Shown: positions 1 to 23,607 of the stretch, one piece after another | How the letters are laid out: every line of letters starts with the position of its first letter | Numbering within the stretch: position 1 is the first letter of the stretch | Virus record (IMG/VR): IMGVR_UViG_3300020214_000126 | Location: 1-23,607 of that record | Origin: a virus | Length of the DNA stretch: 23,607 nucleotides | Direction: 5' to 3' (one strand) | The notes under the pieces: generated by a model | The model's database searches: none | What the model was told of the DNA's origin: nothing | What the model saw: the letters and a program-made list of their open reading frames with translations, nothing else | Translations under genes and position numbers: made by a program

Positions 1-270
1 ATCAAAATCTATCTTACCGTGATCGTCCTCTGGACGCTGTGCCCAGCTCGACGCGAGCCAACCCTCCACGATCTGACGCCAGAGCGTGACGTTCATCTTG
101 ATGTGGAGCTGTGGTCTGGTAGACGCTCCGTCCCTCCAATCGACTGCGGAGGTGTCCAGAGACGCAGCCCAGTCACCGTCATCGAGGCGAAGGTAAACGT
201 TGTCCTGCTCGAAGCATTCCTGGTAGAGGTGAAAATCATCGCTGTATGCGATAGTGCATCGTGTGCTCAT
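1..270 (-). CDS. Hypothetical phage protein, C-terminus cut by window edge
   Basis: The frame is open from an ATG at 270 to the window edge, giving 90 codons without a stop. The N-terminus begins MSTRCTIAYSDDFHLYQECF, followed by an acidic, Trp-containing segment. I do not recognise a family with confidence; small phage proteins opening MSTR are common. No Shine-Dalgarno precedes the ATG. Instead a -10-like box (277-282) lies exactly 6 nt upstream, so the mRNA may be leaderless. The plus-strand ORF over this stretch is a shadow. Confidence 0.7.
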   Translation of the reverse strand, partial: MSTRCTIAYSDDFHLYQECFEQDNVYLRLDDGDWAASLDTSAVDWRDGASTRPQLHIKMNVTLWRQIVEGWLASSWAQRPEDDHGKIDFD

Positions 271-276
271 GATACT

Positions 277-305
277 ATATTACGAGCGTAACCGCGGATT
301 TACAC
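277..305 (-). promoter_or_regulatory. Phage promoter, RTGCAA-N17 class (P1)
   Basis: On the minus strand GTGTAA is followed by a 17-nt spacer and TAATAT. The start ATG (268-270) begins 6 nt after the -10 box, predicting a leaderless transcript. The -35 box touches the perfect inverted repeat at 304-324. It matches the motif seen before seven other genes, with T for C at -35 position 4. Confidence 0.5.
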
Positions 306-324
306 CGTCAATTCTATTGACGGT
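304..324. repeat. Perfect 9-bp inverted repeat, operator candidate
   Basis: ACCGTCAAT, three bases (TCT), then ATTGACGGT form a perfect dyad. Neither side is followed by a T tract, so a rho-independent terminator is unlikely. Its edge overlaps the -35 box of P1, as expected for a repressor or activator site controlling the gene that runs off the left edge. Operator function is inferred from position and symmetry only. Confidence 0.5.
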
Positions 325-336
325 TCAGGATCTGAC

Positions 337-378
337 TCACCGCTGCAACTCTCTTAACGTTGCTGTGATCTCACTCAT
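337..378 (-). CDS. Candidate 13-codon mini-ORF
   Basis: ATG at 378 is preceded by a strong AAGGAGAGAGG ribosome-binding site, and the frame MSEITATLRELQR ends in TGA at 337-339. It lies between the tail-tube-like gene, whose stop is at 414, and promoter P1. The good ribosome site is the main support. It could be a leader peptide, a tiny protein or the remnant of a longer gene; nothing in the product identifies a function. Confidence 0.3.
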   Translation of the reverse strand: MSEITATLRELQR

Positions 379-413
379 TTCCTCTCTCCTTAAACATGCG
401 CTAGAAAGAGAAT

Positions 414-884
414 TCAGCCTCGAAAATTCGCTGGTTTGATCTTGATCGACGTCACCGAGAAAGCAACCTGCGTCACCCAGGGCGTGTCGTCCTGGACATC
501 GAGGTCCGAGAAGCCCATCGCTCCTGGCACCGCCTCCATAGTCCAGGTCTCAATATCATTACCAGCCAGATCAAGGACCCGCAATGTCAGGTTCCTGGGC
601 AGGGGTTTCATCATCCACGACCTGAGGTAGCTGTTGAGAGCAATCTCGGGCACGTTGATCGTCTCGATCGTCATGCTACCCTGGTCGATGACACCCGTCG
701 TGAAGGTTGGTAGCTTGAGCCCGGTGAGCGGAATGTCGAGGTCAAGTCCCGCCACCCGCAGGATCCAGGGCACCCGCTTCACGGTGAAGCCCTCCTCACC
801 CTCCTCCTCAGTCTCGGGCTGCGTTGTGATGACAGCCTCCTCGAGTACCGTCTTCCGACGGCGGCGCTTCTTCTCGTCGCTCAT
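414..884 (-). CDS. Probable tail-tube (T4 gp19-like) or related virion protein
   Basis: 156 aa. Residues 1-35 are a highly charged Lys/Arg then Glu tail. From about residue 38 the protein is beta-rich and follows the pattern of T4 gp19-type tail-tube proteins: a central strand region, a 'lrsWm' helix, then 'tLrvLDlaGNdIetWtmeavP' and a closing 'gfSDLDvqdd..vtqVaFSVtsIKI' strand pair. This is pattern recognition, not a search; another tube- or baseplate-fold protein remains possible. The start at 884 has TGGAGATCGA upstream. The gene follows the 84-aa ORF by 13 nt and is probably co-transcribed from the promoter at 1153-1181. Confidence 0.5.
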   Translation of the reverse strand: MSDEKKRRRRKTVLEEAVITTQPETEEEGEEGFTVKRVPWILRVAGLDLDIPLTGLKLPTFTTGVIDQGSMTIETINVPEIALNSYLRSWMMKPLPRNLTLRVLDLAGNDIETWTMEAVPGAMGFSDLDVQDDTPWVTQVAFSVTSIKIKPANFRG

Positions 885-897
885 TCGATCTCCATCG

Positions 898-1146
898 TCA
901 ACTGTAACAGTGCTGCGGTCGATTTACAGGAACAAGCTCATCAAGCAAGCAGGTCACCGCTCCGTGCTGGGGATGCAGGACATGCACGGTCCTGAGGCCC
1001 GGCACGAGCTCCTGCGTCCGCTCATCGCAGATTATCAGGAGCTCATTCCTGCCCACAGACACCTCCCAGGTCGACTCATCGTGCCGCCTCCAGCAGATTG
1101 TAGTCTCACGAGGTCTCACCAGCTGCCCAATCGTTAGTGTTTCCAT
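898..1146 (-). CDS. Small SH3-like hypothetical protein
   Basis: 82 aa from ATG 1146; a GTG two codons upstream (1152) is also in frame. The N-terminus METLTIGQLVRPRETTICW has the 'xxGQLVRxx' opening also seen in several other small proteins here, suggesting a small beta-barrel (SH3/KOW-like). ATG 1146 is preferred because it lies exactly 6 nt after the TATGAT box of promoter P2; no Shine-Dalgarno is visible, so translation is probably leaderless. It is first in an operon with the tail-tube-like gene. Function unknown. Confidence 0.65.
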   Translation of the reverse strand: METLTIGQLVRPRETTICWRRHDESTWEVSVGRNELLIICDERTQELVPGLRTVHVLHPQHGAVTCLLDELVPVNRPQHCYS

Positions 1147-1152
1147 GCTCAC

Positions 1153-1181
1153 ATCATATTACAATCTGGTTGGTATTGCAT
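1153..1181 (-). promoter_or_regulatory. Phage promoter, RTGCAA-N17 class (P2)
   Basis: Minus-strand ATGCAA, 17-nt spacer, TATGAT, then 6 nt and the ATG at 1146. The -35 box begins at the stop codon of the upstream nucleotidyltransferase gene, so the promoter fills a 34-nt intergenic gap. Confidence 0.6.
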
Positions 1182-1873
1182 CATATCGATAGGTCGCGAT
1201 CGATGATATCGTGGATCTCGTCCCGGGCCTGCTGGAGCTCTCCCGTCCGTCGGAGGACCCGGTAGGCGAGGTTCTCACCCGAGAGTTCACCGCCCAGCTC
1301 GAGTCCAGCCTTCCGCATCTTCGTGATCCTCTTCATGGCGGCCATCAGGGACCCCTCGGAGTGGGTCTCCCGTGCCCTTCTGATCACCTCACGGAAATCC
1401 ATAACCTTCTTCACCACCTTCGACTCATCGAAGGCAGCGCCACCCTCCGTGGGCTCGAGGACCCATTCGTTCCTCGTGATGCTCCATCGACCCGTCACCT
1501 CAGGAGGATCCTCATCGATGTCCTCGACGTAGACCTCAACCGGGATACCCATGATCGTAACGTCGTGCTCCTCCTCCCACTTGAATTTCGCGAGCTTTGT
1601 CGCCCGTTGCAGCGCCTCTGGATCTTTGGAAGCTCCCATGTCGACGATGATATGCAGGTCAAGGTCGCTACCAGGTCCCCAGGTTCGGCCCGCGTAGGAG
1701 CCTGTCAGGATGATGTCCTCAACATCGAGCTCGAGCTCGAGCTCCTTGAGCCAGCGCTGGGCGATCCGACCGAGGGCGTTCGCGATCTCAGGCCGGAGCT
1801 TGCCATCGTCCCAGATCCGTGGGCTGAGTCCGGATTTCGGGCGGACGGAGTCCAGGGCTGTCTGGACGTCCAT
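1181..1873 (-). CDS. Nucleotidyltransferase-fold protein
   Basis: 230 aa. Residues 56-75 carry the pol-beta/MNT-type signature: GS at 58-59 followed by D70-L-D72, with a third acidic residue in VEVYVED near E113. These are the metal-binding residues of the nucleotidyltransferase superfamily, which transfers NMP groups to proteins, small molecules or RNA. The substrate cannot be read from the sequence. The C-terminal half is helical and charged, with no partner domain recognised. The start at 1873 is preceded by GAGGAG and follows the HTH gene by 3 nt. It closes a seven-gene coupled operon. Confidence 0.75.
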   Translation of the reverse strand: MDVQTALDSVRPKSGLSPRIWDDGKLRPEIANALGRIAQRWLKELELELDVEDIILTGSYAGRTWGPGSDLDLHIIVDMGASKDPEALQRATKLAKFKWEEEHDVTIMGIPVEVYVEDIDEDPPEVTGRWSITRNEWVLEPTEGGAAFDESKVVKKVMDFREVIRRARETHSEGSLMAAMKRITKMRKAGLELGGELSGENLAYRVLRRTGELQQARDEIHDIIDRDLSI

Positions 1874-1876
1874 GGA

Positions 1877-2185
1877 TCAGCTCTCCTCGGGACGACCCAT
1901 CGGGGCGCGCTCGACGTCGTCAAGCTCAGGCTCTTCGAGATTTCGATAAAGCGTACGACCCGAGACCCCCAGAGATTGCGCGGCATCAGGAACCCGACCG
2001 TCGTGCTTCGCCATCGCGTTGTAGATGCTGTTGCGCCAATCGAGCGGATCCTTGATACGGGTCGCGAGAAGGTCCGTGATATTCTGCGGCTTGAAGCTTC
2101 TAGCACGACGCTTCGATCGCTTACGCTTCTCATAAAGCGCCTCGACCTCGGCGATCTCCCTGATGAGCTCACTGATTTTATCCAT
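1877..2185 (-). CDS. Fis-type helix-turn-helix DNA-binding protein
   Basis: 102 aa from ATG 2185. Residues 1-35 are a predicted helix with a very basic cluster (KRKRSKRRAR at 20-29). Residues 54-84 form an HTH_8/Fis-like unit: 'IYNAMAKHDGRVPDAAQSLG' then 'VSGRTLYRNL'. The tail is acidic and Pro-rich. It is a likely transcriptional regulator or DNA-architectural protein. A longer in-frame ORF reaches 2440, but that part lies inside the upstream gene; the 4-nt gap after the 118-aa gene's stop supports 2185. There is no strong Shine-Dalgarno, so translational coupling is likely. Confidence 0.7.
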   Translation of the reverse strand: MDKISELIREIAEVEALYEKRKRSKRRARSFKPQNITDLLATRIKDPLDWRNSIYNAMAKHDGRVPDAAQSLGVSGRTLYRNLEEPELDDVERAPMGRPEES

Positions 2186-2189
2186 ACGA

Positions 2190-2546
2190 TTAACTATTAT
2201 GATCGCGCGATACCGAAGCGAGAAGTCGCAGTGCCGCGTGCATCTCAGCCTCCTGCCGATGATGCCCAGGCTCGATAGGCTCAAGTAAGCATCGACCATC
2301 GAGCTGTTCGCGGATCCAGTAGCTCTCGTCGTCGATGCCCCAGCTGACATTTGCCCACCCGAGCTTCTCACGGGCCCGCTCCGCCGCCCGCTCGACGATC
2401 CGGAGCGGGTTGTGTGGGAACTCAAGGAACATGAGATCACGCTCGCTCCACTTCACCCGCTTGGGATTCCGACGTCGACGGACGATCTGTCGCTCCTCAT
2501 CCGGGATCCTGCGTAGAACCTCGTAGAAACGATCATTTGAGATCAT
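2190..2546 (-). CDS. Conserved-looking hypothetical phage protein
   Basis: 118 aa, Arg-rich (RRRRNPKRVKW near residues 23-33), with Trp residues at the centre and mixed helical propensity. I recognise no family. Its ATG overlaps the stop of the DUF3310-type gene by 4 nt (ATGA), so it is translationally coupled and the start is well fixed. The strong positive charge and its place before an HTH gene are compatible with nucleic-acid binding, but that is inference. Confidence 0.6.
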   Translation of the reverse strand: MISNDRFYEVLRRIPDEERQIVRRRRNPKRVKWSERDLMFLEFPHNPLRIVERAAERAREKLGWANVSWGIDDESYWIREQLDGRCLLEPIEPGHHRQEAEMHAALRLLASVSRDHNS

Positions 2547-2767
2547 GTCTGTCCCCGTCTGCCCTTGAGTATCGTGATCTCACGATCAAGGTACCAGCGG
2601 GCCTTCTCTAGATCCTCGATGTAGGCGTTTGGATCCTTGCGACCCTTGCGGCTGATGTACTTCAGCGTGTTCCCAAGGTTGAAATTGAGATCCCAAGCCT
2701 CGATGACATCGATCGCCTCATGACCCGTGTCCTTCCGGTAATGTGCCGGATGATCGATCGCGCTCAT
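2543..2767 (-). CDS. DUF3310-type phage protein
   Basis: 74 aa from ATG 2767. The sequence has the hallmark DUF3310 pattern: HPAHYR near the N-terminus, then 'EAIDVIEAW', 'FNLGNTLKYISRKGRK' and 'DLEKARWYLDREI'. This small helical family is very common in tailed phages (sometimes called a nucleotide-kinase-like protein), with no established function. The Met codon forms an ATGA overlap with the stop of the 33-aa gene upstream, preferable to the in-frame TTG at 2776. Confidence 0.85.
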   Translation of the reverse strand: MSAIDHPAHYRKDTGHEAIDVIEAWDLNFNLGNTLKYISRKGRKDPNAYIEDLEKARWYLDREITILKGRRGQT

Positions 2768-2865
2768 TCGAACCAACCGGTCGCCGCCACGGTCGGATCA
2801 CCACCGCGATCCAGGAAGCGTTGCCACTGCGTCATCTCCCACATTATCCTCTCGATAGTTGTCAT
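2764..2865 (-). CDS. 33-aa coupled small protein
   Basis: The frame begins MTTIERIMWEMTQWQRFLDR and ends GWFE, 33 codons plus TGA. Its ATG overlaps the stop of the metallopeptidase gene (ATGA at 2862-2865), and its own TGA overlaps the ATG of the DUF3310-type gene. GGTGGG precedes the start. Being fused at both ends to real genes by 4-nt overlaps is strong evidence that it is translated. It is Trp-rich and amphipathic; function unknown. Confidence 0.65.
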   Translation of the reverse strand: MTTIERIMWEMTQWQRFLDRGGDPTVAATGWFE

Positions 2866-3332
2866 CTTAATCCCACCATCCACCTTGCATAAGATTTTAG
2901 ATCACGGTTTCTAGCCGCATGATAGGACTCGTAATCGATCTCGAGACCTAGTTTTCGTGCCAGATCCTCACCGACGCACCATGCTTCCCATTCCTCACCG
3001 AGTGTCTCAGCCCGGACCCGCAGGCTCTCGTGCCGACGTTCGGGCCTGTGCTTGTACTCATCGGCGTTCGGGAAGCGGAAGTGATAATCAGATGATTCAC
3101 TGAGGATGATATGACCCGCCTCGTGCAGGATACCGAAGACCTGACTCTGGGGTGTTCGATTCGAATTAACGATGATCTCCTGCGTCGTGAAATTCACGTG
3201 ATCGTCCCACCCTCGACTCCACTTGATGCACCAGCGACGCTCGACGAGCCACCCCTCGATCTTTTTGAGCGCGGTCGGGAGGGGGTCCCTCGAGAATCGA
3301 GGATCCCTGAACAGCGGGGGTCGCATGCTCAT
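2862..3332 (-). CDS. HEXXH zinc metallopeptidase-like protein (ImmA/IrrE-like)
   Basis: 156 aa. HEAGH at residues 70-74 follows a hydrophobic strand/helix (VFGILHEAGHIIL), giving two zinc-ligand histidines and the catalytic Glu. A downstream Glu-rich helix (LGEEWEAWCVGEDLA, about 111-125) could supply the third ligand, as in ImmA/IrrE-family peptidases. Phage members of this fold often cleave repressors or host regulators; the target here is unknown. The start overlaps the previous stop (ATGA). The first 30 residues are basic and not recognised. Confidence 0.7.
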   Translation of the reverse strand: MSMRPPLFRDPRFSRDPLPTALKKIEGWLVERRWCIKWSRGWDDHVNFTTQEIIVNSNRTPQSQVFGILHEAGHIILSESSDYHFRFPNADEYKHRPERRHESLRVRAETLGEEWEAWCVGEDLARKLGLEIDYESYHAARNRDLKSYARWMVGLR

Positions 3333-3532
3333 TCCCGCATGAGGTCGTTTGTCGGTGCCGTAAAGGTCTCCTGCCCGTCCCGGGGCTTGTCGAGCCGAAC
3401 GACAGCGAAGAAACGACGGGCCGAGGTGCCACCCTCAAAATGCTCGACCCCTGCCTGCTCGATGAGCTGGACAACGGTACCGATGAGGCTCATGTTGTAG
3501 ACGTGACTGACTCTGTCTCCGGGCTTGATCAC
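3329..3532 (-). CDS. Small SH3-like hypothetical protein, GTG start
   Basis: 67 aa from GTG 3532, preceded by AAGGAG at good spacing. It opens MIKPGDRVSHVYN, then predicted short strands (IGTVVQLIE, RRFFAVVRLD), typical of a small SH3-like barrel. It is the first gene of the operon running to 1181. Its 'KPGD' opening recurs in the genes at 5880 and 6082. Function unknown. Confidence 0.65.
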   Translation of the reverse strand: MIKPGDRVSHVYNMSLIGTVVQLIEQAGVEHFEGGTSARRFFAVVRLDKPRDGQETFTAPTNDLMRE

Positions 3533-3579
3533 TTGACTTCTCCTTGTGTGATTATGCGGATATCTGCTGTGCTCTCTGC

Positions 3580-3608
3580 ATTATAACATCAACACAAATG
3601 ATATTACC
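3580..3608 (-). promoter_or_regulatory. Probable promoter for the 3532-1181 operon
   Basis: Minus strand shows a perfect TATAAT at 3580-3585 about 50 nt before the GTG start. The -35 region is only weakly like the phage motif (TGGTAA with an 18-nt spacer). The surrounding AT-rich 3590-3650 segment also contains ATGATATCAT, a 10-bp palindrome that may be an operator. Confidence 0.4.
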
Positions 3609-3647
3609 AATGATGAAGTCACTTTGTATGATATCATCGATGGTGAT

Positions 3648-3794
3648 CTAGGTGGGGAGGGGCATTCTCTGCAACTTGAGCATGTAATTGTTGAGGGTTA
3701 ACGTGTAGTAGAGGTTGTTTCCGATCATTTCAACGTTCGTTCTCACCTTCTCAAACGGTCCCTTCTGCTGCCTGGTTGTTAAGCTCAGTGTCAT
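3648..3794 (-). CDS. 48-aa hypothetical protein
   Basis: ATG at 3794 has GGGAGG 5 nt upstream. The frame starts MTLSLTTRQQKGPFEKVRTN and ends KLQRMPLPT, 48 codons with TAG. The predicted secondary structure is helical with some strand (NNLYYTLTL). No homology recognised. The good ribosome site, sensible composition and position filling an otherwise empty gap are the evidence. It probably belongs to the transcript of the 140-aa gene. Confidence 0.6.
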   Translation of the reverse strand: MTLSLTTRQQKGPFEKVRTNVEMIGNNLYYTLTLNNYMLKLQRMPLPT

Positions 3795-3845
3795 GCTGGC
3801 CTCCCACATCTAAGTAGGACGACGGACGATGATTGCGCGGGATCG

Positions 3846-4268
3846 CTAGCTGAAGTAGCCCTCGACACAGTCCCAGGTGCCTAGTCCCTGGCTTCGGCAC
3901 CCTCTACCGACCACGTGACGCGCGAGGTTGTTGGGACCCGGCTCGGCGTAGTTCCGCCGATAGTCCGCCTCGGTCCAGGTCTTCGGGCTGGGCCAGCTTC
4001 GATCGGTGATCGTCCGCCACATCCCGCTGAACTCGATCGGCTCGCTGCACTCATCGATGATGATCCGCTCGGGATCAAGGAGGATGGCGATCCAGTCCCA
4101 GAGATCCTCGACTCCGCGCTCGGGCATGACGTGAAGGGTGAAGCACCAGCCGCCCGAGCTCTTGCCGATGTGGAGGATGTCATCGTTCTCATCCCGTCGG
4201 CGTCCCCAGAACTCATCGGGTGGCAGGGTCTCGAGGCCGCGCTTCACGCTGTAGTAGTTCATGCCCAT
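3846..4268 (-). CDS. Conserved hypothetical phage protein
   Basis: 140 aa. The N-terminus MGMNYYSVKRG, the segment HIGKSSGGWCFTLHV and the C-terminal CRSQGLGTWDCVEGYFS resemble a recurring phage hypothetical family with a 'HIGKSSxGWCF' signature. I know no function. The start at 4268 sits 5 nt after AGGAG; a second ATG at 4262 is less well spaced. Promoter P3 lies just upstream, with a leader of about 10 nt. Confidence 0.65.
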   Translation of the reverse strand: MGMNYYSVKRGLETLPPDEFWGRRRDENDDILHIGKSSGGWCFTLHVMPERGVEDLWDWIAILLDPERIIIDECSEPIEFSGMWRTITDRSWPSPKTWTEADYRRNYAEPGPNNLARHVVGRGCRSQGLGTWDCVEGYFS

Positions 4269-4284
4269 GGTGACTCCTGGCTAC

Positions 4285-4313
4285 ATCATACCACGGGGTG
4301 AGCCGGTTTGCAC
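4285..4313 (-). promoter_or_regulatory. Phage promoter, RTGCAA-N17 class with extended -10 (P3)
   Basis: Minus strand GTGCAA, 17 nt, TATGAT, with CGTGG directly before the -10 box (TGn extended -10). An AGGAG ribosome site follows a few bases later. It lies just after the stop of the 53-aa gene. Confidence 0.65.
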
Positions 4314-4317
4314 GGGA

Positions 4318-4479
4318 TCACGACCGGGTCCGCTCCACGAATGCCCGATACCTGTCGAGGACAGGATTCTCACGATCCTTCTCGGAGAGCGCATCCCAAA
4401 GCTCGACGATCGCCTTGTCACGATTGAGGATGTCGTCCTCATGGACATCGTCCAGATCGATTTCTCCCCAAGTTCTCAT
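4318..4479 (-). CDS. 53-aa acidic hypothetical protein
   Basis: ATG at 4479 is preceded by AGGAG with 5-nt spacing. The product begins MRTWGEIDLDDVHEDDILNR and ends FVERTRS; it is acidic and helical. No family recognised. A TATAAT box (4496-4501) precedes the ribosome site. It fills the gap between the nuclease gene and promoter P3. Confidence 0.6.
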   Translation of the reverse strand: MRTWGEIDLDDVHEDDILNRDKAIVELWDALSEKDRENPVLDRYRAFVERTRS

Positions 4480-4495
4480 GGGTTCTCCTGGTTAT

Positions 4496-4525
4496 ATTAT
4501 ATCAGCCGGAACAAGGGTGATACAT
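4496..4525 (-). promoter_or_regulatory. Possible weak promoter of the 53-aa gene
   Basis: Minus strand has TATAAT at 4496-4501 and ATGTAT 18 nt upstream, matching RTGCAA at four of six positions. Spacing differs by one from the other sites, so this is tentative. Confidence 0.35.
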
Positions 4526-4544
4526 CTCCTTGAGAGGTTTGCTA

Positions 4545-5594
4545 TCATGAATTTGCAATTAGGGCGCGCATGGCCTCTGCAGCGTGTGCTGCAGGTTCAC
4601 TGATCGGCATCATGATGCGGACACGACCACCGACCCCGTTTGACCACTTCGGATCGATGACAGCCACGAGTCCGAGGTGGCTGATGAGCCCATTCACGGT
4701 GCTGACGATCCTCGGGAAATCTAGTTGCACGGCCATCTGTTGCTGGGTGAGCGGGACACCTTTCGGGGTCTCGATGTGGAGCTCAGCTGAGATTGTTGAT
4801 CCGCGGACGAGGAACTCGTAGTGCACAACGCCCTGATTCCTCGGGTACTTGCTGACGTAGGTTTCCTTGTAGGTCGCCCGCGGGCTGGGCACCGGAAAAT
4901 TCGTTCCGCAGCTAAGAGCGTTGAAAGTTTTGATAGCATCGATGAGATGGGAGCCGTTGGTGATCGACGAGCTCGTCTTCGACATCGTGGCAAGGTTCGT
5001 TGGGCTCGAGCTCTGTGGGATGACGGTGTAGCCGCTGCCGCTCAAGGTTCGCGGAAACCAGGTGTAGCCGATCGAGAGACCCCGTCGACGTGCAAAGGTG
5101 ACGACGCGGGAGAGATCGAGGACCTCCTCATCGAGGGCAAGGTGAACGTTCACGTCACTCACCGCAAGGCGCGCCCGAGCCTTCTCCTCGAGACTCTCAC
5201 GGAGCGCCTCATCCTCCCCGCACAGACGATCGAGAGCCTGCCCGATCCGACCTCCGAGCTCGTCGTCGAGATCGTAAAAATCATACTCAGCGAGCGCCGA
5301 GGCGTAGTCGAGACCCTGGGCGACGATCTCACGGCGGCTCTCACCGTTCCGGGCGAGCTTCGCCTCGACGACCGTGAGCAACCCTGAGCGATCGATGAGC
5401 AGGATGTCGATCTTCAGGCTCCCGCCGTTGAGATTGATCTGCTGACCTACGACCTCGACGTCGCCTCGCGCAAATCCTGGAACGATATCCGGGTTCTGGA
5501 CGATCATCGCCTCGAGCTCAGCCTCATTCGCGTAGGTGGCGGTGACCTGCTGCACGGCAGCTCCATTCGATCCGATGTTGTATACCCGGCTCAT
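4545..5594 (-). CDS. PD-(D/E)XK-type nuclease (NucS/DUF91-like N-terminus)
   Basis: 349 aa. Residues 23-100 carry a restriction-endonuclease-like core: Glu in NEAELE (25-27), D63 in KIDILLID, then E77-A-K79 in VVEAKL, followed by the helix 'SRREIVAQGLDYASALAEY' usual after this motif. The remainder (150-349) includes 'GLSIGYTWFP' and a C-terminal strand-rich region resembling nothing I can name. It probably cuts DNA; host-genome degradation, repair and defence are all possible. AAGGAG precedes the ATG, and promoter P4 lies about 20 nt upstream. Confidence 0.75.
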   Translation of the reverse strand: MSRVYNIGSNGAAVQQVTATYANEAELEAMIVQNPDIVPGFARGDVEVVGQQINLNGGSLKIDILLIDRSGLLTVVEAKLARNGESRREIVAQGLDYASALAEYDFYDLDDELGGRIGQALDRLCGEDEALRESLEEKARARLAVSDVNVHLALDEEVLDLSRVVTFARRRGLSIGYTWFPRTLSGSGYTVIPQSSSPTNLATMSKTSSSITNGSHLIDAIKTFNALSCGTNFPVPSPRATYKETYVSKYPRNQGVVHYEFLVRGSTISAELHIETPKGVPLTQQQMAVQLDFPRIVSTVNGLISHLGLVAVIDPKWSNGVGGRVRIMMPISEPAAHAAEAMRALIANS

Positions 5595-5613
5595 TTGTGC
5601 TCCTTATGATACC

Positions 5614-5642
5614 TTTATACCACGTCACATCGTGGGTTGCAC
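5614..5642 (-). promoter_or_regulatory. Phage promoter, RTGCAA-N17 class with extended -10 (P4)
   Basis: Minus strand GTGCAA, 17 nt, TATAAA, with CGTGG before the -10 box. It drives the nuclease gene through a 19-nt leader containing AAGGAG. Confidence 0.65.
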
Positions 5643-5653
5643 TGTTTCGCTAT

Positions 5654-5767
5654 TCAGAGGACAAACGTGTCCCACCGCGTTCCGATCCATATGAACATGA
5701 CCGAGAAGATCGTGTTGAAGGGCGGGATGAGGATCATCTTGACGATCGGGTCGAGGATCCGCATCAT
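5654..5767 (-). CDS. 37-aa single-pass membrane protein
   Basis: ATG at 5767 (a second at 5764) overlaps the stop of the 38-aa gene. The product opens MMRILDPIVKMILIPPFNTI and continues FSVMFIWIGTRW, making one hydrophobic membrane-spanning segment over residues 4-28. The stop is at 5654-5656. Tiny phage membrane proteins can be lysis or superinfection factors, but nothing specific can be seen here. The coupling and hydrophobic profile support it as real. Confidence 0.55.
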   Translation of the reverse strand: MMRILDPIVKMILIPPFNTIFSVMFIWIGTRWDTFVL

Positions 5768-5880
5768 TGCGTCTCAACTCTATGGAGAAAACGGAGCGGA
5801 ACACCGAGGTTCTTGCCGTTCACGATGACAACATAGTATCCGCCGTAATCGATGATCTCGACGAGGTCACCGGGCTTCAT
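5764..5880 (-). CDS. 38-aa SH3-like small protein
   Basis: 38 aa from ATG 5880, opening MKPGDLVEIIDYGGYYVVIV and then NGKNLGVPLRFLHRV. This is a classic tiny beta-barrel pattern (SH3/KOW-like). The in-frame upstream extension to 5946 lies inside the 71-aa gene and is not needed. GGAG precedes the chosen Met, and the gene overlaps its upstream neighbour by 14 nt. It shares the MKPG(D/E)L opening with that neighbour, suggesting duplication. Confidence 0.6.
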   Translation of the reverse strand: MKPGDLVEIIDYGGYYVVIVNGKNLGVPLRFLHRVETQ

Positions 5881-6082
5881 CAAGTGGCTCCGAGCGATTT
5901 TCGATGACATAGTAAAACCAGTCATCGTCGAGCGTCCCATCGACAAGGATGGTGGCGTACCGCTCAGAAAGGTCTCTATTGTCAGGAGATAGCTCGATAA
6001 TCATGAATACGGCACCGTTCAGGTGTTTCTCCTTCGCGACGAAGGCATCGTCTCGGAATCGCCTGAGCTCACCGGGTTTCAT
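5867..6082 (-). CDS. 71-aa hypothetical protein with MKPGEL opening
   Basis: 71 aa, MKPGELRRFRDDAF at the N-terminus, then strand-like segments 'GAVFMIIELS' and 'YATILVDG', ending acidic. It is probably a small beta-barrel protein of the same loose group as the 38-aa product downstream. It starts 2 nt after the stop of the 3-TM protein and overlaps the next gene by 14 nt. Function unknown. Confidence 0.6.
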   Translation of the reverse strand: MKPGELRRFRDDAFVAKEKHLNGAVFMIIELSPDNRDLSERYATILVDGTLDDDWFYYVIENRSEPLDEAR

Positions 6083-6084
6083 GT

Positions 6085-6393
6085 TCAGGATCCGTAGAGG
6101 GCAGCGACGGCCCCCGCCGCGAGTGACAGGGCAAGGGAGTTTATGAGCATAATGTAAACTCTCTCCCGGAAGGTCCGGGCATCGAGGAAGATCATCGAGA
6201 TCGAGAAGTTGATGATGGGCAGGAAGAAGCCGATGAGCATCACCGTCGCGAGCATCCTGTGGGCCGTCGCGTAGGCGAACATGCAGCCGAGGACGTTCGT
6301 CAGGAGCCCGAGGAGGAACATCACCTGGAGCCGGAGCCGGAGCTTGTCCTCACCGCGGAGGCGCTCCTGCATCTTCTCGAGGAACTCAATCAC
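6085..6393 (-). CDS. Three-helix membrane protein
   Basis: 102 aa. After a charged N-terminus (MIEFLEKMQERLRGEDK) there are three hydrophobic segments at about residues 21-42, 46-68 and 79-101. The family is not recognised. A holin-like role would fit its size and topology, but it sits in a repair-type operon rather than beside a lysin, so this stays open. The ATG overlaps the UvdE stop by 4 nt. Confidence 0.65.
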   Translation of the reverse strand: MIEFLEKMQERLRGEDKLRLRLQVMFLLGLLTNVLGCMFAYATAHRMLATVMLIGFFLPIINFSISMIFLDARTFRERVYIMLINSLALSLAAGAVAALYGS

Positions 6394-7418
6394 ACGGCCC
6401 TCCGACGGGCGGCCCGCTTCTCGGCTGTCACCGCCGCCTTCTTCTCCTTCTGCTTCCGGGTGACGGCGGCGATCTCCTCATCGGTCGTGCCCCGCCGCTC
6501 GTCGTAGAAGGAGGACTGGTCGACCCCGGTGACGAGCTGGATGACGGCGAGTTCCTTCGCCTTCGCCTCGACGAGGCAGTCGATCTCGAGACCGTGCGGA
6601 TCGACCGGGCCATCGACGAAGTTCGAGTGGGCGGTGGGGCTGACGGTCCGACCCTCACGCTCGCGGGCGGATTCGGAGTAGTGCGTGCAGGGCCGGACCC
6701 CAGCGGGCCAGGTGCTCGCCGCGAGGTGGAGGGCATCACGCTCGCTCAACCCGCCATCACAGAACTTGTGGTGGTGATAGTCGAAGACGACCGGGGTCCC
6801 GGTCCGCTGCCAGACCTTGTGGAGATCGACGACCGAGTAGCACTTCGCCTTGTCATCGTTCTCGACCGTGAGCCGACGTTTGACATTCTCGGGGACCCGC
6901 TCGAAGTTGCGGCACCAGCGATCCATCGACCCCTCCTTCTCACCGAAGGCACCGCCGAGGTGGATGTTGATCTTCGCCTCGGGCGTGTTCGGCAGGCCGA
7001 TGGCGTCCATGATCTCGCCGTGGATCCGGAGGTCGCGGATGCAGTTCTGGACAACATGCTCGCGGGGGGACGTCAGGCAGTTGAACTGGCCCGGATGGAA
7101 GCTGAGACGCTGGCCACCCGCCCGGGCTGTCCGACCGACGAGCTCCAGGCCGGCCCGGATCGCGGGCCAGTCAGGCAGCTGCTCGAACTCGTATTCGGAG
7201 GCCCACGGGGCCAGGTCGGAGGTCATCCGATACACTTGAATCCCATGGGTGTTGTTCCACTCCACAATCCCATGAAGTGTCTCCACATTCTCCAGGGTGA
7301 GGCGGGATGCATGCTGGATACCCTTTTCCTGAAAGGTCCGCTTGATCATCGATCGGAACCCGCCCTTCTTCGAACCAAGGGTCATGTTGAGGCAGGCGTA
7401 ACCGAAGCGGATGGACAT
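6390..7418 (-). CDS. uvsE: UV damage endonuclease (UvdE/UvsE family)
   Basis: 342 aa. A TIM-barrel UV-dimer endonuclease that nicks DNA 5' of photolesions. Visible signatures: RFGYACLN at 4-11, FHPGQFN at 107-113, INIHLGG with H153, TVEND with E186, and VVFDYHHHKFCDGG with D213 and H215-217, matching the metal-binding His/Glu/Asp set. The C-terminus (about 318-342) is a Lys/Arg/Ala-rich tail. The start has GGAGG 6 nt upstream, and promoter P5 lies upstream of that. It leads an operon with a 3-TM protein and three tiny proteins. It probably protects phage DNA from sunlight. Confidence 0.92.
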   Translation of the reverse strand: MSIRFGYACLNMTLGSKKGGFRSMIKRTFQEKGIQHASRLTLENVETLHGIVEWNNTHGIQVYRMTSDLAPWASEYEFEQLPDWPAIRAGLELVGRTARAGGQRLSFHPGQFNCLTSPREHVVQNCIRDLRIHGEIMDAIGLPNTPEAKINIHLGGAFGEKEGSMDRWCRNFERVPENVKRRLTVENDDKAKCYSVVDLHKVWQRTGTPVVFDYHHHKFCDGGLSERDALHLAASTWPAGVRPCTHYSESAREREGRTVSPTAHSNFVDGPVDPHGLEIDCLVEAKAKELAVIQLVTGVDQSSFYDERRGTTDEEIAAVTRKQKEKKAAVTAEKRAARRRAV

Positions 7419-7435
7419 GTTTAACCTCCGACCCT

Positions 7436-7464
7436 ATAGTACCACAGGACCGGAGGTGTTGCAT
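7436..7464 (-). promoter_or_regulatory. Phage promoter, RTGCAA-N17 class with extended -10 (P5)
   Basis: Minus strand ATGCAA, 17 nt, TACTAT, with TGTGG before the -10 box. It lies between the stop of the broken gene at 7479 and the UvdE ribosome site. Confidence 0.6.
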
Positions 7465-7478
7465 GGGTTCAGGGGCGA

Positions 7479-7800
7479 CTAGCGGTCCTCTTCCATATCG
7501 CGGTCGTACTCAGCCCGATACATCTGCGCGTCGTTGAGGGTGTCCATGACCCAGTTGTGCATGCTGTCCCTCAAGTCCTCGTAGAGGTCATCGATCAGGC
7601 CGCTCGCCTCGTACTTCGCGTCGTCGGGGGTCGAAGTCACCCTTAAAGAGATCCTCGATGTTGATCATATACTTCTTGACAAGGTCGACTGGATCCTTCA
7701 TGTTCCCGACGTACTCGTCGCTCTCTTTGATAACACGCTTCGCCTCTTCCTTGATAATCCTTCTAATTGCTGATTCTGTGAGTCTTATTTTCGATTTCCA
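7479..7800 (-). pseudogene. Broken or frameshifted gene with LTExxIRRII-type N-terminus
   Basis: Two minus-strand frames join at a run of five C (7626-7630). The first reads KIRLTESAIRRIIKEEAKRV, then VKKYMINIEDLFKGDFD. The second continues PDDAKYEASGLIDDLYEDL and ends at TAG (7479-7481). Rejoining needs a +1 shift at CCC-C or removal of one C. No ATG, GTG or TTG stands at the natural start; the frame reads TGG and then ATA where an ATG would be expected. Decay, sequencing error, or a non-standard start plus +1 frameshifting are all possible. The divergent 186-aa gene begins 31 nt away. Confidence 0.6.
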
Positions 7801-7831
7801 GTAATAATTATAGCGTGCACGGGAGATTTTA

Positions 7832-8392
7832 GTGGACGAGAGATCACAGCAGAAGAATAATCCGGGCTACTACAAGGGCCTGGGGCGGAAGACGCGCTCG
7901 GAGCGTGAGCGTCACTTCAAGCGCCAGAGCTCAATGCACTGGGACGATCCCGGTGCCTATGAGGACGCACCCGGTGACGACAAGCCGACCCGGACGTCGA
8001 AGTGGACAAAGATCGCAAACAAGAGGTTCCCAATGAAGAAGAATGAGTCGATCGATCTCAGCAACATTAACATCGAGCTGCTTGTGGCTGAGGCGCTTGT
8101 GTACGCGGACGCGGTGCTTCTCGAGAGGGAGGAGCTCAACGAGGCGAAGAAGAAATCCGGCATGTCCACCGCCCTGAAGAACAAGGCAAAATCAGCGAAT
8201 GCACCCCTCGGCGCGCTCCGCGCGATCTACAACAAGGGTCTCGCAGCGTGGCGCACCGGTCACCGTCCCGGCGCGAGCCAGCATGCCTGGGCGATGGGAC
8301 GCGTCAACTCGGTGCTTGCAGGCGGTCCCGCGCGGAAGGTCGATGCCGCGCAGTGGAAGCGGATCCAACGCTTCAGGAAGAAGCGTCGTTAG
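7832..8392 (+). CDS. Basic phage protein with DUF5872/DUF5824-like segments
   Basis: 186 aa from GTG 7832, with GGGAG 6 nt upstream. Residues 10-66 (YYKGLGRKTRSERERHFKRQ, then 'DDPGAYEDAPGDDKPTRTSKWTKIA') resemble the short basic DUF5872-like unit. Residues 128-163 (ALRAIYNKGLAAWRTGHRPG, then 'ASQHAWAMGRVNSVLAGG') resemble the DUF5824-like unit of phage and large-virus proteins. Family names are from memory and unchecked. An acidic helical segment links them. It is one of only two plus-strand genes and ends 5 nt from a convergent neighbour. Function unknown, possibly virion-associated. Confidence 0.7.
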   Translation: MDERSQQKNNPGYYKGLGRKTRSERERHFKRQSSMHWDDPGAYEDAPGDDKPTRTSKWTKIANKRFPMKKNESIDLSNINIELLVAEALVYADAVLLEREELNEAKKKSGMSTALKNKAKSANAPLGALRAIYNKGLAAWRTGHRPGASQHAWAMGRVNSVLAGGPARKVDAAQWKRIQRFRKKRR

Positions 8393-8397
8393 GAATG

Positions 8398-9117
8398 TTA
8401 GGTTGCCGACCTCACCGAGGTCGGGGCGGCGAGTCCGGCGGCGACGCTCTTCGCAGCCCCCGCTACGCTCTTCGCAGCCCCCGTCCAGTCGTCACCCACC
8501 CGCTGGAGCTGCTGCTTGAGCTGCTGACCAGGGAGAAGATCACTGAGCTTCAGCCCGCAGATGGTGTCAGCGATCATCTTTACGATTGGACCGCCCTCGA
8601 CAAACTGTGCCTTTATCGCCTCGATGATGGTCCTGCCAAGTCCGCTTTTCGCCTCCAGGCCGAGGGGGCCCGTGATGAACTGCTCAACAATCTGCTCCTG
8701 CAGGGTCCCCGCCAGTCGTGTGGCAACTATATTACACTTTCCCGGTCCCTGGAACAGGGCGATCAGATCGGATGCAGTCGTATTCTCGATGAAGTTCGAG
8801 ATGATACCGCCGAGGAACGAGTTGCGATCGAGACCGATCATCGCGACGAGCTTATCTCCGAGCATACCCTTCAGACCCTGGGACAGGCTCGAATCGGCAA
8901 ACTTCGTTAGGGCATCGCCCAGCATGTCGAGCAGTCCCTCATCAAGTCGTCCACTCTCGAGCTGCAGCAACACCCGCCCGACGTAACGATCACACTCCGC
9001 GAGGCTGCAACCCTGGGCTTCCATCAGGGCGACCCTGTTGCCAAGATGGTGCCACAGCATCCGAGCCTCGTGTCTCTGGGCTTTTGTCAAACTCCTCGCG
9101 ATTTCAATCGTGCGCAT
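8398..9117 (-). CDS. Helical hypothetical protein
   Basis: 239 aa from ATG 9117, which follows GGGGAG at 9-nt spacing; in-frame ATGs at 9126 and 9141 lack a ribosome site. The N-terminus MRTIEIARSLTKAQRHEARM is basic and helical. The middle has Leu/Gly-rich amphipathic stretches (LLDMLGDALTKFADSSLSQG) and the C-terminus repeats GAAKSVAGAAKSVAAGLAA. No family recognised. It lies convergent to the 186-aa gene and downstream of the cupin-like gene. A virion or internal protein is possible. Confidence 0.6.
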   Translation of the reverse strand: MRTIEIARSLTKAQRHEARMLWHHLGNRVALMEAQGCSLAECDRYVGRVLLQLESGRLDEGLLDMLGDALTKFADSSLSQGLKGMLGDKLVAMIGLDRNSFLGGIISNFIENTTASDLIALFQGPGKCNIVATRLAGTLQEQIVEQFITGPLGLEAKSGLGRTIIEAIKAQFVEGGPIVKMIADTICGLKLSDLLPGQQLKQQLQRVGDDWTGAAKSVAGAAKSVAAGLAAPTSVRSAT

Positions 9118-9158
9118 AACCTGCATCTCCCCTGTTGTCATAAGTATTAGCTGGTCGC

Positions 9159-9428
9159 TTAATTTTCAATGATTAGCACGCGTAATGTTCCCTGACCGCG
9201 GATTACCCGATGCCAGCTCTCCCTGGGTATCCCGTAGGTGTGACCGGGTAACATCTCGAAGGGTAACCCACTCTCAAGCTGCAGCCTCCAGCCGGCCCCC
9301 TCGAGCACGGTGACCTCCCGGTTCCGTCGATCCATGTGCCACTCTAGCTCCTCGGTTGGCACATCACACGAGAACTCACGCACCATGCTGCTCTCTGAGA
9401 TCATGATCTCTTTGTAGGGTCGACCCAT
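9159..9428 (-). CDS. Small cupin-like protein
   Basis: 89 aa from ATG 9428, which overlaps the upstream stop as TGATG. The pattern 'LEWHMDRRNREVTVLEG' then 'GWRLQLE', 'LPGHTYGIPRESWHRVI' and 'GTLRVLIIE' is that of a single compact cupin barrel. H34 and H77 could be metal ligands. Substrate is unknown. Upstream GTG and TTG codons in frame are less likely starts. Phage cupins occur beside structural genes, as here. Confidence 0.65.
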   Translation of the reverse strand: MGRPYKEIMISESSMVREFSCDVPTEELEWHMDRRNREVTVLEGAGWRLQLESGLPFEMLPGHTYGIPRESWHRVIRGQGTLRVLIIEN

Positions 9429-10636
9429 CACCACCAACCAGGTATATTCCTGCCGAACATCTTCGTGGACCTGCAGGCCCAGTAACCGCCCTTCGTCTTA
9501 TCATTCTTGTCCGCGCAACCGTGACGTTCTCCGAAGCTCTTGCGGCGGGCCTTCGCGGCGGGGCTGCTGCCCATCGCGTCCGGCATGCTCGAACCGAATG
9601 ACACCTTCTTGATGTTTCCGGTCTTTGGGTCACGAACGTAGACGTGAGCACGCCCACCGGACTTGCTTGCCCCTGCGGCGCCGAGCTTCACGGTGCGACC
9701 CTTGTACTTCGCCTCAGGCAGAAAATCATATTCAGTGCCCTCATTCGTCTCATTGAAGTTACCGGTAAACTTTCCCTTATTTCTGGGAACAAACACCTCA
9801 TAGCGATCCTTTGACATTGGAATCATAGCCTCAGGCCTTGTTATACGAAAGCCTAAATTCTTAGATTGCCAATCAAAATCAGTAGGACGCAATCTGCCAA
9901 AAACGTACTTTCGAAGGGAATCAGCGTCAACCAAATACCATCCATTTCCTCTGTCTACCTCAACAGCACCGGGCACATCACCGATTCTTGTGTAGAGAAG
10001 ACCGGTATATCGGGATTTTCTTAGTTTCAGGCTTGGCTCTTTCCCCTTTGCCATTTTCATCGCACGGTACCTGCTGGGAGTTGCATCGATATCCTGACTT
10101 ACAACACCTTGATCATTTGTGGATGCAACAAGAAACGGTTCAAAATAGGGTGCAATAAATGCCCAAACGCCAAAACGTTCTGGTGCCGAATCATTAGTTT
10201 GTTTTACAGCTGAAAATCCTCCAAGCCTTGAAAGAATAATGCCCGGGCCGTTAGTGTAGGGCCTCTTGTCTGCACCTTCATTCATCTCATTGTCATCCCA
10301 CATCGGAAAATCAAGGGGCACCCTCCGACCCTCGAACATCGCCCACTCGCCGATGTCACTCTGGAACATCTCATACTCGGCCGCGGTAGCCTCATAGAGT
10401 CCCCGATTCCAGAGCTCACGAGCCTCGTTGAAGAGATCGAAGAACTCGCGGGTGCCAGGGCGATAGACGTTGTCGTCGAATGTCACGCCGTTCCTGAGGT
10501 GATAGCGCATTCCCTCTGACAAGCTTGCACCGATTCCTGTCCTCTGCGCCGTCGCCGTCTCATCCTTGCGAGCATCCCGGTACACGTCGAATTCTCCGAG
10601 ATTTTTTGGACTCTTCAGGTTGCCGTCAGCGTCCAT
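9428..10636 (-). CDS. Large hypothetical, probable virion protein; -1 frame partner of the upstream gene
   Basis: 402 aa from the first ATG, but the frame is open a further 44 codons back to the A-rich site at 10769-10777, and no good ribosome site precedes ATG 10636. It is therefore probably made as the C-terminal part of a 618-aa frameshift product. Features: 'FRPG'-like segment NVYRPGTREFFDLFNEAREL, 'DFPMWDDNEMNE', a middle strand-rich region, and a C-terminal basic module 'KARRKSFGERHGC' ... 'DKTKGGYWACR' that I have seen at the ends of phage structural proteins (from memory). Exact function unknown. Confidence 0.6.
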   Translation of the reverse strand: MDADGNLKSPKNLGEFDVYRDARKDETATAQRTGIGASLSEGMRYHLRNGVTFDDNVYRPGTREFFDLFNEARELWNRGLYEATAAEYEMFQSDIGEWAMFEGRRVPLDFPMWDDNEMNEGADKRPYTNGPGIILSRLGGFSAVKQTNDSAPERFGVWAFIAPYFEPFLVASTNDQGVVSQDIDATPSRYRAMKMAKGKEPSLKLRKSRYTGLLYTRIGDVPGAVEVDRGNGWYLVDADSLRKYVFGRLRPTDFDWQSKNLGFRITRPEAMIPMSKDRYEVFVPRNKGKFTGNFNETNEGTEYDFLPEAKYKGRTVKLGAAGASKSGGRAHVYVRDPKTGNIKKVSFGSSMPDAMGSSPAAKARRKSFGERHGCADKNDKTKGGYWACRSTKMFGRNIPGWW

Positions 10637-10721
10637 ATCTTCTGCGGTTGACTGCGCGCCGAAGGATTTACCCTTGTCCTCCGGATGGGCCAGCAGGGTC
10701 TCACTCCTGGTGGCCTGCGGA

Positions 10722-10777
10722 GGATGGACCTTGTCTACAGGTCCACCCTTTCTGCTGTCCTCACTTACTTTTTTTTT
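10722..10777 (-). promoter_or_regulatory. Candidate programmed -1 frameshift site with 3' hairpin
   Basis: Minus strand carries A9 then G, containing the heptamer A AAA AAG (10774-10768) in the correct frame, immediately followed by the TAA stop. Purine-rich GGGAAAGGG sits just upstream and could act as an internal Shine-Dalgarno stimulator. A 9-bp stem (GGTGGACCT with AGGTCCATC(C), one G-U pair) with a 7-nt loop lies 20 nt downstream, farther than usual. The -1 frame is open for 446 codons. Confidence 0.55.
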
Positions 10778-11283
10778 GATCCCTTTCCCTTCTTCGACCT
10801 GGGAATGTCATACCACTGGTTCTCGAGGGTCTTCTTCATGTTGCGACGCTTCTTCATGTACCAGGCCTTGCGGGCCTCGTTCATATGAGCGCTCTCAGCG
10901 TTGAGGTAATCGTAGATGACGTCCATCATCTCGGCTGCAACAGCGATCTTCTCCTGGACCCACTCGGGCAGGTCATCGCCATCCTCGATCGCATCGTGGA
11001 GATCCTGTGCCTGGTTCGCCATCGTGTAGAGATTGTTCTTGATCATCGAGGATTCCTCGTGGTCATCAGAATCCTCATACTCGATGCCATCATCCTCATC
11101 GAAATCACGATCGGGAGCCCCCGGACTGGGTGATCTCATCCTCGCGATCGGTTCCTCACCGCCGTAACCGAGGATATCGAGCATCGGCATCGCTGCAGCC
11201 ATCACGTTGGGAAGCTCACCCTCGCGGGCCATGCAAGCGCACTCGGCGATGATCATCCTACGAAGTTCGTTCCTATCCATCAT
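10765..11283 (-). CDS. Hypothetical virion-type protein with frameshift-prone end
   Basis: 172 aa. The N-terminus MMDRNELRRMIIAECACMAR resembles the short 'LTxxxLRxII' leader found on several proteins here. An acidic Asp/Glu segment follows (about 60-78). Then comes the helical module 'MIKNNLYTMANQAQDLHDAI' and 'DLPEWVQEKIAVAAEMMD', which I recall as recurring in phage structural proteins. The C-terminus is Lys-rich and encoded by nine A residues. The ATG overlaps the preceding stop (ATGA) behind GGGGAAGAG. The stop is probably bypassed at some rate by -1 frameshifting. Confidence 0.65.
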   Translation of the reverse strand: MMDRNELRRMIIAECACMAREGELPNVMAAAMPMLDILGYGGEEPIARMRSPSPGAPDRDFDEDDGIEYEDSDDHEESSMIKNNLYTMANQAQDLHDAIEDGDDLPEWVQEKIAVAAEMMDVIYDYLNAESAHMNEARKAWYMKKRRNMKKTLENQWYDIPRSKKGKGSKKK

Positions 11284-11561
11284 CTCTTCCCCTTGTTCTT
11301 GATTTTAACTTCCACGGCGGGCGTCCGCGGAAAATTAAGGCGTGCCTCCTCGGCGAGACGAGCCGCTTCGATCGCAGCCATCCTGAAAACCTTTTCCGCC
11401 TGCTCGAGCGTGAGCCCACCGCCGAGAAGCTCAACGACGCTCATCTCAGCAATCTCACTGAGCTCCTTCGCTCCGGCCCTGCCCCCATGTTGCAGCGAGT
11501 CTATCGCCATCCTGACAGGTTCCTTGATATTAGCGCTCTTAGGTTTCACATTTGCCCTCAC
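11280..11561 (-). CDS. 93-aa hypothetical protein, GTG start
   Basis: 93 aa. It starts MRANVKPKSANIKEPVRMAI at a GTG and is helical and Ala/Glu-rich in the middle (EIAEMSVVELLGGGLTLEQA), with a basic tail (KIKNKGKR). No family recognised. No clear Shine-Dalgarno: a TATGTA box ends 6 nt before the GTG, the leaderless spacing seen elsewhere in the window, but without a matching -35 box. It is coupled to the 172-aa gene by an ATGA overlap. Confidence 0.55.
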   Translation of the reverse strand: MRANVKPKSANIKEPVRMAIDSLQHGGRAGAKELSEIAEMSVVELLGGGLTLEQAEKVFRMAAIEAARLAEEARLNFPRTPAVEVKIKNKGKR

Positions 11562-11592
11562 AAGCTATACATATCCATGAAGGACGAGAATT

Positions 11593-12066
11593 ATGAGGGA
11601 CGTTGCCGTTAAAATGATGGTGCTCGAGTACGTCGGGTTCATGCGGGCGATGCAGCTCTGGTTTCACGGTGCCCATCATCTAACGCGTGGAACGGGCTTC
11701 TCTGGGGATCACGTGAATCTCTACGGTCGCATCTATCAGGCAATCGGGGAGCAGATTGACGGGGCGATCGAGAAGGCGATCGGCCTCTTCGGTGATGAAC
11801 TTGGGTGCCCGCTTCACATTACGGAGAAAGCGCTTGAGATCATGTCGGAATATCCGAGTCCGATCGAGATGAGGGTCACAACGCAGGCTGCTGCTGGTCT
11901 CCAGATGGAGAAGGACTTCCTCAAGTTCTCGCAGAACTTCTACAATGCCCTCAAGCAGGCAGGTGCGATGACCCTTGGCCTCGATGACATGATCATGGCA
12001 AACGCGAATGCCCATGAGGGTCATGTTTACCACCTGCAGCAGCGGATCAAGTCGAGCCTCGGCTAA
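11593..12066 (+). CDS. Dps/ferritin-like protein
   Basis: 157 aa. Helical throughout, with a ferritin-like layout: 'MQLWFHGAHH' (H25, H28, H29), then 'FSGDHVNLYGRIYQAIGEQI' (D39, H40, Y44) and 'DGAIEKAIGLFGDELG' (D56, E60), matching the first two helices and inter-helix His/Asp/Glu positions of Dps proteins. It probably binds iron and may shield DNA from oxidative damage. Assignment is by pattern and some metal ligands are unverified. AAGGA precedes the ATG at 8-nt spacing. It is transcribed alone on the plus strand and followed by a strong terminator. Confidence 0.6.
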   Translation: MRDVAVKMMVLEYVGFMRAMQLWFHGAHHLTRGTGFSGDHVNLYGRIYQAIGEQIDGAIEKAIGLFGDELGCPLHITEKALEIMSEYPSPIEMRVTTQAAAGLQMEKDFLKFSQNFYNALKQAGAMTLGLDDMIMANANAHEGHVYHLQQRIKSSLG

Positions 12067-12075
12067 AGCAGCGCA

Positions 12076-12105
12076 GGGGAGGCCGAAGCCTCCCCCTTGC
12101 TTTTT
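12076..12105 (+). terminator. Rho-independent terminator of the Dps-like gene
   Basis: GGGGAGGC, loop CGAA, GCCTCCCC gives a perfect 8-bp GC stem 10 nt after the stop codon. TTTTT follows at 12101-12105 after a CCTTGC spacer. Read on the minus strand the loop is TTCG closed by C-G, a very stable tetraloop, so it may also stop leftward transcription after the 113-aa gene. Confidence 0.8.
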
Positions 12106-12121
12106 CAACTACCCGACAGTA

Positions 12122-12463
12122 TCAGGCGCGACCGAGCACATCATCACCGTTCTCGACGCCGACGATGTAAGGAGCCGTGCGACCACCACCGCGGACGGTG
12201 TGGTAGTAACCACCGTAGCGTACGACCGCATAGCCGGAGCGCTGGATCGGGACACGGCTGATCTCCTCACCGGTCGAGCGGACGCGGATCGTCATCGGCT
12301 TGCGGGCACGACGGGTCGTCTGCGTGGTGGTGGGGAACGCCAGGGCGGGCGTCGAGGTCGAGGTCGAGGTCGAGGTCGAGGTCGAGGTCGAGGTCGACTT
12401 ACGGCTGCTGTCGAACTTGTTACTGTTGCTGTCGAACTTCGTGTTGCTGTTACGATTACTCAT
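12122..12463 (-). CDS. Low-complexity Ser/Thr-repeat protein
   Basis: 113 aa. Residues 1-21 are Asn/Ser-rich (MSNRNSNTKFDSNSNKFDSS), followed by a run of Ser-Thr dipeptides encoded by a hexanucleotide repeat. The C-terminal 60 residues look folded (MTIRVRSTGEEISRV, then 'SGYAVVRYGGYYHTVRGGG'), compatible with a small beta domain. AAGGAG precedes the ATG, inside the last codons of the GIY-YIG gene. No family recognised. A flexible linker joining the two ends is the likely role of the repeat. Confidence 0.6.
   Translation of the reverse strand: MSNRNSNTKFDSNSNKFDSSRKSTSTSTSTSTSTSTSTPALAFPTTTQTTRRARKPMTIRVRSTGEEISRVPIQRSGYAVVRYGGYYHTVRGGGRTAPYIVGVENGDDVLGRA
12351..12397. repeat. Hexanucleotide tandem repeat GTCGAG x 7.8
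   Basis: Seven perfect GTCGAG units plus five bases of an eighth, encoding alternating Ser and Thr on the minus strand. The unit length keeps the frame, so copy-number changes would lengthen or shorten the linker without breaking the gene. Confidence 0.9.
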
Positions 12464-12467
12464 TTAT

Positions 12468-12827
12468 CTATCTCCTTTTGTTTTTACGAGGTCCATTGGG
12501 GGCCGCCTCGTGAATTAATACTAGCTTAAGTTCGCAGGTTTTGCAGATTAATTCGAACTTTTTTTTGTCGGTCACCAGCTCGAGCTTTCTGGATCGTGAA
12601 AGCGCCTTCACGGTCCGCTCGGTTCTCAGGGCACATGAGAGGCAGCAGGCTGGGTGACTGACCAGAAGACGAACAGGCCGTCGGGAGCGTGTGTATTTTG
12701 CCCCTCGACGGCCTGAATTGTGTTCGTTGATCCTTCGCTCAACGTCTGTCGTGATACCGCAGTAGAGCGTACCATCGGCGCACTCGACCAGGTAGATGTG
12801 GTAGAGTCTACTCGTCAATGTACTCAA
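12468..12827 (-). CDS. GIY-YIG endonuclease-like protein
   Basis: 119 aa. The GIY-YIG core is clear: YHIYLVECADGTLYCGITTD at 9-28, with YCG replacing YIG, then the catalytic-Arg helix 'DVERRINEHN' and 'AKYTRSRRPVRLL', with a Glu in RTERTVKAL. It resembles the short single-domain UPF0213/YhbQ-type group. A Cys-containing tail 'FELICKTCELKL' follows, perhaps with other Cys residues binding zinc. The only suitable starts are TTG codons at 12827 or 12818; the gene overlaps the GapR-like gene by 20 nt and is probably coupled. It could be a homing or repair nuclease. Confidence 0.75.
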   Translation of the reverse strand: MSTLTSRLYHIYLVECADGTLYCGITTDVERRINEHNSGRRGAKYTRSRRPVRLLVSHPACCLSCALRTERTVKALSRSRKLELVTDKKKFELICKTCELKLVLIHEAAPNGPRKNKRR

Positions 12828-13035
12828 GCATCTGATCCGCCTCGTGGGTCGAATCCCCGAGACGGGATCGAATCTTCGCGATGCGCAGCGCAGCCTTCAG
12901 TGCCTTCACATCGACCCCGTGACCCTCCTCATACTCAGTGAGGATCTCCTTCTGCGTCTCACGAAGCAGCCCCATCTCATTCTCGATGGAGGTCAGCTTC
13001 TCGACCAACTCACGAACAACTTCCTTGGTAGCCAT
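12808..13035 (-). CDS. Possible GapR/DUF2312-like DNA-binding protein
   Basis: 75 aa, helical coiled-coil-like. The order 'VRELVEKLTSIENEMGLLRE', then 'YEEGHGVDVKALKAALRIAK' and 'EADQMLEYIDE' parallels GapR/DUF2312, where a long helix is followed by 'AKGNGFDVKxLRxxxRLRK' and a C-terminal 'LLDLYL'. GapR is an alphaproteobacterial nucleoid protein that binds overtwisted DNA, and phage copies are known. Similarity is by eye, so the call is tentative. AAAGGAG precedes the ATG. Confidence 0.45.
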   Translation of the reverse strand: MATKEVVRELVEKLTSIENEMGLLRETQKEILTEYEEGHGVDVKALKAALRIAKIRSRLGDSTHEADQMLEYIDE

Positions 13036-13067
13036 TTTGATTCTCCTTTACCTTGATATTAATGATC

Positions 13068-13283
13068 TCAGTCTCGTTTTTCAAGCTCATCGTCCCAGGC
13101 ATGTAGCACCTGGTTATTTACCAGAACCTCAAAGTATTCATGGTCATTCGGATCCTTGCCAACGCTCTTTATGACCAGGGCCAGGCTTTCGTCATGGGCA
13201 TCGGAAGCGTGCTGCATCGACGTAAACCGCGGGTTACGTGATAGCTTCAACCTAACCAGCGCTCCTGGGGCAAGCTGCGACAT
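13068..13283 (-). CDS. 71-aa SH3-like hypothetical protein
   Basis: 71 aa from ATG 13283 (a GTG one codon upstream is alternative). The opening MSQLAPGALVRLKLSRNPRF has the same 'xPGxLVRxx' start as other small proteins here. The rest shows strands (LALVIKSVGKD, YFEVLVNN) ending acidic, consistent with a small beta-barrel. It overlaps the preceding stop as TGATG. Function unknown. Confidence 0.6.
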   Translation of the reverse strand: MSQLAPGALVRLKLSRNPRFTSMQHASDAHDESLALVIKSVGKDPNDHEYFEVLVNNQVLHAWDDELEKRD

Positions 13284-13447
13284 CACTGAAAGTCCTCATC
13301 ATCAGGTTCCTCGAGCTCTGCTTCACAACTCTGGTAGGCATGAGCTTTCACCGTCATGCTTGAACCCAGGGCTGTCATGATATCGTCGATCATCTCAGTG
13401 AGATCCTCGATCTCTTTAGCTGCGAACTTTAGAAGAGCGTTTCCCAT
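13283..13447 (-). CDS. 54-aa acidic helical protein
   Basis: Chosen start ATG 13447 gives MGNALLKFAAKEIEDLTEMI and an acidic end EEPDDEDFQ. The frame is open farther upstream to 13552, but that part lies within the 102-aa gene and reads poorly. It still overlaps that gene by 32 nt, with only a weak ribosome site. Coiled-coil or adaptor function is possible; no family recognised. Confidence 0.5.
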   Translation of the reverse strand: MGNALLKFAAKEIEDLTEMIDDIMTALGSSMTVKAHAYQSCEAELEEPDDEDFQ

Positions 13448-13724
13448 CGAAACGCTCGCTAACCACGTCTCCTTCGCCAGCCACGCTCTGTGTGGTAACT
13501 TGATCGCTCCCTTCGGAGGGGACGACAGCTGGCGCATCCGCGATCTTTTCAATCTTCTTTGATTTCATTTCTGGAAACATCGACGACAGCTGAGCTTCGT
13601 CTGGCGCTTCCAGCCTAAGTTTCTTCAGGAGATTGATGAAATCAGCGCGATCCTTCACGCCCCTAACTGCAAGCCATTGCTTGACATCGATGTTTCGACG
13701 CAATACGTAATTGTTCCAATTCAT
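13416..13724 (-). CDS. 102-aa hypothetical protein
   Basis: 102 aa. The N-terminal half is an alpha-helical module (YVLRRNIDVKQWLAVRGVKD, 'FINLLKKLRLEAPDE', 'LSSMFPEM') that looks like a compact DNA- or protein-binding fold. The C-terminal third is Ser/Val/Gly-rich and probably disordered. AGGA sits 9 nt before the ATG, which overlaps the upstream stop (ATGA). No family named with confidence. Confidence 0.6.
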   Translation of the reverse strand: MNWNNYVLRRNIDVKQWLAVRGVKDRADFINLLKKLRLEAPDEAQLSSMFPEMKSKKIEKIADAPAVVPSEGSDQVTTQSVAGEGDVVSERFDGKRSSKVRS

Positions 13725-13957
13725 TCTTCAATTGTCCTCATTTCTCTGCGAATGTTTTGGTCGAGGACCATAAAAATGAGCCTCGCACCCTCATCCGTGG
13801 TGCGACCACGGAGATGCTTAGCAAGCTCTCTTTCGATCGATCCCTTGTCGCTGAGCTTGCATCCATTGAGAAAATTAGCAGCCCGCTCGTAGAGCGATTG
13901 CAGCTGCTCCTCATCCCAATCGTGAATTTCAAGTAACCTGGTCTCCAGATCTATCAT
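13721..13957 (-). CDS. 78-aa helical hypothetical protein
   Basis: 78 aa, almost entirely helical (MIDLETRLLEIHDWDEEQLQ, 'RAANFLNGCKLSDKGSIERE', 'IRREMRTIEE'). No recognised family. ATGA overlaps join it to both the sigma 4.2-like gene upstream and the 102-aa gene downstream, making it part of the sigma operon. A role as a sigma accessory or anti-sigma protein is conceivable but rests only on position. Confidence 0.6.
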   Translation of the reverse strand: MIDLETRLLEIHDWDEEQLQSLYERAANFLNGCKLSDKGSIERELAKHLRGRTTDEGARLIFMVLDQNIRREMRTIEE

Positions 13958-14253
13958 GCTGCCTCAGTGTAAATATCCCCCAACATCGAAGCCATCGATT
14001 CCTGAAAGCGTGGATCAAGGGAAACACGTTTTGACTCTGCGTCAAGCAGCTCGGGAGAGATGCCCTGAAGGATGCAGAGCTCACGCGCGATCTTCTCGAG
14101 GGCTCGCAGGACGAGATTTCGAGCAGTCGAGATCGAGATCTCATCACCGTCAGCGGCCATTCGCTCCGCAATCGCACGATACTCCAGGCCGCCGAAATCC
14201 GAGCTCACGGTGGCGTAACCGTTCTTAAATTTTGAACCGTTGGGCATGCTCAT
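13954..14253 (-). CDS. Separate sigma-region-4.2-like helix-turn-helix protein
   Basis: 99 aa. Residues 22-58 (GLEYRAIAERMAADGDEISI then STARNLVLRALEKIAREL) align by eye with sigma-70 region 4.2, where 'LEEIGxxfgVTRERIRQIE' leads to 'AKALRKLR'. The family's Arg-rich recognition helix is changed to STARNLVLR, implying altered -35 contact. The C-terminal 40 residues are unassigned. Its ATG overlaps the stop of the sigma gene (TGATG) with AGGAG inside that gene's end. It may complete a two-polypeptide sigma factor, or it may be an independent HTH regulator. Confidence 0.55.
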   Translation of the reverse strand: MSMPNGSKFKNGYATVSSDFGGLEYRAIAERMAADGDEISISTARNLVLRALEKIARELCILQGISPELLDAESKRVSLDPRFQESMASMLGDIYTEAA

Positions 14254-15035
14254 CAGGACTCCTGGGCGGCATCAAGGGCCGCGAGTTCGGACTTGGTGAT
14301 TGGAAAGTTGACATGATCGGTGGGACTCTCGACGAGAGCGAAGCGAAGACGAAGGATCTTCTCCTCGCGTGCCGTAAGCTTCTTCAGACCGCGACGGATC
14401 GCTAGCGCGATCTTATCGCGGTCGATGCTCTCATCGATCTCATCGGCCCCGGCTCCCGGGATCAGATCTCCCAGTCTCGGTGCGTCGGGATCATCTCCCA
14501 GCGCGCCGGGCGCGTCGAGGCTCAGGGTATACTTGGAAGTCTGCAGCAGGACATCGAGAGAGCTGATCCCGACGCCCAGGATATCAGCAAGCTCCTCGAC
14601 GGAGGGTTGAACCCCAAACTCACGCTGGTATTCCTCTGCCGCCCGGCGGGCGCGCCACACAAGGTTATTCGCCCCCGCCGGAAGACGGATGGAAGAGGAC
14701 TGGAGCGTGATATGCCGCATGACCGACTGACGGATCCACCAGGTCGCGTAGGTCGAGAACTTGAAGCCACGCCGCCAGTCGAAACGATCCACCGCCTTCA
14801 TGAGACCAAGGGTGCTCTCCTGGATCAGATCCTCGAAATCGCAGCCACGATTCTGATACTTCTTCGCGATCGAGACCGCGAGTCGAATATTCGACTGTAC
14901 CATCCTGTTTCGCGCTGCGGACCGAACCTTCTCGTCCTTGCTCTCCATCTGCTGGGCGAGATTTACCTCACCCTCACGAGTGAGGAGAGCGTGACGACCC
15001 ACCTCCTTGAAGAATGTCTGCATCATGTCAGGCAT
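14253..15035 (-). CDS. Sigma-70-family factor ending after region 4.1
   Basis: 260 aa. Region 1.2: DMMQTFFKEVGRHALLTREG (3-22). Region 2: RNRMVQSNIRLAVSIAKKYQ, 'GCDFEDLIQESTLGLMKAVD', 'FKFSTYATWWIRQSVMRHI' and SIRLPAG (42-121), which provides core binding, melting and -10 recognition. Region 3: EEYQREFGVQPSVEELADIL. Region 4.1: LKKLTAREEKILRLRFAL (217-234). After that the usual region 4.2 HTH is missing; the chain ends 26 residues later (ELAALDAAQES). The next gene supplies a 4.2-like HTH. It probably redirects host RNA polymerase to phage promoters. AAAGGAG precedes the ATG. Confidence 0.85.
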   Translation of the reverse strand: MPDMMQTFFKEVGRHALLTREGEVNLAQQMESKDEKVRSAARNRMVQSNIRLAVSIAKKYQNRGCDFEDLIQESTLGLMKAVDRFDWRRGFKFSTYATWWIRQSVMRHITLQSSSIRLPAGANNLVWRARRAAEEYQREFGVQPSVEELADILGVGISSLDVLLQTSKYTLSLDAPGALGDDPDAPRLGDLIPGAGADEIDESIDRDKIALAIRRGLKKLTAREEKILRLRFALVESPTDHVNFPITKSELAALDAAQES

Positions 15036-15049
15036 GTCAGCTCCTTTTT

Positions 15050-15331
15050 TTAATTTGCACCATCTTCGACGTCGTAGTGGTAGCGCTCATCCTCATCGAA
15101 ATACTGCGGATTGTACCGCATGTAGTCCTCATGAGCCCGTCGCCGGGCCTCACGAAGCCGCAGTTCATCCGAGAGATAGCAATATTCAACCTCGACAGCG
15201 TGGGCATCGTTGCCGCGGCGTCGCTCGGATTCGATCCATCCGCGGTACTGGATAACCTTCGCGCGAATCTCGTCCTCGGGCATGATCGCAATATAATCAC
15301 GATCATGAACTGGTACATTCATACCTGCCAT
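15050..15331 (-). CDS. 93-aa hypothetical protein in sigma operon
   Basis: 93 aa from ATG 15331; ATG 15322 (MNVPVHDRDYIAIMPEDEIR) is an attractive alternative because it forms an ATGA overlap with the candidate 24-aa ORF upstream. The middle is a long charged helix (WIESERRRGNDAHAVEVEYC, 'LRLREARRRAHEDYMR') and the C-terminus is acidic/Tyr-rich. No family recognised. It ends 14 nt before the sigma gene start. Confidence 0.6.
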   Translation of the reverse strand: MAGMNVPVHDRDYIAIMPEDEIRAKVIQYRGWIESERRRGNDAHAVEVEYCYLSDELRLREARRRAHEDYMRYNPQYFDEDERYHYDVEDGAN

Positions 15332-15393
15332 TTTGTCACTCTTTGCTTGATGTTCCAGCAGAGGTTATCTACTGCTGGTGGGATTGGACTCAA
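15319..15393 (-). CDS. Candidate 24-aa ORF in the promoter leader, TTG start
   Basis: TTG at 15393 lies 6 nt after AAGAAGGA. The frame reads SPIPPAVDNLCWNIKQRVTK then WQV and stops at 15319-15321, overlapping ATG 15322 of the next gene. Composition looks protein-like (two Trp, mixed charges). The non-ATG start and overlap with a leader hairpin keep confidence low. It might be a leader peptide. Confidence 0.3.
   Translation of the reverse strand: MSPIPPAVDNLCWNIKQRVTKWQV
15355..15378 (-). promoter_or_regulatory. Hairpin in the sigma-operon 5' leader
   Basis: CCAGCAG, ten-base loop, CTGCTGG: a perfect 7-bp stem between promoter P6 and the first gene. There is no T tract after it, so it is more likely an RNA-stability or translation-control element than a terminator. 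Confidence 0.4.
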
Positions 15394-15408
15394 CCTCAAT
15401 CCTTCTTT

Positions 15409-15437
15409 ACTATACCACGCTTTGCCGGGGTTTGCAC
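15409..15437 (-). promoter_or_regulatory. Phage promoter, RTGCAA-N17 class with extended -10 (P6)
   Basis: Minus strand GTGCAA, 17 nt, TATAGT, with CGTGG before the -10 box. It precedes the sigma operon, so the sigma genes carry the same promoter type as other genes here. Confidence 0.65.
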
Positions 15438-15456
15438 GTTTCCCGCGCGCTCATTT

Positions 15457-15738
15457 TCAGATGATCTTCTGCTTGATCGTTCTAACGTCATCCTCAACAT
15501 TTTCGAGACGCTGTGAGAGACCGGAGATCGCAGTTTCGAAAGTCTTACGATCAGCCTCATGACTGTCAACCGTCTTCTCGAGAGCCTTCACGAGATCATG
15601 GAGCTTCTCGTTCTGGGTCTCAAGGTATTTCTGCATGATCGGTAGAGCTTTCGCGGCGAGCCAATACAGGATCGCAGTTGAAAGAGCCAATGCACCGAGT
15701 GGACCCGTGACTGTCTCAATTAAGAAATTCCAATCCAT
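15457..15738 (-). CDS. Membrane-anchored coiled-coil protein
   Basis: 93 aa. An N-terminal hydrophobic helix at about 12-35 (GPLGALALSTAILYWLAAKA) is followed by a long charged coiled coil (QNEKLHDLVKALEKTVDSHE ... 'LSQRLENVEDDVRTIKQKII'). The layout resembles small phage membrane proteins such as holin- or spanin-associated ones, but no lysin neighbour is visible. It is last in the exonuclease-GroEL operon, with GGAGG upstream. The exact role is unknown. Confidence 0.65.
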   Translation of the reverse strand: MDWNFLIETVTGPLGALALSTAILYWLAAKALPIMQKYLETQNEKLHDLVKALEKTVDSHEADRKTFETAISGLSQRLENVEDDVRTIKQKII

Positions 15739-15770
15739 TGTTCTAACCTCCGCGAACGTGATTGTAACTA

Positions 15771-17363
15771 TTACGCAGGAGCGTCATCGACGATAGTGCA
15801 GCCCACGGAGAGTAACATACTTGCGGCGGAATGCGCATTTTCCAGCGCCGATCGAACGACCTTCAGGGGATCGACGATGCCTGCCTCAATCGTGTCCACG
15901 TAGCGTTCGGTCGCAGCATCGTAGCCTGTGCTATCACGTAGACGTTCGACCTTCGAGAGGATAAGCTCGGGATTGCGACCTGCGTTTGAGACGATCTGCC
16001 GGAGCGGTGAGCAGCAGGCCTGCAAGATCACCTCGGTGCCCTGCTTGAACGAATCGCTCCGGTTTCTCAGGGCACGACGACGGACGCGAGCTGAGGCTCG
16101 CACAAGCGCGGTACCGCCACCCGGAAGAATACCCTCTTCCACCGCCGCCTTCGTTGCGTGGAGGGCATCATCGACACGATCGCGCCGCTCCTTCAGCTCA
16201 GGCTCTGTTGCTCCACCGACACGCAGGATAGCCACACCGCCCGCGAGGCGGGCCAAGCGCCGGCGGAGCGCATCATGCTCGTGGGTATCGAGACCTGGAT
16301 CCTCGATCTGTGACCTGATCTCAGCAGCTCGGGCGGTGATATCCTCCTTCCTACCAGCAGCATCGATGAGAACGCTGCGATGACGACCCACGATGGCACG
16401 CTTGCAGCGTCCCAGCTCCTGGAGGTTCACCCTCGCGAGGTCCGACTCACCGATCACAACCCGTGTTCCGAGGAGGATGGCAAGATCCTGCAGGGCATGG
16501 AGACGATTCTCACCAAATTCCGGACCCTTGATCGCGCTCACCTGCAGGATACCCTTCGTCCTGTTGACCACGAGACCCTGCATCGCCTCGCCCTCAATAT
16601 CATCAGCGACGATCAGGATGGGTTTCTGCGCCGCGTGTATCTTCTCAAGAAGCGGCATGAGTTCCTTCAGCGTCGTGATCCGGCTGTTGGTGAGCAGGAC
16701 GTAGGGTGACTCGAGGGATGAGACCATCTTCTCGCTGTCCGTCACGAAGTAGGGCGAGAGGTAACCACGATCGAGCTCGGCTCCCTCAACGACATGGAGG
16801 CTTGTGCTGAACCCCTTCGCCTCCTCGACCGTGATCGTTCCATCACGACCGACAGCACGCATTGCCTGGGCCAGAAGTTCACCGATCTCCCGCTCGCCGT
16901 TCGCCGAGATCGTGCCAACCTGGACGACCTCCTCATCAGATGAGACGGGCTTCGCCATCGCGCGGAGCTCCTCGATCACCGAGGCAACCGCCCACGACAT
17001 GCCGGCCCGAACCTCTGGGCTGCTGTGATCGCCCGAGAGGACACGAAGTCCACCGTTGAAGATAGCGTGCGTGAGGACTGTCGCGGTGGTGGTTCCATCA
17101 CCTGCAGCATCGCAGGTGCGGTTCGCAGCTTCCTTGACGATCTGCGCCCCGAGGTTCATGTTACGATCCCTGAAATCGATAGCCCGGGCAACGCTTACCC
17201 CGTCCTTCGTGACGATGGGAGGCGCTCCCGGTACCTCGATTATCACGTTCTGACCTGAGGGACCCATCGTGACCCTAACTGCTTGAGCGAGCGAATCGAC
17301 ACCCTTACGTAAGCTCTCGCGTGCCTCATCATCGAAGATGAGAGCCTTGAAACCCTCGGTCAT
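15771..17363 (-). CDS. groEL: GroEL-type chaperonin (Hsp60)
   Basis: 530 aa, close to the usual 540-548. Equatorial ATP-site motifs: DGTTTAT at 89-95, PGGGTAL at 414-420, and RVDDALHAT at 396-404, which includes the catalytic Asp. Apical substrate/co-chaperonin surface: RGYLSPYF at 199-206. It should form a folding ring for phage or host proteins. The Gly-Gly-Met tail typical of bacterial GroEL is absent; it ends 'VGCTIVDDAPA'. It follows the 70-aa gene by 4 nt, where groES would normally be. Some jumbo phages carry GroEL, but this one looks unusually bacterial-like by eye. Confidence 0.95.
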   Translation of the reverse strand: MTEGFKALIFDDEARESLRKGVDSLAQAVRVTMGPSGQNVIIEVPGAPPIVTKDGVSVARAIDFRDRNMNLGAQIVKEAANRTCDAAGDGTTTATVLTHAIFNGGLRVLSGDHSSPEVRAGMSWAVASVIEELRAMAKPVSSDEEVVQVGTISANGEREIGELLAQAMRAVGRDGTITVEEAKGFSTSLHVVEGAELDRGYLSPYFVTDSEKMVSSLESPYVLLTNSRITTLKELMPLLEKIHAAQKPILIVADDIEGEAMQGLVVNRTKGILQVSAIKGPEFGENRLHALQDLAILLGTRVVIGESDLARVNLQELGRCKRAIVGRHRSVLIDAAGRKEDITARAAEIRSQIEDPGLDTHEHDALRRRLARLAGGVAILRVGGATEPELKERRDRVDDALHATKAAVEEGILPGGGTALVRASARVRRRALRNRSDSFKQGTEVILQACCSPLRQIVSNAGRNPELILSKVERLRDSTGYDAATERYVDTIEAGIVDPLKVVRSALENAHSAASMLLSVGCTIVDDAPA

Positions 17364-17367
17364 TAAA

Positions 17368-17580
17368 CTAATCCCTCAGGATCCGACGTTGGGACACCTC
17401 GGTAACGACGCTCTCGCTCGTGATGGCACGACGCACGCCCGTGAGGGTATTGACCGCGATGAGCAGATCGCCTGCGCGGACCGCAACCTCCTCGGTTGTG
17501 AGAACACCGCGGGAACGAAACGCCGACTGCTCTGCGTCGGGAAGGGGATGATCGAACGAGAGACCTGAATTGACTGCCAT
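17368..17580 (-). CDS. 70-aa protein in the groES position
   Basis: 70 aa from ATG 17580, which has AGGAG at 5-nt spacing. An upstream in-frame extension overlaps the exonuclease gene and is not needed. The C-terminal half 'VAVRAGDLLIAVNTLTGVRR' then 'AITSESVVTEVSQRRILRD' loosely echoes the end of GroES ('VGDIVIFN...GVKSEKI...ESDILA'). It lacks a recognisable mobile loop and is shorter than GroES (about 97 aa). It is either a divergent minimal co-chaperonin or an unrelated small beta protein. Confidence 0.6.
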   Translation of the reverse strand: MAVNSGLSFDHPLPDAEQSAFRSRGVLTTEEVAVRAGDLLIAVNTLTGVRRAITSESVVTEVSQRRILRD

Positions 17581-17603
17581 GTTTTCTCCTGCAATTACTA
17601 TAA

Positions 17604-18434
17604 TCACGCCGCCTGGAACGGAAACTGAATCCACAGACGATCGAACGATGCGATCCACTTCGGCCATGCCTTGTCGCTTGTTAGTGACACGATGTCTATA
17701 CCCTGCATCCGGGAACGAAGCTCATCGTTCTGCCGCGCGGGGGCGCTGAGGATCACCTGATCCCAGGTCGTCGTCAGGTCTTCGAAGCCGATCATGCCCA
17801 GGTTGTGCTCGAAGATCGGGCGGGCCTCTGGCTTCTTGATGAAGAAAGCCTCGAGCGCTCCCTCCTCCGTCACCAGTGCCGCCGCCCGCTTGTCACCGAT
17901 GCCAGGGATGCCCGGGATGTTATCGGCGCCGTCCCCACGGAGCGCCTTCCATCGAACGTAGTCGTAGGTGGGAGCCTCAACGAAGACGTCCTTGATAGGT
18001 GAGTAGAGGGCGATCCGGTGATCATTCGTCCGGAGGAGCTGGATGAAGTCGGTATCCGTCGACACGATCGTTACCCGATCATCGACGTGGTGTCTCTGGG
18101 CGAGATGCGCGATGACATCATCAGCCTCGTAGTCCGGGTGCCGGGCCACGACGATCGGCAGGTGACGTGAGATGATGTCTGTCACCTGCCGCTTCTGGTT
18201 CCGGAAGCTGTCATCCATCCCGGTACGTTGTGCCTTGTAGGTACCTCCGGAGGCCTCGATGCGTCGACGCGGGACACCCTCCATCACAAAGTAAGCGACA
18301 TCTGGCTTAAAGCGATCGATGAGTGAGCGGACCGAACGGAGAGCTGCGAACGTGCAGCCGTGCTCGGCGCCTTGCATCGCCACCCGGGCACGATGGATGA
18401 GGTTGAGACCATCGATGATAAGAACATGACGCAT
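17604..18434 (-). CDS. 5'-3' exonuclease / flap endonuclease (FEN family)
   Basis: 276 aa. Motifs of the Pol I N-terminal-domain/T4 RNase H family: LIIDGLNLIHRAR (5-17, D8), YEADDVIA (102-109, E103, D105, D106), IVSTDTDFIQLL (123-134, D127, D129), and the helix-hairpin-helix GDGADNIPGIPGIGDKRAAA (167-186, D168, D171). It probably removes RNA primers or flaps during phage replication. The start overlaps the upstream stop as TGATG. No polymerase domain is fused. Confidence 0.93.
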   Translation of the reverse strand: MRHVLIIDGLNLIHRARVAMQGAEHGCTFAALRSVRSLIDRFKPDVAYFVMEGVPRRRIEASGGTYKAQRTGMDDSFRNQKRQVTDIISRHLPIVVARHPDYEADDVIAHLAQRHHVDDRVTIVSTDTDFIQLLRTNDHRIALYSPIKDVFVEAPTYDYVRWKALRGDGADNIPGIPGIGDKRAAALVTEEGALEAFFIKKPEARPIFEHNLGMIGFEDLTTTWDQVILSAPARQNDELRSRMQGIDIVSLTSDKAWPKWIASFDRLWIQFPFQAA

Positions 18435-18838
18435 CAGATCCTCACCCTCGCCTTGGTGCCATCCGACAGGGTTATCGTCGTTGCCTCATCCGAGTTGGTT
18501 GATGCCTCGATGGGTGCTTCGATCGGCTCAACCGCCGGGAAGACCTCATGGACAAGAGCCTCGGTCTTCTCGAGCATCGCCATTACCTGCTTGCGGGTCC
18601 GCTCGAATATCGCCTCACGCAGGCTCGCCATATCCGTGAAGTACTCCGCAGCCTCAGGATCGAGTGGCACGCTCTTTGCGCTGCCCGCGATCTGGATCAT
18701 CCAGACCGTCTCGGTACCCTTGATGGTGCGACGAAGGATCTCCTCGGTGACCTGGGCGGGTAGGACCCGCCTCTCATCGGCTGGGATCAGATAAACGATC
18801 TGACCGACTTTAAATGATGGTAGAGTTTGTTTGCTCAT
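18434..18838 (-). CDS. SH3-like hypothetical protein
   Basis: 134 aa. The N-terminus MSKQTLPSFKVGQIVYLIPA and 'RVLPAQVTEEI' suggest a small beta-barrel like other 'xGQxV' proteins here. A helical region (78-105) and a strand-forming end (ATTITLSDGTKARVRI) follow. It resembles a hypothetical I recall from large phages, without function. The ATG starts exactly 6 nt after the TATAAT of P7, and no clear ribosome site other than GGTGG is present. It is first in the exonuclease-GroEL operon. Confidence 0.65.
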   Translation of the reverse strand: MSKQTLPSFKVGQIVYLIPADERRVLPAQVTEEILRRTIKGTETVWMIQIAGSAKSVPLDPEAAEYFTDMASLREAIFERTRKQVMAMLEKTEALVHEVFPAVEPIEAPIEASTNSDEATTITLSDGTKARVRI

Positions 18839-18844
18839 ACCACC

Positions 18845-18873
18845 ATTATAAGTCGGTCAGGAAATTATTGCAC
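18845..18873 (-). promoter_or_regulatory. Phage promoter, RTGCAA-N17 class, leaderless type (P7)
   Basis: Minus strand GTGCAA, 17 nt, TATAAT, then GGTGGT and the ATG. The predicted transcription start coincides with the start codon. It should drive the operon that includes groEL. Confidence 0.65.
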
Positions 18874-18887
18874 GATTTCGGACGCGA

Positions 18888-19253
18888 TTAGCGCTTGAAG
18901 CCCCAGCCTGTTCCGCCCATGGTAACACCACGGGAACGGAGCACGGAGCGGATCTCCTTGCGGACAGCCTCACGAACAGCCTTCTCGTCCTTCTTATCCG
19001 CCTGCTCGGCCTCCATCTGCTTCTTGGCCCGACGCATCTCGCTGCGGATCATCTCGCGAACAGCCTGCTCCTCGTCGCCCGGAGCATCGCCCTCTTCTGG
19101 ATCAGAATCCGACTCGGAGAGTTGGTTGAGTTCCTCGGGAAGACCCTCAACATCGCCGCCGCCGAACTGATCGGCCATCGGATCCTTGATACCATCCTTA
19201 CCCTCGGTCATGAGACCTGAGAGCTTCGCCATCCTAGCCTTGTCGAAAATCAT
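18888..19253 (-). CDS. Acidic/helical hypothetical virion-type protein
   Basis: 121 aa. The N-terminus MIFDKARMAKLSGLMTEGKD resembles 'LSGLxxEG' leaders of small phage head-associated proteins (recalled, unchecked). A disordered acidic middle (SESDSDPEEGDAPGDEEQ) precedes two basic helices, AVREMIRSEMRRAKKQ and AVREAVRKEIRSVLR, which look like an internal duplication. GGAGG precedes the ATG at 8-nt spacing. A scaffold or core-type role is possible. Confidence 0.6.
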   Translation of the reverse strand: MIFDKARMAKLSGLMTEGKDGIKDPMADQFGGGDVEGLPEELNQLSESDSDPEEGDAPGDEEQAVREMIRSEMRRAKKQMEAEQADKKDEKAVREAVRKEIRSVLRSRGVTMGGTGWGFKR

Positions 19254-19354
19254 CTTGAGTTTCCTCCGCTTTTAATTATTCCTGACTTTGCAAACTCTCA
19301 CTCAAAAAAGATGAGGGCTCGTCTGCTATCGTTTAAATATTCGTCAGAAATGAA

Positions 19355-19714
19355 TTATTCGCTTGAACCGAGCTTATCACGAACTGACTGTGTGATTTTC
19401 TTGCCCTTCTCAGCAGCCTGACGAAGGGGCTCAAGCCCAAGGACACCCCTCACCTTGTCGTACTCCTGCTCGGTCAGTCCTGTCTTCAGGAGGCTGAGAT
19501 CGACAAACTGCTTCAGGTCCATCTCGAGGACTGGAACCTCCTCACCGTCGAGTCCGGGTTCGAACTCTCCCGTCTGGTGGGAAATGAAGATAAAGAGGAG
19601 CTTCGGGTCATCCTGATCCGGTGGGACGTGGATGAACGGGAGCTGGCTTTCACCCTCCTCGTACACGATCTCTGGAATCCAATTCTTGGGTGTGTTCTTC
19701 TTTGCCATGACCAT
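19355..19714 (-). CDS. Conserved-looking hypothetical phage protein
   Basis: 119 aa from ATG 19714; ATG 19708 (MAKKNTPKNW) is alternative. 'IPEIVYEEGESQLPFIHVPP' is followed by 'DPKLLFIFISHQTGEFEPG' and 'EEVPVLEMDLKQFVDLSLL', then a helical 'EQEYDKVRGVLGLEPLRQAAEKGKKI'. I recall similar proteins in large tailed phages, without function. Promoter P8 ends at the first ATG; the second ATG is 5 nt after its -10 box. The 101 nt downstream to the 121-aa gene hold only a weak T6 tract. Confidence 0.65.
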   Translation of the reverse strand: MVMAKKNTPKNWIPEIVYEEGESQLPFIHVPPDQDDPKLLFIFISHQTGEFEPGLDGEEVPVLEMDLKQFVDLSLLKTGLTEQEYDKVRGVLGLEPLRQAAEKGKKITQSVRDKLGSSE

Positions 19715-19742
19715 TTATAACCCTGCTGACTCTCGTTTAAAC
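19714..19742 (-). promoter_or_regulatory. Possible phage promoter, weaker match (P8)
   Basis: Minus strand GTTTAA, 17 nt, TATAAA. It matches the RTGCAA consensus at four of six -35 positions with the same spacing. The second in-frame ATG of the 119-aa gene follows 5 nt after the -10 box. Confidence 0.4.
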
Positions 19743-20906
19743 TTTCTTCGCGGATTGAATCTCGCGTTTTCCAGTCTCAAGCTGACGCTGGAAACCCTGG
19801 AGAAACTTGAGATACCGATTACCGACCGGAGTCTGGCGAAGCTTTGTCTCCGTATCACGGGTAAGAGGTAGGTTCATCGCCTTCATCGCGCTGTCGAGCA
19901 GGGCGGTATATGACTGCATAAGCTGCTCCTGGATCTGCGATTTCGAGGATCTGAAGGAGAGCTCTAGGAATGCCTTTATGTCATCCTTTGGGTCGAGATC
20001 CGGATAAGTGTTCCGCGCGCCGTCAATGAACTTCTTGAACGCCTCCGGATCTTTCTCTCGCTGATCCTTTGCATCCTTCTCTATCTTGTCACGTGAGCTC
20101 GACAATCCGGCTGTCACGGGCTTGATCCCGAGTGACTGAGCTCCCGCGAGCGCCTCCTGAAACTTTTCGATCGTGTCAGACTCAACAATTCGCTTGAAGA
20201 ACAGGACCCTCTTCGAGAGCCTGTCGAGGATCTCGGCTCCGCGACGTTCCTCGTCGCCCACGAATGAATCGGCAATCTGCAGCAACCGCTCCCTTTCCTT
20301 CACAGCCCCGGGCGGTAGAGCAGCAGCGGGAGGATTCGCTGCCTCCGACAGCTGCCGCCCAAACCCAAAGAAATCAATGGCCCTGGTAAGACGATCGGAG
20401 GCTGCACCAGCAGTGACCGTGGCGGCGGCCTTGTCTGCGGCGGCCCTCTTGTCGGCTTCGGCCTTCTTGTCGGCATCCCGCCAGCCGCGACCGGGTTGCC
20501 ACGCAGCGGCTGGAAGCAGCAGCGGGTTGGCGATCCCGATCAGTAGCGCTGCACCCGTCTTAAGCTCATACTCTCCTGTCCGATATCCATCCTCGTCTTC
20601 CACCTCATCGTAGAATGCCTTACGATAGTACTTGAGGTTGCTGTCAGCTTCCTTCGCGAACTGCTTTCGGGCGGTGGCGTACTTATCGAATGCCTTCTGC
20701 ATCTTCGCACGGTCACCGTCCATCGCTGCGATCGCCATCCGCGCGTTGAATAGCACGTTCTGACCCACGAGCTTTATGGATGACCATCCCGCCTTGAAGA
20801 TGTTCGTGAAGCTACCCCAGAGAGCATCCCATTGTTGATCACTCATCTGCATGGAGGCGGGAATCGAACCCATCCTCTCCTGGAGCAGCCTACGATTTGA
20901 GACCAT
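19737..20906 (-). CDS. Large helical hypothetical, probable virion or internal protein
   Basis: 389 aa. The N-terminus MVSNRRLLQERMGSIPASMQ is followed by long amphipathic helices. A hydrophobic stretch at about 120-136 (GAALLIGIANPLLLPAAA) may be a membrane segment. Then comes an Ala/Lys/Asp-rich coil (ADKKAEADKRAAADKAAATV) and further helices to a basic end. No family recognised. The composition would suit an ejected or core protein. The start has GGAG about 11 nt upstream and lies 5 nt after the 145-aa gene's stop. Confidence 0.6.
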   Translation of the reverse strand: MVSNRRLLQERMGSIPASMQMSDQQWDALWGSFTNIFKAGWSSIKLVGQNVLFNARMAIAAMDGDRAKMQKAFDKYATARKQFAKEADSNLKYYRKAFYDEVEDEDGYRTGEYELKTGAALLIGIANPLLLPAAAWQPGRGWRDADKKAEADKRAAADKAAATVTAGAASDRLTRAIDFFGFGRQLSEAANPPAAALPPGAVKERERLLQIADSFVGDEERRGAEILDRLSKRVLFFKRIVESDTIEKFQEALAGAQSLGIKPVTAGLSSSRDKIEKDAKDQREKDPEAFKKFIDGARNTYPDLDPKDDIKAFLELSFRSSKSQIQEQLMQSYTALLDSAMKAMNLPLTRDTETKLRQTPVGNRYLKFLQGFQRQLETGKREIQSAKKV

Positions 20907-20911
20907 GTTGA

Positions 20912-21349
20912 TTAGACTCCACCGACCTTGATCGGAACGGGTCCTGGCGTGGGAGCAGGCGCGACCGCGGCGGAGGGGGTCGGAGCCTTCGCGGCATTCG
21001 CCGCTGTGGCACCCGCGGACTTCTGGATCTGCAGGGCGTATGGGTCCCGTGGGTCAGCAGCCTCGGCTGAATCGACACCGCTGGTGAGAATCTGCCCAAG
21101 ACCCTCAAGGAACGCGATAAGAGCGGTCTTCTCATCCTCATCGAACTGAGCGACATACTCCTCGAGCTCACCCTTCACATCGGCGTCCTTGGTGGATCGT
21201 CCCGATCGAACAATGTTGAGCTTATCGATGATATCATCGACCGTGATGGGCGCCGCTGGCGCTGCGGGTGGCGGGGCGGGTGCCTCAGCCTGCTCTCGGA
21301 TCCCACGAAGAAAGTTGATCAGCTCACGCTCAGTTCTGATTGTTCTCAT
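20912..21349 (-). CDS. Ala/Pro-rich hypothetical virion-type protein
   Basis: 145 aa. It begins MRTIRTERELINFLRGIREQ, has an Ala/Pro linker, then a compact helical module 'ITVDDIIDKLNIVRSGRSTK' and 'ELEEYVAQFDEDEKTALIAF', and ends in an Ala/Pro-rich tail closing PVPIKVGGV. I recall this arrangement from hypothetical proteins in structural clusters of large phages. The start overlaps the previous stop (ATGA). Function unknown. Confidence 0.65.
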   Translation of the reverse strand: MRTIRTERELINFLRGIREQAEAPAPPPAAPAAPITVDDIIDKLNIVRSGRSTKDADVKGELEEYVAQFDEDEKTALIAFLEGLGQILTSGVDSAEAADPRDPYALQIQKSAGATAANAAKAPTPSAAVAPAPTPGPVPIKVGGV

Positions 21350-21528
21350 TCCTGGCTCCCACGATCATACCTGATCCTGTTGTGGGTTCTCTCACGATAC
21401 CGCTCATTGTAACGACGAGCAGGACTATCCGCGTGATTATCAGCGTATTCCTTGATACGCTGGCGCGCAGCTTCCTCACGCTGAACGATGTCCTGCATGA
21501 ACTTATCGAACTCGAAATCCTGCATCAT
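21346..21528 (-). CDS. 60-aa charged hypothetical protein
   Basis: 60 aa. MMQDFEFDKFMQDIVQREEA then 'RIKEYADNHADSPARRYNER' is highly charged and helical, Arg-rich toward the C-terminus. ATGA overlaps tie it to both neighbours, supporting expression. No recognised family. Confidence 0.6.
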   Translation of the reverse strand: MMQDFEFDKFMQDIVQREEAARQRIKEYADNHADSPARRYNERYRERTHNRIRYDRGSQE

Positions 21529-21872
21529 CCCTCCAGTATCTTCAAATACGCTTGTTCAAATTCTACCCTGGTAACGTGAGCTTTAAAATCACGATCCGCC
21601 AGGGTCACGTCCACACACCCATTAACTATGAGCGTATCCAGCAATCTGCTGAAAAGTGCTCGAGGTTCCACGCAGACCAGCAGGTCACCTGCGTCATCAC
21701 GACTTGCGAACCTAAGCGTAACCGTCGTTGATTTTCCATCAATTTTGATCACAACCGTCGATGGGTCATGCTGCACCGTGGTGTCCAGATCAGCTACGAT
21801 GGTGTCTTCGATCTCGCTTGACACGAAAACGTATGAGCTACCATCATCTATAGCCGTAGGAGCAAACGTCAT
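21525..21872 (-). CDS. Beta-rich hypothetical protein
   Basis: 115 aa from ATG 21872 (MTFAPTAIDDGSSYVFVSSE). In-frame ATGs up to 21911 would add a basic stretch overlapping the dehydratase-like gene more deeply. The chain is strand-rich (TIVADLDTTVQ, STVVIKIDGKSTTVTLRF, GDLLVCVEP), ending in 'EFEQAYLKILEG'. Family unknown. It overlaps the upstream gene by 29 nt and the downstream gene by 4. Confidence 0.55.
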   Translation of the reverse strand: MTFAPTAIDDGSSYVFVSSEIEDTIVADLDTTVQHDPSTVVIKIDGKSTTVTLRFASRDDAGDLLVCVEPRALFSRLLDTLIVNGCVDVTLADRDFKAHVTRVEFEQAYLKILEG

Positions 21873-22230
21873 CGTAGATGAGTTCCGCCTCATTCGCATA
21901 CTCCTTGTCAAGCTCCGTCACGCAGTCGACGCCGTGCGTGTAGACCTCAATCGTCACCACCGGACCCCTACACTTGATCTCAGCGTGGTGGTTCACATGA
22001 TCCTCGTGATCCATGAGCTCATTGATGAAAGATCGAGCAGACCCCCTGTCTCCAAACTCGTAGGTCCTGCAGAGCCGTTCGGGTGACTGCTTCACGAACC
22101 ACTTGCTCTCGTTCCTGGGTGAGATTGGAAGTGATCTCACATCATGTGAGAAATCACGAGGCATATACTGCGGGATCGCCCCATGTTCGAAGTACTCCCG
22201 GAGCAGGTTCGAGACCCTCGGGGTCCGCAT
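21844..22230 (-). CDS. Pterin-4a-carbinolamine dehydratase-like protein
   Basis: 128 aa. Residues 50-121 follow the PCD/DCoH fold: CRTYEFGDRGSARSFINELM, then 'HEDHVNHHAEIKC', 'VVTIEVYTHGVDCVTELDKE' and 'YANEAELIYDD'. The paired His (HH), the later TH and the Asp of TELD match the active-site signature. However, Ala replaces the usual Pro after HH, and the aromatic residue normally before the third strand is missing (CRGPVV). Activity is therefore uncertain. The normal reaction dehydrates 4a-hydroxytetrahydrobiopterin. AAGGA precedes the ATG, 2 nt after the preceding stop. Confidence 0.7.
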   Translation of the reverse strand: MRTPRVSNLLREYFEHGAIPQYMPRDFSHDVRSLPISPRNESKWFVKQSPERLCRTYEFGDRGSARSFINELMDHEDHVNHHAEIKCRGPVVTIEVYTHGVDCVTELDKEYANEAELIYDDVCSYGYR

Positions 22231-22232
22231 GG

Positions 22233-23607
22233 TTACTTCCTTGCAGCCTTGCGAGCCGCCCGATCAGCTGCCTTGATCTGACCGACCAGCGGGTCATCTT
22301 TGCCGAGGTAATCAGCGATGTGAAGCTCCGGGGGCTTCGAGACCGACGCAGCTTTCTTCATCGACGAGAAAGCAGGAGCTGCATAGCTCCCGTATTCCTC
22401 AGCATCCGCGTCGTCAGCCGTCATTGCCGCCGCGGCGGAAAGCAGACCGCGGTGTCCGTTCGACTCGGACTCATCGAGGATATCATTGATGAAATCGACA
22501 TACTCACCACGTTCGGCCATCCCCTCAAGCTGATCCTCCTCGTGGGACTGCAGCTTCTTGTTCTCCTCACCAAACTCAGTCATGAATGCAAGTCCAATCT
22601 TGCGACCAGGCACTCCCTTGTGGGACTTGAAGTTGAGATCAGCGATGGTGGCGAGAGCCTCATAGGTGACCATGCCCATGAAATTCTGAAAGAGCTTCGA
22701 GCCCTCCAGGAATCCAGGGTCTTTCATGTGGGCCTTGTACTCCTCGAGACCCTCCTCATCAAAGAGCTTGACCAGAAAGTCCCTGTTCTCAGGAAGCTCG
22801 AATGCATCGAGGAAAGCTTCCTTGATCGAGTTGTGGACGTATGACTGGATCTTCTTCGGAACGACGAAGGCATTAAGCGAGCGAACGCCCATGATATCAC
22901 GAATGAATGACTGCCGCAGACCCGATGCAGCGGCGTATCCCATCTTCTTCGACTGTGACTGGTAGTCGAAGGCAGGGAGCGCGTTCTTTCCAGCGGGTGC
23001 CTTACGCGCGCGAGCCTTCTTGAAAGCCATCGTGCTCTTCGCGTTAAACTCCTCCACGTAGGTGGCGAGGACCTTTCCACGCTTCGTCTCGAGAGCTCCG
23101 TAAACCTCCGCCTTTACCTCCTCGTCAGGATCATCCATCGTTGAGAGGACATCCATAAAGGTCTCGAGGTCCTTCTTTCCGAGTTTGTAATCGTAGACGG
23201 CACTCTCAAGCTTGTCGATATGGTAATTTGAGATATCAAAATTATCCTTTGCGGCCGCGTACGCCGCGTGCCTATCCGTCGTCAACTTTTCCGCGGGGGC
23301 ACGGATATCATCGTTCTCGTCCTCGTCCTCATCATCTTCGGCGGCAGCCTCCCATTCCCGACTCGGAAGCCGAGCGTCTCCTAAATCAGCACGGCGCTGT
23401 TTAGCGTCAGTCTGATCAGCCTCACTTACCAGAGCTTGGAGGATGCGATTCTTACGCATCATCGACTCCAGCTGGACCTCCTCATCGTCTGAGCCCTCCT
23501 CCTCGAGACGCTCGATGATCTTCTGGAAGGCCATGTATGCCTTGTCGACCTGCTCGGCCGGGACCATCTCAGCAAGTGCCTGCAGCGCGTAGCCGAGCTC
23601 CCGTGGG
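22233..23607 (-). CDS. Large virion-type protein, N-terminus beyond window
   Basis: At least 457 codons. ATG 23567 has no ribosome site, and the frame stays open to the window edge with a matching helical sequence (ELGYALQALAEM), so the true start lies outside. Features: an acidic segment (EDDEDEDENDD), long helices, 'QSYVHNSIKEAFLDAFELPE', and a basic end (KAADRAARKAARK). No family recognised; scaffold, prohead-core or internal virion protein would fit the composition and neighbours. It begins the right-hand block transcribed leftward. Confidence 0.65.
   Translation of the reverse strand, partial: PRELGYALQALAEMVPAEQVDKAYMAFQKIIERLEEEGSDDEEVQLESMMRKNRILQALVSEADQTDAKQRRADLGDARLPSREWEAAAEDDEDEDENDDIRAPAEKLTTDRHAAYAAAKDNFDISNYHIDKLESAVYDYKLGKKDLETFMDVLSTMDDPDEEVKAEVYGALETKRGKVLATYVEEFNAKSTMAFKKARARKAPAGKNALPAFDYQSQSKKMGYAAASGLRQSFIRDIMGVRSLNAFVVPKKIQSYVHNSIKEAFLDAFELPENRDFLVKLFDEEGLEEYKAHMKDPGFLEGSKLFQNFMGMVTYEALATIADLNFKSHKGVPGRKIGLAFMTEFGEENKKLQSHEEDQLEGMAERGEYVDFINDILDESESNGHRGLLSAAAAMTADDADAEEYGSYAAPAFSSMKKAASVSKPPELHIADYLGKDDPLVGQIKAADRAARKAARK

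Follow-up and report, generated by a model that had tools for sequence, protein, structure and literature searches.

A conserved nine-adenine run ending a likely internal head protein gene of uncultured T4-like phages, a candidate site of RNA polymerase slippage

We investigated the 3′ end of a 172-codon gene, here called gene A, in the window, i.e. the whole 23,607-nucleotide stretch of viral DNA that was analysed. The earlier note had reported that this gene ends in the heptamer A AAA AAG directly before TAA, and the coordinates were confirmed on the minus strand, where all genes of the locus lie. A change of frame at this point is found conserved in every relative and, judged from the aligned sequences, is very probably real and programmed. 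The programmed -1 frameshift of the earlier note therefore stands as a frame change; its textbook ribosomal mechanism fits less well, the whole run of nine A (A9) being conserved rather than only the heptamer, and slippage of RNA polymerase on A9 is in our judgement the likelier main cause. The features of the locus are as follows.

10765..11283, minus strand: gene A, 0-frame product and short form, 172 codons, 172 aa
10769..10777, minus strand: A9 slip run, the sole A9 of the record, followed by G at 10768
10768..10774, minus strand: heptamer A_AAA_AAG, inside the A9 run
10765..10767, minus strand: 0-frame stop TAA, directly 3′ of the slip site
10761..10763, minus strand: TGA closing the +1 frame
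10580..10768, minus strand: segment B, conserved -1-frame extension of about 63-64 codons, VSEDSRKGGPVDKVHPPQATRSETLLAHPEDKGKSF...LGEFDVYRDA (alignment A2; pN/pS)
9428..10579, minus strand: segment C, downstream gene, here fused in frame to B

On the minus strand of the window, the end of gene A reads TCA AAA AAA AAG TAA. Behind a TGA at 10810..10808, the -1 frame runs without interruption from 10807 to a stop at 9430..9428 and holds 446 codons past the slip, which with the 172 of gene A gives the 618-aa product that the earlier note had deduced. In the codon use of the window, lysine is written AAA in 25 of 201 cases (AAG 88%) and the third position is A in 9.5%; arithmetic from these figures gives a probability of about 0.001 for x-K-K-K to be encoded as NNA AAA AAA AAG. 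Considering this value, and that all relatives kept the run, the A9 site is more than chance.

The relatives came from an IMG/VR protein search with gene A, which returned five contigs (L002 to L006) with 66-68% identity of the best segment, 70-73% identical in alignment A1, and from a search with the -1 extension, which added a sixth homolog, L024. A DNA pattern taken from another part of gene A, with the slip site unused, retrieved exactly these six contigs. All are from uncultured T4-like phages; these six were the related contigs in the collection searched, and none was from a cultured phage. L003 and L004, from two assemblies, are identical over the locus, so that six distinct sequences were compared, the window included. 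Among 61 screened contigs matching TGGTAYGAY...A9G, only the known relatives shared gene A, and the genome collection scans gave no prophage copies. In isolate phages, gene A found only a partial match, a 51-aa stretch in Synechococcus phages S-WAM2 and S-H9-1, and segment B was not found.

All seven records, i.e. six distinct sequences, present A9G at the same place, in the contexts tcA9GTAA (window), gtA9GTAA (L002), ttA9GTAA (L006), tcA9GTAG (L005), gtA9GAGATAG (L003) and gtA9GTAG (L024). With both strands considered, A9 occurs exactly once in each of the six relatives' records (142.9 kb for L002, then 53.6, 65.6, 16.1, 19.0 and 73.4 kb), as it does in the window. The slippery site is thus conserved beyond what the protein requires. 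Its first two lysine codons are always AAA, despite the preference of the window for AAG. The 5′-most A of the run is the wobble base of TCA, GTA, TTA, TCA, GTA and GTA, encoding Ser, Val or Leu: the residue varies and the A is kept. Outside the slip site, the 34 columns of gene A with at least three residues include one with an invariant third base and none with an invariant A, an argument based on six related sequences. Stops in the 0 and +1 frames lie within four codons of the slip in 6/6 sequences; the TGA closing the +1 frame is also a consequence of NNT GAG/GAA codons that are kept there.

The constancy of the run bears on two explanations that do without slippage in expression. The true run could have ten A, a sequencing or assembly error having hidden one plain 618-aa ORF; the earlier note had named relatives with ten A as a refutation of the frameshift, and none was found. 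Homopolymers are generally error-prone, but A9 is present in all seven records, two of them identical from separate assemblies, and the 0-frame ends differ (TAA, TAG, AGA TAG), so that a single copied error does not account for the sites. We consider an error of this kind exceedingly improbable. Replication slippage could also make the site phase-variable, the long form being produced by A10 phages in the population, as A-runs are slippery for DNA polymerase too (a general point, PMC3711429). This seems very improbable, since neither A8 nor A10 is a consensus among the seven records, and the extension is under purifying selection in six sequences while every consensus is A9.

That selection was measured on segment B, which is alignable in all six sequences, with the motif GPxxxxPPQATKSxTxLPHPEDKGKSF...FDIYRD and 46-58% identity of four others to L002 (alignment A2). 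In the -1 register pN/pS is 0.47 on average and lies between 0.31 and 0.59 in each of the 15 pairs, compared to means of 1.33 and 1.13 for the other two registers, with every value at least 0.88. The -1 extension is under purifying selection. The alignment with related phages that the earlier note had asked for thus showed both the A9G, kept in every distinct sequence, and the extension, kept as protein. A glutamate is also kept soon after the slip (VSE/D, VSE/G, VGE/G, IGE/A, VDE/E; window 10760..10768, minus strand), and might be a second prohead-protease site freeing B-C from A.

The possibility of a start codon within the -1 frame concerns the following feature.

10634..10636, minus strand: ATG of the mechanically called 402-aa ORF, inside segment B, with no ribosome-binding site

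This ATG is the first ATG, GTG or TTG of the -1 frame in the window, and no Shine-Dalgarno sequence precedes it (CAGTCAACCGCAGAAGATATG), in agreement with the earlier note, which had seen no good ribosome site for this ORF. In L024 the 64-codon extension contains no ATG, GTG or TTG at all and is therefore reachable only by frameshifting; elsewhere the first such codon falls between codon 20 and codon 44, at a place that is not conserved. A start inside the -1 frame consequently cannot explain segment B. Translation of B-C from its own start, at ATG 10636 or by reinitiation, with the run incidental, would draw on the ATG that opens the mechanical ORF and on the own ATG of gene C in L003, L005 and L024. 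Against this, besides the missing Shine-Dalgarno sequence and the L024 extension, most of B precedes ATG 10636 and is conserved at the protein level, which makes this explanation highly unlikely. A conserved independent start, which the earlier note had named as a refutation, was found in none of the extensions; gene C has its own ATG in three lineages.

The 402-aa ORF consists of C and the tail of B. In L003, L005 and L024 the -1 frame ends after 63-64 codons, and gene C is separate and opens with an N-terminus such as MNSRALKILVREEISRLIE; in the window, L002 and L006, B continues straight into C, which there has no such N-terminus, and in the window the fusion yields the 618-aa product. The extension into the 402-aa ORF described in the earlier note holds for the conserved B of about 64 aa, while the ORF is mostly the separate gene C, fused in the window and two lineages. 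B resembles the N-terminal part of C (GPGSVRPPQVTDKILPGHD... in L003; match E 0.003), and the B-C join is located in a KxLxxxDVYxD stretch common to both, which suggests that the join arose by recombination between B and C. For the direction of the fusion, the six-taxon tree is weak (supports 44-91). The C domain gave only partial matches in isolate phages (Flavobacterium immuto, Melnitz, HTVC008M and others). The window's C also carries an insert.

9720..10290, minus strand: low-GC insert in C, in frame, 44% GC vs 57% for the window; absent from L002, L005 and L006

In L003 a different-looking insert is found at the same place in C, just before EAKYKGRTVKLG.

Two machines could slip at this site, and both predict an identical 618-aa sequence, with the junction ...GSKKKVSED. 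Under RNA polymerase slippage, most transcripts would carry nine A and give the 172-aa protein; in some, the polymerase would add one A, and plain translation of these A10 transcripts would enter the -1 frame and append segment B, or B and C (618 aa in total) in the phage of the window. Transcripts shifted the other way would stop within a few codons at the TGA, and a closed +1 frame is as expected if the +1 products of slippage must be curtailed. The site has the homopolymer expected of transcriptional slippage, an A/T tract of about nine or more with selection acting on the run as a whole. Bacterial RNA polymerase slips efficiently on A9 runs, Thermus dnaX being an example (PMC5009743), and slippage on the A11 of Citrobacter tssM reaches about 20-25% (PMC4256274). 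The phage of the window encodes a sigma-70 and is thus probably transcribed by a bacterial multisubunit polymerase.

Classical -1 ribosomal frameshifting at A_AAA_AAG would instead use two elements of the window as stimulators.

10781..10789, minus strand: tract GGGAAAGGG, proposed internal Shine-Dalgarno stimulator, not conserved
10724..10746, minus strand: hairpin with an 8-bp core, about 21 nt 3′ of the heptamer, strong in the window, not conserved

The X_XXY_YYZ heptamer that a ribosomal -1 signal requires is present in frame. It is a perfect heptamer of the dnaX/IS type, at the gene end in 6/6 sequences, with an invariant G, as ribosomal slippage favours. The purine tract is present at 10789..10781, as the earlier note had indicated, but it is not conserved, and an SD-like element from the validated list (PMC4066793) occurs only in L006, 1/6 sequences. 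The hairpin of the earlier note is likewise real in the window and not conserved: over the 50 nt past the site, z is -3.3 in the window and -3.2 in L024, -1.5 in L002, and above 0 in L006 (+0.4), L003 (+0.7) and L005 (+1.4). With these three values, and only 3 pairs in the consensus fold downstream of the site, a conserved downstream RNA structure was rejected, and across the six sequences neither such a structure nor a conserved SD-like element was found. An Rfam search of 10400-11100 gave no match. The spacing of the window hairpin also exceeds the 5-8 nt usual for ribosomal -1 stimulators, and the best heptamers of this type without a stimulator reach about 0.3% in E. coli (PMC4066793). The A kept before three lysine codons, through amino-acid changes, is left unexplained by the ribosome. 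Finally, the AAG preference hints at a second tRNA-Lys in the host, which by the argument of PMC5009743 would weaken slippage on AAG; no tRNA genes were found in the window or in the relatives' loci examined. Ribosomal frameshifting as the main cause is possible and, on these points, the less likely of the two. Polymerase slippage better fits the full A9 that is kept, down to a wobble A in a codon whose residue varies, together with the stops in both other frames.

The site resembles known cases of both kinds. It is like the A9 of Thermus dnaX, the A-runs of Shigella spa13 and mxiE and the A11 of Citrobacter tssM in having about nine or more A near a stop (PMC5009743, PMC4256274), stops in the other frames, and a short and a long product, with no conserved RNA structure or SD needed; unlike these bacterial genes, it is part of a T4-like phage, probably of a head gene, and its slippage is predicted from the sequence. 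With E. coli dnaX and the -1 ribosomal frameshifting of the IS3 family it shares the identical heptamer A_AAA_AAG, but it presents neither a conserved SD nor a downstream structure at the usual distance, and keeps A9, not A6G. The tail assembly chaperones gpG/gpGT of lambda and other phages also receive a C-terminal part by frameshift; in contrast, gene A sits among sigma, GroEL and repair genes. No similarity of gene A to such chaperones was detected in Pfam, PHROGs or NCBIfam. Its neighbours include no recognisable tail genes, though most have no assigned function. According to Vladimirov 2022 (as cited in PMC10885494), T4-like phages produce their chaperones with no frameshift.

The neighbourhood contains several recognisable genes. 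A full-length GroEL lies at 15771..17363 (minus strand; NCBIfam E 5e-189), a UvdE/UvsE UV-damage endonuclease at 6390..7418 (minus strand; E 2e-64) and a GIY-YIG nuclease ORF at 12468..12827 (minus strand; Pfam E 5e-13), with relatives in L002 and L024. The sigma-70 is split (window 13954..15035, minus strand): one ORF encodes regions 1.2, 2 and 3 and the beginning of region 4, and what remains of region 4 is apparently encoded by a second ORF that begins at the stop of the first (Pfam, with a weak match for region 4). All five sequences examined (window, L002 at 26..1263, L003, L005 and L006) show the break; L003 and L006 have both ORFs in the same frame, with a single stop between them.

The earlier note had also called the product a virion protein, which is plausible for a different reason, namely the start of gene A.

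11242..11283, minus strand: capsid-targeting-like N-terminus of gene A, MMDRNELRRMIIAE/C

Related N-termini (LRRIIxEE and similar) open about 10 otherwise different proteins of the 142.9-kb L002 record. Over 140 kb of mechanically called ORFs, the motif occurs in 9/129 N-termini vs 3/1211 interior windows; the pattern was devised after seeing examples, so that this significance is overstated and the contrast is suggestive only. Two motif genes lie just before a gp21-type prohead protease in L002, within 1.5 kb of it (PF03420, E 1.5e-27), and gp23 is present in the same record. In T4, core genes are located beside the prohead protease gene. A capsid-targeting sequence is common to the T4 internal proteins, and the protease cleaves it off behind a glutamate (PMC3012670, PMC5694885). 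Taken together, the common N-termini, the protease neighbours and the T4 targeting sequence indicate that gene A likely encodes a capsid-targeted internal head protein; where it is separate, C also looks like an internal head protein. Profile searches of A and B-C against Pfam, NCBIfam and PDB gave nothing significant, and in PHROGs the only matches were weak, to families whose function is not known.

The arrangement is like that of T4 IPI-IPIII and Alt, where a short N-terminal motif ending in E stands on otherwise unrelated proteins (PMC5694885), and, as in T4, a gp21-type protease is encoded in the same genome (L002) as the motif-bearing proteins. Unlike that of the T4 internal proteins, the processing is here a prediction: the gp21-type protease would cut the capsid-targeting peptide of A, and the long form would carry B-C into the head. 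In the fused lineages, C would need the N-terminus of A to reach the head. We tentatively propose that this may be a phage head gene with two forms set by polymerase slippage on A9, the slip site acting as a socket for a fused neighbour whose product would ride into the capsid on A's targeting peptide.

In tailed phages, recoding has been described mainly for tail chaperones and for a small number of capsid genes, and the ribosome is usually taken to be its cause. In the literature searched, no frameshifted T4 internal protein was found, and no phage head gene with two forms made by polymerase slippage. The kind of site is known; as far as searched, this gene is new, and so are the phage group and the probable slippage of polymerase in the head gene of a phage. 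The conserved A9, unique in each genome and located in what is probably an inner-head gene, suggests that polymerase slippage serves to set a protein ratio in some phages and that the long form, with its 64-aa or 446-aa extension, escapes annotation pipelines. At one and the same site, some lineages append a 64-aa tail and others a whole second gene, which offers a natural comparison of stages.

Follow-up and report, generated by a model that had tools for sequence, protein, structure and literature searches.

A viral sigma-70 factor cut inside region 4 and its separately encoded partner: a candidate two-subunit sigma

The window analysed here is the whole 23,607-nucleotide stretch of IMG/VR virus record IMGVR_UViG_3300020214_000126. 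Its minus strand carries two overlapping genes, a sigma-70 family factor and, directly after it, a small protein that we call the partner (Table 1). The sigma stop codon TGA (14255-14253) has its A in common with the ATG of the partner, and a Shine-Dalgarno (SD) sequence for the partner lies within the sigma gene; the junction, CCCAGGAGTCCTGATGAGC, reads CCC AGGAG TCC TGATG. An earlier note made from the letters alone had described a sigma split into two coupled genes with this TGATG overlap and AGGAG, and both the two ORFs and the overlap are real.

Table 1. Features of the sigma-partner cluster (positions are those of the window)
Feature	Position	Strand	Basis
Truncated sigma-70 family factor, 260 aa, regions 1.2-4.1	14253..15035	-	83 distinct relatives including the window
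Sigma region 1.2, aa 3-35	14931..15029	-	Pfam PF00140, E 1.8e-8
Sigma region 2, aa 45-110, -10 recognition and core binding	14706..14903	-	Pfam PF04542, E 1.8e-21
Sigma region 3, aa 129-182	14490..14651	-	Pfam PF04539, E 3.3e-6
Region 4.1 helix LTAREEKILRLRFA, aa 217-235, last recognisable sigma segment	14331..14387	-	Pfam PF04545, positions 2-18 of 50
Short C-terminal tail, aa 236-260, without HTH; D..nFPIT..E motif also in many relatives	14256..14330	-	
AGGAG Shine-Dalgarno of the partner, within the sigma gene, 5 nt upstream of the ATG	14259..14263	-	Sequence; SD in 47/47 relatives
99-aa partner, region-4.2-like; start overlaps sigma stop (TGATG)	13954..14253	-	
HTH-like helices of the partner, aa 25-34 and 41-62	14068..14181	-	AlphaFold2, mean pLDDT per 10-residue block 84-97
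Third cluster gene, 78 aa (LETRLLEIHDWDEEQL), overlaps the partner's stop; similar gene at the same place in many relatives	13721..13957	-	
Fourth cluster gene, 102 aa (MNWNNYVLRRNIDVKQWL); many relatives have a similar gene shortly after the pair	13416..13724	-	

The sigma chain is clearly of the RpoD type as far as it goes: its regions 1.2, 2 and 3 all score above the Pfam cut-offs. Region 4 is incomplete, since the Pfam model is matched only over its start and the chain stops some 25 aa later. A complete region 4.2 elsewhere in the 260-aa chain was ruled out, none being found by Pfam, as the earlier note had supposed. Among 27 split sigmas the helix 4.1 segment (aa 217-233) has a mean identity of 0.76, with 8 of its 17 columns at 90% or above; the corresponding means are 0.80 for region 2 and 0.46 for region 3. 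Helix 4.1 is thus conserved about like region 2 despite the end of the chain soon after it, which argues for a partner, since a stump without one should decay.

Does the split recur? Relatives were collected in IMG/VR by a search with the partner and, independently, by a search with the sigma. Starting from the partner, a truncated sigma was found directly upstream at 59 of 59 loci. Starting from the sigma, with the partner not used, the partner was nearby in 57/57 loci with a truncated sigma and in 0/23 loci with a complete one. In all, 83 distinct truncated sigmas on viral contigs (the window's included) have a separate partner gene, which is adjacent in 71 and separated in 12. That the truncated sigma and its partner gene go together beyond chance is therefore confirmed: both recur in every relative found. 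In a tree of 94 sigmas, 83 of them the distinct split ones including that of the window, the split may have arisen once. Each contig searched has exactly one region-2 sigma (24/24) and exactly one partner (29/29), counts to be read with the possible incompleteness of IMG/VR records in mind. Other proteins with a full region 4 occur in a few of these genomes only and are not common to the group. The earlier note had suggested that the -35 reader might be exchanged; a single partner copy in each of the 29 contigs gives this no support.

The spacing of the two genes bears on how they are expressed. In 47 distinct pairs the partner starts between -23 and +31 nt from the sigma stop, in all three relative frames, and an SD-like sequence precedes the partner start in every one of the 47, as against 12% at random positions within sigma genes. 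In the 12 lineages where the genes are separated, other sequence, usually another gene, lies between them. No fused sigma-partner ORF, for which the earlier note had recommended looking, was found among the relatives. The three frames, the intervening genes and the lack of a fused form uphold the view that the partner is made by re-initiation and not by fusion. Together with the strict 1:1 pairing they also fit a two-subunit sigma composed of independently translated genes.

In one clade with large genomes (L119, L121, L122, L124, L125, L128, L134, L137, L139 and L147; contigs of up to 369 kb) the gene between sigma and partner encodes a small protein, which in several cases seems to have a membrane segment. 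It is possible that this protein is a membrane link or a regulator of the sigma.

What, then, is the partner? An alignment of 48 partners has a conserved N-terminus (MxMPxGxKxxxGYATV), an HTH-like stretch (GYREIAExMTxxGxKMNHSTARN) and a C-terminal DPRFQ region. The [ST]ARN motif in the HTH-like helices is conserved and among relatives mostly reads NHSTARN. The AlphaFold2 model of the window's partner has helices at residues 25-34, 41-62, 67-78 and 81-95, and residues 1-17 are disordered. With aa 18-55 this protein matches positions 22-54 of the 54 positions in Pfam Sigma70_r4_2 (PF08281), at a sub-threshold E of 0.001. The match in the sigma is to the start of region 4 and that in the partner to the rest, so that the two are complementary halves of one domain. 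The Sigma70_r4_2 model is matched by 4 of the 48 family members (best E 3.5e-4); the HTH half is matched in the window's clade and most members fall below detection. When the sigma chain of one relative (L005) is read through its natural TAA, the partner part scores 27.5 bits for Sigma70_r4_2, the curated cut-off being 25.7. The AlphaFold2 model of this read-through chain (pTM 0.49, junction disordered) matches solved sigmaA and sigmaS structures, and some of the alignments (329-365 columns) may reach into the modelled partner part.

The partner's turn between helices is longer than that of sigma4, and relative to Sigma70_r4_2 the partner adds the conserved N-terminal and C-terminal regions. 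In hhalign the partner family aligned with a sigma4 alignment no better than column-shuffled controls did. The earlier note anticipated a structural resemblance to sigma4; a Foldseek search of the PDB and BFVD with the 99-aa AlphaFold2 model found no sigma4 and no informative match. Beyond the marginal matches, the family found nothing significant in Pfam. We accordingly regard sequence homology between the partner and region 4.2 as marginal, and put modest confidence in the partner's descent from region 4.2. The sole high-probability fold match (prob 0.99, TMt 0.70, but E 0.31) is BFVD A0A6J7X3V2, a 72-aa uncharacterised protein of an uncultured Caudovirales phage. In genome G014 the partner-family profile (positions 20-56) matches region 3 of the genome's own sigma (C1:105684-105800, E 4e-4), a hint at a possible likeness between the HTHs of the partner and of sigma3.

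The two small genes that complete the cluster have recurring features of their own: the third has a TELLEALxWDEE-like motif, and the fourth has a SWxxFxxRRxxxxxxFxxxxxIxTYEE-like start and a proline-rich end. Most relatives have one or both of these genes immediately after the pair, and the window copies have no database match. They may be part of the same transcription module. Elsewhere in the window, inspection revealed a GroEL-like chaperonin gene at 15771-17363 (-), also present in the closest relative G001 (24690-26285). Inspection also points to UV-damage endonuclease-like and GIY-YIG-like ORFs, which together with a 5'-3' exonuclease (phrog_107, E 4.6e-31) lie at 6390-7418, 12468-12827 and 17604-18434 (-). 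In G001, a contractile-tailed phage, the ORF at C1:43705-47373 (-) is by inspection like the alpha subunit of DnaE-type DNA polymerase III and not of the T4 polymerase type.

Sequences upstream of ORFs were surveyed by an unbiased 7-mer count, which placed ATAnTTA words among the most enriched, first or second in most genomes. In all 15 genomes ATAnTTA is overrepresented ahead of genes, with observed/expected ratios of about 4-10 fold (30 observed vs 2.9 expected in G001, 52 vs 7.7 in G010). The sites in G001, the closest large relative, mostly precede genes that look structural on inspection (sheath, tube, tape measure, scaffold). As a control, the same method recovered the known late motif of T4 (TATAAAT/ATAAATA); in Vibrio phage 2.275.O, whose sigma is unsplit, it gave no enrichment. 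T4 also has a milder excess of ATAnTTA (8 vs 2.5 expected), so some of the enrichment may come from upstream sequence being rich in A+T. With its first A taken as -11, ATAnTTA comprises a -10 element (xATAnT) followed by TA.

In the window four ATAnTTA sites lie 19-30 nt before ORF starts, with 0.6-0.7 expected. These candidate promoters are at 7804 (+), 9147 (-), 13976 (-) and 19279 (-), and the one at 13976 sits inside the partner gene, ahead of the third gene of the cluster.

An additional signal lies further upstream. In 433 aligned sites positions -21 and -20 (G), -19 and -18 (A) and -16 to -14 (T) relative to the motif deviate with p-values of 1e-3 to 3e-11; such single-position values are inflated, since intragenic controls also have isolated low p-values that come from codon structure, and we therefore relied on the contiguous peak. 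This peak runs from -25 to -14 from the motif (promoter positions of about -36 to -25), with EM starts at -25 to -22. The EM log-likelihood is 103 at the peak; further upstream it is 2-15, in shuffles -8 +/- 9 and in intragenic controls 48. In the clade of G010, G016, G008, G004 and G014 the upstream element reads AGnnA, with G at 69%. In G024, the most distant genome tested, it is not significant. A first search for the element in 5 genomes looked negative, and it became clear only with 15. TTGACA itself is not enriched (G017 left out). The element at the -35 position is thus weak, clade-dependent and unlike the host consensus, and the -10-like ATAnTTA motif is far stronger than any upstream signal. 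The earlier note took the small protein to be the -35 reader. A weak, reproducible element at the -35 position and predicted HTH-like helices are in keeping with this, whereas the marginal Pfam match, the null hhalign result and the lack of a structural match to sigma4 are not, so that this putative role has partial support.

Split-sigma contigs reach 369 kb, and their carriers form a large group of tailed phages that is apparently uncultured. With the partner as query, tblastn turned up nothing credible in plasmids or among 50,697 cultured phage records, and a search of PHROGs gave no significant match (best marginal E 0.0075). The sigma types named in a review of 224 jumbo phages are just the single-HTH minimal and the RpoD-like ones, along with gp33 (PMC7824862). 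The literature searched gave no description of a split, bipartite or two-subunit phage sigma, or of one cut inside region 4. With its last DNA-reading domain divided between two proteins, the sigma suggests a two-part promoter-reading machine, new relative to the sources searched.

Sigma factors are among the most conserved proteins of transcription. We consider it likely that the pair forms a two-subunit phage sigma, probably a late one, in which the partner completes sigma4 on the beta flap. The three relative frames, the intervening genes, the lack of a fused form and the 1:1 pairing all fit such a sigma. The 260-aa chain would bind host core RNA polymerase via regions 1.2-3 and read ATAnTTA as its -10 element. 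Region 4 would be cut so that 4.1 stays on the sigma chain and the 4.2 HTH comes from the next gene, the two being produced by coupled translation. Helix 4.1 and the partner HTH would then rebuild a sigma4-like module on the beta-flap tip, from which the HTH would touch DNA around -35. Physical assembly, flap binding, use of ATAnTTA promoters by this sigma and the -35 contact of the partner are all steps that we infer. Late timing and the assignment of the ATAnTTA promoters to the split sigma are likewise suggested by genome content. More broadly, we incline to the view that in a widespread viral lineage region 4.2 has become a stand-alone subunit, sigma4 being reassembled from two chains and serving a promoter class of its own (an ATAnTTA -10 with a clade-specific -35-like element).

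If so, the -35/flap module is able to act as a detachable subunit, in phages with genomes of up to hundreds of kilobases. A reader on its own chain would allow its amount or access to be controlled separately. The pair would offer a natural means of asking what region 4.2 contributes and, for viruses known chiefly through metagenomes, it would define a phage-specific class of promoters.

The strongest competing explanation is that the partner, like gp33 of T4, is an obligate coactivator with no true region 4.2, one that would sit on the beta flap where sigma4 otherwise binds, would not read DNA sequence and might couple transcription to replication. In T4 the same two jobs are divided between gp55, which recognises only the -10, and gp33, a separate small protein on the flap that is structurally unrelated to sigma4 and does not read DNA (PMC2988020, PMC7892883). 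The dominance of the -10-like motif over any upstream signal, the marginal homology of the partner to region 4.2 and its conserved extra helices (aa 67-78 and 81-95), which exceed a bare HTH, would all suit a protein of this kind. However, the Pfam gp33 family (PF16805) is absent from 29/29 split-sigma phages, T4 itself being detected as a control at E 6e-28. Furthermore, gp33 goes with promoters that have no -35 element whereas the sites here have a weak one, and the split sigma retains a conserved helix 4.1, for which no counterpart is described in gp55. On balance we consider a gp33-like partner unlikely.

It is more doubtful still that the partner is a separate HTH regulator (an anti-sigma, repressor or activator) lying in the operon of a sigma that works without region 4.2. 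Anti-sigma genes often come after sigma genes, and such a regulator would accord with the loss of adjacency in some lineages and with a predicted fold that has no sigma4 match on its own. Against this, the partner accompanies every truncated sigma and no complete one, always as one per contig, and its Pfam match is to exactly the half that region 4 is missing; a dispensable regulator should have been lost in some lineages. Although a single TAA separates the frames in some relatives, neither a gene that a sequencing error has broken nor one whose halves are joined by a programmed frameshift or by reading through the stop is compatible with the three relative frames, the variable gaps, the genes intervening in 12 lineages, the SD site before the partner in 47 of 47 pairs and the lack of any fused ORF.

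Returning to a two-subunit sigma, how does it compare with known systems? Single-chain phage sigma-70 factors (Vibrio phage 2.275.O, Microcystis phage MaAM05, Synechococcus phage S-B68) have the same architecture of regions 2 and 3, but carry an intact 4.2 HTH in one ORF and have no partner gene. In T4, as proposed here, phage proteins share the work of a sigma between a -10 reader (gp55) and a small protein (gp33), in a large tailed phage with a late-type -10 motif. The differences are that gp55 has only a remote region 2 whereas the large chain here is clearly an RpoD-like sigma, and that the split-sigma phages lack gp33, carry the motif ATAnTTA and not TATAAATA, and have a weak -35-like element. 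The RNA polymerase alpha CTD is absent from the split-sigma phages, and a search of 24 phages for the gp45 sliding clamp (PF02916), run without a positive control, gave no match. In the bacterial SigO-RsoA, two proteins from separate genes jointly serve as a sigma at promoters, and the cut falls between sigma2 and sigma4 (PMC8103513). The phage pair is like it in being two separately encoded proteins, whose putative joint action would fit their strict pairing. It differs in that SigO-RsoA has its sigma2 and sigma4 parts on separate chains, whereas the phage sigma keeps regions 1.2 to 4.1 together. Known two-part sigmas break between domains, whereas the phage sigma is cut within region 4.
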